DNA from: Fictibacillus sp. FJAT-27399
Lineage (GTDB): Bacteria; Bacillota; Bacilli; Bacillales; Fictibacillaceae
Direction of reading: 5' to 3'
DNA length: 64,000 bases
Assembly (NCBI RefSeq): GCF_001510655.1
Contig: NZ_LMVC01000004.1
Location: forward strand, 209,459-273,458
Shown here: positions 1-64,000 of the stretch, in pieces
Layout of the letters: the number at the start of each line of letters is the position of its first letter
How positions within the stretch are numbered: position 1 is the first letter of the stretch
Notes under the pieces: model-generated
Seen by the model: only the letters and a program-made list of their open reading frames with translations
Databases searched by the model: none
Told to the model about the DNA's origin: nothing
Program-made: the position numbers and the translations under genes

Positions 1-1139
<1,139 letters not shown>

Positions 1140-1156
1140 GGGGTGGTTTCTAAAAG

Positions 1157-1366
1157 ATTGTTGCTTTGGGAACATTTTTGTAAAGTGCCTTCTTTGACAA
1201 GTTGATTGTAGTGCAAGGTGCGAGACTCCTGCGGGACAAGCGTGACAGGTGAAACCCGCAGGCGCTTGCGCCGAGGGGTTCAGCGCACGCCCCGCGAAAG
1301 TAGGCGTTTACGCCGGTAAAAGCGAGCATCCTGGAACGGAAATCAACTACTATCAAGAGCAACAAA
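1157..1366 (-). repeat. GCTCGC-core interspersed element, copy A
   Basis: This copy is on the minus strand relative to the copies at 14386, 28727 and 63381. Read on that strand, the shared core runs from TTGATTTCCGTTCCAGG through GCTCGCTTT, TGCGCCTGCGGG and CAGGAGTCTCGCACCTTGCA to CAATCAACTT. The ends carry an imperfect inverted pair (TTGTTGCTCTT against AAAGCAACAA). The open frames inside it are by-products of GC-rich repeat sequence and are not called as genes. Confidence 0.75.
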
Positions 1367-1405
1367 AGTTACGAATACAGCCTAAAAAAAATTCGAGCGC
1401 ACCAT

Positions 1406-1434
1406 TTGCAAACTTCATCATAACTTGTTATGAT
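1406..1434 (+). promoter_or_regulatory. Sigma-A promoter of glpD
   Basis: A -35 box TTGCAA (1406-1411) and a -10 box TATGAT (1429-1434) are separated by exactly 17 bp. It sits about 170 bp before the glpD start and just ahead of the attenuator hairpin, as in the B. subtilis glpD leader. Confidence 0.75.
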
Positions 1435-1465
1435 AGCATTAAGTTAATAACGGTCGGAGCTACGG

Positions 1466-1516
1466 AGAGACCACAATACCCTGAGATAGGTTCAGGGGTA
1501 TTGTGGTCTCTTTTTT
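1466..1516 (+). terminator. glpD leader attenuator, probable GlpP antitermination target
   Basis: A near-perfect 19-20 bp stem (AGAGACCACAATACC pairing with GGTATTGTGGTCTCT, one bulged C) is followed by TTTTTT. It lies between the glpD promoter and the coding start. In Bacillus, GlpP with glycerol 3-phosphate prevents termination in this leader. The hairpin is seen directly; control by GlpP is inferred from the family, since no glpP gene is in the window. Confidence 0.85.
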
Positions 1517-1600
1517 GTTCTCTCGACAAAAATATACGCTTTAATTTGAGTGCTTTAGGAAAAGAATAACATTGAGGGATAAAAGAAGGAGCGGCGTGAT

Positions 1601-3265
1601 ATGGATAATAATCAATTTTCAAGCAATAAAAGAGAACAATATATAGAGGATATGAAAACTGCTTCCCTGGATTTATTAGTGATCGGGGGCGGAGTGACAG
1701 GAGCAGGAATTCTACTTGATGCCACGACTCGCGGGATGAAAGCAGGCGTTTTGGAAATGCAGGACTTCGCAGGAGGTACATCCAGCCGTTCTACTAAGCT
1801 TGTCCATGGCGGACTTCGCTACTTAAAACAGTTCGAAGTCGGCCTGGTTGCAGAAGTAGGTAAAGAGCGTGCAATCGTTTATGAGAATGCACCCCATGTA
1901 ACGACACCGGAGTGGATGCTTCTTCCAATGTACAAAAAAGGGACATTCGGCAAATTTTCTACTTCCATCGGTCTTAAGGTTTATGACTTTTTGGCAGGTG
2001 TAAAACGAAAAGAACGCCGATCCATGCTAAGCAAAGAAGAAACATTGAACCGTGAGCCATTATTGAAAAAGAAAGACATTCTAGGCGGCGGTTATTATGT
2101 GGAATATAAAACAGATGATGCTCGTCTAACTCTTGAAATTATGAAAGAAGCGGTCTATCGCGGAGGCAAGGCTGTCAATTATATTAAAGTGATAGACTTC
2201 ATCTACGATAAGGACGGCAAACTTCTTGGTGTAAAAGCGGAAGACACACTTTCTGGAAAAGTGCATGAAATCTTTGCCAAGAAAATTGTTAACGCAGCCG
2301 GACCTTGGGTTGATGAACTGCGCGATATTGATAAGTCCAAAAAAGGAAAAAGAATTCACCATACAAAAGGGATCCACCTTGTAATCGATGGGGAACGTTT
2401 CCCGCTCCGCCAAGCGGTTTATTTTGACACACCGGACGGAAGAATGGTGTTTGCGATTCCGCGTGAAGGAAAAGCGTATGTCGGTACAACAGACACCGAT
2501 TACAAAGGTGATTTGAAGAACCCAAGAATTACACATGATGATGTTGATTATGTAGTAAAAGCGATCAATTTCATGTTCCCTGATGTGAAGATCACAGAAA
2601 AAGACATTGAATCTTCCTGGGCCGGATTGCGTCCATTGATTCATGAAGATGGAAAAGATCCTTCTGAGATTTCCAGAAAAGACGAAGTGTTCTTCTCGCC
2701 TTCAGGATTGATTACGATTGCCGGCGGTAAATTAACCGGATATCGTAAAATGGCGGAAAAAGTGGCGGACATCGTTGCTGGCCAGCTTGAGAAAGAAGTG
2801 GGAATCAAGTACGACACCAGCAATACGAAACACCTTGTATTATCTGGCGGTAACGTAGGCGGAAGCAGCCACTACCCTGAATATATCCGTCAAAAAGTTT
2901 CTGAGGGCCTCAACCTTGGATTAAGCAAGGACGATGCAGAACAGCTTGTGAAAAAATACGGTTCCAACGTGGACCGTCTGTTTGAAATCATCCGGGACGG
3001 CCAGAAAGAAGCCGACCTTAATAAACTGCCGATCCAAGTCTATGCAACATTGATCTACGCTATGGACGAAGAGATGGCAACAACACCAGCTGACTACTTT
3101 ATCCGCCGTACAAGCGCGATGTACTTTGACATTGCTTACGTACGCCAATGGAAAGAAAAAGGAATTGCCTTGATGGCGAAACACTTAAACTGGACACCAG
3201 AACAAACTCAGCAGCACACTGAAGAACTCGAACGCCAAATGAGCTACAGCACAGAAGCGATCTAA
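1601..3265 (+). CDS. glpD: Aerobic glycerol-3-phosphate dehydrogenase
   Basis: This FAD enzyme oxidises glycerol 3-phosphate to dihydroxyacetone phosphate at the membrane and passes electrons to the quinone pool. The 554-residue protein has the family length. It shows the N-terminal dinucleotide-binding motif GGGVTGAG (about residues 28-35), the GGTSSRSTKLVHGG segment and the C-terminal DAO_C domain. The start is an ATG preceded by AAGGAGCGGC. It is transcribed from its own promoter through an antitermination leader and follows glpK, together forming the glycerol pathway. A GGTGCC palindrome ending in T residues follows the stop and probably serves as its terminator. Confidence 0.97.
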   Translation: MDNNQFSSNKREQYIEDMKTASLDLLVIGGGVTGAGILLDATTRGMKAGVLEMQDFAGGTSSRSTKLVHGGLRYLKQFEVGLVAEVGKERAIVYENAPHVTTPEWMLLPMYKKGTFGKFSTSIGLKVYDFLAGVKRKERRSMLSKEETLNREPLLKKKDILGGGYYVEYKTDDARLTLEIMKEAVYRGGKAVNYIKVIDFIYDKDGKLLGVKAEDTLSGKVHEIFAKKIVNAAGPWVDELRDIDKSKKGKRIHHTKGIHLVIDGERFPLRQAVYFDTPDGRMVFAIPREGKAYVGTTDTDYKGDLKNPRITHDDVDYVVKAINFMFPDVKITEKDIESSWAGLRPLIHEDGKDPSEISRKDEVFFSPSGLITIAGGKLTGYRKMAEKVADIVAGQLEKEVGIKYDTSNTKHLVLSGGNVGGSSHYPEYIRQKVSEGLNLGLSKDDAEQLVKKYGSNVDRLFEIIRDGQKEADLNKLPIQVYATLIYAMDEEMATTPADYFIRRTSAMYFDIAYVRQWKEKGIALMAKHLNWTPEQTQQHTEELERQMSYSTEAI

Positions 3266-3280
3266 CTACTTTATATCTTA

Positions 3281-3330
3281 GGTGCCAGGCACCCTCTTTT
3301 GACATATGTCAAAGAGCGGTGCCTGGCACC
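3281..3330. repeat. GGTGCC tripartite palindrome, copy 1
   Basis: Arms GGTGCCAGGCACC and GGTGCCTGGCACC flank the central palindrome TTTTGACATATGTCAAA. The whole unit folds as one long stem, and T residues follow. It lies between glpD and the convergent DUF1722 gene and could act as a bidirectional terminator. The stop codon of the restored DUF1722 frame lies inside it. Confidence 0.9.
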
Positions 3331-3732
3331 TTTTTCAATAACGAGGATTGCTCTGAATAAGGGTTAGGACAAGAAACAAGCAAGGTTTGTTTAATATAGC
3401 TCAATAGCTTTGCCGATTCAGACCGAGAAAGCAAGAATTCATCCGGCAGTGAACTGCAATTCTCAAGCAGTTCAAAGAATTGCTGCTTTTCATCCTGTAT
3501 CGCTGCTTTTTTAAAATAGCCCCCAAACGTGCTCGGCCGTATTCAGAAAAGCCTTCCTGGAATAAGCAAGCTTCTCCATCTCTCCCAATTCATCGAGAAT
3601 GGCAGTATAATCTTCTTCCCCTTTTGCCTCGCGAAACGAATCTCTAATCCTGCTGTAATGCTGGTAGCCCTTCGCCATCACATCATATTTTTGTTTCGCC
3701 CACTCCAGCTCAGCTTCCTTTCGGGCACTCAT
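3309..3732 (-). pseudogene. DUF1722 (YbgA-like) protein gene, frameshifted
   Basis: The ATG at 3732 follows AGGAGGG with 5-bp spacing, so the upstream GTG that overlaps this site is not the start. The frame reads MSARKEAELEWAKQKYDVM to HVWG and stops at 3511. Removing one G from the five-G run (C run at 3520-3524 on the plus strand) continues it as YFKKAAIQDEKQQFFELLEN and on through LLSYIKQ and CPNPYSEQ to a TGA at 3309. KYDVMAKG...HYS, H(V/M)xGYFKK and NPYxE are recognisable DUF1722 features, and the restored length of about 140 residues fits that family. Function of the domain is poorly known. The frameshift could be real decay or a homopolymer sequencing error. Confidence 0.7.
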
Positions 3733-3847
3733 AAACACCCTCCTCTTTTTTACTAATTGTAAAGAAATAAGTCAGCCAGGCAAAGCCTGCTGATTCAAAT
3801 GCATACTGCTGCTAAAAGAGTCCCTCTAAAGTCAATCCCATCAGCGC

Positions 3848-3887
3848 AGAGACTTGGAATGGGCAAAGCCCATTCCAAGTCTCTTTT
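3848..3887 (+). terminator. Strong hairpin with T tract, no gene just upstream
   Basis: AGAGACTTGGAATGGG pairs with CCCATTCCAAGTCTCT around a short CAAAG loop, followed by TTTTC. The gene to its left is on the minus strand and starts at 3732, so no coding transcript clearly ends here. It may end a short non-coding transcript or insulate the nuo promoter. Apart from this hairpin and the nuo promoter I see nothing in 3739-4051. Confidence 0.6.
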
Positions 3888-3971
3888 CTAACAAACATCC
3901 TCCTTCTATCCCCCGAACAAGCTCATATAATAGGAGTATAGCAATGAGCCCGCAGCTCCTCCCCCCGAATG

Positions 3972-4000
3972 TCGACACAAATTTTGGAATTTGCTATAAT
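3972..4000 (+). promoter_or_regulatory. Sigma-A promoter of the nuo operon
   Basis: A -35 box TCGACA (3972-3977), a 17-bp spacer and a perfect -10 box TATAAT (3995-4000) with an extended TGC just before it. It is the only good promoter between the orphan terminator and nuoA, 52 bp ahead of the start codon. Confidence 0.7.
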
Positions 4001-4051
4001 GAATACGATTACATAATGTTTAAAAAATTCTGATGATTAGGGAGGTAATGG

Positions 4052-4426
4052 ATGGATTTAACACATGTTTACCAAAACAATTACCTTGTTGTAACCGTCT
4101 TTCTCGCATTGGGAATTCTTTTGCCGGTTGGGGCATTAACGGCAGGACGCCTGCTCCGCCCATATAAACCGACTAAAGAGAAATCGACCACATATGAGAG
4201 CGGAATTGAACCCTTTCATCAAAGCTGGATCCAATTTAACGTAAGATACTATTTGTTCGCCCTCATGTTTGTCATCTTTGATGTTGAAACTGTGTTTTTA
4301 TATCCATGGGCTGTCGCCTATGACCATCTTGGGGCCTTTGCCCTCATTGAGATGGGGATATTTATTGTAATGCTCGCTCTTGGCCTCTTATACGCTTGGA
4401 AGAAGAAGGTGCTGAAATGGATCTGA
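4052..4426 (+). CDS. nuoA: NADH-quinone oxidoreductase subunit A
   Basis: A small membrane subunit of proton-pumping complex I that helps form the quinone-cavity interface. The 124 residues contain three predicted membrane helices (about residues 10-32, 65-87 and 92-115) and the conserved YESGIEP motif followed by [22 protein letters not shown], which is diagnostic. It is the first gene of an eleven-gene operon and overlaps nuoB by 10 bp. The ATG follows GGGAGGTAATGG. Confidence 0.97.
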
Positions 4427-4929
4427 AGCTGTCGGATATTTCACCTGAAGAAAAAGCAGAGCTTGAACGCAATATCTTTTTAACCACTTTAGAACAGATT
4501 AAAGCGTGGGCAAGGAGCAATTCGCTCTGGCCGCTTACATTCGGCCTTGCCTGCTGTGCCATCGAAATGATGGGAACAGGGTCATCCCACTATGACCTTG
4601 ACCGTTTTGGCAGTATATTTCGGACCTCGCCACGGCAATCCGATGTCATGATCGTATCCGGGACGGTGACGAAAAAGATGGCTCCAGTCCTTAAACGGCT
4701 GTACGAACAAATGCCTGAGCCCAAATGGGTCATTGCCATGGGTTCCTGCGCAACAGCCGGTGGACCCTATATCAAGTCTTATGCCGTCGTTAAGGGAGTG
4801 GATCAGATCGTTCCCGTTGATGTTTATATTCCCGGATGTCCGCCAAATCCTGCAGCACTCATTTATGGAATCAATAAATTGCAGGAGAAGATCCGTTACG
4901 AAGCGAAGACTGGGAAGAAGGTGATGTAA
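4417..4929 (+). CDS. nuoB: NADH-quinone oxidoreductase subunit B
   Basis: This peripheral-arm subunit carries the terminal N2 [4Fe-4S] cluster next to the quinone site. Cluster motifs are visible: the adjacent cysteines in ACCAIEM, the Cys in [11 protein letters not shown] and the Cys in PGCPPNP. I start it at the ATG at 4417 (MDLKLSD), which overlaps the nuoA stop and follows AAGGTG, rather than seven residues upstream at 4396. This gives 170 residues, the usual length. Confidence 0.96.
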
Positions 4930-4932
4930 GAC

Positions 4933-6057
4933 ATGCCAAACGAAAATGATGGAAAATCCCCTGAATCCAGCGAGCCGTTATCAAAGGAAGAACTAAAAAA
5001 ACAGGCAGCTGCTGAAGCAAAAGCGAAAGCCCTGGAGCTTGCCAGACAAAGAGCTCTCGAGAAAAAAGAGGAGAGCGGTGGTCCCGCCCAGGAACTAAGC
5101 ATTGAGGAACAAAAGAAAAAAGCTGTCGCAGAAGCTAAAGCGAAAGCTGCTGAACTAGCAAAGCAAAAAGCTTTAAGACAAAAAGAAGAAACATCAAGCA
5201 CTCCGGAGGATCCTTTGGCTGATGAAAAAGCAAAGGCAGCTGCTAAAGCAAAAGCCGCTGCAGCCGCAAAGGCAAAAGCTGCCGCAGCCGCCAAAGCAAG
5301 AGCAGCCAGAGATGGAACAGCAGACTCATCTAACCGAGCGGACGACGAAAAAGCAAAGGCAGCTGCTAAAGCAAAAGCCGCTGCAGCCGCAAAGGCCAAA
5401 GCAGCCGCTGCTGCCAAAGCAAGAGCAGCCAGAGAGGGAGCAGCAGACACATCCCATCCTTCCGACGAAAAAGCAAAGGCTATTGCTGCTGCTAAAGCGA
5501 AAGCCGCCGCTGCCGCCGCTGCAAGAGCCAAAGCTGCCACAGCCAAGACAGAGGTGCCAGCTGAAGAACAAAAGCCATCTCCGTTACAACCGCTTCTTGA
5601 CCGTTATGTCAGCGTGATCAAGAAGACATTGGGGGAAGATGTGCTTGAAGACAGCTACATCAATCCGCTTTCCAAGGATGCTCCGACCCTTGTTGCCAAA
5701 CCGGATACATATTTTAAAATTGCCGAACTTCTTAAACACCACGATGAACTTCGTTTTGATTATTTGTCAGAACTTCACGCCACAGATTTTGAAACTCACC
5801 TAGAGGTCTACAATCATTTTTATTCCTACACACATCGCAGTCCAGTTGCATTAAAAGTAAGAATCAATAGAGAAGAAGCAGTCATTGACTCATTAGCTCC
5901 CCTTTGGGCGGGGGCTGACTGGCCGGAAAGAGAAGCCTTCGACCTGCTGGGAATCACCTTTACCGGGCATCCGAACTTAACGAGGATTATGATGCCTGAT
6001 GATTGGGTGGGCCATCCGCTCCGCAAAGATTATGAACCGTATGATGTGGAGGTGTAG
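4933..6057 (+). CDS. nuoC: NADH-quinone oxidoreductase subunit C with Ala/Lys repeat extension
   Basis: A peripheral-arm subunit of complex I. Only the last 160 or so residues (from PLQPLLDRYVSVIKK) look like the NuoC 30-kDa domain, including the signature DWPEREAFDLLGI and the end HPLRKDYEP. The first 210 residues are low-complexity: Lys/Glu-rich helices, then three copies of a roughly 40-residue block of EKAKAAAKAKAAAAAK type. At DNA level the blocks begin at 5221, 5344 and 5464. The tail should be highly helical and basic. The frame is intact and lies in operon order three bases after nuoB, so the extension is genuinely translated. Its role is unknown. Confidence 0.93.
   Translation: MPNENDGKSPESSEPLSKEELKKQAAAEAKAKALELARQRALEKKEESGGPAQELSIEEQKKKAVAEAKAKAAELAKQKALRQKEETSSTPEDPLADEKAKAAAKAKAAAAAKAKAAAAAKARAARDGTADSSNRADDEKAKAAAKAKAAAAAKAKAAAAAKARAAREGAADTSHPSDEKAKAIAAAKAKAAAAAAARAKAATAKTEVPAEEQKPSPLQPLLDRYVSVIKKTLGEDVLEDSYINPLSKDAPTLVAKPDTYFKIAELLKHHDELRFDYLSELHATDFETHLEVYNHFYSYTHRSPVALKVRINREEAVIDSLAPLWAGADWPEREAFDLLGITFTGHPNLTRIMMPDDWVGHPLRKDYEPYDVEV
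5221..5545 (+). repeat. Three tandem ~120-bp repeats inside nuoC
   Basis: Units begin GATGAAAAAGCAAAGGC at 5221, GACGAAAAAGCAAAGGC at 5344 and the same at 5464, with spacings of 123 and 120 bp (41 and 40 codons). All changes keep the reading frame. The first two units are nearly identical over about 100 bp, so copy number may vary between strains. Confidence 0.85.
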
Positions 6058-6060
6058 CCG

Positions 6061-7161
6061 GTGATCCGCACCGAAGAAATGCTGCTGAATGTCGGTCCTC
6101 AGCATCCGAGTACACATGGGGTGTTCCGGATCGTGCTGAAAATTGACGGAGAAACCATTATCGAAGCCCAGCCGGTCATTGGATATCTGCATCGCGGGAC
6201 TGAAAAGCTCGCTGAAAACCTTCAATACACACAGATCATTCCGTACACAGACCGTATGGATTATCTTGCTGCAATGACGAACAATTATGTCATCTGCCAT
6301 GCAGTTGAAACGATGATGAACATTGAAATTCCTGAACGGGCGGAATATCTCCGTATTCTCGTGATGGAGCTTGGACGGATCGCGAGCCATTTAGTCTGGT
6401 TTGGAACGTACCTCCTGGATATAGGAGCAATGAGCCCGTTTCTCTATGCCTTCAGGGAGAGAGAAGCTATTATCGGAATGTTAAACGAAATATCAGGGGC
6501 ACGCCTGACTTTCAATTATATGAGGATCGGAGGAGTGAAGTGGGATGCTCCAGAAGGCTGGATCCAGAAGATTAGAGAGTTTGTTCCTTACATGCGGGAG
6601 CAGCTTTCAGGATATCACGATCTTGTAACCGGAAATGAAATCTTTTTGAATCGTGTAAAAGGCGTTGGTTTTTATACGAAGGAGGAGGCTCTTGATTACT
6701 CGTTAAGCGGCGCCAACCTGCGCTGTACGGGGATCAGCTGGGATTTGAGAAAAGATGAACCTTACTCCATCTATGACCGGTTCACGTTTGATGTCCCCGC
6801 ATACGACAGCGGAGATGCCTGGGCCCGCTATCAGTGCCGGATGGCGGAAATCGAAGAATCCTTAAAGATCGTCGAGCAGGCGGTGGAACAGTTTCCTGAA
6901 AACGGAGAGATCATGGCGAAGGTGCCGAAGATCATCAAGCCGCCAAAAGGAGAAGCCTTCGTTCGGATTGAGTCGCCGCGCGGGGAGATCGGCTGCTACA
7001 TCGCTTCGGAGGGGAAAAAGGAGCCTTACCGTTTAAAATTCAGAAGACCTTCCTTTTACAATCTGCAGATCTTGCCCAAACTTCTTGTCGGTGAAAACAT
7101 CTCAAACCTGATTACCATACTCGGCGGAATCGACATTGTCTTAGGGGAGGTGGACGGCTGA
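6061..7161 (+). CDS. nuoD: NADH-quinone oxidoreductase subunit D
   Basis: The 49-kDa subunit that forms the quinone-binding pocket, related to the large subunit of NiFe hydrogenases without the metal ligands. The 366 residues begin with the GPQHPSTHGV motif that lines the quinone site, continue with HRGTEKLAE and YTDRMDYL, and end SNLITILGGIDIVLGEVDG. The start is GTG at 6061, three bases after the nuoC stop, behind GGAGGTGTAGCC. The stop overlaps the ATG of nuoH. Confidence 0.97.
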   Translation: MIRTEEMLLNVGPQHPSTHGVFRIVLKIDGETIIEAQPVIGYLHRGTEKLAENLQYTQIIPYTDRMDYLAAMTNNYVICHAVETMMNIEIPERAEYLRILVMELGRIASHLVWFGTYLLDIGAMSPFLYAFREREAIIGMLNEISGARLTFNYMRIGGVKWDAPEGWIQKIREFVPYMREQLSGYHDLVTGNEIFLNRVKGVGFYTKEEALDYSLSGANLRCTGISWDLRKDEPYSIYDRFTFDVPAYDSGDAWARYQCRMAEIEESLKIVEQAVEQFPENGEIMAKVPKIIKPPKGEAFVRIESPRGEIGCYIASEGKKEPYRLKFRRPSFYNLQILPKLLVGENISNLITILGGIDIVLGEVDG

Positions 7162-8165
7162 TGATCAATCATTTGTTATCCTCGCCTCCAGGCTGGATCC
7201 ACGCGGCTGTCTTTTTTGGTTTAGGAGCCTGCCTGCTGGTTATTGTTCTCGGATTTGTAACGTATGCCATATTGGCGGAACGAAAAGTGCTCGGATTCAT
7301 GCAGCTCCGTCCAGGGCCGAACCGGGTCGGTGGACGCTTTGGCCTTCTGCAGACCGTTGCCGACGTACTGAAGCTATTGCTCAAGGAAGACACCATTCCA
7401 AAGCTGGCCGATAAACCGCTTTTTATTTTGGCGCCGGTTCTCGCTTTTGCTCCAGCTTTCATGGTGTTAGCGGCCATCCCTTTTTCTGATCATCTGAAGT
7501 TTTCCGACCTTAGCATCGGCCTATTGTATTACATAGCAATATCAGGTATTACTACGGTTGGGATCTTGATGGCCGGCTGGGCTTCCAACAATAAATACTC
7601 GCTCCTTGGGGGGATGAGATCTGCGGCACAGATGATATCGTATGAGATTCCGCTAGTCATCTCCGTGATCGGTGTCATCTTATTCAGCGGAAGCCTTAAC
7701 CTGACAGACATTGTAGAAGGCCAGGAAAAAGTAGCTTATATTTTTTTATCGCCGCTTGGCTTTATTGTATTTTTGATTTCCTCTATAGCGGAACTGAACC
7801 GTACACCGTTTGACTTGCCGGAAGCAGAATCCGAATTGGTTGCCGGCTATCACGTAGAGTATTCAGGATTTCGCTGGGCCTTCTTCATGCTTACGGAATA
7901 TGTGTATCTATTTGCAATGGCGTCACTAACGACTGTGCTGTTCCTTGGCGGATGGAAACCCATTCCGTTTTTAGGCTTCATTCCGGGCATCATCTGGTTT
8001 GCTTTGAAGTTCAGCCTGATCGTCTTCTTTATGATCTGGATCCGGGGAACAATGCCGCGCTTAAGGGCTGATCAGCTCATGGAGTTTGCCTGGAAGGTTC
8101 TTTTGCCGGTTGCTTTACTCAACATTTTTGTCAGTGCCGTCGTAAAAGAAATATTTTTAAGATAA
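7161..8165 (+). CDS. nuoH: NADH-quinone oxidoreductase subunit H
   Basis: The membrane subunit linking the peripheral arm to the pumping modules. The 334 residues contain about eight helices and the conserved loop ERKVLGFMQLRPGPNRVGG near residue 40, plus the loop AELNRTPFDLPEAESELVAGYH, which is diagnostic for NuoH and holds acidic residues of the quinone channel. The ATG overlaps the last base of nuoD and follows GGGGAGGTGG. A 71-bp gap separates it from nuoI. Confidence 0.97.
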   Translation: MINHLLSSPPGWIHAAVFFGLGACLLVIVLGFVTYAILAERKVLGFMQLRPGPNRVGGRFGLLQTVADVLKLLLKEDTIPKLADKPLFILAPVLAFAPAFMVLAAIPFSDHLKFSDLSIGLLYYIAISGITTVGILMAGWASNNKYSLLGGMRSAAQMISYEIPLVISVIGVILFSGSLNLTDIVEGQEKVAYIFLSPLGFIVFLISSIAELNRTPFDLPEAESELVAGYHVEYSGFRWAFFMLTEYVYLFAMASLTTVLFLGGWKPIPFLGFIPGIIWFALKFSLIVFFMIWIRGTMPRLRADQLMEFAWKVLLPVALLNIFVSAVVKEIFLR

Positions 8166-8236
8166 GTGCAGCGGACTTGTTTTCGCTCTTGCCCGCAATG
8201 CGAGTTTACTAGACTGCAAAAAAGGAGTGGTGTGAG

Positions 8237-8656
8237 GTGAAAGGTCTTGCGAAAGGCTTGAAATATACGCTCAGCAATTTGACGAAGCAGAATGTTACGA
8301 CCCAATATCCGGACGTTCCCCTTCAGATGCCTGACCGTTTTCGCGGAATCCAGAAATTCTACCCTGAAAAGTGCATTGTCTGCAACCAGTGTGCGAACAT
8401 CTGCCCGACAGACTGCATTCAGCTGACAGGAAAGCCCCATCCCGATCCGGGGAAAAAGGGAAAGATCATTGACACGTACGACATTAATTTTGAAATCTGT
8501 ATTCTATGTGACCTGTGTACAGAGGTCTGCCCGACAGAAGCGATCGTCATGACCAGCAATTTCGAACTGGCGGAGTACAGCCGTGATGAACTGTTTAAGG
8601 ATCTGGCTTGGCTCGATGAGAACGACAACAATGTGAGGAAGGAGAATAAAGCATGA
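8237..8656 (+). CDS. nuoI: NADH-quinone oxidoreductase subunit I
   Basis: A ferredoxin-like subunit with two [4Fe-4S] clusters that pass electrons toward NuoB. Both cluster motifs are clear: CIVCNQCANICPTDC (about residues 46-60) and CILCDLCTEVCP (about 86-97). At 139 residues the length is typical. The start is a GTG behind AAAGGAGTGGTGTGAG. Its stop overlaps the nuoJ ATG by four bases. Confidence 0.96.
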   Translation: MKGLAKGLKYTLSNLTKQNVTTQYPDVPLQMPDRFRGIQKFYPEKCIVCNQCANICPTDCIQLTGKPHPDPGKKGKIIDTYDINFEICILCDLCTEVCPTEAIVMTSNFELAEYSRDELFKDLAWLDENDNNVRKENKA

Positions 8657-9165
8657 CGGGAGAGATGATTGCTTTTTTTGTCCTTGCCTTAACGGCCATT
8701 GGGGGCGGGGTGCTGATGATCAACCTGCCGAATGTCGTTCATATGGTCGTTGCGCTTGTCTTTACATTCCTTGCTATAGCAGGAATCTACATCACGCTGT
8801 CTGCTGAGTTTGTGGCTGCTGTTCAGGTACTTATCTACTCGGGCGCCATCACAATCATCATGCTGTTCGGAATCATGCTGACACGCCACGAAAAGGACAC
8901 GGAAACAAAAATGCCGAAATTGACCGTTCTATTGTCAGGAGCAGGGGTTGCTGTCTTTTTCCTGATCATGTTTTTTGGAATCAACCGCCTGAGCCTGGGG
9001 GCACCGGCTGCTGGCCTTCACATTGAAAATACGAAAAAAATTGGTGTAGAACTTTACTCGAAATACATCATTCCGTTTGAGCTGACTTCTGTCCTTCTAT
9101 TGGTGGCATTAATCGGGGCGATCGTGCTGGCAAAAAGGGACGGAGAAGAGGAGGCTAAAAAATGA
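8653..9165 (+). CDS. nuoJ: NADH-quinone oxidoreductase subunit J
   Basis: A membrane subunit of 170 residues with five predicted helices. The third helix region reads [23 protein letters not shown], the conserved NuoJ segment with the pi-bulge that gates proton transfer. It overlaps nuoI and nuoK by four bases each (ATGA), indicating translational coupling. The end is charged ([11 protein letters not shown]). Confidence 0.96.
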
Positions 9166-9476
9166 GCAGCATTCCTTTGTCTGTTTATCTCGTACTGGCC
9201 CTCATCCTGTTTTGCATCGGGCTGTTTGGAGCGCTGACAAAAAGAAACGCTGTTATTGTTCTTATTTCCATCGAACTGATGCTGAACGCAGTGAATATTA
9301 ACCTTGTTGCATTTGCGAAATACGGAGCGAAGCCCGGCCTGACCGGACAGATCTTCTCTCTCTTTACCATCACCGTTGCGGCTGCTGAAGCGGCGGTTGG
9401 GCTCGCCATTCTTATGGCACTATACCGAAACCGCAAGACCGTCAATGTGGATGAAATGGATATTATGAAGCGCTAA
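9162..9476 (+). CDS. nuoK: NADH-quinone oxidoreductase subunit K
   Basis: A small three-helix membrane subunit, 104 residues, related to MrpC of sodium/proton antiporters. The motif [18 protein letters not shown] carries the conserved membrane Glu of helix 2, and a second Glu is in [11 protein letters not shown] in helix 3; both are part of the proton path in the family. The ATG overlaps nuoJ. A GAGGCTAAAAA ribosome site lies inside the end of nuoJ. Confidence 0.96.
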
Positions 9477-9492
9477 AAAGGGGTTGGAAAAG

Positions 9493-11361
9493 ATGATGCA
9501 GAATGCCTGGCTGATACCACTGTTACCGCTGCTATCCTTCATCCTTCTTTTACTTTTTGGAAAAAAACTAAAAGAAGCTTCTGCCTACGCCGGTATTGGA
9601 TGCACCTTCATTTCATTGATCATGGCAGTGATTGTCATGGCCAGCCAATGGGGAGGGGAGTCATACAAGGCAGAAGGAGTATGGCTGTATATCGGCAAAC
9701 ATGCTGTAACGATGGGATATGAAATCAATCCGCTGAATGCGTTGATGCTCGTCATCGTAACGCTTGTAAGCTTTCTCGTGCATGTGTATTCGAAGAGCTA
9801 TATGCATGGGGATGGCCGTTTTCCTGTCTTTTATGCCTATCTTGGTTTGTTTACGTTTGCGATGCTGGGGCTCGTCTTGTCTCCTAACCTGCTTCAGGTG
9901 TATATCTTCTGGGAACTGGTCGGCTTAGGATCGTTTCTCCTCATCGGATACTATTATTTTAAACCCGAAGCCAAGGCGGCTGCGAAGAAGGCCTTCATCA
10001 TGACGCGTATCGGGGACGTTGGGCTCTTCATCGGGATTATTCTTTTATACTGGCAGACGGGGAGCTTTGAATACGATGAAATCTTCAAAGCAGCTGCCAG
10101 TCACCATATTTCCTCAGAAATGATAACACTGACGGCCATTCTGATCTTTGCGGGTGCCGTCGGGAAATCCGGGCAGCTCCCGCTTCATACGTGGCTCCCA
10201 GATGCTATGGAGGGCCCGACGCCAGTCTCCGCCCTTATCCATGCGGCAACGATGGTCGCAGCAGGTGTTTATCTTGTGGCTTCCATGTACCCGCTCTTTG
10301 AAGCATCGTCCGCAGCCATGACAACTGTAGCCGTTGTCGGCGGAATTACTGCAATATTCGCCGCATCCGTCGGCCTGATGCAGAAAGATATCAAACGGGT
10401 ATTGGCGTATTCCACCGTGAGCCAGCTTGGCTACATGATGCTAGCCCTTGGCTCAGGCGGCTATACAGCAGGGATTTTCCATCTGATGACACATGCTTTC
10501 TTTAAAGCACTGCTGTTCCTGGCCGCAGGCAGTGTTATTCATGCCGTACATACTCAAAATATTGAAGAGATGGGCGGCCTTTGGAGGAAGCTGAAATTTA
10601 CGGCTCCTTTATTTTTAATAGGAGCACTGTCCATTTCCGGATTTCCGCTCTTATCCGGTTTCTTCAGTAAAGATGAGATTTTAATGGCCACTTACGGGGA
10701 CGGCCGCTACGGATTGTTTATCCTCGCTCTCCTCGCTGCTTTTTTTACCGCTTTTTATATGTTCCGCCTGTTTTTTATGGTGTTCGCAGGGAATTCAGGC
10801 CAAGCGCATGAAAAGGTGAAAGAATCCGATGTATCCATGCTTTTTCCCATGCTGGTTCTAGGTTTTCTGGCTGTCGTGGCAGGCTATTTAAATACCCCCT
10901 GGTTTGGTGCGTTTTTAGCTCATTATTTAAGCAACGGCCCTGTCCGCATTGCTGCAGAAGGAGAACATGGACCGGTATGGATTCCGATCCTTGCCACGAT
11001 CGTATCCTTGGCGGGAATCTTTCTGGCATACCTTATGTACGGTAAAAAAACACTGTCAAGAAACTGGCTGTCTCGTTCTCTTCCGTCTCTCAGCACGCTT
11101 ATTTACCGCAAGTATTACGTGGATGAAGCTTATGATGCTACAGTCGTTAAAGGCACAACGCTGTTCAGTTATTTTTGGAGCTATGTTGACCGGTATCTCG
11201 TTGAAACAGCTGTGAACGGAACGGCAGGCCTCGTTCAATGGCTCGGTAAAAGAGGTTCCTCCATGCACGATGGCCAGGTTCAGAGATTTGGTGCCGTCGC
11301 TGTTGCGGGACTCGTTATCATCCTATTATTCTTTGCTGTTGCAGGGGGGTATTTCTCATGA
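9493..11361 (+). CDS. nuoL: NADH-quinone oxidoreductase subunit L
   Basis: The distal antiporter-like proton-pumping subunit. About 622 residues carry some 16 helices, the HTWLPDAMEGPTPVSALIHAATMV motif of helices 7-8 and a C-terminal extension typical of NuoL (lateral helix). A TTG at 9484 is in frame, but the AAGGGG site sits almost on top of it, and ATG codons at 9493 and 9496 are better spaced. It overlaps nuoM by four bases. Confidence 0.95.
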   Translation: MMQNAWLIPLLPLLSFILLLLFGKKLKEASAYAGIGCTFISLIMAVIVMASQWGGESYKAEGVWLYIGKHAVTMGYEINPLNALMLVIVTLVSFLVHVYSKSYMHGDGRFPVFYAYLGLFTFAMLGLVLSPNLLQVYIFWELVGLGSFLLIGYYYFKPEAKAAAKKAFIMTRIGDVGLFIGIILLYWQTGSFEYDEIFKAAASHHISSEMITLTAILIFAGAVGKSGQLPLHTWLPDAMEGPTPVSALIHAATMVAAGVYLVASMYPLFEASSAAMTTVAVVGGITAIFAASVGLMQKDIKRVLAYSTVSQLGYMMLALGSGGYTAGIFHLMTHAFFKALLFLAAGSVIHAVHTQNIEEMGGLWRKLKFTAPLFLIGALSISGFPLLSGFFSKDEILMATYGDGRYGLFILALLAAFFTAFYMFRLFFMVFAGNSGQAHEKVKESDVSMLFPMLVLGFLAVVAGYLNTPWFGAFLAHYLSNGPVRIAAEGEHGPVWIPILATIVSLAGIFLAYLMYGKKTLSRNWLSRSLPSLSTLIYRKYYVDEAYDATVVKGTTLFSYFWSYVDRYLVETAVNGTAGLVQWLGKRGSSMHDGQVQRFGAVAVAGLVIILLFFAVAGGYFS

Positions 11362-12863
11362 GCCATCTGATATCCATCCTATTGTTTTCACCGCTGGCCG
11401 GTATTGCTGTTTTGAGTGTAATGCCATCCAAAAATGAAAAGGCCTTAAAACTTGCAGGCCTGTTGGGCACGCTGCTGCCCCTGCTTCTTGCCATCATTGC
11501 TGCAGTTACCTTTGATCGCTCAGCTTCAGGGATCCAGCTTGCTGAACAAGGTAACTGGATCTCTTATAAAATGGATCAGGTTGGAGCAGGCTTATCTTTT
11601 GCTATCGACTATGAAGTAGGCGTCAACGGCCTGTCTCTTGTTCTCCTGCTGTTAACCGCTGTTATTTCTGTACTGGCTGCTATTGGTTCCTGGACGATCA
11701 AGAAGGACTGGAAAAGCTATTTCATCTTCTTTTTGATATTAGAGCTCGGTATGCTTGGGGTATTCGCTTCTCAAAATCTCTTTCTCTTCTTTATTTTCTT
11801 TGAGTTGACGCTTATCCCGATGTTTTTCCTGATCGGCCGCTGGGGTTATGCAGACAGGGAAAAGGCTGCTTACAGTTTCTTGATCTATAACGGAATCGGT
11901 TCTGCCATTCTGCTCATTGTATTCGTTGCACTCTTTATGAGAACAGGAACGCTAAACTATGGAGAACTGGCGAAAATACTCGGCGGACATACCGATCCTG
12001 CTCTCGGCGGCACGTTCCGTATGTCCATCCTGATTGCTCTGTTTGTGGCTTTTGGAATCAAACTGCCGATTGTTCCTCTTCACACGTGGATGCTGCGTGT
12101 GCACGTACAGGCACCGCCTTCCGTTGTTATGATCCACTCGGGAATTCTTTTAAAGATCGGAGCATACGGACTCTTCACGTTCGGTATCGGATTTTTCCCG
12201 TCTGAATTCAAACGGATGGCAGTATGGATAGCAGTATTGGGTGTCATCAACCTTCTGTATGGTGCCTTTCTTGCCATCGTACAGACGGATTTGAAAAAAG
12301 TACTGGCCTATTCTTCCGTCTCCCACATGGGGATCGTATTGATCGGTTTTTCGGCACTGAATGAAGCAGGAGTAAAGGGAGCGGTCTTTCAGCTAATTTC
12401 CCACGGATTGATCTCTGCCCTGCTGTTCTTCTTGATCGGGGTGCTGTATGAACGGACCGGTTCTTCACACCTTAAGGACTACAGTGGTCTTGCAGGCGCC
12501 ATGCCGGTCACTGCAGGCATCCTGCTTGCCGGAGGGCTTGCGTCGCTGGGACTTCCTGGCATGTCCGGATTTATCAGTGAGTTTCTGGCCTTTCTCGGAC
12601 TCTTCAAGGTCATGCCGGTTATCGCTGCAGTGGGGGCTCTCGGTATCGTATTAACTGCGGTTTATATTTTGCGGGCTGTTCTTTCTGTAACCTTCGGGCC
12701 CCCAAAGGACGCCCATAGCGGCTTTTATGATTTGACGCTCCGAGAGAGGGTGCCGGCTTTTGTTCTTTTGGCTTTGGTGCTCTTTATTGGAATCTATCCA
12801 GGAATGCTGAGTGAATCATTACGCACGGTTTTAGACACAATCTTGTTAGGCTTAAGGGGGTAG
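11358..12863 (+). CDS. nuoM: NADH-quinone oxidoreductase subunit M
   Basis: The second antiporter-like pump of complex I, 501 residues with about 14 helices. LYFELTLIPMFF-like sequence (here FFIFFELTLIPMFFLIGRWG) contains the key Glu of helix 5, and PLHTWMLRVHVQAPPSVVMI marks helices 7-8. Note WMLRVHVQAP in place of the usual WLPDAHVEAP: the acidic residues of this loop are substituted. It overlaps nuoL by four bases and ends five bases before nuoN. Confidence 0.95.
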   Translation: MSHLISILLFSPLAGIAVLSVMPSKNEKALKLAGLLGTLLPLLLAIIAAVTFDRSASGIQLAEQGNWISYKMDQVGAGLSFAIDYEVGVNGLSLVLLLLTAVISVLAAIGSWTIKKDWKSYFIFFLILELGMLGVFASQNLFLFFIFFELTLIPMFFLIGRWGYADREKAAYSFLIYNGIGSAILLIVFVALFMRTGTLNYGELAKILGGHTDPALGGTFRMSILIALFVAFGIKLPIVPLHTWMLRVHVQAPPSVVMIHSGILLKIGAYGLFTFGIGFFPSEFKRMAVWIAVLGVINLLYGAFLAIVQTDLKKVLAYSSVSHMGIVLIGFSALNEAGVKGAVFQLISHGLISALLFFLIGVLYERTGSSHLKDYSGLAGAMPVTAGILLAGGLASLGLPGMSGFISEFLAFLGLFKVMPVIAAVGALGIVLTAVYILRAVLSVTFGPPKDAHSGFYDLTLRERVPAFVLLALVLFIGIYPGMLSESLRTVLDTILLGLRG

Positions 12864-12867
12864 CCAG

Positions 12868-14385
12868 ATGGATCTTCACACGTTAACTTCAATGAACTGG
12901 GGAATCATGGCGCCTGAATTTGCCATCTTGGGAACAGCTATTATCCTGTCTTTGCTGGACTTGTTTATGCCACGAACGCAAAGCCGCCGTCCTCTGGGGA
13001 TATTGGCCATTGCAGGAATAGCAGCGGCTTTCATTTTTTTATATCTGCAATTTGGACATGAAGGAGCATCACTTTTTCATGATATGTACCGGCTTGACTC
13101 CTTCTCGAAGGCGTTTAAGCTGATCCTTCTTTTGGGAACAGGGCTGATTTTAGTTTTAGCTTATGACTACCGGATGGGTGAAGAAGAAGAGTACCGTGGG
13201 GAATTCTACTATCTGCTGCTCACTGCTCTCCTTGGGGCCATGTTTATGGCTTCGAGCGGGGACATGATCACCCTGTTTATAGGCCTGGAGCTCCTTTCTC
13301 TTTCCTCCTATGTTATGGCAGGTATGAGAAAAAGAAAGTTGGAGTCGAATGAGGCTGCTTTTAAATATGTAGTAACAGGCGGGATTTCAACAGCCATCAC
13401 AATGTTTGGGATGAGCTATGTATTTGGGTTGACTGGGGAAACAAACCTGTATGCAGTAGGTGCAGCATTGAGAGATACGAGCATCCTTCAGAATCAGTTT
13501 TTACTCGTATTTGCTTTTTTTATCACATTTGCAGGGTTAACTTTCAAAATCGCCTCTGCTCCGTTTCATATGTGGGCACCCGATGTGTATCAAGGCTCAC
13601 CGCTTCCTGTTACCGCCTTTTTAAGCGTGGTCTCGAAAACAGCCGGATTTGCCATCATCCTGCGGTTTTTTCTCATGTGCTTTAGTTCAGCGCCCGGCAT
13701 TAAAGGAGATCCGCTGCTTCTTCAAGTTCAGCCGTATCTCGCTGTTCTCGCTGGAGCGACCATGATTGCCGGCAATGTGATCGCCCTCCGGCAGCGGAAC
13801 ATTAAACGGCTTTTCGCCTATTCGTCGGTTGCGCAGGCTGGTTATATTCTCGTTCCGTTCGTTTCCGTCTCGGCTTTGCTGTTTGAAACAACATGGTTTT
13901 ATCTTCTTGCCTATCTGTTTATGAATATTGGTGCTTTTGCTGTCATTCAGGAAGTAACAGCAGCGAGCGGGACGAATGATATATCGGGCTTTGCCGGCTT
14001 ATATAAGCGTTCTCCCTGGCTAGCTTTCGCCATGACCATCTTTATTCTGTCATTGGCGGGCATTCCGGCTACAGCAGGCTTTGCGGGGAAATTCGGAATC
14101 TTTATGAATGCCCTTGGAACCAACCCTGGACATTACATATTGGCAGGGATTCTAATGGCCGCCACGGTTGTCTCTTACTTCTATTATTTCAACATTATTG
14201 GCCAGATGTTTTTTCGCTCAGGGCAGGAAGAGCGGGCGATCCAGCATAAGAAGGGCCTCCTGTTTGTAACCGCTTTATGTGCAGCGGCAACCGTGTTCTT
14301 CGGTATCTTCCCGGGAACCGCCCTCCATTTCTTTTATAATGAATTTCATCTCACAGATTTTTTCCAGACATTAGGACAAAAATAA
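12868..14385 (+). CDS. nuoN: NADH-quinone oxidoreductase subunit N
   Basis: The third antiporter-like pump, 505 residues and about 14 helices. FIGLELLSLSSYVMAGMRKRKLESNEAAFKY marks the conserved Glu/Lys region and FHMWAPDVYQGSPLPVTAFLSVVSKTAGFA the helix 7-8 signature. It is the last gene of the operon. No nuoE, nuoF or nuoG follows, which is the Bacillus type of complex I without an NADH-oxidising module, so the electron donor is probably not NADH directly. The stop abuts repeat copy B, whose right end supplies a terminator. Confidence 0.96.
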   Translation: MDLHTLTSMNWGIMAPEFAILGTAIILSLLDLFMPRTQSRRPLGILAIAGIAAAFIFLYLQFGHEGASLFHDMYRLDSFSKAFKLILLLGTGLILVLAYDYRMGEEEEYRGEFYYLLLTALLGAMFMASSGDMITLFIGLELLSLSSYVMAGMRKRKLESNEAAFKYVVTGGISTAITMFGMSYVFGLTGETNLYAVGAALRDTSILQNQFLLVFAFFITFAGLTFKIASAPFHMWAPDVYQGSPLPVTAFLSVVSKTAGFAIILRFFLMCFSSAPGIKGDPLLLQVQPYLAVLAGATMIAGNVIALRQRNIKRLFAYSSVAQAGYILVPFVSVSALLFETTWFYLLAYLFMNIGAFAVIQEVTAASGTNDISGFAGLYKRSPWLAFAMTIFILSLAGIPATAGFAGKFGIFMNALGTNPGHYILAGILMAATVVSYFYYFNIIGQMFFRSGQEERAIQHKKGLLFVTALCAAATVFFGIFPGTALHFFYNEFHLTDFFQTLGQK

Positions 14386-14637
14386 GGGGGCTGTCCAAGA
14401 AGTCTGGTAGCTGTTGATCTCCGCTCCAGGCTGCTCGCTTTCCGCGGGGCGTGCGGTGAGCCTTACCGGCGTGAACGCCTACTTTTTGGCGCAAGCGCCT
14501 GCGGGAGTCTCACCTGTCACGCTAGTCCCGCAGGAGTCTCGCACCTTGCACTCCAATCAACTTTTCATTGAAGATTTTTCACGTCAAAGGAGCTGCCTGA
14601 AGGTCAATTTTCGACTTTCAGGACAGCCCCTTTTTTT
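14386..14637 (+). repeat. GCTCGC-core interspersed element, copy B
   Basis: This copy starts immediately after the nuoN stop with GGGGGCTGTCC and ends GGACAGCCCC plus seven T, so the ends are inverted repeats. Inside lies the shared core (GCTCGCTTTCCGCGGGGCG to CACTCCAATCAAC). The last 60 bp form a strong hairpin and T run. The open frame across it is an artefact. The remaining 14638-14818 before ywzB shows nothing I can name. Confidence 0.8.
14588..14637 (+). terminator. Terminator of the nuo operon, supplied by element B
   Basis: GGAGCTGCCTGAAGGTC pairs (with G-T pairs) with GACTTTCAGGACAGCCCC around AATTTTC, followed by TTTTTTT. The same hairpin recurs at 63550-63600. It is the only terminator-like structure after nuoN. 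Confidence 0.8.
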
Positions 14638-14818
14638 ATTTGGGAAATCCCTTGGATTTTAAAGATATGTCAAAATTGGGAACATGATTGAAAATAGGCC
14701 TTTTGTCTGTTCCTTTATGGTAAAATTCAGTTTATGCTACTTTCTATTGGTGTATGTTATCATGATGGTGTTAAGTAAGCACTTGGCCGATAAGGCCTTG
14801 CGGCAAGGAGGAACCCAG

Positions 14819-15052
14819 TTGTTTGAACAAGCCGGGCAGCAAGCGCTGCTTCATATCCTCGTTCACCTGCTTTTTCTCGTCATCACATGGTGGGCCATGC
14901 AGGCAATAAAATTTGACTCGTACATCAAAAAGGGCAAAGTGATCCAAGCACGCGTTTTATTCGTCTTAGTAACGATCGCTGTTGCCAGCCTCGTAAGCAG
15001 CTTCTTTCTCACGTATTTGAATTATTCCACACAGCTTAAATATTTATTTTAA
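14819..15052 (+). CDS. ywzB: DUF1146 membrane protein YwzB
   Basis: A two-helix membrane protein of unknown function, conserved in Bacillus just upstream of ywmB and murA. I place the start at TTG 14819, seven bases after a perfect AAGGAGG, giving 77 residues, the usual YwzB length. The frame is open 135 bp further upstream to an ATG at 14684, but that part resembles nothing. Helices lie at about residues 8-28 and 45-65, separated by the conserved FDSYIKKGKVIQAR loop. The context supports an envelope-related role. Confidence 0.85.
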   Translation: MFEQAGQQALLHILVHLLFLVITWWAMQAIKFDSYIKKGKVIQARVLFVLVTIAVASLVSSFFLTYLNYSTQLKYLF

Positions 15053-15220
15053 TTAACACAAACCTACTAACCGTCTCAGCTCAAAATGCAGCAAAAGATT
15101 GTTCACTGTTGAACAAAGTAAATAGGGTGAAGTTTCTGTCGGAATATGACTGCAACTTCCATGAATAATGGACCGTCCTCTGGCAAGAATGAGAATAGAG
15201 GAGAGGACGGGTGGAATAAA

Positions 15221-15964
15221 ATGAAAAAGAGTATTGTTTTATTTTTTGCTATTATATTATTGGTTCATTCTTATGAGAGTGTGCTGGCAAGAGAAGCAGC
15301 AAATATAAGCAAAATTTCGGATATGAAGCAAGCGATGGACGAGCACGGTATTATTGTGAAAAAATGGTCGCTTTATACTAAAGGAAGTGTAGGTTTTACT
15401 TCCGATCTAAATGGGTATCGACAAAAAGCGGCATTATTAAAGAATGCAGCTAAAGGTTATAAATGGAACAATATGAATATGCAAGAACATTTAAAGATTA
15501 CTGGGGTGCGATATTCTCAAGCAGGGAGCATAAAAGAGCGCCTTACGCTGGTGGGATACCCCCAAAAAGAAAAGCTTGCAACGTATCTTGTTTATGCGGT
15601 CGAAGGAAAGGGCTGGAATAAAAATCAATTTCAGCATTTTGCACGATCGTTCCAGAGTAGGGTCGCTACCTATTTTGAAGGAAAAACTTCAACTTTCCCT
15701 TGTATCACAGGGGTACATAGTGGTACAATGGACGTCGGTTTGTATAAACAAGCACTTGAGCTCATGACAACGTTCTCCGCTGTTCCTGTCGAAGAACTGA
15801 AGGAAGAGACGTTTGTATCAATCTCGGCATATACTAAGCATTGGGATGAGAAAATTAATACAGCTCACAAAGCTATGAATCTGCAGATTGCAATTAGAAA
15901 TCAAGGAATGGGCGGCCAAACAGCCGTCACAATTGGAACACCAATAATTACGTCTGAATATTAA
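15221..15964 (+). CDS. ywmB: YwmB family protein (TATA-box-binding-like fold)
   Basis: An exported protein of 247 residues with an N-terminal signal segment (MKKSIVLFFAIILLVHSYES, cleavage near VLA-REA). It corresponds to B. subtilis YwmB, always next to murA; the function is not established. The C-terminal VTIGTPIITSEY is the conserved tail. I use the ATG at 15221 behind GGACGGGTGG rather than the earlier ATG at 15146. A short hairpin (CCGTCCTCT 15173-15181 with AGAGGACGG 15202-15210) overlaps the ribosome site and might modulate translation. Confidence 0.88.
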   Translation: MKKSIVLFFAIILLVHSYESVLAREAANISKISDMKQAMDEHGIIVKKWSLYTKGSVGFTSDLNGYRQKAALLKNAAKGYKWNNMNMQEHLKITGVRYSQAGSIKERLTLVGYPQKEKLATYLVYAVEGKGWNKNQFQHFARSFQSRVATYFEGKTSTFPCITGVHSGTMDVGLYKQALELMTTFSAVPVEELKEETFVSISAYTKHWDEKINTAHKAMNLQIAIRNQGMGGQTAVTIGTPIITSEY

Positions 15965-15994
15965 TATAGAAATTGGACGCGGAGGGGAATTTCG

Positions 15995-17314
15995 TTGGAA
16001 AAAATCATTGTCCGTGGTGGTAGGCGGTTAGAAGGCTCTGTTAAAGTTGAAGGAGCAAAGAATGCTGTACTGCCTGTCATCGCAGCATCCATTTTAGCCA
16101 GTAAAGGCACAAGCACGATTAAAGATGTGCCGACCCTTGCTGATGTATATACGATTAACGAGGTACTGCGTTATTTAAATATTGAAGTTAAATTTGAGAA
16201 TGGCGAGATCCAAGTGGATGCTTCAGGAGCTTTAAAAACAGAAGCGCCATTTGAATATGTTCGTAAAATGCGTGCATCCTTCTTGGTAATGGGACCTTTG
16301 CTTGCACGCGTAGGATTAGCGAGAATCGCACTTCCTGGCGGTTGTGCAATTGGATCACGTCCGATCGATCAGCACTTAAAAGGCTTTGAAGCCATGGGTG
16401 CCACTGTTAAAATCGGGAATGGATTTATTGAAGCCAGCATAGATGGCCGCCTAAAAGGTGCAAAAATTTATTTGGACTTCCCAAGTGTAGGAGCAACAGA
16501 AAACATTATTACGGCTGCTGCCCTTGCTGAAGGAACAACCATTATTGAAAATGCAGCTAAAGAGCCTGAGATTGTTTGCCTTGCAAACTACATCAACTCC
16601 ATGGGAGGAAAAGTAGTAGGCGCAGGTACAGGTACAATCCGTATCGAAGGTGTTGAAGAGCTTTCAGGTTCGGAGCACGCTGTGGTTCCTGACCGCATTG
16701 AAGCAGGTACGTACATGGTTGCTGCAGCTATTACTGGCGGAGACGTTTTTGTTGAAGGCGCGATTGCCGAGCACCTTCGCCCATTAATCGCAAAAATGGA
16801 AGAAATGGGTGTTACCGTTAAAGATGAGGAAACTGGTCTTCGTGTCATTGGTCCGAAAGAATTAAAACCAGTTGATATTAAAACTATGCCGCATCCGGGC
16901 TTCCCAACAGATTTGCAGTCTCAGATGATGGCATTGCTTCTTCGGGCAAACGGTACAAGTGTCATTACAGAAACTGTGTTTGAAAACCGTTTTATGCATG
17001 TTGAGGAATTCCGCCGCATGAACGGAGATATTAAAATCGAAGGCCGCTCTGCCGTAATCAACGGACCTGTATCATTACAGGGAGCCGAGGTTGCAGCAAC
17101 TGATTTGCGAGCGGGAGCAGCACTGGTCCTTGCCGGCCTTGTAGCTGACGGTTATACGCGTGTAACTGAGCTTAAACATATCGACCGCGGCTATGTGAAA
17201 TTTACTGAAAAACTTCATGATCTTGGAGCTGACATCGAGCGTGTTAACGAAGAATCAACAGCCGCTCCAGCAGAAGAGAAATCATCGGTATCATTAAAAT
17301 CTAATCTTGCTTAA
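15995..17314 (+). CDS. murA: UDP-N-acetylglucosamine 1-carboxyvinyltransferase
   Basis: It transfers enolpyruvate from phosphoenolpyruvate to UDP-GlcNAc, the committed step of peptidoglycan synthesis, in the cytoplasm. The 439 residues show [16 protein letters not shown] at the N terminus and the catalytic Cys in [18 protein letters not shown] (about residue 117, the fosfomycin target). The start is TTG behind GGAGGGG. The gene order with ywmB and spoIID identifies it as the MurAA orthologue. The last 20 residues are a variable Ala/Ser-rich tail. An intrinsic terminator follows. Confidence 0.96.
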
Positions 17315-17327
17315 TTTATAGTTTAGA

Positions 17328-17359
17328 AAGCTTCCTGCAGATTGCAGGGAGCTTTTTTT
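17328..17359 (+). terminator. murA terminator
   Basis: AAGCTTCCTGCA pairs with TGCAGGGAGCTT, then TTTTTT. Confidence 0.85.
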
Positions 17360-17485
17360 ATTGCGGGTTGAAAGGATAGTAAGAAGAGCATAAGAATTCC
17401 GCTATTAAAAAGTAATGGAAATGACCTAGTTGATATAGAAAGTGAAGAAAGACTGGGAGTATATATTCAAAATTTTGAGAATAGT

Positions 17486-17513
17486 TTGAAATTAAATATA
17501 ATTCGTGTACTAT
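17486..17513 (+). promoter_or_regulatory. Possible promoter of the M4 protease gene
   Basis: TTGAAA (17486-17491), a 16-bp AT-rich spacer and TACTAT (17508-17513), 47 bp before the ATG. The match is moderate. Confidence 0.45.
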
Positions 17514-17556
17514 TAAATCAAGCAAGGCCATTCTATACATGACAAAGGGGATATGA

Positions 17557-19221
<1,665 letters not shown>

Positions 19222-19227
19222 AAAAGC

Positions 19228-19257
19228 AAAACCCTGCTAGTGATAGCAGGGTTTTTT
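19228..19257 (+). terminator. Terminator of the M4 protease gene
   Basis: AAACCCTGCTA pairs with TAGCAGGGTTT around GTGA, followed by a T run. Confidence 0.88.
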
Positions 19258-19365
19258 CTATGAGATTGAAAAGTAGAACTGAGATTGAAAGGAAAAACAA
19301 GTTCTAATAGTTTGTCTCCCTCCATAAATTGTAAAGACTAATCAATTCAGTGGAGGCCAGGCCGA

Positions 19366-20388
19366 ATGTTCATGAAAATGAAGCCGATTACCTTCTTCGT
19401 CTCTGTCTTTGTTGTGGTCACCGTCCTTCTTCCGGCTTTGCTCGTGCTTCCCTACTCTTCCAAATCATCCTTTTTGCTAGAGACAAAGCCGAAGGAAATC
19501 AAACGAGCTGCCATACCGAGTCTAGCATCGACACTTGCTGTACCCGTCTACCGGACAGCTGAGAAAAAGGTGGAAAAGGTCGCGCTCGAGGAGTACGTCA
19601 AAGGAGTGGTCGCTTCTGAAATGCCCGCTGACTTTAAACTTGAGGCGTTAAAGGCTCAAGCGTTAACAGCCAGAACGTACATCGCCAGGCTTTTGGACAG
19701 CGCTCAAGGGGGAAACCTTCCAGGCGGGGCGGCTGTGACGGATTCCATTCTTCATCAGGTCTACAAAAGTGATGATGAATTGAAGAAGCTGTGGGGAGAC
19801 GAATATCCAGAAAAGATGAAGAAGATCACCAAAGCGGTAGCAGAGACGAAAGGAAAGATTTTAACGTACGACGGGAAACCGATCTTTGCGAGTTTCTTTT
19901 CAACAAGCAATGGTTATACCGAAAACAGCGAGGACTATTGGGGAACGAAATATCCTTATCTAAAAAGCGTAAAAAGCCCGTGGGATCAAAACACTCCTAA
20001 ATTCGTCCAGAAACAGGAGATCTCTTTGCTGGATGTTGAGAGAAGGCTGGGGGTCGTAATTCAAAAGGACGGAGAAGTGGGCACGGTAACAAAGAAAACC
20101 GCAGGAAACCGGATCGCTCGTATGACCATTGACGGAAAAAGCTTTAAGGGCAAAGAGATCCGTGAGAAACTGGGTCTTCGCTCAGCCGATTTTACGCTGA
20201 CGAAAAAGAAACAAGAAGTGATTGCAGTGACGAAAGGCTTCGGCCATGGAGTGGGGATGAGCCAGTATGGAGCAAACGGCATGGCGAAGGCCGGCAAGAA
20301 CTACAAGCAAATTGTAAAATACTATTACAAAGGAGTGGCCATTTCAGAATACAAGCCTGATCCTGGCCGTTCCACCGCAAAGCGGTAA
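19366..20388 (+). CDS. spoIID: Stage II sporulation protein D
   Basis: A mother-cell lytic transglycosylase of the DMP complex (SpoIID-SpoIIM-SpoIIP) that removes septal peptidoglycan during engulfment. The 340 residues have an N-terminal membrane anchor (about 7-28), the SpoIID/LytB domain with the catalytic Glu in VASEMPADF, and the conserved GFGHGVGMSQYGANGMA. The ATG follows GTGGAGG. CATAAATTG about 45 bp upstream resembles a sigma-E -10 box, matching the known mother-cell expression, though I could not settle the -35. Confidence 0.95.
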   Translation: MFMKMKPITFFVSVFVVVTVLLPALLVLPYSSKSSFLLETKPKEIKRAAIPSLASTLAVPVYRTAEKKVEKVALEEYVKGVVASEMPADFKLEALKAQALTARTYIARLLDSAQGGNLPGGAAVTDSILHQVYKSDDELKKLWGDEYPEKMKKITKAVAETKGKILTYDGKPIFASFFSTSNGYTENSEDYWGTKYPYLKSVKSPWDQNTPKFVQKQEISLLDVERRLGVVIQKDGEVGTVTKKTAGNRIARMTIDGKSFKGKEIREKLGLRSADFTLTKKKQEVIAVTKGFGHGVGMSQYGANGMAKAGKNYKQIVKYYYKGVAISEYKPDPGRSTAKR

Positions 20389-20395
20389 CCCTTCC

Positions 20396-20423
20396 AGACC
20401 CGGCGAAAAAGCCGGGTCTTTTG
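20396..20423 (+). terminator. spoIID terminator
   Basis: AGACCCGGC and GCCGGGTCT form the stem around GAAAAA; TTTTG follows. Confidence 0.88.
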
Positions 20424-20530
20424 TGTTTAACACCCTTCCTAATCCTGCGGAGAAAAATAAAGTTTTGGGAATCATGCATAGTATTCAAGTCTTTGTCGAA
20501 AAATAATATCCTAATTTTTTTCATACCAAA

Positions 20531-20560
20531 GTATATATTTTCTGAATCCTGTTCAGAATG
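20531..20560 (+). promoter_or_regulatory. Candidate sigma-F promoter of spoIIQ
   Basis: GTATA (20531-20535), a 15-bp spacer and GTTCAGAATG (20551-20560) resemble the forespore sigma-F pattern. The predicted transcript start would fall very close to the ribosome site, which weakens the call. Confidence 0.3.
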
Positions 20561-20581
20561 ATTGCTGAGGTGATGATAAAA

Positions 20582-21433
20582 ATGAAAGATGAAGAAAAAC
20601 AATCCCAAAAAACAGTTCCGCTAAAAAGCAGGAAAGTGGGCAGGTTTATGAAAAAACGCTGGGTATATCCGGCAGTCTATCTCGCTTTTGCCGCAGTAGT
20701 ACTAGCTTCCGTCTTGTGGTATCAAAACGATGCTTCTAACTCTAAGGATACACCGAACAGTGCTTTTGACAACCATAATAAAGCCGTTCCGGTAAGTGTT
20801 TCTAAAGAAGTATTCAAGATGCCGGCAAAGGATCCAAACAGCGTAGCGATTAAAAAAGAATTCTTTGATCCTGATGCATCTGCTAAAGAACAAGAAGCTG
20901 CTCTCGTATTTTATAATAATATCTACTACCAAAATAAAGGAATTGACCTTGCTGCTGAGAGCGGAAAAACATTTGATGTCACTGCTGCCATGAGTGGTAA
21001 TGTTACAAAATCAGTAAAAGATCCAGAGCTTGGCTACGTTGTTGAAGTTGAGCATACGAACGGCCTTGTTACACACTACTCTTCTTTAGCCTCTGTAAAA
21101 GTGAAAGAAGGCGACAGAGTAAACCAAGGTGAAGTTGTCGGTACAGCCGGCCAAAACCTGTATGACAAGGACGCAAAAATTCATGCTCACTTTGAAATCC
21201 GCAAAGATGGAATCGCTGTAGATCCTGTATCTGCATGGAACCAATCGGCTTCCCAAATTGAGAAGCTAGTGGATAAGGAAGAACAAGCGAGCAATAAGGA
21301 AGAGAAAGCTTCAGTTGAAAAAAGCAAATCTGACAGTGTTCAGGACAGCAGTACTGCTCCTAAAAAAAACAAAGAAAAAGAATCTTCTTCAACTAGCGAA
21401 AACTCTAAACAGTCATCTGCAAACGATAACTGA
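20582..21433 (+). CDS. spoIIQ: Stage II sporulation protein Q
   Basis: A forespore membrane protein whose periplasmic LytM domain binds mother-cell SpoIIIAH, forming the engulfment zipper and feeding channel. The start at 20582 (MKDEEKQ) follows GAGGTGAT with six-base spacing and gives 283 residues. One helix (about residues 26-46) is followed by the M23-like domain. The first metal-binding His is absent (NKGIDLAA where active enzymes have HKGIDxA), while HAHFE is kept: the degenerate active site is a known SpoIIQ trait. A Ser/Lys-rich tail ends the protein. Confidence 0.95.
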   Translation: MKDEEKQSQKTVPLKSRKVGRFMKKRWVYPAVYLAFAAVVLASVLWYQNDASNSKDTPNSAFDNHNKAVPVSVSKEVFKMPAKDPNSVAIKKEFFDPDASAKEQEAALVFYNNIYYQNKGIDLAAESGKTFDVTAAMSGNVTKSVKDPELGYVVEVEHTNGLVTHYSSLASVKVKEGDRVNQGEVVGTAGQNLYDKDAKIHAHFEIRKDGIAVDPVSAWNQSASQIEKLVDKEEQASNKEEKASVEKSKSDSVQDSSTAPKKNKEKESSSTSENSKQSSANDN

Positions 21434-21443
21434 ACAAATTGAG

Positions 21444-21477
21444 AAAGCAGCCCGCGATGTGCGGGCTGCTTTTTTTG
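21444..21477 (+). terminator. spoIIQ terminator
   Basis: AAGCAGCCCGC and GCGGGCTGCTT form the stem around GATGT, with seven T after. Confidence 0.9.
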
Positions 21478-21507
21478 GGGGAAAGTAGTGTTTCCTGTGG
21501 GCTACTT

Positions 21508-21639
21508 ATGAAAATGATGTGCTTTGCAAGTAAAGTCCTCAATTTCGCAAGTAAACAGGACATTTTCGCAAGTAAACGAGGCATAATCGCAAGTAAACAG
21601 AGCATTTTCGCAAGTAAACCTTGCCAAACTGCAAGTAAT
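21508..21639 (+). repeat. 21-bp phased GCAAGTAA array 1
   Basis: GCAAGTAA occurs at 21526, 21547, 21568, 21589, 21610 and 21631: six times at exactly 21-bp spacing, with variable 12-13 bp between. The array is preceded by an 18-bp leader ATGAAAATGATGTGCTTT at 21508. The array at 31924 has the same leader, offset and copy number. The frame through it is open (each unit reads ASK or ASN) but the ATG has no ribosome site, so I treat it as DNA-level repeat. Confidence 0.85.
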
Positions 21640-21682
21640 GCACAGCATGATCACAAAACACGTGCTCCTTTAGGAGAGTTTT

Positions 21683-21841
21683 AGCGCTTGTCGGGCCTAA
21701 CCAGGTCCTTCAGCTTTTCTCGATCCAGCTTCAGGACCCAGGCCCTCGAGTCCCTTCACTCTCCCACCTCAACACAAAGAGCGTGTTGCTGTGTGAGAGT
21801 TCCAGCGCTTGTCGGGCCTAACCAGGTCCTTCAGCTTTTCT
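21683..21841 (+). repeat. 38-bp direct duplication
   Basis: A 38-bp segment beginning AGCGCTTGTCGGGCCTAACC and ending CAGCTTTTCT occurs at 21683-21720 and at 21804-21841 without a mismatch. GAGAGTT precedes both copies two bases upstream. The 83 bp between contain AGGACC and GGCCCTCGAG-type sequence and no gene. From 21842 to spoIIID I see no clear element. Confidence 0.85.
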
Positions 21842-22074
21842 TTTTTCCCTTGTCCTTCTTGAGATTTTGGCATATAAGTACGTTCGTCTTAATAAGATGT
21901 TACAAAACCTACAATTCTTTTGAGGGTGAGCGGTGAGAAGACGTAGTATGGCTGCGGTGAAAAGGGGACGGGACACTCTGACTTCATGGAGACGACACAC
22001 AAGGACAGGTCGCGTAGCTTGAACATAGAAGTCTCTATCGCATCTCTCACATCCAATTTGGGGAGGCGAGTGGT

Positions 22075-22341
22075 GTGCACGATTACATCAAAGAACGAAC
22101 CATCAAGATAGGAAGGTATATCGTGGAGACAAGAAAAACAGTGCGTATGATCGCAAAAGAATTTGGTGTCTCGAAAAGCACCGTTCATAAAGATCTAACG
22201 GAACGATTACCTGAAATCAACCCGGATTTGGCGAACAACGTGAAAGAAATTTTAGAGTACCATAAGTCTATCAGACATCTACGGGGTGGTGAAGCGACAC
22301 GGGTAAAGTACAAAAAGGGTGCAGAGGAAGTCGTACAATAA
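22075..22341 (+). CDS. spoIIID: Sporulation transcriptional regulator SpoIIID
   Basis: A small mother-cell DNA-binding protein that switches sigma-E genes on or off and helps start sigK expression. The 88 residues carry a helix-turn-helix (TVRMIAKEFGVSKSTVHKDLTERLP, residues 22-46) and a basic C-terminal helix (RHLRGGEATRVKYKK) that also contacts DNA. The sequence is almost identical to the B. subtilis protein I recall. The start is GTG behind GGGGAGGCGAG. A hairpin (GGCGTGCAT with ATGCATGCC) lies just downstream. Confidence 0.97.
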   Translation: MHDYIKERTIKIGRYIVETRKTVRMIAKEFGVSKSTVHKDLTERLPEINPDLANNVKEILEYHKSIRHLRGGEATRVKYKKGAEEVVQ

Positions 22342-22527
22342 GATACACCACTTCACACGGCGTGCATAAAATGCATGCCGCTGTTGTGCGTTCAGGAAAA
22401 TATACAAAAAAGTTAACATATTTTTTCCCGGTTCAACAAAACTTATGATAGAATGTTTTATTGGATAGAAATTCGAAAATTGACGATTTTTGTAAAGCGT
22501 TGCGGAACATACAGGGAGGATATATGA

Positions 22528-23529
22528 ATGTTTTCAAGGGATGTTGGTATTGACCTCGGTACGGCCAATGTACTGATTTACGTTAAAGGAAAAGGAATTG
22601 TATTGGATGAGCCATCTGTTGTGGCGATTGACACAAACACGGGGAAAGCGCTTGCTGTAGGTGAAGAAGCCCGCAGGATGGTGGGACGTACTCCAGGCAA
22701 TATCGTGGCGATCCGTCCGTTAAAAGATGGAGTAATCGCTGATTTTGAAGTAACAGAGCAGATGTTAAGACATTTTATTAATAAAATAAATGTAAAGGGT
22801 ATGTTTACCAAACCGAGAATTCTGATCTGCACCCCTGCAAACATTACCTCTGTTGAACAAAAAGCGATTCGGGAAGCCGCTGAAAAATGCGGAGGAAAAG
22901 CGATTTATCTGGAAGAAGAACCGAAAGTGGCAGCTGTTGGAGCAGGTATGGATATCTTCCAGCCGAGCGGCAACATGGTAGTAGATATCGGCGGCGGAAC
23001 AACAGACGTTGCGGTATTATCCATGGGCGATATTGTTACGGCTTCTTCCATTAAGATGGGTGGGGACAAGCTTGACAGTGAAATCCTAAACTACATCAAG
23101 AAAGAATATAAGCTGTTGATCGGAGAACGAACATCAGAAAACATTAAATTGAACGTGGCCACCGTCTTCCCTGGTGCCCGAAATGAGGAGATGGATATTC
23201 GCGGGCGTGACATGGTAACAGGCCTTCCGCGATCGGTTACCATCCATTCAGAAGAAATCACACAAGCTTTGCTTGAGCCGGTCATGATGATGGTCCATGC
23301 AGCAAGAAGCGTTCTGGAAAAAACGCCTCCTGAGCTGTCTGCGGATATCATTGACCGCGGAATTATCTTAACGGGCGGAGGGGCATTGCTCCATGGTATT
23401 GACCAGCTGTTCGCCGAGGAGCTTAAGGTTCCTATTTTTATAGCGGAGGAACCGATGAAGGCTGTAGCAAACGGTACCGGCCTAATGCTTGAACACATTG
23501 ATAAGCTTCCAAAACGGAAAATAAGATAA
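22528..23529 (+). CDS. mbl: Rod-shape-determining protein Mbl (MreB-like actin)
   Basis: A bacterial actin that forms membrane-bound filaments guiding lateral-wall synthesis. The 333 residues show the ATP-binding motifs DLGTANVLIY (phosphate 1), DIGGGTTDVAV (phosphate 2) and the adenosine motif TGGGALLHGID. It follows spoIIID as in B. subtilis, which distinguishes Mbl from MreB and MreBH. The start codon is ATG behind GGGAGGATAT. A terminator follows, separating it from flhO. Confidence 0.95.
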   Translation: MFSRDVGIDLGTANVLIYVKGKGIVLDEPSVVAIDTNTGKALAVGEEARRMVGRTPGNIVAIRPLKDGVIADFEVTEQMLRHFINKINVKGMFTKPRILICTPANITSVEQKAIREAAEKCGGKAIYLEEEPKVAAVGAGMDIFQPSGNMVVDIGGGTTDVAVLSMGDIVTASSIKMGGDKLDSEILNYIKKEYKLLIGERTSENIKLNVATVFPGARNEEMDIRGRDMVTGLPRSVTIHSEEITQALLEPVMMMVHAARSVLEKTPPELSADIIDRGIILTGGGALLHGIDQLFAEELKVPIFIAEEPMKAVANGTGLMLEHIDKLPKRKIR

Positions 23530-23540
23530 AGCGTAATTCC

Positions 23541-23578
23541 AAGACCTGCTTTTCATAAAAAAGCGGGTCTTTTTTTTG
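23541..23578 (+). terminator. mbl terminator
   Basis: AAGACCTGCTTTT pairs with AAAAGCGGGTCTT (one G-T pair), then eight T. Confidence 0.85.
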
Positions 23579-23654
23579 TTCGAGCATAAACATCCAAAAG
23601 TATTTGCCGATAATAAAGACAAGAAGAAGTGTGCGAAAAAGAGGGGGAACCACT

Positions 23655-24485
23655 GTGCTAAGAGGATTTTATACTGCAGCTGCCGGAATGATTGCTCAGC
23701 AGCGGCGCCAGGAAATGCTGAGCAACAACATTGCCAATATCAACACACCGGGCTATAAGGCAGATCAATCATCGCTTAGGACGTTTCCTTCCATGCTGTT
23801 AGAAAGAATGGACTCAAACGGGAAAACGCCTTTAACCATTCCAGGCCAAAAACAGAGCGGCCAGCTGGCGACAGGTGTCTACATGCAGGAAGCCATTCCG
23901 AACTTTGTTCAGGGAGATATGCAGGAAAGCGGTGTGAACACCGATCTTGCTCTCGTGCAGGGTTCCGTTCCAATCGATAAAAAAACGGGCAAGCCAGGGT
24001 CTTTATTCTATATGGTGGAAACCGCCGCAGGTGAAACACGCTATACACGGAACGGCAATTTCGCCGTAGATGCCAAAAACAATCTGGTTACAGCGGACGG
24101 GAACTATGTTTTGGATACAAACGGAAAAAATATCACTGTCTCTGATGAAAATTTCACAGTAAACGGAGAGGGCGTCATTCTTGATCACGGCCGTAATGCA
24201 GGCAGATTGGGAGTGGCACTGATTACGAACCCGATGGATCTGGTGAAAGAGGGCAACGGCCTATTGAAGCTTCAAGGCACTCAGAAACCGGGCTCTGCCA
24301 CAGCAAATCCGCAGGTCGCCTATCAAGTAAAACAAGGTTTTGTTGAACGTTCCAATGTAGATGCTGAACAATCCATGACAGATATGATGGAAGCTTACCG
24401 TTCATTTGAAGCCAATCAAAAAGTGCTTCAGGCTTATGACCGAAGCATGGAAAAAGCAGCGAATGAAGTAGGAAAGATCGGATAA
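23655..24485 (+). CDS. flhO: Flagellar hook-basal body rod protein FlhO
   Basis: A distal-rod/hook-type structural protein of the FlgF/FlgG family, exported through the flagellar apparatus. I use GTG at 23655 (MLRGFYTAAAGMIAQQRRQEM), nine bases after GAGGGGG, instead of a longer frame from 23604; this gives 276 residues and the canonical N terminus. SNNIANINTPGYK is the flagellar rod motif, and the C-terminal helix ends SMTDMMEAYRSFEANQKVLQAYD. It is followed closely by flhP, matching the mbl-flhO-flhP order of B. subtilis. Confidence 0.93.
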   Translation: MLRGFYTAAAGMIAQQRRQEMLSNNIANINTPGYKADQSSLRTFPSMLLERMDSNGKTPLTIPGQKQSGQLATGVYMQEAIPNFVQGDMQESGVNTDLALVQGSVPIDKKTGKPGSLFYMVETAAGETRYTRNGNFAVDAKNNLVTADGNYVLDTNGKNITVSDENFTVNGEGVILDHGRNAGRLGVALITNPMDLVKEGNGLLKLQGTQKPGSATANPQVAYQVKQGFVERSNVDAEQSMTDMMEAYRSFEANQKVLQAYDRSMEKAANEVGKIG

Positions 24486-24498
24486 GGAGGGACAGACA

Positions 24499-25320
24499 TT
24501 GAATACATCTATGATTAACGCTTCAGTGACCATGGGACAGCTGCAGCAGAAACTCGATACAACGGCCAACAATATGGCAAACAGCAATACTAATGGCTTT
24601 AAGCGAAGAAATGTTCAATTTTCTGACCTTCTTTTTCAGCAGATCAATAATAAATTTGATAGCAAGAATGAAGTCGGCCGCCTTACCCCTGTGGGAATTC
24701 GTGCAGGAAGCGGTGCGAGAGTCAGCTCTACGGCAGTCAGCCTGGAGATGGGGGCGATCAAGACGACAGAACGCCCGCTGGACATCGCCCTATTGAGCCC
24801 TGAGCTCTTTTTCCAGGTCCAGAAAAAGGACACCTATGGAAAAACTGTAACGGAATACACACGTGATGGTGCGTTTTATTTAAAGCCAGGAGGAGGGAAG
24901 GGTGACCTTGAACTCGTTACCTCTGACGGCAGTGCGGTGATGGGTGATAAAGGGCCGATTCGTATTCCTGCCGGATACAAAGAAATTTCTATTGGACAAA
25001 ACGGGAATATTTCGGTAACGTTAAGTAATGGAAGGGTCGTCAACAGCGGCAGAATGGCGCTCGTTGATGTCGTCCATCCCCAGCTGCTTAAAGCGGTGGG
25101 GCACAATTTTAGAATTCCGGCTGGTGTAAATGAAAATCAAGTGGTTCGGGCGGCAAATCCGGCTAGCGTTAATATGCAGCAGGGTGCCATTGAGATGTCC
25201 AACGTAAATACAGGAAATGAAATGACGGATATCATCAATATGCAGCGATCCTACCAGTTCAACGCACGCACCATTACGATGGCTGACCAAATGATGGGGC
25301 TTGTCAACGGAATTCGTTAA
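24499..25320 (+). CDS. flhP: Flagellar hook-basal body rod protein FlhP
   Basis: The second FlgG-family rod protein of this pair, 273 residues. TTANNMANSNTNGFKRR is the rod motif and the C-terminal NTGNEMTDIINMQRSYQFNARTI is the coiled-coil signature. The start is TTG 13 bp after flhO, behind AAGGAGGG. In the middle the sequence diverges from FlhO (FFQVQKKDTYGKTVTEYTRDG is the conserved core). The two genes probably form an operon with the next small gene. Confidence 0.92.
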   Translation: MNTSMINASVTMGQLQQKLDTTANNMANSNTNGFKRRNVQFSDLLFQQINNKFDSKNEVGRLTPVGIRAGSGARVSSTAVSLEMGAIKTTERPLDIALLSPELFFQVQKKDTYGKTVTEYTRDGAFYLKPGGGKGDLELVTSDGSAVMGDKGPIRIPAGYKEISIGQNGNISVTLSNGRVVNSGRMALVDVVHPQLLKAVGHNFRIPAGVNENQVVRAANPASVNMQQGAIEMSNVNTGNEMTDIINMQRSYQFNARTITMADQMMGLVNGIR

Positions 25321-25333
25321 CAGGTGATGAAAA

Positions 25334-25642
25334 ATGGCGAACGAGCTCAGCAGGGAAGAATACCGTAAAAATAAAATGGCAGTGATGAAGCAAGAGGAAG
25401 CGGTTAAAGAAAAGAATCCAAAATCGCGGGAAAACAAAAAGAAAGAGCAAAAGACCGGGAAGTCAAAAAGACGCCGTTTTCCGATCTGGCTCCGTCTGAT
25501 TGTAATTTTTGTTTTAATGGTGATCTGCCTTGTAGTTGGATCTGTGATTGGCTATTCAGTTGTAGGCGATGGCAAAGCAGGGGATGTGTTCAAGAAAGAG
25601 ACATGGACGCATATCTCTGATTTGGTGAACAAAGATAAGTAG
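25334..25642 (+). CDS. EpuA-like single-pass membrane protein
   Basis: A 102-residue protein: a highly charged Lys/Glu-rich N-terminal half (about residues 1-45), a basic RRRFPIWLRL stop, one membrane helix (about 50-73) and a short extracytoplasmic tail (GKAGDVFKKETWTHISDLV). This matches the EpuA family that databases often mislabel as an RNA polymerase beta subunit; nothing here resembles polymerase. Its role is unknown. It follows flhP by 13 bp and precedes a weak terminator, so it ends the flhO-flhP transcript. Confidence 0.85.
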   Translation: MANELSREEYRKNKMAVMKQEEAVKEKNPKSRENKKKEQKTGKSKRRRFPIWLRLIVIFVLMVICLVVGSVIGYSVVGDGKAGDVFKKETWTHISDLVNKDK

Positions 25643-25670
25643 TATAGCGAATAGAATGATGTGAAGAGAC

Positions 25671-25696
25671 AAGGGAGCTGCGGCTCTCTTTTTATT
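25671..25696 (+). terminator. Terminator after the EpuA-like gene
   Basis: AGGGAGC and GCTCTCT pair (one G-T) around TGCG, followed by a T-rich stretch. Confidence 0.6.
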
Positions 25697-25737
25697 TTGA
25701 CTGGGGGAGCGGTAACCGTTCTCTTCCTCTCGGCCTA

Positions 25738-25767
25738 TTGGATTAACCTTTTTCTATCATGTATAAT
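25738..25767 (+). promoter_or_regulatory. Sigma-A promoter of fabZ
   Basis: TTGGAT (25738-25743), an 18-bp spacer and a perfect TATAAT (25762-25767), 60 bp before the fabZ ATG. Confidence 0.6.
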
Positions 25768-25826
25768 GTGCAGAGATACATAGAAACAATAGAACCGTAA
25801 ACCAGAAAGAAAAGGAGTATCTCGGT

Positions 25827-26255
25827 ATGAAACTAAACATTGAACAGATCAAAGAAATCATCCCCCACCGTTATCCATTTTTGCTTCTTGATACAATTGA
25901 AGAGCTCGAGCCGGGAAAACGTGCGGTCGGAAAGAAAAATATTACGGCCAACGAGGAAGTATTTAATGGGCATTTTCCTGATTATAATATTTTCCCAGGC
26001 GTATTAACCTTAGAAGCTTGTGCCCAAACCGGAGCGGTGGCGCTCTTGTCTTTGGATGAATACAAAGGAAAGATCGCCATGTTTGCCGGTGCAGACAAAG
26101 TAAGATGGAAGCGCCAGGTAAGACCGGGAGACACATTGTTGATGGAAGTGGAGCTGCTTCAAATTCGCCGAGGAATCGGAAAAGGGAAAGTAACGGCAAC
26201 AGTGGACAGCGAGCTCGCAATGGACGCTGAAATCACATTTGCTGTTGGAAGATAG
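25827..26255 (+). CDS. fabZ: 3-hydroxyacyl-[acyl-carrier-protein] dehydratase FabZ
   Basis: It removes water from 3-hydroxyacyl-ACP in fatty-acid elongation. The 142-residue hot-dog-fold protein shows [11 protein letters not shown] near the start and the catalytic pair: His in NGHFPDY and Glu in [14 protein letters not shown]. The ATG follows AAAAGGAG. The position after flhP matches B. subtilis ywpB. A GGTGCC palindrome with T-rich sequence follows and probably terminates it. Confidence 0.96.
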
Positions 26256-26269
26256 TTTCTGTAATTGAT

Positions 26270-26319
26270 GGTGCCAGGCACCGCTTTTTGACATATGTCA
26301 AAAGCCGGTGCCTGGCACC
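26270..26319. repeat. GGTGCC tripartite palindrome, copy 2
   Basis: Same architecture as copy 1, with the central palindrome TTTTGACATATGTCAAAA. It is followed by ATTTTCTTTTTTT and lies 15 bp after fabZ. Confidence 0.9.
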
Positions 26320-26472
26320 ATTTTCTTTTTTTAAGGCACTGTAAAGGCTATGTAAGGTATTGGTAAATCGCGACTAAATGGGATGTTTTCCTGCTATAGT
26401 GTGGATAGAGCCGCTGGTACATGGTGAAGCGGAGCGGTTCTAATCTGAACTAATCGAAGGGAGAACGATGGG

Positions 26473-26682
26473 ATGAATAAAAGTTTCTTAATGAAAATTG
26501 GGGCTTCTCTTATGGCGATTATGTTAATGACAGCTTGCAACAACAGCGACACCGAGAAAAAGGAAAGCGGCACAGGCACAGAACAAAAAGTAGATGATGA
26601 AAAACAAGCAGATCAAACCAGTACAGATGAAAGCAAGCAGGATCAAGAAACGAGCACTGATACTGAATCGTCTGATCAATAA
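26473..26682 (+). CDS. Small acidic lipoprotein
   Basis: A 69-residue protein with a lipoprotein signal: MNKSFLMKIGASLMAIMLMT followed by AC, giving the lipobox LMTAC with Cys at residue 22. The mature part is Asp/Glu/Lys/Gln/Ser/Thr-rich low-complexity sequence and should be disordered at the membrane surface. No family is recognised. An extended -10 box (TGCTATAGT, ending 26400) lies upstream and a strong terminator downstream, so it is a single-gene transcript. Confidence 0.75.
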   Translation: MNKSFLMKIGASLMAIMLMTACNNSDTEKKESGTGTEQKVDDEKQADQTSTDESKQDQETSTDTESSDQ

Positions 26683-26689
26683 ATGATAA

Positions 26690-26729
26690 AAGAAGCACAT
26701 CCGCGCGCGAGCGCAGGTGTGCTTCTTTC
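26690..26729 (+). terminator. Lipoprotein gene terminator
   Basis: GAAGCACATCCGCGC pairs with GCGCAGGTGTGCTTC, then TTTC. A half copy of the GGTGCC arm (GGTGCGAGGCACC, 26736-26748) follows. Confidence 0.75.
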
Positions 26730-26751
26730 ATGAAAGGTGCGAGGCACCATT

Positions 26752-28572
26752 TTATACAAGTTTGATGTGGTAATCTTTCAGCCAAGTGTTGACGTGAATG
26801 AGATATTCCATCAGCTTTGTGGCTTGTCCCTCACTCATTCCTGTTCTACCTTCAGCGACCGTTCTGATTTTATTCGTATCGATCAATGGACGAAGCGGTG
26901 CATTGCTGTCTTCCACAATGTCCATGAGCCATTTTTTGATGGCTCCAAAATAGACCGGATCCTGTGCGGTCGGGTAGGCACTTTTGCGGCGGTTTCTGAC
27001 ATCGTCAGGAAGGTAGCCTTTTAATGCGCGGCGAAGAATTCCTTTTTCGATGTTGTCGACGCTTTTCATTTCCCACGGAACATTCCAGAGATATTCGACC
27101 AAGCGATAGTCACAGAATGGAACACGGACTTCGAAGCCGACGGCCATACTCATGCGGTCTTTACGGTCGAGCATGAACGGCAGGAAGCGCGTGATGAACT
27201 GATACGACATTTGACGCTGTTTGGCTCCAAGCTCGCTCTCGCCGGCCAATTCAGGAACTTCTGCCAATGCTTCCTGATAGCGGCGATCCGCGTACTCATC
27301 AGGCCGTATAGAGGCGCTGGCTTCCCCTGACAGGATATTGCCAAAGTTACCGCGGCTCTGGCGCCATGGGAACGTGCTGCCATTCAGGAACTCATCCTGA
27401 TGGAACCAAGGATATCCGCTGAATACCTCATCCGCAGATTCTCCTGAAAGAGCGACGGTGGCGTCCTTTTTCATCTCTCTGAACAGAAGATAGAGGGAGG
27501 TCTCCATCTCTCCAAGCCCTGGAAGATCTCTTGCATACAGCGGCTTCAGGAAGTTGTCCAACAGATCATTAGCCCCAAGGACAGTAGAGTGATGCTGAGT
27601 TCCAACGTGTTCAGACACGCGTTTTACCCAAGGTTCATCAAGCCCCAAGTGGAGCAAGTCCGTCTGGAAATGTTCTGCACTGTTGGCAAAATCAATGGAA
27701 TACGTATGAAGAATCTTTCCTGCTTCTTTAAAATCCTTTCCTGCAAGTGCCGTCAATCCGCTGGAATCGAGTCCGCCGGATAGCATGGATACGAGCGGCA
27801 AGTCGGAAATGAGCTGGCGTTTTACCGTATCTTCGAGCAGAGATCGAATCTTTTCTGCAGTCGTTTGAACGTCATCGGTATGCTCTTTGCTTTGCACCTT
27901 CCAATATTGTCTGACGCGCGTCTGGCTGCTCGTAAACGTAATGCTGTGTCCGGCGCGTACTTCTTTTACATCCTTAAAAACACCAACACCCGGAGTGCGC
28001 ATCGGGCCGAGAGAAAATACTTCTGCAAGGCCCTCTTTGTCCACCTCAGGCTCAATAGCCGGGTGGGCGAGCAGCACCTTCAGCTCAGAGCCGAAAATAA
28101 TGGAGCTGCCGCGCTGTGCATAAAAAAGAGGCTTGACCCCAAGATGGTCACGTCCCATGAACAGTTTCTGCCTCTTTTCATCCCAGATGGCAAAAGCAAA
28201 GATACCATTTAAATGATCGACACATTCTTCTTCCCATTCCATGTAAGAATGAAGAAGAACTTCTGTATCTGAATGGGTACGGAAAGTATGGCCCCGTTCC
28301 TCCAGTTCCTTTTTTAATTCAATAAAATTATAAATCTCACCATTATAGGTCAGAGCAAGTGTCTGCTCTCCCTGTTCATGAAGCATGGGCTGAAGCCCGC
28401 CTTCAGGATCGATAACAATCAGGCGCCGGTGACCGAAGGCTGCTCGAGGCGAAAACCAAATGCCGTCTGCATCCGGTCCCCGATGCTCGATCGCTCCTGT
28501 CATGTCCCGCAGAATTGATTGTTGTTGAGAGAGGTCTTCTGACCAGTTAACCCAGCCTGCAATACCACACAT
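26752..28572 (-). CDS. asnB: Asparagine synthase (glutamine-hydrolysing), AsnO-like
   Basis: It makes asparagine from aspartate, glutamine and ATP. The 606-residue protein begins MCGIAGWV, where Cys2 is the glutaminase nucleophile; HRGPD, RLIVID and NGEIYN complete the class II amidotransferase domain (1-200). The synthetase domain has the pyrophosphate loop SGGLDSS, the SGESADEVFSGYPW segment and LLDRKDRMSM-like LDRKDRMSMA. Length and sequence fit the AsnO branch that B. subtilis uses in sporulation better than its AsnB. The ATG follows AAGGAGATG. It is a single gene on the minus strand. Confidence 0.94.
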   Translation of the reverse strand: MCGIAGWVNWSEDLSQQQSILRDMTGAIEHRGPDADGIWFSPRAAFGHRRLIVIDPEGGLQPMLHEQGEQTLALTYNGEIYNFIELKKELEERGHTFRTHSDTEVLLHSYMEWEEECVDHLNGIFAFAIWDEKRQKLFMGRDHLGVKPLFYAQRGSSIIFGSELKVLLAHPAIEPEVDKEGLAEVFSLGPMRTPGVGVFKDVKEVRAGHSITFTSSQTRVRQYWKVQSKEHTDDVQTTAEKIRSLLEDTVKRQLISDLPLVSMLSGGLDSSGLTALAGKDFKEAGKILHTYSIDFANSAEHFQTDLLHLGLDEPWVKRVSEHVGTQHHSTVLGANDLLDNFLKPLYARDLPGLGEMETSLYLLFREMKKDATVALSGESADEVFSGYPWFHQDEFLNGSTFPWRQSRGNFGNILSGEASASIRPDEYADRRYQEALAEVPELAGESELGAKQRQMSYQFITRFLPFMLDRKDRMSMAVGFEVRVPFCDYRLVEYLWNVPWEMKSVDNIEKGILRRALKGYLPDDVRNRRKSAYPTAQDPVYFGAIKKWLMDIVEDSNAPLRPLIDTNKIRTVAEGRTGMSEGQATKLMEYLIHVNTWLKDYHIKLV

Positions 28573-28726
28573 ACTAACATCTCCTTACGCTAATTAATGA
28601 TGCGTGAACTATCGTAACATAGTATAACGTTAACGTAAACGTAAACTAAGGACCATTTATAAACCTAAACATTCGGGTTTGCCATACTCTGGCTATGCTG
28701 CACAATAGTCCGTTATGAGGATTCTT

Positions 28727-28967
28727 AAAAAAAGGCTGTTTGTAACCATTGTTGCTCTTAGGAGTGGTTGATTTCCGTTTCAGGATGCTCGCTTTCCTCG
28801 GGACGGGCGGTGAGCCTTACCGGCGCAAGCGCCTACCTCCTCGGCGCATGGCGCCTGTGGGTCTCCACCTGTCCCGCATCTCCCGCAGGAGTCTCGCACC
28901 TGGCACTCCAATCAACATGTAATGAAGGCTCTTTTCCCAAAGCCTTTTAGAACGGCCTTTAAAAAAG
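28727..28967 (+). repeat. GCTCGC-core interspersed element, copy C
   Basis: The core reads GTTGATTTCCGTTTCAGG, GCTCGCTTTCC and CCCGCAGGAGTCTCGCACCT to CTCCAATCAAC. The left flank TTGTTGCTCTTAGG matches copy A, while the AAAAAGGCTGTTT / AACGGCCTTTAAAAA ends are degenerate inverted repeats. The open frame at 28768-28950 is an artefact. The rest of 28573-28727 holds the asnB upstream region with four near-tandem GTTTAC/GTTAAC hexamers. Confidence 0.75.
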
Positions 28968-28973
28968 AACAAT

Positions 28974-29000
28974 AAAAAAACCGCTTCACGTAAGCGGTCA
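28974..29000 (-). terminator. Terminator of the decayed small gene
   Basis: On the minus strand ACCGCTTACGTGAAGCGGT is a hairpin followed by TTTTTTT; it overlaps the stop codon. Confidence 0.75.
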
Positions 29001-29270
29001 GTCTCTGGAGTATTTTGAGAGAATCTCTTCCCGGGCGTCAGCTCCTTCTACTCCTTCATGGATTGCTGATGTCAGCCGGTCATACTCTTGTTTCGTAATT
29101 TCAGCTACAGCGTTTTACGGAAAAATATAAGGCTTTCCAATATCCATCGTATCAAGCTGATTCATGAGCTCGATCTCATCTTCATTCTCCCTGCACTGGG
29201 CGGGATCGAAGGTATACACCTTGCCGAATTCATCCTTAAACTCTCTCTTCATGTTAATAAAGTAACGCAA
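28998..29270 (-). pseudogene. Small hypothetical gene interrupted by an in-frame TAA
   Basis: A TTG at 29270 stands seven bases after AAAGGAG. The frame gives 51 residues (MRYFINMKREFKDEFG..., ENEDEIELMNQLDTM..., KPYIFP), then TAA at 29115-29117, and then continues in the same frame for 38 residues (NAVAEITKQEYDRLTSAIHE to SKYSRD) up to a TGA that overlaps a terminator. Composition is equally protein-like on both sides of the stop, so this is best read as one roughly 90-residue gene with a nonsense mutation. I do not recognise the family. Confidence 0.55.
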
Positions 29271-29588
29271 TGTGCATTCTCCTTTCATTTATGCATTCTT
29301 TCTAGTAATACCCGATTTTTTGTTTTTAGAGACATAAAAAAAACTATAAAACTTTTATAAAAATGAGGGATAAAAAAAGAGATTTCGGGAATGATAGAAG
29401 TACCCCCTTTTTTATATATCTTTTTGTCCCCCGCTTCCTAAAGAGGCGGCCTTTTTTTTGCCTTTTTTTTGATATATGAGCAATTTTGCCAAATCACTTC
29501 TTAAATAAATAGTACAAAAGTAACATGTAATTATATTGTAATAATTTATACTAATATAAGGAAAACTAACATACTTTAGGAGGAACGA
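29271..29588. other. AT-rich intergenic region with an orphan hairpin
   Basis: A hairpin (CCGCTTC with GAGGCGG, one G-T pair, followed by eight T) at 29430-29459 points in the plus direction although no plus-strand gene precedes it. It may be a leader attenuator for the surface-protein operon or the end of a small RNA. Beyond it are long A/T runs and the ribosome site TAGGAGGAACG of the next gene. Confidence 0.5.
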
Positions 29589-30614
29589 ATGAAAAAGATT
29601 CTATTAAGCTTGCTGGCTGTTCTCTTAGCCTTTTATTTTATGCCTGCGAACGCGTTTGCAGCAGGGATAAAGGATGCTGATCTTACAGCCTATCTCGCAC
29701 AAATCAGCAATGAACGCGGCTATGAAATTAGCAAAGAGGATTACCAAAACTATCTGTCCGATTATGCGGGGATGGAGCTGTCAGATTTTGAGGACATCAA
29801 TGAACTGAAAGAAACGCTCGGGGCTGTCATCAAGAGCGATAACAGCAATCTTGATGAGATCTATACTGATTTAGATTTGAACGAACAGCAGCTTAAGGAT
29901 CTTTTAGCGAAGAACGGAGAAGCCATCGAGGATTATATTTATGTAGATGACCTGTACTTTGCGGTTTCCGACCTTCAGGCACCTGATGAAGAAATGCCTG
30001 ATTTTGAAGAAATTCAAAAAGAAATTGAAGGGGCTCTGGCAGAAATAGATTTGACTCAGGCTGAGATTCAAAACCTGCAGGATCACCTCATGTCCATTGA
30101 AAACGACCTAAACTCTCCAGACACAGAAAAAAGACTGGAGTCCATTGCTGAGCGCATGATGAGCATCGACCCGGAACATCCGACAAAAGCACAGATCCAG
30201 GAAGTGGGTACAGCATTCGAAGAGCTCATGTCTATCTTTAAAATGAAAGCCAACTTCTTTATCGTAGACGGCAGCAAGAAAATGTCGGTATCTGCCGGAG
30301 AGCTGATGCAGATGAAAGTATTGGACGGAGACTATCTTTTGATTCAGCTGTTCGATTTGAACGGAAAAATGCTGGCAGATCTGAAAATCACGTCAGACGA
30401 TGTTAAATCCGTCCCAACGACAGTAGGCAAGGTAGAGCAAACCGTTAAAAAAGAAGTAAAATTGGCAGCACCAGCGCCTATAGCTAAAAAGCCAAGAACC
30501 GTAAATGGCGGCAAATTGCCAAAGACAGCTTCCAACCATCTTGACGATGCACTTGCGGGATTGGCGATTGCTGGAGCAGGGCTATTCCTATACAGAAGAG
30601 CAAGGATGTCCTAA
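29589..30614 (+). CDS. Processed acidic surface protein with LPKTA sorting signal
   Basis: An exported, wall-anchored protein of 341 residues. It has a signal peptide (cleavage near NAFAA), an acidic helical body rich in Asp/Glu with predicted coiled coil at about residues 130-215, a basic Pro/Ala linker (VKKEVKLAAPAPIAKKP), and a sorting signal: GGKLPKTAS, a hydrophobic stretch (about 318-334) and the basic tail YRRARMS. LPxTA instead of LPxTG matches the family called processed acidic surface protein, which travels with a dedicated class D sortase. That sortase is the next gene, overlapping by one base. The function of the surface protein is unknown. Confidence 0.85.
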   Translation: MKKILLSLLAVLLAFYFMPANAFAAGIKDADLTAYLAQISNERGYEISKEDYQNYLSDYAGMELSDFEDINELKETLGAVIKSDNSNLDEIYTDLDLNEQQLKDLLAKNGEAIEDYIYVDDLYFAVSDLQAPDEEMPDFEEIQKEIEGALAEIDLTQAEIQNLQDHLMSIENDLNSPDTEKRLESIAERMMSIDPEHPTKAQIQEVGTAFEELMSIFKMKANFFIVDGSKKMSVSAGELMQMKVLDGDYLLIQLFDLNGKMLADLKITSDDVKSVPTTVGKVEQTVKKEVKLAAPAPIAKKPRTVNGGKLPKTASNHLDDALAGLAIAGAGLFLYRRARMS

Positions 30615-31261
30615 TGAAACGCAGACAGAGAGAAGGAGGAAGACGGCCCAGAAAGGCTGTTCTTCTTTCTTTTTCAATTGTGATCATTCTCATCGGCATG
30701 GGTATGTTTTCGAAGAATATCATCAGTTACGCACGCGGTTATTTTGCCGGCGAAAAAGTGGAATCAAAAGCACTGCACGAACCTGTGAAAAAGCTGGCTG
30801 ACACAAAGAAAGAAAATCAGGAAGCACCGCTTTACGCCAAACGTCCAGCGATTGGGGAAAAGATGGGCACCCTTTACATTCCAAAATTGGAAGCGAAACT
30901 GCCAATCTATCATGGAACGAATGAAGATGAACTGGAAAAAGGAGTCGGCCATTTTAAAGACAGCGTTCTTCCTGGTGAAAAGGACAACTCTGTTCTTTCC
31001 GGCCACCGTGACACTGTGTTTCGCAGCCTCGGAAAAGTAGGAAAAGGCGACAAACTTGAAGTGACGACATCAGCCGGAACCTTTACGTATAAAGTAAGGA
31101 AGGTTCGAATCGTGGACAAAGATGACCGCACGGTGATCGTTCCAAAACCGCGCGCGGTGTTAACGGTCAGTACGTGCTATCCGTTCAATTATATTGGTGC
31201 CGCTCCAAAGCGATATATATTGGAAGCTTTTCTGATCTCATCAGAACGTTCAAAGAAATAG
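30614..31261 (+). CDS. Class D sortase
   Basis: A membrane transpeptidase that cleaves the LPKTA motif of the preceding protein and attaches it to the wall. The 215 residues start with a basic cytoplasmic segment (MKRRQREGGRRPRKA), one membrane helix (about 17-37), a linker and the sortase barrel. All catalytic residues are visible: His in SGHRDTVF, Cys in TVSTCYPF and Arg in APKRYILEA. The ATG overlaps the stop of the substrate gene, so the two are translationally coupled. Confidence 0.92.
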   Translation: MKRRQREGGRRPRKAVLLSFSIVIILIGMGMFSKNIISYARGYFAGEKVESKALHEPVKKLADTKKENQEAPLYAKRPAIGEKMGTLYIPKLEAKLPIYHGTNEDELEKGVGHFKDSVLPGEKDNSVLSGHRDTVFRSLGKVGKGDKLEVTTSAGTFTYKVRKVRIVDKDDRTVIVPKPRAVLTVSTCYPFNYIGAAPKRYILEAFLISSERSKK

Positions 31262-31375
31262 AGAGATATGGCGAAGGGAGGAATAATTTCCCTTCGTTTT
31301 TGTTTTGTCGTTCTCGGAAAAACTCTGGTACAGTAAACATAGACCATCAAGATAACAGTCATGAGGAGGAATATC

Positions 31376-31885
31376 ATGGTGAATATAAGAGAGGCACTTC
31401 TTCGCGATTTGCCAGCTATCTTGGACATATATAATGATGCGATAAAAACGCTGACGGCTACATTTGATCTGGAAGAGCAGACACTTGAAGAACGAAAGGT
31501 TTGGTTTGAAAAATACGGCGGCGACTTTCCGCTGATTGTTGCGAAACTGGACGGCAAAGTGGCGGGATACTGCTGTCTTAGCCCGTTCAGAGATAAAGCG
31601 GCCTATTCCCGCACAACTGAATTATCATTATACATATCTTCTGAATTCCGCGGCCAAGGGATCGGCAATGCCTTAATGGAGGATATTCTGAAAAGGGCGG
31701 CTGATCTTGGCTACCATACCGTAATCAGCAGCATTACGGGCGGAAACGAAGCGAGTGTAAAACTGCATAAAAAGTTTGGCTTCGAATTTGCCGGCAACTT
31801 TAAAGAAGTAGGCTACAAATTTGATGAGTGGCAGGATGTTCACTTTTACCAGCTCATGCTGAACACAGAAAAAACGAAGGGATAA
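31376..31885 (+). CDS. GNAT N-acetyltransferase, phosphinothricin-acetyltransferase type
   Basis: An acetyl-CoA-dependent acetyltransferase of 169 residues. IREALLRDLPAILDIYNDAI and TFDLEEQTLEERKVWF are typical of the Pat/YwnH-like branch; the acetyl-CoA loop is EFRGQGIGNALM, and GGNEASVKLHKKFGFEFAG closes the fold. Members acetylate phosphinothricin or methionine sulfoximine-like amines; the real substrate here is not determined. The start at 31376 follows AGGAGGAATATC, rather than five codons upstream. The stop lies inside a terminator hairpin. Confidence 0.88.
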   Translation: MVNIREALLRDLPAILDIYNDAIKTLTATFDLEEQTLEERKVWFEKYGGDFPLIVAKLDGKVAGYCCLSPFRDKAAYSRTTELSLYISSEFRGQGIGNALMEDILKRAADLGYHTVISSITGGNEASVKLHKKFGFEFAGNFKEVGYKFDEWQDVHFYQLMLNTEKTKG

Positions 31886-31907
31886 GCGTTCCCTTCGTTT
31901 TTTTGAT
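31874..31907 (+). terminator. Acetyltransferase terminator
   Basis: ACGAAGGG and CCCTTCGT pair around ATAAGCGTT, followed by TTTTTT; the stop codon is in the loop. Confidence 0.85.
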
Positions 31908-31923
31908 GGGCGAGTGCGTTTTT

Positions 31924-32055
31924 ATGAAAATGATGTGTTTTGCAAGTAAGTCTTGTCGAACCGCAAGTAACACGACGATTTCTGCAAGTAAAGCTTGTCG
32001 AATCGCAAGTAATAGAGCAGTTTCCGCAAGTAATACGTGTCGAACCGCAAGTAAA
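31924..32055 (+). repeat. 21-bp phased GCAAGTAA array 2
   Basis: GCAAGTAA occurs at 31942, 31963, 31984, 32005, 32026 and 32047, six copies at exactly 21 bp, behind the leader ATGAAAATGATGTGTTTT at 31924. The spacers alternate between a TTGTCGAACC type and an ACGATTTCT/GAGCAGTTTCC type, so there is also a 42-bp super-period. It lies between the acetyltransferase terminator and the convergent OmpA/MotB-like gene. Confidence 0.85.
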
Positions 32056-32113
32056 CGGGTTCAGGCAAGCACGAGTCGATAGCAATTCCCTTAAAGACTT
32101 CGGAATGACTCTG

Positions 32114-32806
32114 TTACTGCTGATTAACAATATCCTTCAGCTTATTCTGCCATTTATCATCATCTAAAATGATTTGAAAGGAGATCCGGCGATTTTTTTG
32201 CAGGGCTGCTGCTGAGCTTCCTTTGGCGATCGGCTTGTATTCGCTGTATCCTGTGGCGGCCAGGTACTGGGCATATGGCAGGCGTGCAAGTTTCGGATTG
32301 GCTTTGGCGAGATATTTTACAACCGCAACTGCCCGCTCTGTGGAAAGGGACCAGTTGTCATACGGTACCGAATCGGTATGTCCCTCCACCAGGATAATAT
32401 AAAGATATTTACTCATATCCTTCTCGTCGATAATGGCGGCGAGTGCATCAGCCAATGGGTTCAGTACCTTCTTGCCCTGTGCGCTGACCTCGGCGCTCCC
32501 CGTATCAAATAATATGTTTCCTTCTACAGAGATCGTATTGTTCGGGCCGCGTACAACTTTATCTTTTCCTACATTCTGTTCAAGCTGTTTTTCAATCAGG
32601 TCCGAGATGTGTTTTTTAACATCCGCTACCTGATGCAGTTCTTGTTTGATCTGTGACTGATCATAGGCGTTATAAATACTTTGGACGTATGCGAGTATGG
32701 CAATGAAAATCATGATGAGCACCATCATGGCCATCATGTCCGTAAAGCTGGGCCAGTAGATTTCTTCCTGGTGCTGTTCTGCAAAAACGTTTTTCCGGGC
32801 GCGCAC
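32114..32806 (-). CDS. ZorB/MotB-like stator protein with OmpA peptidoglycan-binding domain
   Basis: The peptidoglycan-anchored half of an ion-driven membrane motor. The 230 residues contain one membrane helix (about 20-43) preceded by WPSFTDMMAMM, where the Asp corresponds to the proton-carrying Asp of MotB/ZorB. An OmpA-like domain follows from NILFDTGSAEV through VEGHTDSVP and LSTERAVAVVKYL to KNRRISFQI. The start is GTG at 32806, seven bases after the stop of the upstream partner and behind AAGGCGGTGATG. No effector gene follows: the next gene is convergent. Confidence 0.85.
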   Translation of the reverse strand: MRARKNVFAEQHQEEIYWPSFTDMMAMMVLIMIFIAILAYVQSIYNAYDQSQIKQELHQVADVKKHISDLIEKQLEQNVGKDKVVRGPNNTISVEGNILFDTGSAEVSAQGKKVLNPLADALAAIIDEKDMSKYLYIILVEGHTDSVPYDNWSLSTERAVAVVKYLAKANPKLARLPYAQYLAATGYSEYKPIAKGSSAAALQKNRRISFQIILDDDKWQNKLKDIVNQQ

Positions 32807-32812
32807 GGTTCA

Positions 32813-34387
32813 TCACCGCCTTTTAATTTCATGCGAACTGATAAGCCTTGACTCATTGTCCCGGTCACGGGAGTCATAGACGGTCTGATTATCCATAGCC
32901 GTCTGATACATGCGCTGAAGAAGATGATACATGTCGCCAAGGGTGCGGTTGCTGCTCGTAAAATCCCGGGAAAGCCCGTGGAAAAGGTTCTCAAGGGTAC
33001 GGGCAAGTTCTCTCATATCATCGCCTCGCTGCGGACCGGATTGCTGGCTGAGCTGCCGTTCTCGCTCCAGCACATTCCGAATCTGCTCGACAAAGTCACG
33101 CTTCATATGTTCAACGGCATTATAGAAGCCCTTTTCAAGCTGCTGGACAGAGGATGCGAAGTCAGCGGCAGCTCTGCCGTATTCTCCTTGTTTTTCGGAA
33201 TAGCGGTAGTACCATTCCTCCTGTTTCTGTCCCAGCCTGCTCTCCAGTGCATCATGCTGATTAGCGTAGTGCTGAAGCTGTTCCTGAAGGGCGCGTGCCA
33301 TGTTTCCGGCGAATTCTTCTGAGCGGCGCTGTGATTCAGCCAGCACTTTATCGGAACGCTGGATCAGGAGCTCAAATGTTTGCTGCCCTGCATTCTGGCG
33401 TTCCGTGCTTTTTTGCAGCTGCTGTTCAAATGATTTGATCTGGGCGGCCAGCACCGAAATGCTTTGGTCGACCGCTTTATGCATGGAATCTTGTTTTTCA
33501 ATGGTTTTATGGAACTGCAGGCCGAACTGTTCAAGAGTTGTTGCAGAAGCCGCAAACGATTCACTGTGAAGACGCTGTGCTTCATAGATTCCTTTTACGT
33601 CCTCCATGGCGGTTTTTAATCCAGCTGTAAATTCTGTCATAGAGGCTCCAAAATGGCCCACGCTTTTTTGGAAGCTCTCCTCAACTTTGGCTGCAAGGCG
33701 ATCAAGCAGCCGTTCGGCGGAATCCTGCGGCTTTTCCTGTAAAAGAAGACAGTTGAAGGCATGGTCCAGGTAAACTTCACAGTCCGACATCACCTTGCCC
33801 TGCAGGTACGTAAGGGAAGATCCCCTGGACAGAAAGCCTGTCTGGAGAATATTGAGGATAAGGGCTCCTCCTATACCCGCGATACTTGTTATAAAAGCAA
33901 CGCTCATTCCCTCAAAAGGAGCAGTTAAGGATGAGATGATGGAGTTCATGGTCATATTCGGGCCAGAGGCAGAACTTCCGAGCTTGAACAGTGTATCCTG
34001 CATGGACAGGAGAGATAGAGTGAGGCCGATAAAGGTGCCGAGCACACCGAGAATAATCGTAAAAGCCGGCAGCTGCTGCAGAACCTTTTGGATATTTCCA
34101 ACAGGAACGCGCATCAGTCCAAGAAGAGGAATGCGTTCCTGGAAAAGGTGCTTTTCAATCAGCGCCTGTGAATTCAATGAGGAGACTCCTGATAGATGAT
34201 ACTGCCTGTAATCCGAACAAACACGCTGAATCCAGCGGGACCGCGGCTGTGCAGTTCCCTGTGATTCAAGCTCCTGAAGTTCTCTGATCCACATCTTCAG
34301 GCGGTATCCTGTCTGGGCGTATCCCACCAAACCAGTAAAAACAAGAAAGCAAATCACTCCCACAACGGCCATCGTCAACGAATCCAT
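32813..34387 (-). CDS. ZorA/MotA/ExbB-like proton channel with long coiled-coil tail
   Basis: The channel half of the motor pair, 524 residues from the ATG at 34387 (MDSLTMAVVG), nine bases after GGGGAGGG; the ATG three codons upstream touches that site. Helix 1 is at about residues 5-25. Helices at about 100-122 (FTIILGVLGTFIGLTLSLL) and 150-172 (MSVAFITSIAGIGGALILNIL) form the MotA/TolQ/ExbB domain. Residues about 215-480 are a long Gln/Glu/Ser-rich coiled coil. A long tail behind the channel domain is the mark of ZorA of the Zorya defence system and of related uncharacterised motors, not of flagellar MotA. Function is inferred by similarity only. Confidence 0.82.
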   Translation of the reverse strand: MDSLTMAVVGVICFLVFTGLVGYAQTGYRLKMWIRELQELESQGTAQPRSRWIQRVCSDYRQYHLSGVSSLNSQALIEKHLFQERIPLLGLMRVPVGNIQKVLQQLPAFTIILGVLGTFIGLTLSLLSMQDTLFKLGSSASGPNMTMNSIISSLTAPFEGMSVAFITSIAGIGGALILNILQTGFLSRGSSLTYLQGKVMSDCEVYLDHAFNCLLLQEKPQDSAERLLDRLAAKVEESFQKSVGHFGASMTEFTAGLKTAMEDVKGIYEAQRLHSESFAASATTLEQFGLQFHKTIEKQDSMHKAVDQSISVLAAQIKSFEQQLQKSTERQNAGQQTFELLIQRSDKVLAESQRRSEEFAGNMARALQEQLQHYANQHDALESRLGQKQEEWYYRYSEKQGEYGRAAADFASSVQQLEKGFYNAVEHMKRDFVEQIRNVLERERQLSQQSGPQRGDDMRELARTLENLFHGLSRDFTSSNRTLGDMYHLLQRMYQTAMDNQTVYDSRDRDNESRLISSHEIKRR

Positions 34388-34428
34388 GCTGTCCATCCCT
34401 CCCCGTTTCCATTCATACAAGCATATGA

Positions 34429-34492
34429 GGTGCCAGGCACCGCTATTACACAAGTATGTAACGCACGGTGCCTGGCACCCAAAAATGGCACC
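34429..34492. repeat. GGTGCC tripartite palindrome, copy 3, with extra right half-arm
   Basis: Arms at 34429-34441 and 34467-34479 flank a TTACACAAGTATGTAA centre. A further TGGCACCC at 34486-34492 duplicates the right edge. It lies between the divergent motor pair and subtilase gene. Confidence 0.85.
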
Positions 34493-34634
34493 CAAAAAAA
34501 GAAATCAAAAAAAATAAATATAAATTGCGATTTCTGAATAATGGAATTAAACTAAAATTATGGAAATTTTGGTTTTTTAAAGCAGCATGATCATTCACCC
34601 AGAAAAAATACAACCACGGAAAAGGGGAAACTGG

Positions 34635-37600
34635 ATGAAGAAACGGATTGCGTTGATGACAGCATTTATCATGACGTTTTCCAACCTGGCATATGCTCAG
34701 GGGAATCTGCCGTCTCACAGCAAGGCAGCGGGAACAAAGCCTCTAGGCCTTGATCTGAAAAAACTGCCTCAGGAAGAGAAATACGGCAAAAACGATAAGG
34801 TTCGAGTGGTCGTCGAACTTGATCAAAAACCAGCGATTCAGTACGCACAGGCTCAAAACAAGCGCTACAGTGCTTTGAGCACAAGCGAAAAAACGGCGCT
34901 TACCAAAAAATTGGCCAATGAACAAAAAGAAGTGAAAGAGGACATCGAGAAGGAAGACATCCCGGTATCGTATAAGGAAAGCTTTACAACCGTACTTAAC
35001 GGCTTCAGCGGTGAAGTCAAATATGGTGATATTAAAGATATCGAAAAGCTTGACGGTGTGAAAGATGTACATATTTCGCATGAATATAAACGTCCAGAGT
35101 CAATTAACGGGGACAAGCCGAACATGCTGTACAGCAAGGATATCGTCCATGCAAAAGAAACATGGCAGGACTATGGATATAAAGGAGAAGGAACGGTCGT
35201 GGCTGTTATCGATACCGGCATCGATCCTTCACATAAAGATATGGTGCTCAGCCCTGATACAAAAGTGAAGCTGACACCCGGGAAAGTGAACGGCCTTAAA
35301 GACTCCAAAGGACTGAAAGGAAACTACTTCACTGAAAAAGTACCTTACGGATACAACTATGCGGACCACGACAAAGAAATCCGCGATCTTGGCCCTGGTG
35401 CTTCCATGCACGGCATGCACGTTTCAGGGATCGTAGGAGCTAACGGAGACGAAGACAATGGCGGAATTAAAGGTGTAGCTCCTGAAGCACAGCTTTTAGC
35501 GCTTAAAGTATTCGGAAACGATCCTGGAATGCCATCCACGTTCAGTGATATTTACATTAAAGCGATTGACGATGCGATTGCCCTCGGTGCGGATGTCATC
35601 AACATGAGCCTTGGATCGACAGCTGGTTTCGTTCAGCATGATGATCCTGAGGAAAAAGCCATCACGAACGCAACAAACAACGGCATCCTTTGTGCCATTT
35701 CTGCAGGTAACTCTGCCTACGCAGGACATGGGGCGGGCAGCCCTTATCCGTCTAATCCGGATACAGGCGTTGTTGGATCTCCTGGATTGATCGGACAAGC
35801 TCTTCAAGTTGCTTCACTTGAAAACACAAAGCTTACACTTGAAGGCATGAACTTAAAAGTAGACGGAGCGGATATGGGATACATTGCTTACCAAAAGCAG
35901 GAATCTCCAAATCCAATCGACACGTTTGATAAAGATAAGATGGAAGTTGTTTATGTCGGTGACGGCAGCCCGCCTAACTATACAGGCAAAGATGTGAAGG
36001 GAAAAGTGGTCTTCGTTGTCCGAAACGGTGACTTTAACTACGCCAAGATTCAGCATGAAGCTGAAAAACAAGGGGCGGCAGGTGTCATTATCCGAGGCAG
36101 AGTGGATCACGGCGACTACGTCAATATGGCTCTCGACAAGCCTACGATTCCTCTTGTTACGTTAAGCATTGCTGACGGCAACCAGCTCGAAGCAAAAGCG
36201 AAAGAAGGCAAGAAGCTGGAAGTCATTTTTGACGGCAAAGCCATTTCTGCCACCAATCCTAATGCAGGAAAGATGTCTGATTTCAGTTCATGGGGCGTAA
36301 CGCCGAACCTTGACTTTAAACCGGAAATCACTGCACCAGGCGGAAAGATTTATTCAACGCTTAACGACAACCAATATGGGGTGATGAGTGGAACGTCCAT
36401 GGCTGCTCCGCATGTTGCCGGCGGTGCTGCTCTCGTGATGGAAAGAGTGGACAAAGATTTCAAAGTTAAAGGGGCAACCCGCGTTAAACTCGCCAAAAAC
36501 ATCTTAATGAACACATCAAGACCGCAAGCCGATCATGGCTTGTTCAATACAGAGAGCCAAACTGGAAACTACTATTCTCCACGCCTTGAAGGTGCAGGAT
36601 TAATGGACCTTCATGCGGCAATGAAAACTCCAGTGGTTGTAACAGAAGCAAAATCAGGTGAAGGAAAAGCAGCCGTAAAAGAAGTAGGCGATAAATTCAC
36701 CTTTACTTTAAATCTTAAAAACTACAGCTCCAAAGACGTAACGTACAAGCTTGCGGGCAATGTTCAAACAGACCTTGCACTTCAAGGCATGAACCTGCTT
36801 GAAGCAGATGGAATCTTTAAAAATGGAACAAGAGATTCAGAGGATCCGAATAGAGGAACGTTCCCGATATCTTTCACTTCTGGTTCTAAGAAAGCGAGCA
36901 GTATTGCGATCAAAGCGAAAAGCACAGCAACTGTAAATGTTACGGTCGATCTAAAAGATACCGTAGACTGGGCTAATGACATGCCGCTCGACAAAATCTT
37001 CAAAAACGGCTACTTTGTAGAAGGTTTTGTAAGATTAATAGATGCAGGCAACAAATATCCTGAGCTAAGCGTTCCATACGTTGGTTTCCACGGAAAATGG
37101 GACAAAGCACCTATCATTGACGCTCCTGTATATGACGACAACACGTTCTACGGAGTGACAGGCCTGGCTGCTGAAGTGAACGATGACTTTGAGTTCCTTG
37201 GAAGCGATGCATTGAAAAATGTGTTAAAAGATAAAGTTTCTTTCTCACCTGATGGAGACGGGCTTTATGATGAAGCGTTCCCGGTGCTTTCTTTCCTAAG
37301 AAACGCGAAAAAAGTGGAATACTCCATCCTTGACAGAAATAAAACATCACTTCGCAAGTTGGATACACAAGAAGATGTGGTGAAGAACTATTATGACGGC
37401 GGTTCTGAACCTGGGTATACTCCTGTCACAGAAGCTGCCTGGGATGGAACGGTGAATGGTTCTAAAGTAAAAGACGGATTGTATTACTACCAAGTAAGTT
37501 CAGTGGTTGATTATCCGAAAGCTAAGTGGCAAAAAGCATTGTTCCCTGTGTATGTCGATACGAAAGATCCTGCTGTTACTGCAAAATGGAATGCAGATAG

Positions 37601-38378
37601 CCATACGCTTTCCTGGACAGCGGGCGATCAAGGAACAGGCGTAGCTTACTACGATGTTTTAGTTAACGGAAAAAGCGTTCTTTCCAAGCCGCTTGATTCT
37701 TCTGCAAGCGAATATAAGCTGAATGACCTTCCTAGCCACACGAAAGTAGTTCTTGCTGCTTACGACTATGCAGGTAACTCAGTAATGAAAAATGTTAATA
37801 TGAGCGGGAAAGATACAAGCGTACCAAGTGTCACAGTGGATTCACCTGAAGCGTTAACCATCACTTCTTCCAAAACAGTGACTGTAACCGGACATGTGAC
37901 GGATGATTCTGGACTGAAATCATTCATGATCGACGGCAAACCTGCAAAGCTTGTATGGAATGCACCAAAACAGCAGTATGATTTCAGCAAGAAGATTACC
38001 TATACTTCTGATAACATCCAATCGTTCAAGGTTGAAGCGATTGATAAAAGCGGAAACCGAGTGGCCTTCAGCCGCCAGGTGATTGTGGATTCAACTCTTC
38101 CAACGATTAAAGTAGATGCACCGAAAACAGTGTCAAGCAAAACGAAAACAGCAACACTTAAAATTACGCTTGCGGACAACTATGATGAGATGCGCTTCTT
38201 CGTAAACGACAATGCGGCATACCGCCATTACTTTAAAGAGCCGTTTGCAAAGAGAGCATTAACGAAGAAAATCAGCCAAAAGGTTTCCCTGAAAAAAGGT
38301 AAAAATACCGTTCATCTTGAACTGACAGACCTTGGCGGAAACACGGTTGAGAAGAATGTAATCATCACAAAGAAATAA
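34635..38378 (+). CDS. Large secreted subtilisin-like serine protease (Vpr/lactocepin type)
   Basis: An exported S8 protease of 1247 residues. In order: signal peptide (cleavage near AYAQG), inhibitor I9 propeptide (VRVVVELDQKPA...), catalytic domain with Asp in VAVIDTGID, His in SMHGMHVSGIVGANGD, an inserted PA domain (about 390-500, GKVVFVVRNGDFNYAK), and Ser in GVMSGTSMAAPHVAG. Fn3-like and FlgD/Ig-like C-terminal modules follow (SFSPDGDGLYDEAFPVLSFL, then repeated TVDSPEALTITSS-type units). No LPxTG or S-layer motif is seen, so it is released or loosely wall-bound. The start at 34635 follows AAAAGGGG. All catalytic residues are intact, unlike the broken subtilase at 57.6 kb. Confidence 0.93.
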   Translation: MKKRIALMTAFIMTFSNLAYAQGNLPSHSKAAGTKPLGLDLKKLPQEEKYGKNDKVRVVVELDQKPAIQYAQAQNKRYSALSTSEKTALTKKLANEQKEVKEDIEKEDIPVSYKESFTTVLNGFSGEVKYGDIKDIEKLDGVKDVHISHEYKRPESINGDKPNMLYSKDIVHAKETWQDYGYKGEGTVVAVIDTGIDPSHKDMVLSPDTKVKLTPGKVNGLKDSKGLKGNYFTEKVPYGYNYADHDKEIRDLGPGASMHGMHVSGIVGANGDEDNGGIKGVAPEAQLLALKVFGNDPGMPSTFSDIYIKAIDDAIALGADVINMSLGSTAGFVQHDDPEEKAITNATNNGILCAISAGNSAYAGHGAGSPYPSNPDTGVVGSPGLIGQALQVASLENTKLTLEGMNLKVDGADMGYIAYQKQESPNPIDTFDKDKMEVVYVGDGSPPNYTGKDVKGKVVFVVRNGDFNYAKIQHEAEKQGAAGVIIRGRVDHGDYVNMALDKPTIPLVTLSIADGNQLEAKAKEGKKLEVIFDGKAISATNPNAGKMSDFSSWGVTPNLDFKPEITAPGGKIYSTLNDNQYGVMSGTSMAAPHVAGGAALVMERVDKDFKVKGATRVKLAKNILMNTSRPQADHGLFNTESQTGNYYSPRLEGAGLMDLHAAMKTPVVVTEAKSGEGKAAVKEVGDKFTFTLNLKNYSSKDVTYKLAGNVQTDLALQGMNLLEADGIFKNGTRDSEDPNRGTFPISFTSGSKKASSIAIKAKSTATVNVTVDLKDTVDWANDMPLDKIFKNGYFVEGFVRLIDAGNKYPELSVPYVGFHGKWDKAPIIDAPVYDDNTFYGVTGLAAEVNDDFEFLGSDALKNVLKDKVSFSPDGDGLYDEAFPVLSFLRNAKKVEYSILDRNKTSLRKLDTQEDVVKNYYDGGSEPGYTPVTEAAWDGTVNGSKVKDGLYYYQVSSVVDYPKAKWQKALFPVYVDTKDPAVTAKWNADSHTLSWTAGDQGTGVAYYDVLVNGKSVLSKPLDSSASEYKLNDLPSHTKVVLAAYDYAGNSVMKNVNMSGKDTSVPSVTVDSPEALTITSSKTVTVTGHVTDDSGLKSFMIDGKPAKLVWNAPKQQYDFSKKITYTSDNIQSFKVEAIDKSGNRVAFSRQVIVDSTLPTIKVDAPKTVSSKTKTATLKITLADNYDEMRFFVNDNAAYRHYFKEPFAKRALTKKISQKVSLKKGKNTVHLELTDLGGNTVEKNVIITKK

Positions 38379-38384
38379 CATAAA

Positions 38385-38432
38385 AAGGCGCCAGGTCCCT
38401 GATTCCTTCAGGGTGCCTGGCACCTTTTTTTA
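38385..38432 (+). terminator. Subtilase terminator derived from a degenerate GGTGCC palindrome
   Basis: AAAGGCGCCAGGTCCCTGA pairs imperfectly with TCAGGGTGCCTGGCACCTTT, then T7. The arms keep the GGTGCC/GGCACC form with changes and the central palindrome is lost. Confidence 0.75.
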
Positions 38433-38462
38433 ATGTTTAGCTCCAGCGCCCTGGAGCTTTTC

Positions 38463-39665
38463 TTATTTCACCGAAAACAATTCAACAAGCAATAGAGAAA
38501 CGGCACCGATCGCCGTCGCTTTGTTTCCAAGCTTAGACAGTCTGATGTCGGTATGTTTTGCGGCTTCGGTCAGCGCCTTCTTTTGAACCGTTTCCTTCAA
38601 GCTGTCCATCAGTAAATCTCCTGCATTGGATACTCCTCCGCCAATAATAATCCGTTTAGGATTCATGAGGTGGATCAAGTTTGTCAGCCCGATCCCAAGA
38701 TAGATCCCGGTTGATTTCAAGACTTGAACACTCAGCTCATCTCCCTGGAGTGCTGCTTCGTAAACCATTTTCCCATCGATTTTCTCTAAATCGTGATCGG
38801 CCATCTCCCGTAAGATGCTTTCTCTTCCGATCGCTACCTCTTTTTGCGCTTTTTCAGCTATGGCAGGGCCGGCTGCAAGTGTTTGAAGACATCCGTAGTT
38901 GCCGCAGCTGCATTGCTTTCCGCCGATGTCAATCGTCATGTGTCCAATTTCTCCGGCAATAAAGTTTTCGCCATGAAACAGTTTTCCATCTATCACAATC
39001 CCGGCTCCTATGCCGGTCCCGATGTTGACCGCAACCACACTGTCCGCACCGTTTCCATTTCCAAACCAAACTTCGCCAAGAGCAAGTGCCTTTGCATCAT
39101 TTTCCACCTTAACCGTACGGCTGAATCTGGCCTCTAGTTCCTCTTTTATCGGGATATTTCTCAGATTCAGGTTTGGTGCATAAAGGGAAATGCCCTGCTC
39201 CACATCCACTACACCATGCATCCCTACGCCGATGCCGATCACTTTCTCTTCTTCCTCACCATACTGCTCCATAATCTGCTGAATCTCTGCTTTCATGATA
39301 TCGAGCAGCTCATGATTCGAAAGCGGACTGAAAAGAACCTTTTCATGAAACTCAAGCACCTTGCCGTTCAAATCAGTCAGGATGGTCTTAATGTCCTTAG
39401 GGCCTACATCCAGTCCGATAACATAGAAGCTATCGGCATTAATGATCAGCATGGTTGGCTTCCGCCCTCCCTTGGACTCGCCTTGCTCACTTTCTTTAAT
39501 CATTCCCGAGTCGATCAGCTCTTTTACGATAGAACTGACTGTAGGGGGCGTCAACTTCGTCTCTTTGGCGATCTGTGCACGTGAAATGGGTCCATCCAGA
39601 CGGATTTTATTCAGTATTATGTTCCGGTTTAACGACTTCATCAATTGAAACGTGCCGCGTTGCAT
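38463..39665 (-). CDS. ROK family transcriptional repressor
   Basis: A sugar-responsive repressor of XylR/NagC type, 400 residues. A winged helix-turn-helix (residues 15-60: ISRAQIAKETKLTPPTVSSIVKELID) is followed by a ROK sugar-kinase-like domain with GLDVGPKDIKT and the zinc site CSCGNYGC. AT-rich operators overlap its own promoter (39680-39700) and recur upstream of galT, so it probably represses itself and the gal operon. The inducer is likely galactose or a derivative (inference). Confidence 0.9.
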   Translation of the reverse strand: MQRGTFQLMKSLNRNIILNKIRLDGPISRAQIAKETKLTPPTVSSIVKELIDSGMIKESEQGESKGGRKPTMLIINADSFYVIGLDVGPKDIKTILTDLNGKVLEFHEKVLFSPLSNHELLDIMKAEIQQIMEQYGEEEEKVIGIGVGMHGVVDVEQGISLYAPNLNLRNIPIKEELEARFSRTVKVENDAKALALGEVWFGNGNGADSVVAVNIGTGIGAGIVIDGKLFHGENFIAGEIGHMTIDIGGKQCSCGNYGCLQTLAAGPAIAEKAQKEVAIGRESILREMADHDLEKIDGKMVYEAALQGDELSVQVLKSTGIYLGIGLTNLIHLMNPKRIIIGGGVSNAGDLLMDSLKETVQKKALTEAAKHTDIRLSKLGNKATAIGAVSLLLVELFSVK

Positions 39666-39679
39666 GAAAACACCTCAAG

Positions 39680-39700
39680 TTAATTTAATTAATTAATTAA
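39680..39700. promoter_or_regulatory. Putative ROK operator at its own gene
   Basis: TTAATTTAATTAATTAATTA(A) is palindromic and lies between the start codon and a TATACT -10 box on the minus strand (plus-strand 39706-39711). This fits autorepression. Confidence 0.5.
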
Positions 39701-39825
39701 TATATAGTATACCGTTATTTTTGTGCTCTGAACAGAAGCCATCAAGCTGTCGATAACCGATAGAATAGGATAAAATTTATATATCTTTAAACTGCCTGAT
39801 TCCGGGACAAAAAGGAGGAAGTGAA

Positions 39826-40218
39826 TTGAAGATTAACAGCTTGGATCACTTTGTTCTAACCGTAAAAGATATTGATAGAACGTGTGATTTTTACAATGAT
39901 GTATTAGGAATGGAGATCATTACTTTTCAAAAAAACCGAAAAGCACTCAAATTCAGCAGCCAGAAAATTAACCTTCACCAAGCAGGCAAAGAATTCGAAC
40001 CAAAAGCACACGCCCCAACTCCAGGTTCAGCAGACCTCTGCTTTATCACTGAATTTCCTTTAACTTCTGTACTCGCTCACTTTGATCAAAAAGGAGTGCC
40101 GGTTATTGAGGGACCTGTACTGCGAACAGGGGCGGCGGGCAGGATTAACTCTGTCTATATTCGAGATCCGGACGAAAACCTAATTGAAATCTCCAATTAT
40201 ACGGCTAGAGAAGACTAG
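39826..40218 (+). CDS. VOC family (glyoxalase/dioxygenase fold) protein
   Basis: A single-chain vicinal-oxygen-chelate protein of 130 residues. LDHFVLTVKDIDRTCDFYNDVLGME opens the fold with a metal-type His, and VYIRDPDENLIEISNY closes it with the usual Glu, so metal ligands are kept. The substrate is unknown; relatives are often annotated as virulence- or fosfomycin-related without evidence. The start is TTG behind AAAGGAGGAAG. It lies between the ROK gene and the gal operon. Confidence 0.85.
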   Translation: MKINSLDHFVLTVKDIDRTCDFYNDVLGMEIITFQKNRKALKFSSQKINLHQAGKEFEPKAHAPTPGSADLCFITEFPLTSVLAHFDQKGVPVIEGPVLRTGAAGRINSVYIRDPDENLIEISNYTARED

Positions 40219-40254
40219 CATTAAGATGGGAGTATGCAAATAATAGAGTGTGTG

Positions 40255-40288
40255 TTAATCTAATTAAAACTTAATAATTTAATTTAAC
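40255..40288. promoter_or_regulatory. AT-rich operator-like sequence
   Basis: TTAATCTAATTAAAAC and TTAATAATTTAATTTAAC resemble the TTAATTTAATTAA site at the ROK promoter. No strong promoter could be fixed here. Confidence 0.3.
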
Positions 40289-40309
40289 AAAGTATCTTTT
40301 AACGATCAT

Positions 40310-40323
40310 GGAAGGCGTTTACA
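40310..40323 (+). promoter_or_regulatory. Candidate catabolite-responsive element (cre)
   Basis: GGAAGGCGTTTACA matches 12 of 14 positions of the CcpA consensus TGWAARCGYTWWCW. It lies between the ROK-like AT-rich site and galT, suggesting glucose repression of the gal genes. Confidence 0.35.
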
Positions 40324-40330
40324 AAACCTG

Positions 40331-40598
40331 TTGAAAAGAAAACTCGCAGCAGCATTGCTGACCCGAATGCTTGCCGGCTGTTCAGGATCGCGGGCTCTGA
40401 TTCAGCAATCTTCAATCAGGGAAATCTGTATAAGCGATGAACACCCGTGCAGAAAGCTGGGCCAGATCGTAGAGGTCCCTTATTTTAAGGAGAACAACGA
40501 ATACTTTAACAACAAGCCGGTGTACGGATGAAGGAAAAATGTCTTTAAAAGAAGCTTCTCAGAACATTAAGAATGAAAACCGTAAGATCAACAAGTAA
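40331..40598 (+). pseudogene. Decayed lipoprotein-like gene
   Basis: From a TTG at 40331 the frame reads KRKLAAALLTRMLAGCSGS, with a lipobox LAGC, then VEVPYFKENNEYFNNKPVYG and stops at 40531. In another frame the downstream sequence continues protein-like as SLKEASQNIKNENRKINK with a stop at 40596-40598. This looks like the two halves of one short lipoprotein gene separated by a frameshift. The start has no well-spaced ribosome site. I do not know the family. Confidence 0.4.
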
Positions 40599-40632
40599 AA
40601 GGGGGGCACATCTCCCTTTTTTACCCCTCTAC

Positions 40633-40652
40633 TTATTTAATTAAATTAATAA
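40633..40652. promoter_or_regulatory. Putative ROK operator upstream of galT
   Basis: TTATTTAATTAAATTAATAA is near-palindromic and closely matches the 39680-39700 site. It lies 25 bp before the galT start codon, next to the ribosome site, where a bound repressor would block transcription. Confidence 0.45.
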
Positions 40653-40676
40653 AAAGAGAAGACAGGAGGCGCTTGT

Positions 40677-41657
40677 ATGGCTGAGCTAAGATATAATCCT
40701 TTATTAAAAGACTGGACGATGGTGGCTGCCAGCCGGCAGAACAGACCGCATATGCCGAAAGACTTTTGTCCGTTCTGCCCGGGATCCGGGAAAGTTCCCG
40801 ATAACTATGAGGTGCATCTGTATCACAATGATTTTCCTGTGCTTTCACCAAACCCTCCAAAACCAGATGGAGTAGGAGGCGGGTTGTATCAGACGAAAGA
40901 AGCGTATGGAAAGTGCGAAGTGGTGCTGTATTCACCGGGCCACTATGACACGATTCCTGATTTGTCCAAAGATCATATGAAAAAGCTGATGAACCTTTGG
41001 ACGGATACATTCGTCAAACTGGATCAGGATCCGTATCATGAGTATGTCATGATCTTTGAAAACCGCGGAGAGGAAGTTGGGGTTACAATGCCTCACCCGC
41101 ATGGACAGGTGTATGCTTACCCTTTTATTCCGCTAAAAGTAAAAACGGAGCTGGAAGCATGCAAAGAGTATTTTGAAGAAAACCAACGGAACATGTTTGA
41201 TGATATGGTAGCCGAGGAAAAGCGGTTCGGGGAGCGTGTCCTGTTGGAAAGTGAGCATTTTATTGCGTTCATTCCGTTCTTTACGGACTATCCGTACGGG
41301 GCTTACATTGTCAGCAAAGAAGCGAAGACTGCACTGACCGAATTCACGGAGGAAGAAAGAACGGAACTGGGGGATATGCTTCAAGAACTTGTCGGAGGTA
41401 TGGATAAAATCTATGACAAGCTGTTTCCTTACATGATGGTCATGCATCAGCGTCCATCGAACTCTAATGATCCGTATAAGGATTTTTATCGGTTTCACAT
41501 CGAGTTCTATCCTCCGCTTCGTGCTCACGACAAATTAAAATTTAATTCCTCCTCTGAAACAGGAGGATGGGCAGCAGCTAATCCAACCAAAGTGGAAGAA
41601 AATGCAGAAATCCTGCGCCAATGTATCAAGCGTTACAGTGAAAGTAAGGGGGAATAA
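40677..41657 (+). CDS. galT: Galactose-1-phosphate uridylyltransferase
   Basis: The Leloir-pathway enzyme that exchanges UMP between UDP-glucose and galactose 1-phosphate. The 326 residues belong to the HIT-superfamily form: zinc Cys pair in FCPFCPGS and the nucleophile motif HPHGQVYAYP, where the second His is uridylylated. The ATG follows GGAGGCGC. The galK start is four bases after its stop, so galT-galK-galE form one operon. This is the E. coli-like type I enzyme, not the unrelated GalT of B. subtilis. Confidence 0.95.
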   Translation: MAELRYNPLLKDWTMVAASRQNRPHMPKDFCPFCPGSGKVPDNYEVHLYHNDFPVLSPNPPKPDGVGGGLYQTKEAYGKCEVVLYSPGHYDTIPDLSKDHMKKLMNLWTDTFVKLDQDPYHEYVMIFENRGEEVGVTMPHPHGQVYAYPFIPLKVKTELEACKEYFEENQRNMFDDMVAEEKRFGERVLLESEHFIAFIPFFTDYPYGAYIVSKEAKTALTEFTEEERTELGDMLQELVGGMDKIYDKLFPYMMVMHQRPSNSNDPYKDFYRFHIEFYPPLRAHDKLKFNSSSETGGWAAANPTKVEENAEILRQCIKRYSESKGE

Positions 41658-41660
41658 GCC

Positions 41661-42839
41661 GTGGAGAACCAATGGGTGAAACGATTTCAAGAATATTTTC
41701 CGGGAAATAACGACAGAGTACGACTTTTCTTTGCACCCGGACGCGTAAATTTAATTGGGGAACATACCGACTACAACGGCGGTTTTGTATTTCCAGCTGC
41801 ATTAACGATTGGAACCTATATGGCCATTCGCCAGCGAAACGATGGTGTCTACCGTTTGAAGAGTAAGAACTTCCCATTGGAGGTTTCAATCGATACAAAA
41901 CAGCCCATTGTCTATGATAAGGCTGACGATTGGGCAAATTATACGAAAGGTATCCTGCAGCAATTGCAGAAGCTGGGTATCCAGCTCTCAGGGGCTGATG
42001 TTTTATACGCGGGCAATCTTCCGAATGGTGCGGGCCTTTCTTCTTCTGCATCGATTGGCATGGCCAGTGCGCTTGGTTTTTCAGTATTGGAAAAAGAGGA
42101 ACTGCCCATGCTGGAGCTCGCCAAGCTGTGCCAGCGGATGGAAAATCAGTTTATCGGTGTAAACAGCGGAATTATGGATCAGTTTGCGGTCGGATTCGGA
42201 AAGAAAGACCATGCTGTTTTTCTAGATTGCCAGAGTTATGAGTTTGAATTGATTCCTCTTGAAATCGAAGGATACAAGCTTGTCATCACAAACACAAATA
42301 AAAGAAGAGGGCTTGCAGACTCCAAGTACAATGAACGAAGAGCACAGTGTGAACAAGGGCTGGAAATCATCCAAAGGCATATAGAGGATGTTAATGCACT
42401 CGGTGACCTTCGCCCTCTTCAGTTTAAGAAAATGGAAGCCCATCTGGCTGATGAAACGATTAAAAAGCGTGTCCGACATGTAGTTACTGAAGATGATCGT
42501 GTTCAAAAAGCCGTAGCAGCACTCGAAAATAGAGATTTACTTGCGTTTGGCCTGTATATGAAGGAGTCCCATCTTTCATTGCGTGACGATTATGAGGTGA
42601 CCGGACTGGAGCTTGACGCACTGTTTGACATTCAGGGGCAGCAGCCCGGCTGCATAGGTACGAGAATGACCGGCGCTGGTTTTGGCGGCTGCACCATTTC
42701 CATCGTGGAAGACGGACAGGTAGAAGCATTCAAACAGAACGTGGCAGCAAACTACAAACAACAAACGGGTTTATCGCCTGACTTTTATGTTTGTGAAATT
42801 GGAGACGGTGTAAAAGAAATCAAAGAGGTGAAGAGATAA
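41661..42839 (+). CDS. galK: Galactokinase
   Basis: It phosphorylates galactose with ATP to galactose 1-phosphate. The 392-residue GHMP kinase has the galactose signature GRVNLIGEHTDYNGG (about 28-42), the ATP loop LPNGAGLSSSAS (about 120) and the third motif GAGFGGCTISIV. The start is GTG at 41661 behind AAGGGGG. Its stop overlaps the galE ATG by one base. Confidence 0.96.
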   Translation: MENQWVKRFQEYFPGNNDRVRLFFAPGRVNLIGEHTDYNGGFVFPAALTIGTYMAIRQRNDGVYRLKSKNFPLEVSIDTKQPIVYDKADDWANYTKGILQQLQKLGIQLSGADVLYAGNLPNGAGLSSSASIGMASALGFSVLEKEELPMLELAKLCQRMENQFIGVNSGIMDQFAVGFGKKDHAVFLDCQSYEFELIPLEIEGYKLVITNTNKRRGLADSKYNERRAQCEQGLEIIQRHIEDVNALGDLRPLQFKKMEAHLADETIKKRVRHVVTEDDRVQKAVAALENRDLLAFGLYMKESHLSLRDDYEVTGLELDALFDIQGQQPGCIGTRMTGAGFGGCTISIVEDGQVEAFKQNVAANYKQQTGLSPDFYVCEIGDGVKEIKEVKR

Positions 42840-43852
42840 TGGCCATATTGGTAACCGGAGGAGCAGGCTATATCGGCAGCCATACCGTATTGTGTCTGCG
42901 TGAAAAAGGCGAAGAAGTCATCGTGTTGGATAACCTGCAAAAAGGGCATCGGGAGGCTGTGCTGAAGGATGTTCCGTTCTATGAAGGAGATCTGCATGAC
43001 AGCGCCTTGCTGGATACCGTTTTTTCAGAAAATGACATTGAAGCAGTTATACATTTTGCGGCCAACTCTCTTGTAGGTGAGAGTGTTGCAGATCCAATTT
43101 CTTATTACCAGAACAACGTGGCGGGTTCATTGAATCTGGTCGACCGCATGGTGAAAAATGGCGTGAAAAACATTGTCTTCTCCTCTACTGCCGCTGTCTA
43201 TGGGGAACCTGAGACCGTCCCTATTCAGGAAAGCGACCGGACGCTTCCGACTAATCCTTATGGAGAAACGAAGCTGGCCATTGAAAGACTTCTTCATTGG
43301 GCAGATCAGGCTTATGGGCTGAAAGCAGTCGCTCTCCGGTATTTTAATGCGGCAGGCGCCGATCCAAAAGGAGGAATTGGAGAAGATCATACACCAGAAT
43401 CTCACCTGATTCCGATCATTCTTGAAGCCGCCCTTGGAAAACGGCCGCATATCTCTGTATTCGGGGAGGACTATGCGACAGAAGACGGTACTTGTGTCCG
43501 GGATTACATCCATGTGATGGATCTGGCTGACGCTCACTGCCTGGCTCTCGAAAAATTAAAGAGAACTGGAGAGAGCGGCGTATACAACCTCGGGAACGGT
43601 AAGGGGTTCTCGGTGAAGCAGGTGATCGATACATGCAGAACGGTTACAGGCCGAACGATCGAAGCTGTTTCTTCTCCGCGAAGAGCAGGCGATCCTGCGA
43701 TTCTTATCGCTTCTTCTCAAAAAGCAAAGGATGAACTGGGCTGGGTTCCAAAATATCCTGATGTCCATGAAATGGTAGAACACGCCTGGAACTGGCATCT
43801 CCATCATCCAAACGGTTATGCCGATGGAGGTCCGGACAATGGCTCTAGGTAA
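42839..43852 (+). CDS. galE: UDP-glucose 4-epimerase
   Basis: It interconverts UDP-galactose and UDP-glucose with bound NAD. The 337-residue extended short-chain dehydrogenase has the NAD motif GGAGYIGSH, the catalytic Ser-Ser-Thr in FSSTAAVYG and the Tyr-Lys pair in NPYGETKLAIE. The ATG overlaps galK. The last 14 bases overlap the next gene. Confidence 0.96.
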   Translation: MAILVTGGAGYIGSHTVLCLREKGEEVIVLDNLQKGHREAVLKDVPFYEGDLHDSALLDTVFSENDIEAVIHFAANSLVGESVADPISYYQNNVAGSLNLVDRMVKNGVKNIVFSSTAAVYGEPETVPIQESDRTLPTNPYGETKLAIERLLHWADQAYGLKAVALRYFNAAGADPKGGIGEDHTPESHLIPIILEAALGKRPHISVFGEDYATEDGTCVRDYIHVMDLADAHCLALEKLKRTGESGVYNLGNGKGFSVKQVIDTCRTVTGRTIEAVSSPRRAGDPAILIASSQKAKDELGWVPKYPDVHEMVEHAWNWHLHHPNGYADGGPDNGSR

Positions 43853-44918
43853 GATCAGAAACATCATGAAAGAAAACCATCTGGACGGAATACTGCTGAG
43901 AAAACGGAACCATTTTTCATGGGTAACAAACGGCCGCCAGAACCAGATCGTGCTTGGAATCACGGAAGGTGTTGCAGATCTTGTGATTTTTGAAGATGAG
44001 GTCTATGTGGTGACGACCAAGATGGAAGAACGGCGCATAAAGGAAGAAGAACTCTCCCATTTTTCTCATGAAGTTAAAGTGGTGACGGATGAGTGGTTTA
44101 AAGGCTCTGATCATCTGATCTCTGAACTTGGAAAAGGGAAAAGGATGGGGACGGATACGCCGTTTAAAGACTATGCCGACATGACGGAGGAACTGAAACG
44201 TGTTCGATCCATATTGGATGAACAAGAAGTGGAGCGTTACCGCAAGCTGTGCCAGGATACGGCGTGGTCACTTGAATCGGTTTGCCGGAAGATGGAGCCT
44301 GGGCAGACGGAACATGAAATTGCCGGGATGGTGGCAGAACAGGCGATATCCAAGGGGATCAGGCTTCAAGTTTTGCTTGTTGCTACAGATGAACGCATCT
44401 ATTCCTACCGCCACCCGGTTCCTACTTCTAAGAAACTGAAGAAGCATGGGCTGCTGGTGATTTGCGGTGAGCGTGAGGGGCTTGTCGCCAACCTGACAAG
44501 GGTTGTACATTTCGGGCCGCTGTCTCAGGAACTGTCTGATCATAAAGAAAAACTCGCTCGTATTGATGCGGCTTTTATAACCGCTACTAAACCTGGTACA
44601 ACGGTTGGTGAAGTGTTCAAAAAAGGGATACAGCAGTACGTGGAAGAGGGCCATCCGGAAGACTGGAAACTCCTCCATCAAGGAGGGCCAACTGGATATG
44701 ACTCCAGAGAGTTTATCGCAACAATGGAATCAGAAACTGAGGTGAAGGAAAACATGGTATTCACATGGAATCCTTCGCTGCCCGGTGTGAAATCAGAAGA
44801 CACCGTTCTCATTCAACAAAATAAAGCTGAAATTTTGACCGAAACCGGGGGATGGCCCTACCTTGAAGTAACATTCGGAGGACAAACACTGCGACGGCCG
44901 GATATCCTCATTAGATAA
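43839..44918 (+). CDS. M24 (creatinase/aminopeptidase P fold) protein, probably without metal ligands
   Basis: A 359-residue cytoplasmic protein, start ATG at 43839 behind GGAGGTCC, overlapping galE. The N-terminal creatinase domain (1-130) and the C-terminal pita-bread domain (from about 135) are recognisable. The usual ligands appear changed: active enzymes have Asp in DxGaxxxGY.sDxTRT, here ICGEREGLVANLTRVVHFG; HGxGHGxG is HQGGPTGYDSRE; the first Glu region (TxEPG) is TWNPS. Only the last Glu (SEDTVL) remains. It may be a pseudoenzyme or bind a sugar-related ligand. Its tight coupling to galE suggests a role in galactose use. Confidence 0.8.
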   Translation: MALGKIRNIMKENHLDGILLRKRNHFSWVTNGRQNQIVLGITEGVADLVIFEDEVYVVTTKMEERRIKEEELSHFSHEVKVVTDEWFKGSDHLISELGKGKRMGTDTPFKDYADMTEELKRVRSILDEQEVERYRKLCQDTAWSLESVCRKMEPGQTEHEIAGMVAEQAISKGIRLQVLLVATDERIYSYRHPVPTSKKLKKHGLLVICGEREGLVANLTRVVHFGPLSQELSDHKEKLARIDAAFITATKPGTTVGEVFKKGIQQYVEEGHPEDWKLLHQGGPTGYDSREFIATMESETEVKENMVFTWNPSLPGVKSEDTVLIQQNKAEILTETGGWPYLEVTFGGQTLRRPDILIR

Positions 44919-45057
44919 GAAAGAAACTGAAGAAGCGTTCGAATGTCCCGTACCTACTTCACCGATCTTGATTTTCTTACTTCTGCTTTAAAAACCGCTT
45001 ATCTCTGGTATTTTGCACGGTTCGGTGAAAGAATAGAGAGACAAAGGAGTGAGCGGC

Positions 45058-47064
45058 ATGTTTATAGGAGTAGATTATTATCCGGAACAGTGGCCAAAAT
45101 CCAGATGGCCTGAAGATGTAAGACTGATGAAGGAGCTTGGAGTTAATGTGGTGCGCATCGCCGAATTCGGCTGGCAGCTGATGGAGCCGGAAGAAGGAGT
45201 GTACGATTTTTCCCTTTTTGATGAAGCGATTGATCTGCTTACAGAAAACGAGATAAAAATCATCCTCGGTACGCCGACAGCGACTCCTCCTGCATGGATG
45301 GCGCATCAGTATCCTGAAATTTTGCCGGTTGATGAGAACGGTGTAAAGATTTCTTTCGGTGCTCGCCGGCATTATACGGTGAACAGCAAGACCTATCAGA
45401 AATTCACCCGAAAAATTGTCCGCAAACTGGCCGAGAAATATGGCCAGCATCCTGATGTCATCGGCTGGCAGACGGATAACGAGTACGGCCATGAAAAATC
45501 GGACCGCAGCTATGGTGATGAAGACCGCATGGCGTTTCAGGAATGGCTCAGCAACAAATACGGCAGCCTGGATGCATTAAATGAAGCATGGGGTACGGTC
45601 TTCTGGAGCCAAACCTATACGGCGTGGGAGCAGATCCCTGTTCCCCGGAAAGTATTTCAGGAACATAATCCGGGTCTGCTGCTTGATTTTGACCGGTTTT
45701 GCGCAGACAGCTATACAGCGTACAACAAGCTGCAGGCTGATATTTTAAGAGAGCATATTTCAGTTCAGCAGTTTATCACCCATAATTTTGTCTTTACCGA
45801 ACTTGCCCTAAAACAGCGGGATATCGCGAAGGACCTCGACTTCATATCCTTTGACAACTACCCGGTCTGGGGCGGTCTACCTGAACCGATTCCGCCTGCC
45901 GCGATTGCCCAGCAGCATGATCTTTGCCGTTCAACAAAAGACGGAAAAGGCTATTGGGTGCTTGAGGAGCTATCCGGGGCACAAGGATGGAGCCATATCG
46001 GCTACCTGCCTCGTTCAGGGCACATCAAGCTTTGGACGTACCAGGCTATTGCACGGGGAGCGGAGGCGATCGTCTATTTCAGGTGGCGCGCAGCCCGTTT
46101 CGGAACCGAAGAATTCTGCCATGGAATCTTGGATCACGACGGTAAGCCGAGGCGAAAGTTTGAAGAAGTGAAAGAGGTATTCAATGCTCTGAAAGTATTC
46201 GGAGATGAGTGGATCGCCACTAAATATAAAGCAGAAGTCGGTGTGTATTACGATGTGGAAAATGCCTGGGCTTGGCGAATCCAGCCGCAGAGTGATGCGT
46301 TTACCCATAAGCAGGAGATGCTTCGTTTTTATTCCGGTGCTTACCGTTTGAACGCGGCTACTGATATGGTCTCTCCGGAGAGCAGCCTTGACGGGCTGAA
46401 AACGGTCATCGTTCCCGTTTACTTTTTAACCAATCCGGTATTTACGGAAAAACTGAAGAAGTATGCGGCAGATGGCGGAACGGTGGTCCTTTCCTATCGG
46501 GCAGGCGTGAAAGAGCCGAACAATGCGGTTACAGAAATGACGCTTCCCGGAGAACTTGGAGAGCTTGCAGGCATCGAAGTCCACGAGTACGAGTCGCTTC
46601 AGACCGGCCAGCAGACACGTGTAACGGGAATAGCGGGGAACATCATGGACATCATGTCGCCGGCCACAGTGTGGTGTGACTTGATCGAGCCGAAATCGGC
46701 TGAGGTCCTCGCCGTCTACAGGGACGCTTTCTATGAAGGTACACCTGCGATCACGAAGAACAAGTACGGAAAAGGCAACGTGTATTATATCGGTACAGCG
46801 GTAGAAGATTATTTTCTTGTGCGGCTGTACAGAGACATTTTTGCTCAGGCTGGCGTACAGACGATCGAACTGCCGGACGATGTTGAAATGGTAATACGGG
46901 ATGGAGAGGCCGGCAGCAAGTTCTTATGTTTGATGAATCATTCAACGACAGCAAGTCACCGGGTCTCCTTGCCAAAGGGCACCTGGAAGGACGCCATAAC
47001 AGGTGAAACGTTCAAAGGAGACGTCAGGCTGCAATCTTTAGGTTCTTTTCTTTTGATCCAGTAA
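45058..47064 (+). CDS. Beta-galactosidase, glycoside hydrolase family 42
   Basis: A cytoplasmic retaining beta-galactosidase acting on galacto-oligosaccharides or lactose. The 668 residues comprise the A4-type TIM barrel with the acid/base Glu in GWQTDNEYGHE and the nucleophile Glu in VLEELSGAQGW, then the trimerisation domain (from about 390) and a C-terminal beta domain. The ATG at 45058 is eight bases after AAAGGAG; a GTG at 45049 overlaps that site. No signal peptide is seen. The product galactose feeds the galTKE genes just upstream. A GGTGCC palindrome follows. Confidence 0.94.
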   Translation: MFIGVDYYPEQWPKSRWPEDVRLMKELGVNVVRIAEFGWQLMEPEEGVYDFSLFDEAIDLLTENEIKIILGTPTATPPAWMAHQYPEILPVDENGVKISFGARRHYTVNSKTYQKFTRKIVRKLAEKYGQHPDVIGWQTDNEYGHEKSDRSYGDEDRMAFQEWLSNKYGSLDALNEAWGTVFWSQTYTAWEQIPVPRKVFQEHNPGLLLDFDRFCADSYTAYNKLQADILREHISVQQFITHNFVFTELALKQRDIAKDLDFISFDNYPVWGGLPEPIPPAAIAQQHDLCRSTKDGKGYWVLEELSGAQGWSHIGYLPRSGHIKLWTYQAIARGAEAIVYFRWRAARFGTEEFCHGILDHDGKPRRKFEEVKEVFNALKVFGDEWIATKYKAEVGVYYDVENAWAWRIQPQSDAFTHKQEMLRFYSGAYRLNAATDMVSPESSLDGLKTVIVPVYFLTNPVFTEKLKKYAADGGTVVLSYRAGVKEPNNAVTEMTLPGELGELAGIEVHEYESLQTGQQTRVTGIAGNIMDIMSPATVWCDLIEPKSAEVLAVYRDAFYEGTPAITKNKYGKGNVYYIGTAVEDYFLVRLYRDIFAQAGVQTIELPDDVEMVIRDGEAGSKFLCLMNHSTTASHRVSLPKGTWKDAITGETFKGDVRLQSLGSFLLIQ

Positions 47065-47067
47065 AAA

Positions 47068-47117
47068 GGTGCCAGGCACCGCAATTACACACTTGTGTAA
47101 TTTGCGTGCCTGGCACC
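47068..47117. repeat. GGTGCC tripartite palindrome, copy 4
   Basis: Arms flank a TTACACACTTGTGTAA centre. It starts three bases after the beta-galactosidase stop, and TTTATT follows, so it may terminate that transcript. Confidence 0.9.
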
Positions 47118-47130
47118 TTTATTAACGAGA

Positions 47131-47159
47131 TTGACCCGTAAAACAGAGTGCGATATGTT
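47131..47159 (+). promoter_or_regulatory. Promoter of the ABC exporter operon
   Basis: TTGACC (47131-47136), 17-bp spacer, TATGTT (47154-47159), 60 bp ahead of the start codon. Confidence 0.5.
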
Positions 47160-47218
47160 ATTATTTGGAAACGGAAATAAAAATTCTGAAATGATGAAAC
47201 AGGGGACAGGGAGGAATT

Positions 47219-48169
47219 ATGGAAACGGTACATACGCTGGAATTAAAACAGGTAACGAAACGGATCAAAGGCAAAAATATAGTAGACAATCTTTCGTTCA
47301 GTGTTCAAAAGGGGGAAATCTTTGGACTGCTCGGACCGAACGGAGCGGGGAAAACGACAACGATCCGTATGATCGTCGGTTTGATTTCAATGACAGAAGG
47401 AGAAATCCTGGTGAACGGCCTGGATATCCGCAAGAACTATGAAAAAGCGATGGAACAGATCGGGGCCATCGTAGAAAATCCGCAAATGTATGACTATTTG
47501 ACAGGCTACAAAAACCTGATGCAATATGCACGCATCATGCCAGGAGTGACGAAAGAGCGAATCGATGAGGTCGTGAAGCTGGTGGAAATGGAGTATGCCA
47601 TTCATAAAAAGGTAAAAACCTACTCGCTCGGCATGAGGCAGCGGCTCGGTGGAGCCCAGGCTCTTTTGCACAATCCCTCACTTCTAATTCTGGACGAACC
47701 GACGAACGGGCTTGATCCTCAAGGGAGGCATGATTTGCGAAATTATTTGCGAGCGCTTGCTGATCAAGGGACTTCAGTCATCGTTTCCAGCCATATTTTA
47801 ACGGAGATGGAACTGATGTGTGACCGTGTCGCTGTGATTCAGCACGGAAAACTCATTCGGATCGATGACGTAACCAACGTTACCGATCAGGCAGACGCCA
47901 CCGTACATTTCAAAGTGGATGGCGAACTTTTAATAGCGAAAGGGGTTCTCGGTGAACAGCTTCCGAATATCCCGGTTCTGGTGGAAGGGAATGAACTCGT
48001 TTTACAGATCCAGCAGCCGGATGAGATCGGTGATATTAATAAAAGGCTCGTCATGGCAGGATTTATGGTATACGGCATTCAGCTGAAGAAGAAAACGCTG
48101 GAAGAACGGTTCCTTGAAATGACGAGGAAAGGAGGAGATCTAAATGAAGTTTCTGTCACTGGTCACTAA
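47219..48169 (+). CDS. ABC transporter ATP-binding protein (BcrA/DrrA type)
   Basis: The ATPase of a two-gene exporter. The 316 residues contain Walker A GPNGAGKTTT, the Q-loop, the signature YSLGMRQRLG, Walker B LLILDEPTNGLDP and a switch His in VSSHIL. The C-terminal 80 residues are the regulatory extension of this subfamily. Such pairs export peptides or lantibiotics or act in stress; the substrate cannot be told. The ATG follows GGGAGGAATT. It overlaps the permease gene by 26 bases. Confidence 0.92.
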   Translation: METVHTLELKQVTKRIKGKNIVDNLSFSVQKGEIFGLLGPNGAGKTTTIRMIVGLISMTEGEILVNGLDIRKNYEKAMEQIGAIVENPQMYDYLTGYKNLMQYARIMPGVTKERIDEVVKLVEMEYAIHKKVKTYSLGMRQRLGGAQALLHNPSLLILDEPTNGLDPQGRHDLRNYLRALADQGTSVIVSSHILTEMELMCDRVAVIQHGKLIRIDDVTNVTDQADATVHFKVDGELLIAKGVLGEQLPNIPVLVEGNELVLQIQQPDEIGDINKRLVMAGFMVYGIQLKKKTLEERFLEMTRKGGDLNEVSVTGH

Positions 48170-49100
48170 TGAATGGGTCAAAATTTTCAGCAGGGTAAGA
48201 ACTTGGGTGTTTATTGCACTTCCCATACTTATCGTTTTGGGCGTGGCGATCTACGGCAAGGTTACAGAAGACGAGTCGGTAAAAGCAAACTGGAAGCAAG
48301 AGCTGACGGACCAGAATAAAGAACTGAAAAAGGAAATTGCTCAGGCTAAAAAGGATAAAACGCCCAAAATGTTCAGGGAGTCATTGGAAACGGAGTATAA
48401 ACAGAATCAATACGCCATCAAGCATGATATCTCTCCTTATGAAACAACAAGCTGGAAGTTTATGAAAGATTTTTCGCCGCTGTCCTCGTTATTGGGATTG
48501 TTTGTTATTGTAGTAGCGAGTGACATTGTGGCAACCGAATTTGCGAAGGGTACCGTAAAAATGCTGCTGATCCGGCCATACAGCCGTTGGAAGATCCTGC
48601 TTTCCAAACTTCTGGCTACCCTTGGATTCGCCTTCTTATTGTGGATCGTTCTTATCGTATCCACATGGCTGATCGGCAGTGTATTCTATGGGTTTGGGGG
48701 AATGGACCAGCCGTATTTGACGAATGTCGATGGGGTAGTCCAAGAAAAATCGATCTCCCATTATGTATTGGCGAACATGGGGCTGGAATTCATCGAATTC
48801 GCCGTGCTTGTTGCATTAGCCTTCATGATTTCCACACTGTTTTACAGCAGCTCTGTGGCGATTGGTGTTTCCATGTTCATTATGTTTGCCGGTAACATTC
48901 TTACAACCATATTCAGCGGAAAATCATGGGCAAAATACACGCTGTTTCCCAACATGGATTTGACCCAATATCTTGATGAAGGGATGCAGCTCGTTAAAGG
49001 TATGTCACTTTCCTTCTCCCTGGGCATGCTCGCAGCCTATACGGCGGTCTTCCTTGTGATCACGTTTGCCGTCTTCCAGAAGCGTGATGTGAGGTCATAG
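48144..49100 (+). CDS. ABC transporter permease (ABC-2 type)
   Basis: The membrane partner of the preceding ATPase, 318 residues. An N-terminal helix (about 18-37) is followed by a long charged loop (about 45-100, coiled and Lys/Glu-rich) and five helices (about 112-310), the layout of YhcI/BcrB-like permeases. It starts at ATG 48144 behind AAAGGAGGAG inside the upstream gene. A GGTGCC palindrome follows the stop. Confidence 0.88.
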   Translation: MKFLSLVTNEWVKIFSRVRTWVFIALPILIVLGVAIYGKVTEDESVKANWKQELTDQNKELKKEIAQAKKDKTPKMFRESLETEYKQNQYAIKHDISPYETTSWKFMKDFSPLSSLLGLFVIVVASDIVATEFAKGTVKMLLIRPYSRWKILLSKLLATLGFAFLLWIVLIVSTWLIGSVFYGFGGMDQPYLTNVDGVVQEKSISHYVLANMGLEFIEFAVLVALAFMISTLFYSSSVAIGVSMFIMFAGNILTTIFSGKSWAKYTLFPNMDLTQYLDEGMQLVKGMSLSFSLGMLAAYTAVFLVITFAVFQKRDVRS

Positions 49101-49127
49101 AAAATAAATGCATCGTACCAAATGCAT

Positions 49128-49177
49128 GGTGCCAGGCACCGCGGTTACACATATGTGTAATTTGCGTGCCTGGCACC
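49128..49177. repeat. GGTGCC tripartite palindrome, copy 5
   Basis: Arms flank a perfect TTACACATATGTGTAA centre; ATTTTTT follows. It separates the permease gene from a convergent small gene. Confidence 0.9.
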
Positions 49178-49182
49178 ATTTT

Positions 49183-49371
49183 TTATGTGGTTTCTTCTTC
49201 GCAGTCTTCTTCTGCTTCTCCAGGATGTACTAGATGATGTACGATACCGCTGATGACTGCCTGATCGGAAAATTCTAATTCCCCATATACTTCGTCTTGG
49301 GAAAAATCCCCATTACTGCTGAGATCCTGCAGGTCATTTTGTTCGCCGTTGTTTTCTCGTTTCGCATCCAT
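49183..49371 (-). CDS. Small acidic hypothetical protein
   Basis: A 62-residue protein from the ATG at 49371 (MDAKRENN), nine bases after AAAGGAGG; an upstream in-frame start at 49398 is less likely. It is rich in Asp, Glu and Gln and ends EEDCEEETT; VYGELEFSDQAVISGIVHHLV is the most ordered part. No membrane helix and no family recognised. It is convergent with the ABC permease gene, sharing the palindrome between them as a terminator. Confidence 0.6.
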   Translation of the reverse strand: MDAKRENNGEQNDLQDLSSNGDFSQDEVYGELEFSDQAVISGIVHHLVHPGEAEEDCEEETT

Positions 49372-49434
49372 TATCCTCAGCCTCCTTTTTCTTATCATCT
49401 TCCCTAAACATCATAATTATTAAACGGGGCGGTG

Positions 49435-49485
49435 GGTGCCAGGCACCGGCCGTTACATGCTTGTGTAATCGAGGTGCCTGGCACC
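49435..49485. repeat. GGTGCC tripartite palindrome, copy 6
   Basis: Arms flank TTACATGCTTGTGTAA, in which the left part of the centre has drifted. No T run follows. It lies between divergent genes, so this copy is unlikely to be a terminator. Confidence 0.88.
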
Positions 49486-49610
49486 GCCTTAGTACATCCC
49501 TACCATGAGAACGGGTTTAAATATCAGAAAAATCCGTATATTTATTCTTTTCAAACTATTAATCTTCTTATATAATGGCCTTCATATCGATTGGAAGGTG
49601 GGGGAGAATC

Positions 49611-50810
49611 ATGAGAACGTTAACAGCAGTAAAGGAGAGTCAGCGGGTAAAAGATCAGGTTGTGAAGTGGCGCAGGCATCTTCACATGTATCCGGAACTG
49701 TCATTCAGCGAAGAACAGACGTCCCAATTTATTTACCAGATGCTTCAATCGTTTGGAAATCTTGAGCTTTCCCGTCCAACGAAGAACAGTGTAATGGCAA
49801 CACTGACAGGCAATGAACCCGGCCGTGTGCTTGCCATTCGTGCGGATATTGACGCACTTCCGATTATGGAAGAAAACGATTTTGATTTTGTATCCCGAAG
49901 GCCTGGTGTCATGCATGCGTGTGGCCACGACGGGCATACAGCCATGCTGCTTGGAGCGGCTAAAATTTTATCTCAGAAAAAGGACGAGCTTCAAGGCGAA
50001 ATCCGTTTTATTTTTCAGCATGCAGAGGAACTTTACCCTGGCGGCGCCGAGGAGATGGTACAGGCAGGCGTGATGGACGGTGTAGACGCTGTAATTGGGA
50101 CCCATCTTTGGTCACCGCTTGAAGTAGGGAAAATCGGGATTGTTTATGGGCCTATGATGGCAGCACCAGATACGTTTTTTCTGACCGTTCACGGAAAAGG
50201 GGGCCATGCAGCGCTTCCGCATCAAACGATCGACAGCATTGCAATCGCCTCACAGGTCGTGACCAACCTTCAGCACATTGTTTCACGAAACACCGATCCG
50301 CTGGAGCAGCTTGTTCTTTCTGTTACAAAGTTTACCGGCGGGACGACACATAATGTCATCCCTGGCTCTGTGGAGATTTGCGGGACGGTCAGAAGCTTTA
50401 ACCCTGCGGTCAGGGAACAGGCACCCAAGCTGATGGAGCAGGTCATCAAAGGAATAACCGACGCTCATGGAGCAGCTTATGAGTTCCGCTACGAGAATGG
50501 GTACCGGGCAGTGATCAACCAGGATGAGGTAACGCGCTTCCTTCACGAGACAGCTGAAGAACTATACGGAGCTGAGCAAGTTGAATTGATGAAACCGAAT
50601 ATGGTCGCCGAAGATTTTTCTGCTTTCCTTCAAAAAGCGGACGGCTGCTTCTTTTTTACCGGCGCGGGCAACAAGGCGAAAGGAATTACCTACCCGCATC
50701 ACCACGCCCGTTTTACCATTGATGAAGATGCGTTAGAGCAAGGAGTCGCCATGTTTGTTCGGGCTGCCGAAAAAATGCTGTACAGAAACGAAGAGGAGGC
50801 TGGCGCATGA
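49611..50810 (+). CDS. M20D amidohydrolase / aminoacylase-type peptidase
   Basis: A metal-dependent amidohydrolase of the IAA-amino-acid/hippurate hydrolase branch, 399 residues. RRHLHMYPELSFSE opens the protein; HACGHDGHTAMLLGA carries the Cys and His metal ligands, HAEELYPGGAEEM the catalytic Glu, and GGHAALPH lies in the dimerisation insert. It starts at ATG 49611 behind GGTGGGGGAG. It overlaps the DUF3311 gene, which is followed by a sodium symporter, so the operon probably imports an N-acylated or amide substrate that this enzyme cleaves. Confidence 0.9.
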   Translation: MRTLTAVKESQRVKDQVVKWRRHLHMYPELSFSEEQTSQFIYQMLQSFGNLELSRPTKNSVMATLTGNEPGRVLAIRADIDALPIMEENDFDFVSRRPGVMHACGHDGHTAMLLGAAKILSQKKDELQGEIRFIFQHAEELYPGGAEEMVQAGVMDGVDAVIGTHLWSPLEVGKIGIVYGPMMAAPDTFFLTVHGKGGHAALPHQTIDSIAIASQVVTNLQHIVSRNTDPLEQLVLSVTKFTGGTTHNVIPGSVEICGTVRSFNPAVREQAPKLMEQVIKGITDAHGAAYEFRYENGYRAVINQDEVTRFLHETAEELYGAEQVELMKPNMVAEDFSAFLQKADGCFFFTGAGNKAKGITYPHHHARFTIDEDALEQGVAMFVRAAEKMLYRNEEEAGA

Positions 50811-51001
50811 AACTGATTCATTGGATTGCAGTATTGCCGTTTATCGGGATGTTTGGAGGGCTGGTTTTTGCCAACAAGGTTGAACCTTATGTACTGGGTA
50901 TGCCTTTCCTCATGTTTTGGATCCTGCTTTGGGTCTTGATTACAGCCGCCTTGATGGCTATTATTTACAAAATAGATCCGGTGAACAAGGAGGAGCACTA
51001 A
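50807..51001 (+). CDS. DUF3311 two-helix membrane protein
   Basis: A 64-residue protein with two helices (about residues 4-22 and 30-52) and a short charged tail. DUF3311 proteins sit directly upstream of sodium:solute symporters, as here, where the symporter ATG is at the next base after the stop. It is thought to be an accessory subunit. The start overlaps the amidohydrolase stop by four bases (ATGA). Confidence 0.88.
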   Translation: MKLIHWIAVLPFIGMFGGLVFANKVEPYVLGMPFLMFWILLWVLITAALMAIIYKIDPVNKEEH

Positions 51002-52480
51002 ATGAACACATCACTGATCATACTCGCATTGTTCTTAATTCTGTCCTTGTACCTTGGAGTCCGTGCCAAACGGGGAAAAGATATGGACCTCGAGCAATGG
51101 AGCGTCGGGGGACGGGGTTTTGGTACGATGTTCGTGTTCCTTTTAATGGCAGGAGAAATCTACACGACGTTTACGTTTCTTGGCGGAAGCGGCTGGGCGT
51201 ATGGAAAAGGCGGCCCGTCATTATACATACTGGCATACGGCGCACTTGCCTATGTCATTTCCTACTTTTTGCTTCCCGCAATCTGGAAATACGCCAATGA
51301 AAACAAACTCGTGTCACAGTCTGATTTTTTCGTCAGCAAATACAAAAGTCCCTACCTCGGTGTATTTGTGTCCCTTGTCGGCATCGTCGCTATGATTCCG
51401 TATCTGGTGCTGCAGCTGAAAGGGTTGGGAATCATCGTATCAGAAGCCTCATATGGAAAAATCTCGCCGGTTGCCGCGGTGTGGATCGGCGTAATTACCG
51501 TAACGGTGTACGTCATGATCTCTGGTATCCACGGTTCAGCCTGGACAGCAGTTTTAAAAGATTTCATGATTCTAGCGATTGTACTGTTTCTTGGAATATA
51601 TCTTCCCATCCACCATTACGGCGGTTTTCAGCCCATGTTTGAATCCATCGAAGCCGCAAGGCCGGGCTTTCTTGCTTTGCCGAGCGAAGGTATGAGCGTC
51701 AGCTGGTTTATCTCTACCGTTCTATTGACGGCCCTCGGGTTTTATATGTGGCCGCATACATTTGCATCCTCTTTTACCGCGAAAAATGCAAAAGTGTTCC
51801 GCAAAAATGCAGTCTTCATGCCGCTGTATTCGCTCGTCTTGCTTTTCGTCATGTTTGTCGGGTTTGCCGCCATCTTAAAAGTTCCTGGATTGAAAGGGCC
51901 AGATGGCGACCTTTCACTGTTCAAGCTTGCTGTCCAGACGTTTGATCCGTGGGTTATTGGATTGATCGGAGCGGCCGGACTGCTTACCGCTTTGGTTCCA
52001 GGTTCGCTGCTACTCATGGCGGCTTCTACCCTTTTTGCGAAAAATGTTTATAAAGTGGTGTCACCTTCTGCAACGGACAAGCAAGTGGCCAAGCTGGCAA
52101 AATACCTTGTGCCGGTCATGGCGCTCATCGCCGTTTTCTTCACCTTTAAAGGCGGAGATACCATCGTTACGCTGCTGCTGATGGGATACAGCCTCGTTAC
52201 CCAGCTGTTCCCGGCGCTGCTGTTCAGTCTGGCGAAAAAGCCCTTCGTGACCAAGCAGGGAGCGTTTGCCGGCATTGCCTGCGGTGTAGCCGTGGTGGCC
52301 TATGTTTCTATCAAAGGAACAACGCTCGCAATCTTGCTGCCTATGCTCCCCCAAGCAGTCAAAGATTTGAACATCGGCATCGTCGCCTTGCTGGTCAACA
52401 TCATCGTCCTTCTCATCGTCAGTGCCCTTACACGTCCGCTTGCTGTCAGCAAAAAAGCAGGTAATGAGCAGACCGCGTAA
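51002..52480 (+). CDS. Sodium:solute symporter (SSS family)
   Basis: A secondary importer of 492 residues and about 13 helices with the LeuT fold. The N terminus (GVRAKRGKDMDLEQWSVGGRGFG) and LMAGEIYTTFTFLGGSGWAYGKG are typical of the branch paired with DUF3311. The substrate is unknown; the amidohydrolase two genes upstream suggests an acylated amino acid, peptide or similar compound. The end is followed by a GGTGCC palindrome with T residues. Confidence 0.92.
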   Translation: MNTSLIILALFLILSLYLGVRAKRGKDMDLEQWSVGGRGFGTMFVFLLMAGEIYTTFTFLGGSGWAYGKGGPSLYILAYGALAYVISYFLLPAIWKYANENKLVSQSDFFVSKYKSPYLGVFVSLVGIVAMIPYLVLQLKGLGIIVSEASYGKISPVAAVWIGVITVTVYVMISGIHGSAWTAVLKDFMILAIVLFLGIYLPIHHYGGFQPMFESIEAARPGFLALPSEGMSVSWFISTVLLTALGFYMWPHTFASSFTAKNAKVFRKNAVFMPLYSLVLLFVMFVGFAAILKVPGLKGPDGDLSLFKLAVQTFDPWVIGLIGAAGLLTALVPGSLLLMAASTLFAKNVYKVVSPSATDKQVAKLAKYLVPVMALIAVFFTFKGGDTIVTLLLMGYSLVTQLFPALLFSLAKKPFVTKQGAFAGIACGVAVVAYVSIKGTTLAILLPMLPQAVKDLNIGIVALLVNIIVLLIVSALTRPLAVSKKAGNEQTA

Positions 52481-52513
52481 ATTCCTTTAATTGGTTCGAT
52501 TGGTGCCTTAATT

Positions 52514-52563
52514 GGTGCCAGGCACCGTCTTTACACATGTGTGTAATCGCGGTGCCTGGCACC
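52514..52563. repeat. GGTGCC tripartite palindrome, copy 7
   Basis: Arms flank TTACACATGTGTGTAA, followed by AATTTTTTT. An extra GGTGCC stands 12 bp upstream (52502-52507), a partial duplication of the left edge. Confidence 0.9.
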
Positions 52564-52630
52564 AATTTTTTTCCTTTTGCCTTCAACTTTGGTAATTTTA
52601 GAGTAGATAAAAGTTTCGGGAGGAGTTAAC

Positions 52631-53407
52631 ATGGCATTCGCGTTTGACCATCTTGTGTACTTTACCGATAAAGAACTGAACAATCATATTGATGCTTTAA
52701 AAAAACAAGGTCTCTACGCTTCTCTGGGCGGGAGCCATAAAAATTGGGGAACCTTCAATGCACTCTGCTATTTTGGCTTGAGTTATGTAGAGTTTTTAGC
52801 TGTTGAAAATGGGCAGATTGCCCAGCAGGCGAAGGAAAACCCTTTGATCGGCCAGCTTCTGCGCGATTTGCCTGACAAACAGGGACCAGGCCAGTTTGCG
52901 ATCCGCACCAATCGAATAGAAGAGGTAAAGGTGCAGCTGGAGAAGAAAGGGTTAGAGACAAGGCTGCTTCCAGGAAGCCGCAAACGACAGGATGGAAGCA
53001 TTCTAGGCTGGAAGCTGCTTTTCATAACCAATCATGATAGCGAAGATAAACTGCTGCCTCCATTTTTCATAGACTGGCTGCAGCCGGACAAAGATCGGGA
53101 AACGGACCTTCGGCAGAAAGGTATCATCGGCAGCCATCCGGCAGGGGATTTGAGAATGAATCATTTGTCCATCATTGTAGAGGATGCGAAGAAAACATCC
53201 TCGCTCTGGCAGGACTGGCTAGGATTGTCCGCAGGTACCGGATATACCAATGAAGGCCTTCAGGCGGAATGTGCTGTACTAGAACTGGAGGGCTGCGAGC
53301 TTCATTTTTGTTCCCCTTGTGGTGAAGGGCATGCGCGTGAATTACTAAATACAAAAGGCGAACGTCCATACGAGCTGGTTTTAAGTAACGGTTTGAATCT
53401 TAAGTAA
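52631..53407 (+). CDS. VOC family protein, glyoxalase-like domain
   Basis: A 258-residue protein of the PF13468 type with two VOC modules. FAFDHLVYFTDKELNNHIDALKK opens the first module, and MNHLSIIVEDAKKTSSLWQDWLGL the second near residue 180. The function is unknown. The ATG follows GGGAGGAG. The DCC gene follows after 18 bp, probably in one operon. Confidence 0.85.
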   Translation: MAFAFDHLVYFTDKELNNHIDALKKQGLYASLGGSHKNWGTFNALCYFGLSYVEFLAVENGQIAQQAKENPLIGQLLRDLPDKQGPGQFAIRTNRIEEVKVQLEKKGLETRLLPGSRKRQDGSILGWKLLFITNHDSEDKLLPPFFIDWLQPDKDRETDLRQKGIIGSHPAGDLRMNHLSIIVEDAKKTSSLWQDWLGLSAGTGYTNEGLQAECAVLELEGCELHFCSPCGEGHARELLNTKGERPYELVLSNGLNLK

Positions 53408-53425
53408 GGAAGGGGAGGGGCAAGC

Positions 53426-53839
53426 ATGAGGGATAAGCAAAGGGACGGCTCAATTTTGCTGTTTGATGGCGTCTGCAATTTTTGCAACGGAATCGTTAAT
53501 TTTTTGATCAGACAGGATAAGAAGGGGCGAATTTCATTTGGCTCCCTGCAATCGGATGCCGGCCAGGGGCTGCTCCGTGAATTCCTTCTTCCTGTACAAG
53601 ATTTTGAAAGTCTCGTTTATATAAAAAAGGGCCTTATCTATCAAAGATCAACGGCAGCTCTTGAGATTGCGAGAGATCTAGGGGGCTTGTGGAGTGTGGC
53701 CTATATTCTTGTTGTTATCCCTAAGCCGCTACGCGATGGGCTATATTCCTGGATTGCCAAGAACCGTTACAGATGGTTCGGCAAAAAGGACCACTGCATG
53801 ATCCCCACACCGGACATACGTAAACGGTTCATAGACTAG
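53426..53839 (+). CDS. Thiol-disulfide oxidoreductase, DCC (DUF393) family
   Basis: A 137-residue thioredoxin-like protein of the YuxK type. The family signature is clear: LLFDGVCNFCNGIVNFL with the Cys-x-x-Cys pair at about residues 16-19, followed by ISFGSLQSD. DCC proteins are presumed thiol reductases; the partner is unknown. The ATG follows GGGGAGGGGC. A GGTGCC palindrome follows. Confidence 0.9.
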   Translation: MRDKQRDGSILLFDGVCNFCNGIVNFLIRQDKKGRISFGSLQSDAGQGLLREFLLPVQDFESLVYIKKGLIYQRSTAALEIARDLGGLWSVAYILVVIPKPLRDGLYSWIAKNRYRWFGKKDHCMIPTPDIRKRFID

Positions 53840-53850
53840 CATTCGTAGTG

Positions 53851-53900
53851 GGTGCCTGGCACTGCAGTTACACAAGTGTCAAAACGCGGTGCCTGGCACC
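53851..53900. repeat. GGTGCC tripartite palindrome, copy 8 (hybrid centre)
   Basis: The left arm is GGTGCCTGGCACT and the right GGTGCCTGGCACC. The centre TTACACAAGTGTCAAAA joins the left half of the TTACAC type to the right half of the GTCAAA type. Confidence 0.88.
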
Positions 53901-53919
53901 CACTAAAGGCAACCAACTA

Positions 53920-53952
53920 AAAAAGCTGTCCCCAAATAGGGTGACAGCTTTA
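53920..53952 (-). terminator. Terminator of the Spo0E-like gene
   Basis: On the minus strand AAAGCTGTC pairs with GACAGCTTT, followed by TTTAG. It overlaps the stop codon. Confidence 0.75.
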
Positions 53953-54111
53953 TGCACATTGATTCAATTCGTTTAGTTTTTGGTCTAGCAGCTGGCTTAA
54001 CTGTACAAGAAGCGGGTCTGCAAGGTTGTTTACGCGGGTGCTCATTACGTACATAGTTAAGCGGATGGCATCGATCTCAAGTTTTAATTTTATTATATTT
54101 TGATGAGTCAT
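53950..54111 (-). CDS. Spo0E-like aspartyl-phosphate phosphatase
   Basis: A 53-residue helical-hairpin protein. The ATG at 54111 lies seven bases after AGGGGGA; another ATG two codons upstream is too close to that site. MYVMSTRVNNLADPLLVQL ends in SQLLDQKLNEL, which matches the SxxLDxxI-type motif of Spo0E family phosphatases that dephosphorylate Spo0A~P and so delay sporulation. Two helices of equal length are expected. It is a single gene with its own terminator and was found by translating the region directly. Confidence 0.8.
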   Translation of the reverse strand: MTHQNIIKLKLEIDAIRLTMYVMSTRVNNLADPLLVQLSQLLDQKLNELNQCA

Positions 54112-54117
54112 ATCCAT

Positions 54118-54445
54118 TCCCCCTATACAGAAAAATGTTTTATAACTTCACGTCCAGGTCACTATCACTATATATTCCCATTTTATACTAGATATAGGAC
54201 AGTGTCTATTTAATTTTCTCAATATATAGTATATTTTTTGACAATTTTGATAGTTTTTACGAGAAAAGTGAAGAATCACATTTCTTTGTTTGTTTTTGTA
54301 AAAAAATGTCCCGGGAAATGTGCAAGAATCCACCAACCGATTTGACCTCGATAAAAATTATTTTTTGAAAATCCTAGATGAATAAACAAGCTTATTTTCC
54401 TTTCCTGAATATACTGTCAATAGCTATCGGAAAGGAGTGGTTGGA
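54118..54445. other. AT-rich intergenic region between divergent genes
   Basis: It contains the upstream regions of the Spo0E-like gene (minus) and the CHRD gene (plus). TATAGT and TATACT hexamers occur but no convincing -35 partner. ATTGTCAAA on the minus strand near 54237-54245 has one mismatch to the Spo0A box; alone this is weak. No further gene seen. Confidence 0.4.
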
Positions 54446-54859
54446 TTGTTGTTGAAAAATTTTTTATGCAGGTTAAAAGGCGACCAAGTAGTTCCCCCTG
54501 TTGGCACCCGGGCATCAGGCACCACAGAATTTGTCCTCAGCTCCAATGGAACCAAGCTGCACTATCGGCTTCAGGTTAATAATTTAAGGAAGTTAACTCA
54601 AGCGCGCATTCATTTAGGACAACCAGGGAAAAACGGTCCCGTTACCGCTTATCTTCTTGGCTCTATAAAACCTGGCATCAGCTTAAATACAGGGATTGTA
54701 ACAGGGAGCATAACCAGTAATGATTTAATTGGACCACTTCAAGGAATGCCCTTGTCTAGGCTTGTGGAAGAGATCATCGAAGGAAATGCTTATGTGAATG
54801 TTTATTCGGAGTTTAGTCCGGGCGGGGAACTGCGCGGCCCAATCGAGCCGATCAAATAA
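54446..54859 (+). CDS. CHRD domain protein
   Basis: A 137-residue protein that is almost entirely one CHRD domain: RLKGDQVVPPVGTRASGTTEFVL at the start, QARIHLGQPGKNGPVTAYLLG in the middle and GNAYVNVYSEFSPGGELRG at the end. No signal peptide. The role in bacteria is unknown. A TTG at 54446 is eight bases after AAAGGAG; GTG at 54437 overlaps that site. The nearest neighbour is a Spo0E-like gene, divergent. Confidence 0.88.
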   Translation: MLLKNFLCRLKGDQVVPPVGTRASGTTEFVLSSNGTKLHYRLQVNNLRKLTQARIHLGQPGKNGPVTAYLLGSIKPGISLNTGIVTGSITSNDLIGPLQGMPLSRLVEEIIEGNAYVNVYSEFSPGGELRGPIEPIK

Positions 54860-54905
54860 GGAATACGAACGGCGTAGCTTCGAATAGCTAGGCTGTTTTA
54901 TTTTT

Positions 54906-54979
54906 GGTGCCTTTTTGGTGCCAGGCACCGCTCTTACACAAGTGTCAAAACGTGGTGCCTGGCACCACAAAGAGGGCAC
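54906..54979. repeat. GGTGCC tripartite palindrome, copy 9, nested
   Basis: The inner unit (54917-54966) has the hybrid centre TTACACAAGTGTCAAAA. An outer GGTGCC (54906-54911) and outer GGCACC (54974-54979) lie on both sides through short duplications (TTTTTGGTGCC twice; GGCACCACAAAG twice), so the stem is extended on both flanks. Confidence 0.88.
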
Positions 54980-55095
54980 CACAAAGTGCACATAGAAACC
55001 ACGTACAAGACACCACCGAGAAAATGACAGTATTTTATGGCATAATAGACACATTGATCTACAAAAACTGACGGATTCTGAAAGGAGCTGTTGAG

Positions 55096-55377
55096 ATGGA
55101 TCCGCGATTTAAAATATCCAATCGGGAAGCGCTGATGGGCATCGGGCTAGCCGTTCTGAACTTTATCTGGTGGTACGCATTTGCCTACGGGCTTGGCGGT
55201 AAACCGGTTAAGGAGTATCACTACATATGGGGTTTGCCGGCATGGTTCTTCTACAGCTGTGTCGCCGGTTTTATTGTGTTTTCTATTTTGGTATACATCA
55301 TGGTCAAATTTTTCTTCAAAGACGTCCCTTTTGAAGGTGAACCTGAACGGCAGAACCTAAAGGAGGAGCAGCGATGA
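55096..55377 (+). CDS. YhdT family small membrane protein
   Basis: A 93-residue protein with two helices (about 15-35 and 50-73), matching the YhdT/DUF997 family that accompanies sodium/pantothenate symporters. LNFIWWYAFAYGLG and WGLPAWFFYSCVAGFI are the conserved segments. The ATG follows AAAGGAGCTG. Its stop overlaps the symporter start by four bases (ATGA). Confidence 0.9.
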   Translation: MDPRFKISNREALMGIGLAVLNFIWWYAFAYGLGGKPVKEYHYIWGLPAWFFYSCVAGFIVFSILVYIMVKFFFKDVPFEGEPERQNLKEEQR

Positions 55378-56828
55378 ACTGGGAAGTGGTCATTCCTTTA
55401 CTTGCCTTTTTGATCGGAATGTTTGTCGTCGGAATCTATACCTCCCGCCAGGTACAGAGTGGTTCGGGGTTTTTACAGGACTATTTCCTGGGAGGCAGGC
55501 ACCTCGGGGGCTTCGTTCTAGCCCTTACGATGGTAGCGACTTACGGAAGTGCGAGCAGCTTTATTGGCGGGCCCGGCATCGCGTATAAGCTCGGCCTTGG
55601 CTGGGTGCTGCTGGCGATGGCGCAGCTTGTGACCGGATATTTTACCCTTGCTGTTCTGGGGAAAAAGTTTGCGATTGTCGCCAGGAAGATCGACGCAGTC
55701 ACGCTTATTGATTTTCTAAAAGCACGCTATGAAAACAAATGGGTCGTTATTTTTTCCGCGGCAAGCATCAGCATCTTCTTGTTCTCTGCAACGGCTGCGC
55801 AGTGGGTAGGCGGCGGCCGGCTCATCGAGTCATTCACTGGTGTTTCCTACCCTGTGGCACTGCTGATTTTTTCGTTTTCCGTTCTTGTTTATGTCATAGC
55901 GGGCGGCTTTCGTGCAGTCGTAATCACGGATACCCTAATGGGAATCGTCATGTTTATCGGAACGCTCGTTATACTCGCGGGAACCATTATAGCTGGCGGA
56001 GGTGTTCCTCATATCATCTCAACGCTCGCTGCTGAAAATCCGAACTTGATCTCACCTTATGGAGCAGACAAGTCTTTGACGCCGCTGTATGTTTCCTCAT
56101 TCTGGCTGCTTGTAGGGGTTGGAGTGGTCGGCCTGCCGCAGATCTCTGTCCGGGCCATGTCCTATAGGAATTCAAAAGCGATGCATCAGGCCATGATCAT
56201 CGGGACGTTTGTCGTCGGATTTATCATGCTTGGGATGCATTTGACCGGAGTGTTTGCAAGAGTTGTCATACCAGGGGTGGAAATCGGTGATAAGGTGATG
56301 CCGATGCTCGCACTGAAAGTATTGCCAGGGTGGCTTGCGGGTATCGTGCTCGCAGCACCGCTTGCTGCTGTCATGTCGACGGTGAACGCCATCCTGCTGA
56401 TCGTAAGCTCATCGATTGTTAAGGATATCTATATTAATTACATCAAACCGGAAGCCAGCCAGCAATCGGTTAAACGGCTTAGTTTTTCAGTGACTGCCAT
56501 CATCGGAATTCTGGTATTCATCATGGCTCTGAATCCTCCAGATTTGCTGATTTGGCTGAACCTGTTTTCTTTCGGAGGATTGGAAGCAGCTTTCATATGG
56601 CCTGTCGTCCTCGGTCTTTATTGGAGGAGAGGAAATGCAGCAGGTGCAGTGGGGTCCATCGTTACAGGTGTGCTTTCCTACATCCTTCTGGATACCTTTG
56701 CCCCTAATTTGTGGGGAATGCATACTGTAGTCCTGCCGGTCGTTCTTTCGCTTGCGGCGTACATTCTTTTGAGTTTAGTTTCAAAAAACAGCCCTCAATC
56801 ATCCTTGGTAAAACAAGGAATCATCTAA
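55374..56828 (+). CDS. panF: Sodium/pantothenate symporter
   Basis: An SSS-family importer for pantothenate, 484 residues and about 13 helices. DYFLGGRHLGGFVLALTMVATYGSASSFIGGPG is the family N-terminal region, and WVGGGRLIESFTGVSYP and GLPQISVRAMSYRNSKAM match PanF closely. The YhdT gene just upstream strengthens the assignment. The start at 55374 follows AAGGAGGAGC. A GGTGCC-type palindrome terminates the transcript. Confidence 0.93.
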   Translation: MNWEVVIPLLAFLIGMFVVGIYTSRQVQSGSGFLQDYFLGGRHLGGFVLALTMVATYGSASSFIGGPGIAYKLGLGWVLLAMAQLVTGYFTLAVLGKKFAIVARKIDAVTLIDFLKARYENKWVVIFSAASISIFLFSATAAQWVGGGRLIESFTGVSYPVALLIFSFSVLVYVIAGGFRAVVITDTLMGIVMFIGTLVILAGTIIAGGGVPHIISTLAAENPNLISPYGADKSLTPLYVSSFWLLVGVGVVGLPQISVRAMSYRNSKAMHQAMIIGTFVVGFIMLGMHLTGVFARVVIPGVEIGDKVMPMLALKVLPGWLAGIVLAAPLAAVMSTVNAILLIVSSSIVKDIYINYIKPEASQQSVKRLSFSVTAIIGILVFIMALNPPDLLIWLNLFSFGGLEAAFIWPVVLGLYWRRGNAAGAVGSIVTGVLSYILLDTFAPNLWGMHTVVLPVVLSLAAYILLSLVSKNSPQSSLVKQGII

Positions 56829-56834
56829 TATTTT

Positions 56835-56885
56835 GGTGTCAGGCACCTCCATTACACAAGTGTGTAATGCGCGGTGCCTGACACC
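56835..56885. repeat. GGTGCC tripartite palindrome, copy 10, with compensatory change
   Basis: The left arm GGTGTCAGGCACC and right arm GGTGCCTGACACC both differ from the standard at the same paired position, turning a C-G into a T-A pair. The centre is TTACACAAGTGTGTAA. Eight T follow. Confidence 0.9.
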
Positions 56886-57004
56886 ATTTTTTTTACACAT
56901 TTTTCCCATCAGTAATTTTTGGATTTTACTGCACCCTAAAAGAAGATATTCCAATTACATAGTGAATTCACACCCCATTAACTTGAAAAGGAGAATCCAA
57001 ACAG

Positions 57005-57514
57005 ATGCCAAAAGTAAAACTAATGTTTTTCTTTATCATTCCGCTGTGTACGGCTGCTGTTTTGCTCGAAACGCCATTTAAGGAGGTAGAGGCTTCACCG
57101 GTTTTCCGGATACCGTTTCCAGAAGGACAAGTTTGGATCGGTCAAACGAGAATGAACCATAACCCTCAAAATGCCGTCGATCTAAACCGGTTGTATGATG
57201 AGGGAGATACGGTGATCGCTTCAGCTGCTGGAAAAGTAGTTAAAGTTAAAAATCTAGGAAACCGCAGTTATGGAAGATACATTGTTATTGATCATGGCGG
57301 AGGCTGGCAGACTTTATACGGACATTTGAGTGCCATAAATGTTTTTGTCGGAAAGAAGGTTACGCAGGGCCAAAAGATTGGAGCGGTTGGAAGCACGGGA
57401 GGTTCTACAGGAGCGCATCTTCATTACGAACAACGATACAACGGGAAGGCTGAGAGAATCAGATGGAACGGGCACAGCATCTTTTATTGGGGAAGCAAAA
57501 CATATAAGAGCTAA
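57005..57514 (+). CDS. Secreted M23 family metallopeptidase
   Basis: A wall-acting zinc endopeptidase of LytM fold, 169 residues. A signal segment (about 1-30, MFFFIIPLCTAAVLL) is followed directly by the M23 domain. The His/Asp pair in NHNPQNAVDLNR, GHLSAINVFVGKKV and HLHYEQR are all present, so the active site looks complete, unlike that of SpoIIQ. There is no separate wall-binding domain. The ATG follows AAAGGAGAATCC. Confidence 0.88.
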   Translation: MPKVKLMFFFIIPLCTAAVLLETPFKEVEASPVFRIPFPEGQVWIGQTRMNHNPQNAVDLNRLYDEGDTVIASAAGKVVKVKNLGNRSYGRYIVIDHGGGWQTLYGHLSAINVFVGKKVTQGQKIGAVGSTGGSTGAHLHYEQRYNGKAERIRWNGHSIFYWGSKTYKS

Positions 57515-57522
57515 GAGGGAGA

Positions 57523-57572
57523 GGTGCCAGGCACCGACCTTAAGGCACCGACATTACCGGCACCGACATTAC
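57523..57572. repeat. Degenerate GGTGCC element with tandem GGCACCGACATTACC
   Basis: One standard arm (57523-57535) is followed by three direct repeats of about 15 bp (GGCACCGACCTTAA, then GGCACCGACATTACC and CGGCACCGACATTACC). The right arm and centre are missing. Confidence 0.8.
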
Positions 57573-57639
57573 CTCTTGCTACATTGCTAAAATAAGGTAA
57601 AATTATAGATGGATTTACATATTTTTGCACGGAGGGACA

Positions 57640-59077
57640 ATGAAAAATAAGTTAAAGAAGACGCTGGCAACGGTCCTGCTGGCAGTATTGTTATTGCTGC
57701 TTTTTTCAATCTCTGCTGAAGCGTATGACCAGGAAATGCTGGACCGCAAACTCAGTTCGTTTTCAAAGGAAAACAGTGACTTCCGCCTTTCTGTCAGCTG
57801 CAGACAATGAAACAACCGGCATTCACGACCGCCAGATTATCGTTAAATTAAAAAATAGACAGTTTGCTGCTGCGCTTGCGAAAAGCTACAGAATCAAGAA
57901 CACATCTGCCAACTTGCAGAAGGAAAATATATATACGATCGAGCTGCCGCATACAGCTAACTATCAGGCTGCACTGGACAGGATTCGCAATTCTCCATTG
58001 GTAGAAGCCGCTGAACCGAATTTTACTTTCACAGCATTTTCTAAGCCGAATGACAAGCTCTATGCCAGACAATGGTCACTGCCAAGAATGGGGGTGCCGC
58101 GTGCCTGGGACAACCTTAAGGCAGCAAAAAAACATTCAAAAGTGACCGTCGCTGTTTTGGATTCAGGCGTTCAACACAGCAGGAGCAACACTGTTTGACT
58201 TTTTATATGGGCTGAAGTACGCCATCAGCCAAAAGCCGGATATCATCAACATCAGCATGGGGAGCACAAATTACAGCCAGTTTGTATATGAAATGATTTT
58301 AACCGCATACTCCAAAGGAATCCTAGTGGTTGCGGCGTCAGGAAACGAGCATATGAAGGTCAGTTATCCCGCTGCCTACCCAGAAGTACTAGCGGTTGGA
58401 TCTACCGATGAAAAAGATCGTGTCTCCGATTTTTCGAACTATGGACCGCGGCTTGATCTTTCCGCGCCGGGAGAGAATATCTGGGCCACCAATCGAACCG
58501 GCTCGTTTGAATCGGTTAACGGGAGGTCATTCTCTGCCCCTGCAGTAAGTGGAGTGGCTTCACTTCTATAAAGCAAGCATCCCGATTATTCGCCCTGTCA
58601 AATTGAATATTTGCTAGAAAAAAATGCAACCAGGCTGCCTGCTTATAAAGATTATTGGAACATCGTTGCTGGCTATGGAAGGGCAAGAGCTGACAGAGCG
58701 CTCTCTGATAAGCTTCCAAAAATCATAGCAGACGCAGGCAACAGCAGGGGGAAGGCAAAATCTATCAAGCTGGGCAAGACATACAGCGACCGCTATCATA
58801 TGCCGATGGACAGTGACTGGTTTAAATTTTCCTCAAGCAAAAAAATGACGGTAAAGGTGGAACTGAGCGGAGTTTCCGGAATGGACGGCTCAGTCTGGAT
58901 GGATCATATCATTAAGGGAGAGCCTGCCGATGCCAGAAGGACAAACGACAGAGGATTGAACGGCACTGAGTCCTTTACGTTACCGTGTTGCCTGGAACAT
59001 CCTATCTGCAAATTTACGAAGAAAACAATCATTGGAGTACGCAAAGCTATAAACTGTCGATAACTCAAGTGAAATAA
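57640..59077 (+). pseudogene. Subtilase pseudogene
   Basis: Remains of a secreted S8 protease broken in at least four ways. A signal peptide (MKNKLKKTLATVLLAVLLLL) runs into a frameshift near 57790. The propeptide and catalytic Asp (VTVAVLDSGV) follow. About 100 residues including the catalytic His are deleted near 58180, with a second frame change. The Ser region (GRSFSAPAVSG) is kept but altered, and a TAA interrupts at 58569-58571. A last frameshift near 58985 separates the end, VTVLPGTSYLQIYEENN to a stop at 59075-59077. The tail after the protease domain resembles a bacterial pre-peptidase C-terminal domain. Confidence 0.85.
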
Positions 59078-59131
59078 AGCAACGGAGCCAAAACTGCCGC
59101 TGCTTTTTTATGTCTAAAAAGGAGAGAAATG

Positions 59132-59701
59132 ATGAGCCTTAGAAATCAGAAAGATGTCGAGCGTTTCCTTGAAAATGATCCATGGTTGATGGAGATATTA
59201 AAAGCGGTCAAGACGCTGCAGCTGCCCGATTGGTGGGTATGTGCGGGAGCGATCCGTTCAGCGATTTGGGATGCACTTCATGGATTTGAAAAAAAGACAC
59301 CCCTTCAAGATGTGGATGTCATTTATTTTGACCCGAAACATCCGAAAGAAAGTGAAGAAAAAATACTCGAGGATAGGCTAGGAATGCTTATGCCGGAAGT
59401 TCCCTGGTCCGTGAAAAACCAGGCGAGGATGCATGTGATCAATAATCTGCAGCCGTACGTTTCTTCAGAGGACGCTATTTCTAAATTCCCTGAAACGCCA
59501 ACGGCTCTGGGAGCGAAACTGGATGAACAGGATCGGCTCCTTATAACAGCTCCCTGCGGAATGGAAGATGTGCTTGCCATGGAAGTGAGGCCTACCCAAC
59601 TTTTTAAAGAAACAAGGGAGTTTTACGCCATTTACGAACAACGCTTGCGAAAGAAAGATTGGACTGCTGTATGGCCGCGGGTGGCCCTCTATCAAAACTA
59701 A
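59132..59701 (+). CDS. Nucleotidyltransferase family protein (DUF925)
   Basis: A 189-residue protein of the NTP_transf_6 type. WWVCAGAIRSAIWDALHG is the G-loop region, and LQDVDVIYFDP carries the paired acidic metal ligands of the polymerase-beta superfamily; VRPTQLF is the conserved end motif. The substrate is unknown. Two adjacent ATG codons (59129, 59132) follow AAGGAGAG; the second is better spaced. It is a stand-alone gene. Confidence 0.85.
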   Translation: MSLRNQKDVERFLENDPWLMEILKAVKTLQLPDWWVCAGAIRSAIWDALHGFEKKTPLQDVDVIYFDPKHPKESEEKILEDRLGMLMPEVPWSVKNQARMHVINNLQPYVSSEDAISKFPETPTALGAKLDEQDRLLITAPCGMEDVLAMEVRPTQLFKETREFYAIYEQRLRKKDWTAVWPRVALYQN

Positions 59702-59821
59702 GCAGCAATGTGTTTATTTTCCATAGATAATCCTCCTCTCTACGTTTCACTATCCCCCAGGAATAATGTAAAATAGAAGCTGTATCTATTGTATTGGATG
59801 AAACTATGAGGGGATGTTGGT

Positions 59822-60775
59822 ATGTACGCGGAACCGATTTTTTTGCAGCCGGTATTTAAAGACCGAATATGGGGAGGAACAAAGCTAAGAGACACTTTCG
59901 GCTATCAGATTCCGTCAGAGACGACGGGTGAATGCTGGGGGATTTCTGCTCATACGAACGGTCCAAGCACTATATTGAATGGTCCGCTTAAAGGTTTGAC
60001 ACTGGACGAGGCGTGGCAAAAGCACAGGGGGCTTTTTGCCGGTCAGGAAGGTGACGACTTTCCGCTGCTCGTTAAAATTTTGGATGCAAAAACCGATCTT
60101 TCTGTTCAGGTGCATCCAGATGATGAATATGCACAGCGAGTAGAGCATGAGGCGTTTGGAAAAACCGAATGCTGGTATATCATAGATTGCGAGGAAGGAT
60201 CCGAGCTCGTTTACGGCCATTATGCAAAATCCAAGGATGAGTTTCAGGCGATGGTAGACAACGGGCAGTGGGACAAGCTTCTCCGTAAAATAAAAATACA
60301 GCCGGGTGACTTCGTGTATGTTCCGAACGGCACCATTCATGCCATCGGCGCAGGGACGATGATCCTTGAAACCCAGCAGAGCTCTGACGTAACATACAGA
60401 GTTTACGATTATGACCGTAAAGACGCTCAAGGCAACACAAGAGATCTTCATATTAAGCAATCAATTGAAGTGGCGATGATTCCCCATGAGGACGCCCACT
60501 TCCAGCCCGTTGAAAACAAACAGGGAGATCTGACAGTGAAAAAACTGATCAAAGAATCCTACTTTACCGTTTACCACTGGGCATTGAACGGCACAGCGCT
60601 GGACCTGGAGAACCCTATGTATCTTCTAGTCAGCGTTCTTGACGGAGAAGGGGAGATCGAGACGCAAAATGGGACATCTTCGTTCAAGAAGGGAGACCAT
60701 TTCATCGTTCCATCTACCGTAAAGAAATTCTCTCTTAAAGGAAACGCATCTTTCATAACATCACACAGCAGCTAA
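59822..60775 (+). CDS. manA: Mannose-6-phosphate isomerase, class I
   Basis: It interconverts mannose 6-phosphate and fructose 6-phosphate. The 317 residues form a double cupin: FKDRIWGGTKLRD at the start, zinc ligands in VQVHPDDEYAQ and the Glu of KTECWY, and GTIHAIGAGTMILETQQSSD in the middle. The length is that of the short Bacillus type (ManA, Pmi, GmuF). The ATG follows GGGGATGTTGGT. A ROK kinase gene follows, so the pair may serve mannose or fructose use. Confidence 0.95.
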   Translation: MYAEPIFLQPVFKDRIWGGTKLRDTFGYQIPSETTGECWGISAHTNGPSTILNGPLKGLTLDEAWQKHRGLFAGQEGDDFPLLVKILDAKTDLSVQVHPDDEYAQRVEHEAFGKTECWYIIDCEEGSELVYGHYAKSKDEFQAMVDNGQWDKLLRKIKIQPGDFVYVPNGTIHAIGAGTMILETQQSSDVTYRVYDYDRKDAQGNTRDLHIKQSIEVAMIPHEDAHFQPVENKQGDLTVKKLIKESYFTVYHWALNGTALDLENPMYLLVSVLDGEGEIETQNGTSSFKKGDHFIVPSTVKKFSLKGNASFITSHSS

Positions 60776-60785
60776 GAATTAACAG

Positions 60786-60888
60786 GGTGTCAGGCACCGC
60801 CATTACACAAGTGTGTAACGGCCGGTGCCTGGCACCCTCTCTTACATAAATGTCAAAAAGCGGTGCCTGGCACCAATAAGATGGCACC
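60786..60888. repeat. GGTGCC tripartite palindromes, copies 11 and 12 in tandem
   Basis: Three arms at 60786, 60824 and 60862 are evenly spaced by 38 bp; the middle arm is shared by two units. The first centre is TTACACAAGTGTGTAA, the second TTACATAAATGTCAAA. An extra GGCACC (60884-60889) extends the right side. It ends 20 bp before the next start codon. Confidence 0.9.
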
Positions 60889-60907
60889 AATAATAGGAGG
60901 AAATGGC

Positions 60908-61783
60908 ATGAGACTCGGAGCGATAGAGGCGGGAGGCACGAAGTTTATTTGCGGTATCGGTGATGAAAACGGAGAGGTTTTTGAGCGGATCAGCATACCG
61001 ACAACCACTCCGGAAGAAACGATCGGCCAGGTGGTTGATTTTTTCCGCGATAAAGAGATCAGTGCGATGGGCATCGGATCGTTCGGACCTGTTGACCTGG
61101 ACAAGAACAGCGAAACATATGGCTACATCACAAGTACTCCAAAACCGCATTGGGCACAGTACGACCTGGTTGGAGAAATTCAGAAGCACATTCACGTTCC
61201 GGTGGCTTTTGATACGGATGTGAACGCAGCCGCGCTCGGTGAACTGGAATGGGGAGCAGCGAAAGGCTTGGACTCCTGCATTTACATGACCGTCGGAACG
61301 GGCATTGGAGTCGGCGCCATCACAGAGAGCAAGCTGCTTCACGGTTTGACTCACCCCGAGATGGGACACATCTTAGTCAGACGCCATCCCGAAGATCATT
61401 TTGAAGGGAGCTGTCCGTACCACAAAGACTGTTTGGAAGGAATGGCGGCAGGGCCGGCTCTTGAAAAGAGATGGGGTCAGAAGGGCATCGAGCTTGCAGG
61501 CAAAGAAAAAGTCTGGGAATATCAGGCCCACTATCTCTCCCAGGCTCTTGTAAACTACATTCTTATTCTTTCTCCGAAGAAGATGGTTCTTGGCGGAGGC
61601 GTGATGAAGCAGGAACAGCTTTTCCCTCTCATCCGCAAAAAAGTGCTGGATACGCTCAAAGGCTATGTACAGCATCCGCAGCTTATCGAGGAAAACATTC
61701 AAGACTTTATCTTACCGCCGGGGCTGGGCGACAATGCCGGATTATGCGGTGCAATTGCCCTTGCCAAAACTCTTCAGCAATAA
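60908..61783 (+). CDS. ROK family fructokinase
   Basis: An ATP-dependent sugar kinase of 291 residues, closest to the fructokinase ScrK/GmuE type. GAIEAGGTKF is the phosphate-1 motif, GIGSFGPVDL follows, and VGTGIGVG is phosphate-2. The zinc site HPEMGHILVRRH...CPYHKDCLEG is typical of this branch. I start at ATG 60908 (AGGAGGAAATGGC before it); the longer frame from 60863 would begin inside the repeat. It adjoins manA. Confidence 0.92.
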   Translation: MRLGAIEAGGTKFICGIGDENGEVFERISIPTTTPEETIGQVVDFFRDKEISAMGIGSFGPVDLDKNSETYGYITSTPKPHWAQYDLVGEIQKHIHVPVAFDTDVNAAALGELEWGAAKGLDSCIYMTVGTGIGVGAITESKLLHGLTHPEMGHILVRRHPEDHFEGSCPYHKDCLEGMAAGPALEKRWGQKGIELAGKEKVWEYQAHYLSQALVNYILILSPKKMVLGGGVMKQEQLFPLIRKKVLDTLKGYVQHPQLIEENIQDFILPPGLGDNAGLCGAIALAKTLQQ

Positions 61784-61786
61784 TTA

Positions 61787-61827
61787 AAAGCCTTGCTCTC
61801 CATATCAGGAGGACAAGGCTTTTTTTG
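61787..61827. terminator. Bidirectional terminator between the fructokinase and YvrJ genes
   Basis: AAAAGCCTTG and CAAGGCTTTT form the stem, with TTTTT on the plus side. The convergent YvrJ gene ends three bases away. Confidence 0.8.
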
Positions 61828-61829
61828 TG

Positions 61830-61967
61830 CTATCTTTGCACCCGTTCGGCCAGGGACAGGATGGAGTGGTTCAGTGTATCCAATTTGCCTTCGATCCGGT
61901 GCAGAAGATACAGCGTCACCACCACTGGAAAGCCAACATCGCTTACGAAAGAGAGCCACGACTCCAT
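61830..61967 (-). CDS. YvrJ family protein
   Basis: A 45-residue protein from an ATG behind ATAGGAGGTTATTAAA. It begins MESWLSFVSDVGFPVVVTLY, which reads as one membrane helix (about 5-22), followed by LLHRIEGKLDTLNHSILSLAERV, an amphipathic helix. This is the YvrJ pattern. The function is unknown. It is the last gene of a three-gene set with DUF2922 and DUF1659 and was found by translating the region directly. Confidence 0.85.
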   Translation of the reverse strand: MESWLSFVSDVGFPVVVTLYLLHRIEGKLDTLNHSILSLAERVQR

Positions 61968-62039
61968 TTTAATAACCTCCTATAAGCAGGATACCCCAAC
62001 CAGCAAGACGGCCGATTGGGGTTTGTTCATACTGCGCTG

Positions 62040-62258
62040 TTATGGAAGAACGATATCGCTTGAAGTGCGGTCCGTGACGCGGGCGCCCTTCTTCTTCACA
62101 TAATCTCCGCCGTTCGAAACGAAGACTTTCTGGGCGATGATGGTATCCATGGCGGCTTTGACAGCGGCCGGATCCACTGGTTCTTTCGGAGCATCAAGGG
62201 AAATCGTCACCATTTTGTCCTGTTCGTTAAGGAACTGCAATTCCAACGTTTTAGCCAT
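62040..62258 (-). CDS. DUF2922 protein
   Basis: A 72-residue protein: AKTLELQFLNEQDKMVTISLDAPKEPVDPAAVKAAMDTII with the typical DUF2922 beginning, then GDYVKKKGARVTDRTSSDIVL. The function is unknown. It follows the DUF1659 gene by 48 bp. A hairpin (ACCCCAA/TTGGGGT at 61992-62022) without a T run separates it from yvrJ. The ATG follows AAAGGAGGAT. Confidence 0.9.
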   Translation of the reverse strand: MAKTLELQFLNEQDKMVTISLDAPKEPVDPAAVKAAMDTIIAQKVFVSNGGDYVKKKGARVTDRTSSDIVLP

Positions 62259-62306
62259 ATTAGTATCCTCCTTTCCATAGAATCATGCCTGGTTTTTCAT
62301 AGTCTT

Positions 62307-62522
62307 TTACGCATAAATGCTGTGTGAGTCATTGCGTTCAACAGAGATTAAAGGCAGCTGCTGAAGAGGGGAAAGAGCGTTTGCTACCGCATAAAGCTGA
62401 TCAGCCGAAGCAGAGGTTTTTACGTTGGAAAAATTTTTGTTTTTGTACAGCTGCTTATCGCCATCCATCCCTGCATCAAACACCATGCGAAGCTGTGTAT
62501 CCTGGATTGCTGTGGTTGCCAT
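62307..62522 (-). CDS. DUF1659 protein
   Basis: A 71-residue protein starting at ATG 62522 (MATTAIQDTQLRMVFDAGMD), eight bases after AAAGGAGG; the codons upstream overlap the ribosome site. KNKNFSNVKTSASADQLYAVANALSPLQ is the family core. Its function is unknown. It is divergent from the sigma-factor gene and first of the DUF1659-DUF2922-YvrJ set. Confidence 0.9.
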   Translation of the reverse strand: MATTAIQDTQLRMVFDAGMDGDKQLYKNKNFSNVKTSASADQLYAVANALSPLQQLPLISVERNDSHSIYA

Positions 62523-62784
62523 GTCCATCACCTCCTTTCACCTATAAATAGCAAGTTCCGTGAAAAAAGAGGCATCTCTATAAAAAACAAATGAAAATAA
62601 CCAAACCCCTAATCATGACCTTTTGAAAACCTCCATTACCCCTCTCGAAAACATCATTTTCGCCCCTTTTACCCGTACGGTTTTGCCCTTTTGATCATAT
62701 GACAGCATGAAAACGGAGCTTTATGTTTAGATTACCGGCGGAATAAAACGTAAGGCACGTGTCTTTTTTAAAGGATGAAATAAG

Positions 62785-63291
62785 ATGAAAACCAGTTTCG
62801 AAAATCTCTCTCTTCAGTTCGATCCCTTGATTAAATCGCAAATCCAGTCCCTTGGTGTTACCGGGCGTTACGATGAGTATTACCAAGTAGGACTTATTGG
62901 TCTTTGGGAAGCATTCAAACGGTTTGACCAAAATAAAGGAGACTTTGGTCCATTTGCCTATCGAACGGTTAGAGGAAAAATGCTCGAGCAACTAAAAAAG
63001 GAAGCCAAATATAAAGCCTTTCATGTCGGGTTCAGCCTGGAGCTTACAGAAACCATACCTTTTGAAGGGGGCGTTCTTCCCCTTGAAAATGAAGTATTGG
63101 AGATGTATCTGTCAGATTTGACCCTGAACCAGCGGAAATGGGTGGTTAAAAAGATTTTTCTCCAGATGAAAGAAGCCGAAATTGCAGAGGAAGAGGGAGT
63201 GAGCATACACGCCGTAAAATCATGGAGAAAGCAAGCTCTATTGAAGCTTAGAAGCCGGGCAGAACGGCATGATATTTACCAGCGGAAATGA
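62785..63291 (+). CDS. Small sigma-70 family RNA polymerase sigma factor
   Basis: A 168-residue alternative sigma factor with region 2 (DEYYQVGLIGLWEAFKRFDQNKGDFGPFAYRTVRGKM, residues 31-68) and region 4 with a helix-turn-helix (MKEAEIAEEEGVSIHAVKSWRKQALLKLRS). No anti-sigma gene is adjacent. The size and the divergent cassette suggest it drives the DUF1659 set (inference). The ATG follows AAAGGATGAAATAAG, a weak-to-moderate site. Confidence 0.88.
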   Translation: MKTSFENLSLQFDPLIKSQIQSLGVTGRYDEYYQVGLIGLWEAFKRFDQNKGDFGPFAYRTVRGKMLEQLKKEAKYKAFHVGFSLELTETIPFEGGVLPLENEVLEMYLSDLTLNQRKWVVKKIFLQMKEAEIAEEEGVSIHAVKSWRKQALLKLRSRAERHDIYQRK

Positions 63292-63298
63292 ACGGTTT

Positions 63299-63330
63299 AC
63301 CCGCCAAAATAAGCAAAATACCCGCGAAAA
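63299..63330 (+). repeat. ACCCGC motif pair at 21-bp spacing
   Basis: ACCCGCCAAAA at 63299 and ACCCGCGAAAA at 63320 stand 21 bp apart, the same period as the two GCAAGTAA arrays but with another motif. It lies just after the sigma-factor stop. No promoter or terminator is visible up to 63380. Confidence 0.5.
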
Positions 63331-63380
63331 GAATGTTATATAAACTTTCGACATCTCAGCACTGACCAAAATATACAAAA

Positions 63381-63600
63381 AAGGGGCTGTCCAAGAAGTC
63401 TGCAAGCTTTTGATTTCCGTTCCAGGCTGCTCGCTTTCCGCAGGGCGTGCGGTGAGCCTTACCGGCGTGAACGCCTACTTTTTGGTGCAAGCACCGGAGT
63501 CCCGCATCTTCCACTTCAAATAACTTTTTATTGAAGATTTTTCAAGCCAAAAAGGGGCTGCCTGAAGGTCAATTTTCGACTTTCTGGACAGCCCCTTTCC
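63381..63600 (+). repeat. GCTCGC-core interspersed element, copy D (internally deleted)
   Basis: It starts AAGGGGCTGTCCAAGAAGTC and ends CTTTCTGGACAGCCCCTT, the same inverted ends as copy B. Between GGTGCAAGCACC and GGAGTCCCGCATCTTCC the core is shorter than in copy B. The right-hand hairpin (from 63550) faces the MFS gene on the minus strand, with CCCCTTTTTGG in that direction, and so probably terminates it. Confidence 0.8.
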
Positions 63601-64000
63601 TTATTTCTTCACTGTTCTTCGTTCCAACGCTCCGCTCCATGCAGAGAGCAGGACAGCACCGACGACCATCAGTCCGCCAACCCATGGCGTATGAATCAAG
63701 CCGATGGAATCGACGACAAGTCCGCCGACGTAGGCACCGATTGCGATCCCGACATTAAACGCTGCAATGTTGATGGCAGAAGCCACATCGACAGCAGATG
63801 GAACATATTTTTCAGCCAGTTGCACAACATATACCTGCAAGCCAGGCACATTCATAAACGCAAACAGTCCCATGATGACGATCGTTACTGTACCGGCCAC
63901 TTTTAGAGGAGCGGTAAAGAAAAGAACAAACATTACGATGGCCTGGATAACAAACATCCAAAGCAAGGCACGGATTGGATTCTTGTTTGCTGCTTTTCCT
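63601..64000 (-). CDS. MFS transporter, C-terminal part (5' end outside window)
   Basis: About 133 residues of a major-facilitator permease; the frame is open to the window edge, and the visible part begins GKAANKNPIRALLWM. Three to four helices are seen, with the segment ASAINIAAFNVGIAIGAYVGG near the middle, typical of DHA1-type drug or sugar efflux carriers (AraJ/YdhP-like), and the end AWSGALERRTVKK. The substrate is unknown. The stop codon touches repeat copy D, which supplies its terminator. Confidence 0.88.
   Translation of the reverse strand, partial: GKAANKNPIRALLWMFVIQAIVMFVLFFTAPLKVAGTVTIVIMGLFAFMNVPGLQVYVVQLAEKYVPSAVDVASAINIAAFNVGIAIGAYVGGLVVDSIGLIHTPWVGGLMVVGAVLLSAWSGALERRTVKK

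Follow-up and report, generated by a model that had tools for sequence, protein, structure and literature searches.

The window, i.e. the whole stretch of 64,000 nucleotides of the Fictibacillus sp. FJAT-27399 genome analysed here, contains two arrays in which the box GCAAGTAA recurs with a 21-bp period, and the question they raise is whether they are DNA sites for a protein, a coding sequence, an RNA element or a family of interspersed repeats.

Architecture and copy number of the arrays

The coordinates, copy number, period and leader given for both arrays in a preliminary description of the window proved exact (table 1). On its plus strand the window has 12 GCAAGTAA sites, every one inside the two arrays, against ~1.3 expected per strand, and the pattern of two boxes at a 21-bp distance has 10 matches against 0.62 expected, a number reached in none of 100 shuffles. 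The leaders of the two arrays consist of ATGAAAATGATGTG followed by CTTT or TTTT; homologous leader sequence reaches further, to about position -21 (TTTATGAAAATG...), and the element as a whole comprises this leader of ~21 bp in total and a six-box tract of 113 bp. The proposed position of both arrays after a gene terminator holds in so far as a perfect stem with a T-run can be read upstream of each, although a strict terminator scan lists neither. No Rfam families were found in the window.

Table 1. Coordinates of the two arrays and their associated features in the window.
Feature	Position	Strand	Remarks
Terminator-like hairpin + T-run	21444..21476	+	follows spoIIQ, with 31 bp between it and the leader of array 1; AAAGCAGCCCGC-GATGT-GCGGGCTGCTTTTTTT; by reading
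Leader of array 1	21508..21525	+	ATGAAAATGATGTGCTTT
Array 1	21526..21638	+	six GCAAGTAA boxes, steps 21, 21, 21, 21, 21 bp; orthologue at G023:C2:4140225
Box starts of array 1	21526, 21547, 21568, 21589, 21610, 21631		21526+21n, n=0-5
Terminator-like hairpin + T-run	31873..31904	+	overlaps the end of the GNAT acetyltransferase gene; AACGAAGGGA-TAAGCGT-TCCCTTCGTTTTTTT; by reading
Leader of array 2	31924..31941	+	ATGAAAATGATGTGTTTT
Array 2	31942..32054	+	six GCAAGTAA boxes, 21-bp steps
Box starts of array 2	31942, 31963, 31984, 32005, 32026, 32047		31942+21n, n=0-5

The 12-13 bases between the boxes had been described as varying, which is true of a part of them only. In a logo of 90 units, where positions 1-8 are nearly invariant partly because the box was used to find the arrays, positions 10-12 are free, but positions 16-21 carry information too: position 18 is always A/T, position 19 mostly A/T, position 20 a pyrimidine and position 21 mostly C. 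The A/T pair at positions 18-19 lies ~10.5 bp from the AAA at positions 7-9, in keeping with a one-face geometry. In Psychrobacillus this signal does not stand out.

Further arrays with the same period, on which the preliminary description had staked its interpretation, do exist. Genome-wide, the box-pair pattern (up to two mismatches) has 89+44 matches compared with 8+6 for the reversed pattern, and the pattern of leader plus box has 20 compared with 0 in the control; the search revealed at least 22 arrays with a leader, which were read with their surroundings and then counted by one uniform rule, giving 22. All 22 have six boxes, and their steps measure 21 bp in 107 of 110 cases, 20 bp in two and 22 bp in one, so that the strict helical phasing claimed before describes nearly all steps, but 20- and 22-bp steps are tolerated and an array of Neobacillus has a period of 20 bp. 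The conspecific genome G023 contains 20 arrays, 19 of which entered the uniform count (16 with six boxes), and the congener G021 has six in 12 of 13. The orthologue of window array 2 in G023 has lost one 21-bp unit and retains five boxes; the number six is near-fixed, not absolute.

Other repeats occur in the window as well. The gap between spoIIQ and spoIIID that harbours array 1 also holds two exact copies of GCGCTTGTCGGGCCTAACCAGG, 121 bp apart (21684-21705 and 21805-21826), and in G020 and G021 this gap is occupied by other blocks (CCTTCCAATGCTGATCGCC...CAGCTTTTC). A GC-rich dispersed repeat of ~200 bp, with copies ~80% alike, lies at 1147-1383 (-), 14405-14582 (+) and 28730-28934 (+), and again near arrays in loci L136 and L140/L193. 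We also note an imperfect 123-bp tandem repeat of coding look, rich in K/A (5224-5516), and about three copies of the 15-bp repeat CAGGCACCGACATTA (57528-57572).

Gene context and the peptide and RNA readings

In the gene context, sampled around arrays only, the majority of arrays lie 3' of a gene with the same direction, and a few between divergent genes. A terminator-like hairpin stands upstream of 15 of the 22 own arrays, and several arrays are located behind rRNA operons, three of them directly after the 5S rRNA. The ten neighbouring genes examined have mixed housekeeping functions and share no common theme.

An open plus frame in both window arrays, the equality of 21 bp and seven codons, and the existence of viral contigs with coding-looking ASN/AST repeats of 21 bp could all suggest that the arrays encode a heptad-repeat peptide. 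However, the leader frame is stopped inside the array in 10 of 22 own arrays, 10 of 19 in G023 and 12 of 13 in G021, the 20- and 22-bp steps shift the frame, and the lack of a ribosome site before the arrays, reported earlier and upheld here, likewise counts against a peptide. We therefore rejected this reading on account of the stops and frame shifts, consider its probability negligible, and find the earlier view of the arrays as non-coding borne out. An action as RNA, in which an unstructured tract of six sites in the 3' UTR would be bound by an RNA-binding protein, seems very improbable. The arrays are mostly co-oriented with the upstream gene and unpaired sites would be accessible, but most arrays come only after a terminator-like hairpin, and the few that are placed between divergent genes mean that a role in the 3' UTR cannot be general. 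Nor was a conserved RNA fold of the arrays detected (alifold 0; mean z -0.08, no excess stability). Permuting the spacers among arrays made a weak difference only, and pairing between neighbouring spacers, tempting by eye, did not hold up.

Constraint, turnover and spread

Orthologous arrays of the window genome and G023 differ at 4 of 624 box positions and 39 of 793 spacer positions (flanks 3.2%; P = 1e-6), a comparison from which the motif rule left out two array pairs; with these added and the one-unit deletion of window array 2 scored as substitutions, the counts are 11/720 for boxes and 52/858 for spacers (P = 2e-6). Overall, the boxes have thus diverged between the strains by 0.6-1.5% and the spacers by 5-6% (P ~2e-6), and the box is therefore constrained more than the spacer. 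Such box-specific purifying selection, expected of a protein-binding DNA array, was indeed found. Four spacers in three arrays have been replaced between the strains, with the count of six boxes retained. At a larger distance, congeners keep the array, whole or partial, at the catalase, msrAB and permease loci though the flanks are only ~69-82% identical, and the L140 array shows two differences from its orthologue in G025 with flanks just 87-88% identical. In the array at L193:1501-1613, G025 and the window genome exhibit 2 differences, with flanks 12-13% diverged; the spacers seem to be constrained as well at this locus.

Individual loci are less stable. In G025 the array 1 locus has decayed to a leader with GTGAGTAA, GTGAGTAA and GCAAGTAA behind spoIIQ, and of the array 2 locus a single box is left downstream of the GNAT gene. 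In what was read of G020 and G021, neither window locus has an array, nor does the stretch read at the spoIIID site of G022, the minus-strand loci of G023, G024 and G028 being uninformative in this comparison since the sequence read there lies on the opposite side of the gene. Three own arrays are absent from G023, where the adjacent intergenic DNA differs as well; these loci are no clean empty sites, and a clean mobile insertion was rejected on this basis. The congener G022 yielded no arrays by pattern or by profile, so that members of the genus can do without the element. The element class thus persists while single loci are gained, lost or decay.

Beyond the genus, searching the GTDB species genomes for three boxes in exact form gave matches mainly in Bacillales (Psychrobacillus, Ureibacillus, Fictibacillus, Planococcus, Kurthia, Neobacillus, Metabacillus, Peribacillus), those outside the order being isolated tandem or coding coincidences. 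Within the order, the exact pattern occurs in 7 of 397 genomes surveyed (reversed control 0), and a sequence-only profile of 36 elements finds candidate matches in 25 of 249 genomes at E <= 1e-6, the E-values being rough. The 19 profile-matched loci that were read contain related boxes, e.g. GCAAGTATT, GGCAAGTAAA and GGACAGTAAA, at ~20-21 bp; in other genera the spacing is not always 21 bp and some arrays are long tandems. Psychrobacillus has six boxes in 27 of 38 chains, three more showing six and a weak seventh, and its leader TTTGGAAAAATTATCCGTTTC gives an ungapped alignment with TTTATGAAAATGATGTGTTTT. The leader-plus-six architecture is the same in this genus, and the leaders are homologous. 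The sequences of the G025 arrays match those of loci in F. terranigra.

Higher-order tandem arrays were seen in L048 (226-bp super-unit) and L034 (102-bp super-unit), Psychrobacillus repeating the whole element and Ureibacillus mixing GCAAGTAA and GCAAATAA units. The viral contigs L122, L124-L127 and L129 match the 21-bp GCAAGTAA pattern via ASN/AST repeats; these look like coding tail-fibre repeats and call for caution in pattern searches. No similar plasmid or phage records were matched, and an origin of the arrays from a phage or plasmid was rejected for this reason.

Chromosomal placement and candidate role

On the one closed chromosome used for position tests, that of G023 (4,354,756 bp, with dnaA as its first ORF), 16 of the 20 arrays lie within 0.6 Mb of oriC, a zone making up 27.6% of the chromosome (P = 2e-6), and none between 1.25 and 3.15 Mb. 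Once the array at 1.24 Mb and four rRNA-linked ones are dropped, 12 of the remaining 15 fall inside this 0.6-Mb zone. Seventeen of the 20 are co-oriented with replication, pointing away from the origin (P = 0.003), although array orientation may be secondary to the direction of the genes, which are often co-oriented with replication themselves. In G021, 16 of 24 arrays are found on two contigs of together 734 kb (P = 1e-8), which, by synteny, are inferred to lie near the origin. For distant genera with closed genomes, the array matches seem scattered.

Interspersed repeats are common in bacteria and mostly without known function. The nearest described class, the STAR elements of staphylococci, shares with our arrays interspersed intergenic direct repeats with a short conserved box and variable spacers specific to each locus, numerous loci in a genome, a patchy occurrence among species and the lack of a known function (PMC3532100). 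The STAR box, however, is a GC-rich 14-bp sequence, T(G/A/T)TGTTG(G/T)GGCCC(C/A), with spacers that measure 40 bp or more, units of ~50 nt and variable copy number (PMC3532100). The box here is the 8-bp GCAAGTAA, with 13-bp spacers, 21-bp phasing, a conserved leader, a mostly origin-proximal location and usually six boxes (22/22 arrays in one strain and 16/19 in the other, window array 2 with its five boxes in G023 being an exception); the arrays agree with STAR elements in being intergenic and dispersed, with locus-specific spacers. As box, unit length and near-fixed number differ, we classify the arrays not as STAR elements but as a new family within this broad kind. REP/BIME repeats are built of a palindromic unit that forms a stable hairpin; they and the bcr-type repeats resemble the arrays in having many intergenic copies, often behind genes, whereas the arrays have no inverted repeat or hairpin and consist of many direct boxes in one orientation. 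Plasmid iterons are direct repeats of ~20-22 bp bound by a dedicated protein, and centromere arrays of the parC/tubC type are likewise direct repeats; those belong to a replicon with its Rep/Par gene, whereas here there are more than 20 dispersed chromosomal copies, there is no similar plasmid record, and the ten neighbours examined include no gene for partition or replication. CRISPR, defined by long repeats with unique spacers beside cas genes, was rejected in view of the 8-bp box, the partly constrained spacer and the lack of a cas-like gene among the same ten neighbours.

The dispersal of the arrays as a repeat family, absent from the preliminary description, is evident, and a REP- or STAR-like family of dispersing and decaying copies, which would owe its persistence to copying and not to a host function and whose boxes the copying machinery would recognize, is a serious rival to a protein-site reading, even if we hold it to be the less probable of the two. 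It would account for dispersed copies that share leader and spacer subfamilies in one genome of Psychrobacillus, tandem copies of the whole element there, presence and absence varying between conspecific strains and congeners, and the patchy spread (25/249 genomes). It is less easily reconciled with the constraint on boxes in old orthologous copies, the several loci kept across species, the clustering and co-orientation around the origin, the absence of a stable hairpin, and the three absent loci that are not clean empty sites. A more specific explanation would tie the arrays to Spo0A, with sites fused to a 0A-box core (TGTCGAACCGCAAGTA) and Spo0A~P loading the arrays at sporulation onset, e.g. 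for handling of the origin region. Its basis is the heptamer TGTCGAA, the core of the 0A box (PMC3485338), which occurs in numerous spacers of this genus, mostly 1, 3 and 5 (as in window array 2), and at alternate spacers in most arrays of G021; the genome contains 33 exact composite sites GCAASTAWNNNNTGTCGAA, at array coordinates, versus 1 for the reversed pattern. Yet several arrays, including window array 1, and the spacers of Psychrobacillus have no such core, and its conservation between strains does not exceed that of the remaining spacer bases (5/147 vs 25/520, P = 0.65). We rate a tie of the arrays to Spo0A as improbable, though as a lead worth keeping.

We thus lean slightly towards a dispersed, non-coding element of double-stranded DNA sites for a putative protein, as opposed to a peptide or a structured RNA. 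Constraint concentrated on the boxes, the rule of six, the phasing and the lack of an RNA or peptide signal together point to side-by-side protein binding on DNA. Of the earlier proposal of cooperative protein sites on one face, the sites on one helical face, with a box under purifying selection, are retained, while cooperativity is putative only. A sequence-specific DNA-binding protein would occupy the six boxes side by side, and the occupied boxes might form a cooperative nucleoprotein block or bend. From the placement past terminators and close to the origin we surmise a positional role, which may be the organization of the origin region or the insulation or marking of transcription-unit ends.

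A fuller scenario, which we offer as speculation and rate as rather unlikely in its entirety, is a chromosomal site system of Bacillales in which GCAAGTAA-type hexads around the origin would be loaded by a putative protein into an ordered nucleoprotein block that organizes or anchors the origin region, here possibly coupled to sporulation via the fused 0A boxes. In the literature searched, which included few subscription journals, we found no description of GCAAGTAA arrays or of similar Bacillus repeats, yet the element recurs in distinct genera and, in a looser form, across Bacillales. Its rigid architecture, the constraint on its boxes and its biased position and direction make its function directly testable.

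Follow-up and report, generated by a model that had tools for sequence, protein, structure and literature searches.

The window analysed here is a 64,000-nucleotide stretch of the genome of Fictibacillus sp. FJAT-27399. Between positions 61830 and 63291 it carries a cassette of three very small genes, read leftwards in the order DUF1659-DUF2922-yvrJ, and, divergent from it, a gene for a small sigma-70 factor (hereafter SIG), read rightwards. The locus comprises the following features:

61830–61967, minus strand: yvrJ, 45 aa, small holin-like membrane protein with one helix, judged by eye (Pfam PF12841, E = 1.4e-16)
62040–62258, minus strand: DUF2922 gene, 72 aa (Pfam PF11148, E = 1.3e-27)
62307–62522, minus strand: DUF1659 gene, 71 aa (Pfam PF07872, E = 4.4e-24)
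62543–62572, minus strand: promoter-like element of the cassette (upstream block 62563–62572, 11 bp, downstream block 62543–62551)
62699–62727, plus strand: SigA-like promoter of the SIG gene, by eye (ATGACA at 62699–62704, 17 bp, TATGTT at 62722–62727)
62733–62775, plus strand: 5' leader of the SIG mRNA (TACCGGCGGAATA, palindrome at 62752–62765, then AAAGGA at 62770–62775)
62785–63291, plus strand: SIG, sigma-70 factor gene with regions 2 and 4, 168 aa

This agrees with the first-pass annotation of the same DNA in the divergent arrangement and in the lengths of the four proteins. The start of DUF1659 was best placed at 62522 (71 aa, preceded by a strong Shine-Dalgarno sequence), the alternative listed being a 74-aa frame with a GTG start at 62531. 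Both sigma regions were recognised by Pfam (Sigma70_r2, E = 5.8e-11; r4_2, E = 1.7e-7). DUF1659 and DUF2922 are each single-copy in the host genome. A second, longer YvrJ (78 aa; L002, 1465–1701) stands without the cassette in the same genome and, by eye, has no element upstream.

A small-gene cassette widespread in Bacillota

DUF1659 was present in all 34 genomes of the family, in 257 of the 279 genomes of the order and in 172 of 348 genomes of the phylum. Among 14 control genomes, Thermotoga maritima had DUF1659 and DUF2922, and Bacillus subtilis YvrJ only. We inspected two sets of loci outside the order, 29 picked to span families and 30 corresponding to the best-scoring DUF1659 loci of the phylum (48 genomes altogether, 11 of them common to both sets). 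DUF2922 lay near DUF1659 on the same strand in 29/29 and 29/30 of them, and YvrJ in 23/29 and 28/30. Since the cassette is kept on one strand in nearly all these loci, its grouping is not due to chance. One locus of the order (L184, 7098–11133) contains the cassette, an inverted SIG and, ~3 kb further, a second DUF2922-YvrJ pair. In a passage of one paper, DUF1659 is grouped among endospore domains (PMC2955703); in the open-access PMC literature we found no mention of DUF2922, while DUF1659 is named in one paper and YvrJ in five.

The YvrJ of the window matched the PHROG family phrog_4898, annotated as 'holin' (E = 7.4e-4), a family matched by 17 of 17 YvrJ scanned (E <= 0.1, best 1e-8). Among the Pfam holin families, XhlA alone was detected, weakly, in two of the 17 (best E = 0.0064), and no BhlA match was listed for them at E <= 5, a search in which filters can drop weak matches. 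DUF2922 and DUF1659 matched phrog_21372 (E = 1.9e-10) and phrog_20302 (E = 1.7e-5), respectively, both of unknown function, suggesting that some phages carry relatives. The predicted structures of the two proteins have the same beta-beta-alpha-beta order (pLDDT 76 for DUF2922 and 88.7 for DUF1659), despite which we rejected them as sequence paralogues (hhalign probability 0.6%). A phage origin was likewise considered and rejected: tblastn searches of 50,697 phage records returned nothing for any of the queries (two DUF2922, one YvrJ and one DUF1659), and two scans of viral contigs with DUF2922 detected no relative, although the PHROG matches of DUF2922 and DUF1659 speak against this rejection. 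None of the four proteins of the locus matched the PADLOC anti-phage defence models at E <= 0.01.

The sigma factor and the sequences upstream of DUF1659 and SIG

The best NCBIfam profile for SIG was NF005248 (PRK06759, 'RNA polymerase factor sigma-70'), whose name carries no function. The window protein scored 121.8 bits, below the cut-off of 133 and thus short of the membership score, and the profile matched all 18 SIG scanned (best E = 7.2e-42). The named relatives found with the SIG alignment came from Fictibacillus in 16 of 19 cases; in three from other organisms (L116, L119 and L120) the cassette was not found within 1–4 kb around SIG. The alignments comprised 36/47 (A2) and 38/46 (A3) non-redundant sequences and, for A6, 17/28 SIG plus the window protein. 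In Fictibacillus solisalsi the SIG gene is split over two frames (L107, 3971–4493).

SIG was detected in 246 of the 279 order genomes (E <= 1e-15), in a search that scored up to 13 candidates per genome, so that SIG-negative calls may include missed SIGs. The first-pass annotation stated that these families co-occur in Bacillaceae, and in this tally DUF1659 and SIG indeed did: 241 genomes had both, 17 neither, 16 only DUF1659 and five only SIG, with an odds ratio of ~51 that, the genomes being related, is no probability. Joint absences, where the family was printed, were spread over six families (f2, f145, f148, f3, f135 and f162). In an earlier, fully scored search, a strong SIG accompanied DUF1659 in 36 of 36 genomes, and two genomes without DUF1659 had weak sigma matches only. 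The genes are also linked. Within the family, SIG and the cassette sit side by side in divergent orientation in 24 of 34 genomes, and in all eight of genus g4 they lie ~7–10 kb apart. In the rest of the order, SIG lies within 5 kb of the cassette in at least eight genomes, some with genes between, counted among the pairs with both positions listed and hence not a rate. Orientation is convergent in L184 and L185, whose genomes have a second SIG elsewhere, divergent in L186 and L189, and codirectional in L187, L188, L190 and L191.

Upstream of DUF1659 we found a two-block element, approximately CCCCTTTT-N13-CTATATATA, that is conserved in the family and the order and ends ~20 nt before the start codon (20 nt in the window). 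A matrix trained on 38 cassettes of the order (nCCCCTTTT, usually 13 nt, CTATATATA) was applied to 33 held-out cassettes of the family, 16 of which reached the 95% level of shuffled sequences (9.2) and nine the 99% level (11.2). The 17 below the level all belong to the g2 branch of Fictibacillus, where the second block is approximately GAACTTATGA and where SIG has diverged too (~41% identity to the window protein). The form of the element in Fictibacillus is CCTCYTTTTT-N11-CTAYTTATR. A pairing of the CCTCC block with the DUF1659 ribosome site in an RNA hairpin was tried and set aside: the fold forms (no shuffled control), and a promoter element of fixed spacing seemed the better reading. Autoregulation of SIG through the element was rejected, as only five of 54 SIG upstream regions reached the shuffled 95% level.

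Linkage, co-absence and the conserved element suggest that SIG directs RNA polymerase to this CCCCTTTT/CTATATATA-type promoter before DUF1659-DUF2922-YvrJ. Alternatively, another sigma factor might read the element, SIG being merely an old neighbour. Ancestral linkage, of which several SIG-DUF1659 pairs ~34 kb apart in order genomes could be a trace, might hold both together, and the element is kept in four or five genomes scored as SIG-negative. Of the 16 upstream regions scored in 15 of the 16 genomes with DUF1659 but no detected SIG (G580 had no scorable region), five score at or above the 95% level (those of G629, G622 and G487 and two from G555), and G535 has a related element by eye, below the matrix level. 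However, the element could not be recognised in G421, G628, G582 or G482 and is altered in six genomes of genus g257, all of these genomes being scored SIG-negative; together with the joint absences in several families and the varied close arrangements of the two genes, this makes control by another sigma factor rather unlikely.

The SIG gene itself appears to start from a SigA-type promoter. A leader core, ACC-n-GGAA, stands at the start of 50 of 52 distinct segments (L171 and L119 vary; no leader was obtained for L122). In 43 of the 52 leaders the end of the best SigA-like -10 box lies exactly 6 nt ahead of this core, a position that would place the core at the 5' end of the mRNA. A near-perfect palindrome follows just ahead of the ribosome site, its centre 11–17 nt after the core; 46 of these palindromes are significant at p <= 0.05 when compared with shuffled sequences of identical base composition. 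The predicted hairpin covaries, with at least two Watson-Crick pair types at each of the seven innermost positions, and its G-T/T-G pairs outnumber other mismatches (23 versus 6), as expected of RNA pairing, although the scoring gives an advantage to G-T and each sequence had its centre chosen separately. In a MAFFT alignment of the leader the palindrome centre was shifted between rows. No Rfam family reached its gathering score for the SIG leader. In 1.16 Mb of DNA (78 sources >7 kb) the core occurred 57 times, 32 of them at flagged SIG leaders; eight of the other 25 had a palindrome score >=6, six being by eye SIG leaders with a frame running further upstream and two lying elsewhere. The SIG mRNA might thus be controlled via a structured 5' leader, which, if true, would be a new regulatory RNA. 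Pairing between two parts of the leader was rejected, since by eye their variants do not covary with each other. The core ACC-n-GG (window 62734–62743) is itself a small variable palindrome (CCGCGG, CCGGCGG, CCTAGG or CCCGGG), too short to fold alone.

An amidase and other genes associated with the cassette

We searched the Fictibacillus form of the element in seven genomes, allowing up to three mismatches. In most genomes the reversed control gave similar totals (49 versus 42 in the genome of the window, 43 versus 51 in G019, 49 versus 23 in G022), so that most hits are due to chance and only the best are informative. Among the best non-cassette hits, the same Amidase_2 gene lay downstream in five of the six genomes searched in genus g1, that of the window, with no mismatch in L225, one in L231 and L235, and two in L243 and L248; no element was seen before the amidase among the part of the G022 hits that was fetched. 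The CTATTTATA block is part of the element both before the cassette and before the amidase gene, and the similarity upstream of the amidase extends past the pattern (CTACTTATAGGTRAAAGG in several genomes). The protein of the window's genome (G000:C1:140238-140903) has an Amidase_2 domain and a SPOR domain just above the cut-off, and matches an endolysin PHROG (E = 8.2e-30); the L225 product is shorter, apparently without SPOR. Among 60 genomes, only the four Fictibacillus had a full-length orthologue. Out of sample, the amidase orthologues of genus g2 had one, zero and four mismatches to the g1/g2 cassette pattern (L254, L255 and L256), compared with three to eight for 14 other, related amidases; no placement was possible for two more, L263 and L271. 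In L248 and L254–L256 the CTCYTTTTT half overlaps, by eye, the intrinsic terminator of the preceding gene and may be a coincidence there, though this overlap explains neither the downstream half nor the GGTRAAAGG after it.

In Fictibacillus, SIG may therefore also read a promoter before this distant N-acetylmuramoyl-L-alanine amidase gene. The first-pass annotation had suggested that the sigma factor and its small partners form a self-contained regulatory system. The proposed tie between sigma factor and cassette gains from their linkage, their co-absence and the conserved element; the self-containment finds no support, as the apparent regulon extends beyond the locus to the amidase.

In other Bacillota, YvrJ is often followed by an amidase of this type. 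Of the loci outside the order, seven of 29 had an Amidase_2-type gene on the same strand as the cassette at up to 3 kb, and 10 of 30 at up to 1.5 kb; one more lay within 3 kb on the opposite strand, and none 3–8 kb away (0/29). A ComK-like gene was near the cassette in 10/29 and 7/30 of these loci (1/29 at 3–8 kb), and a sigma gene in 4/29 and 6/30 (1/29 at 3–8 kb). The flanking-gene profiles behind these counts were built from some of the same loci; two of them have Amidase_2 and three have sigma domains confirmed by Pfam. No amidase of this kind and no ComK-like gene was found within 8 kb of the cassette in 22 loci of the order. In L216, cassette, amidase and ComK-like gene occur together.

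The ComK-like gene makes a link with competence a live rival: SIG and the ComK-like regulators would be competence-type switches, and the holin and amidase would serve DNA release, DNA uptake or the killing of sister cells. A profile of nine proteins encoded after YvrJ in many Bacillota finds the ComK of the window's own genome (E = 6.8e-8, 31.4 bits) as well as the genes beside the cassette in L216 and L219, both from genomes of the order in which SIG was not detected, and in L098 a DprA gene lies directly downstream of DUF1659-DUF2922 (DUF1659 at 7959–8183, minus strand; the genome has four DUF1659 matches). Nevertheless, the DprA case is single, and the matches of individual proteins to Pfam ComK (PF06338) are weak: 16.2 and 12.9 bits (E = 0.0089 and 0.093) against a cut-off of 22.3, and none in two of four. 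Furthermore, homology to ComK does not fix the target genes, the comK upstream region of the window's genome is without the element, and the B. subtilis control has ComK but lacks the cassette. We thus regard a role in competence as improbable.

A candidate envelope-opening module

From these sequence comparisons, we give about even chances to SIG being a dedicated alternative sigma factor that drives a holin/endolysin-like module with DUF1659 and DUF2922 as cargo or helpers. YvrJ would be a one-helix holin-like protein, possibly pore-forming, which together with the endolysin-like amidase would open membrane and wall in a lytic or non-lytic manner, and DUF1659 and DUF2922 might be exported or help in export. 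The apparent joint control by SIG of the three small genes, one of them holin-like, and of a distant amidase suggests an old, widespread and uncharacterised envelope-opening programme, and not a sigma factor paired with a dedicated inhibitor.

That last possibility, one of the small proteins acting as anti-sigma factor or co-factor of SIG, had been raised in the first-pass annotation and found little support. The proteins are small and encoded by divergent neighbours of SIG, and the nearest structural neighbours of the DUF1659 and DUF2922 models are small phage proteins with non-significant scores (phi29 p6, p56 and T7 Gp2). T7 Gp2 is an inhibitor of RNA polymerase, but its VIA Z values with the DUF2922 and DUF1659 models (4.2 and 4.4) are within noise, and neither model had a Foldseek hit at E <= 0.001 in the databases searched. 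No match to anti-sigma families was found for the three small proteins. Moreover, the cassette occurs in 16 order genomes in which no SIG was found (some may have been missed) and, outside the order, where SIG was not searched, the flanking gene is often ComK-like or codes for a different sigma factor, and in other loci no regulator is recognised nearby. In genus g2, SIG is near the cassette although YvrJ was not found there, and the SIG leader offers another control point. We therefore consider a dedicated inhibitor or co-factor quite improbable. It is very improbable that DUF1659 and DUF2922 are small nucleic-acid-associated proteins of a module that packages or releases DNA: the top neighbour of the DUF1659 model is phi29 p6 (Foldseek E = 0.035, VIA Z 5.6 over 60 residues, 2.9 A) and its top BFVD hit is named double-strand binding protein (E = 0.014), but all these scores are below significance and a common small fold shows no function.

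The envelope-opening module would resemble several known systems. Phage and PBSX-type lysis cassettes consist of a holin plus an endolysin, and the holin-like YvrJ and the amidase, with their holin and endolysin PHROG matches, recall this pair; unlike in a phage, the surroundings of both the cassette and the amidase in the window's genome look chromosomal by eye, not prophage-like. The module would also be built like the UviA-UviB-amidase set of clostridial Bcn5-type bacteriocin loci (PMC9527704). There, a bacteriocin without Sec signal is accompanied by a sigma factor, an N-acetylmuramoyl-L-alanine amidase and a BhlA-family holin with one helix, and its release has been discussed as either lytic or non-lytic. 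Here a sigma factor, a holin-like protein with one helix and an amidase would likewise go together with small products that lack a Sec signal. In contrast to that set, the module is chromosomal and order-wide, YvrJ forms its own Pfam family, the amidase is unlinked in Fictibacillus, DUF1659 and DUF2922 take the place of the bacteriocin, and some members of the phylum have a ComK-like gene instead of the sigma gene. As no BhlA match was listed for YvrJ and the release of a cargo is putative, we do not file the module as a member of that group. In Bacillus subtilis, yvrJ is transcribed by the alternative sigma factor SigO-RsoA (PMC8103513), which likewise ties yvrJ to an alternative sigma factor; SigO-RsoA is split in two subunits, whereas SIG has both domains in one protein, and neither DUF1659 nor DUF2922 turned up in the B. 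subtilis control genome.

More tentatively, the module might be a Bacillota-wide chromosomal export system that opens the envelope, with DUF1659 and DUF2922 as substrates or adaptors, a regulator exchanged between sigma and ComK-like types, and a sigma factor gated by an undescribed RNA leader; we consider this wider scheme possible but doubtful. If true, holin-dependent secretion would no longer be confined to toxin and bacteriocin loci but would include a core system of the chromosome. Tied to a sigma factor, a promoter-like element and a cell-wall amidase, DUF1659, DUF2922 and YvrJ, widespread families without known role, can now be placed in a testable envelope-opening hypothesis with named genes of environmental bacteria.

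Finally, a MITE-like repeat of ~220 bp with inverted ends (AAAGGGGCTGTCC...GGACAGCCCCTTT) lies just past the SIG gene (window 63379–63602); another copy is found at 14384–14633, a partial one at 28768–28836, and pieces occur in L002 too.
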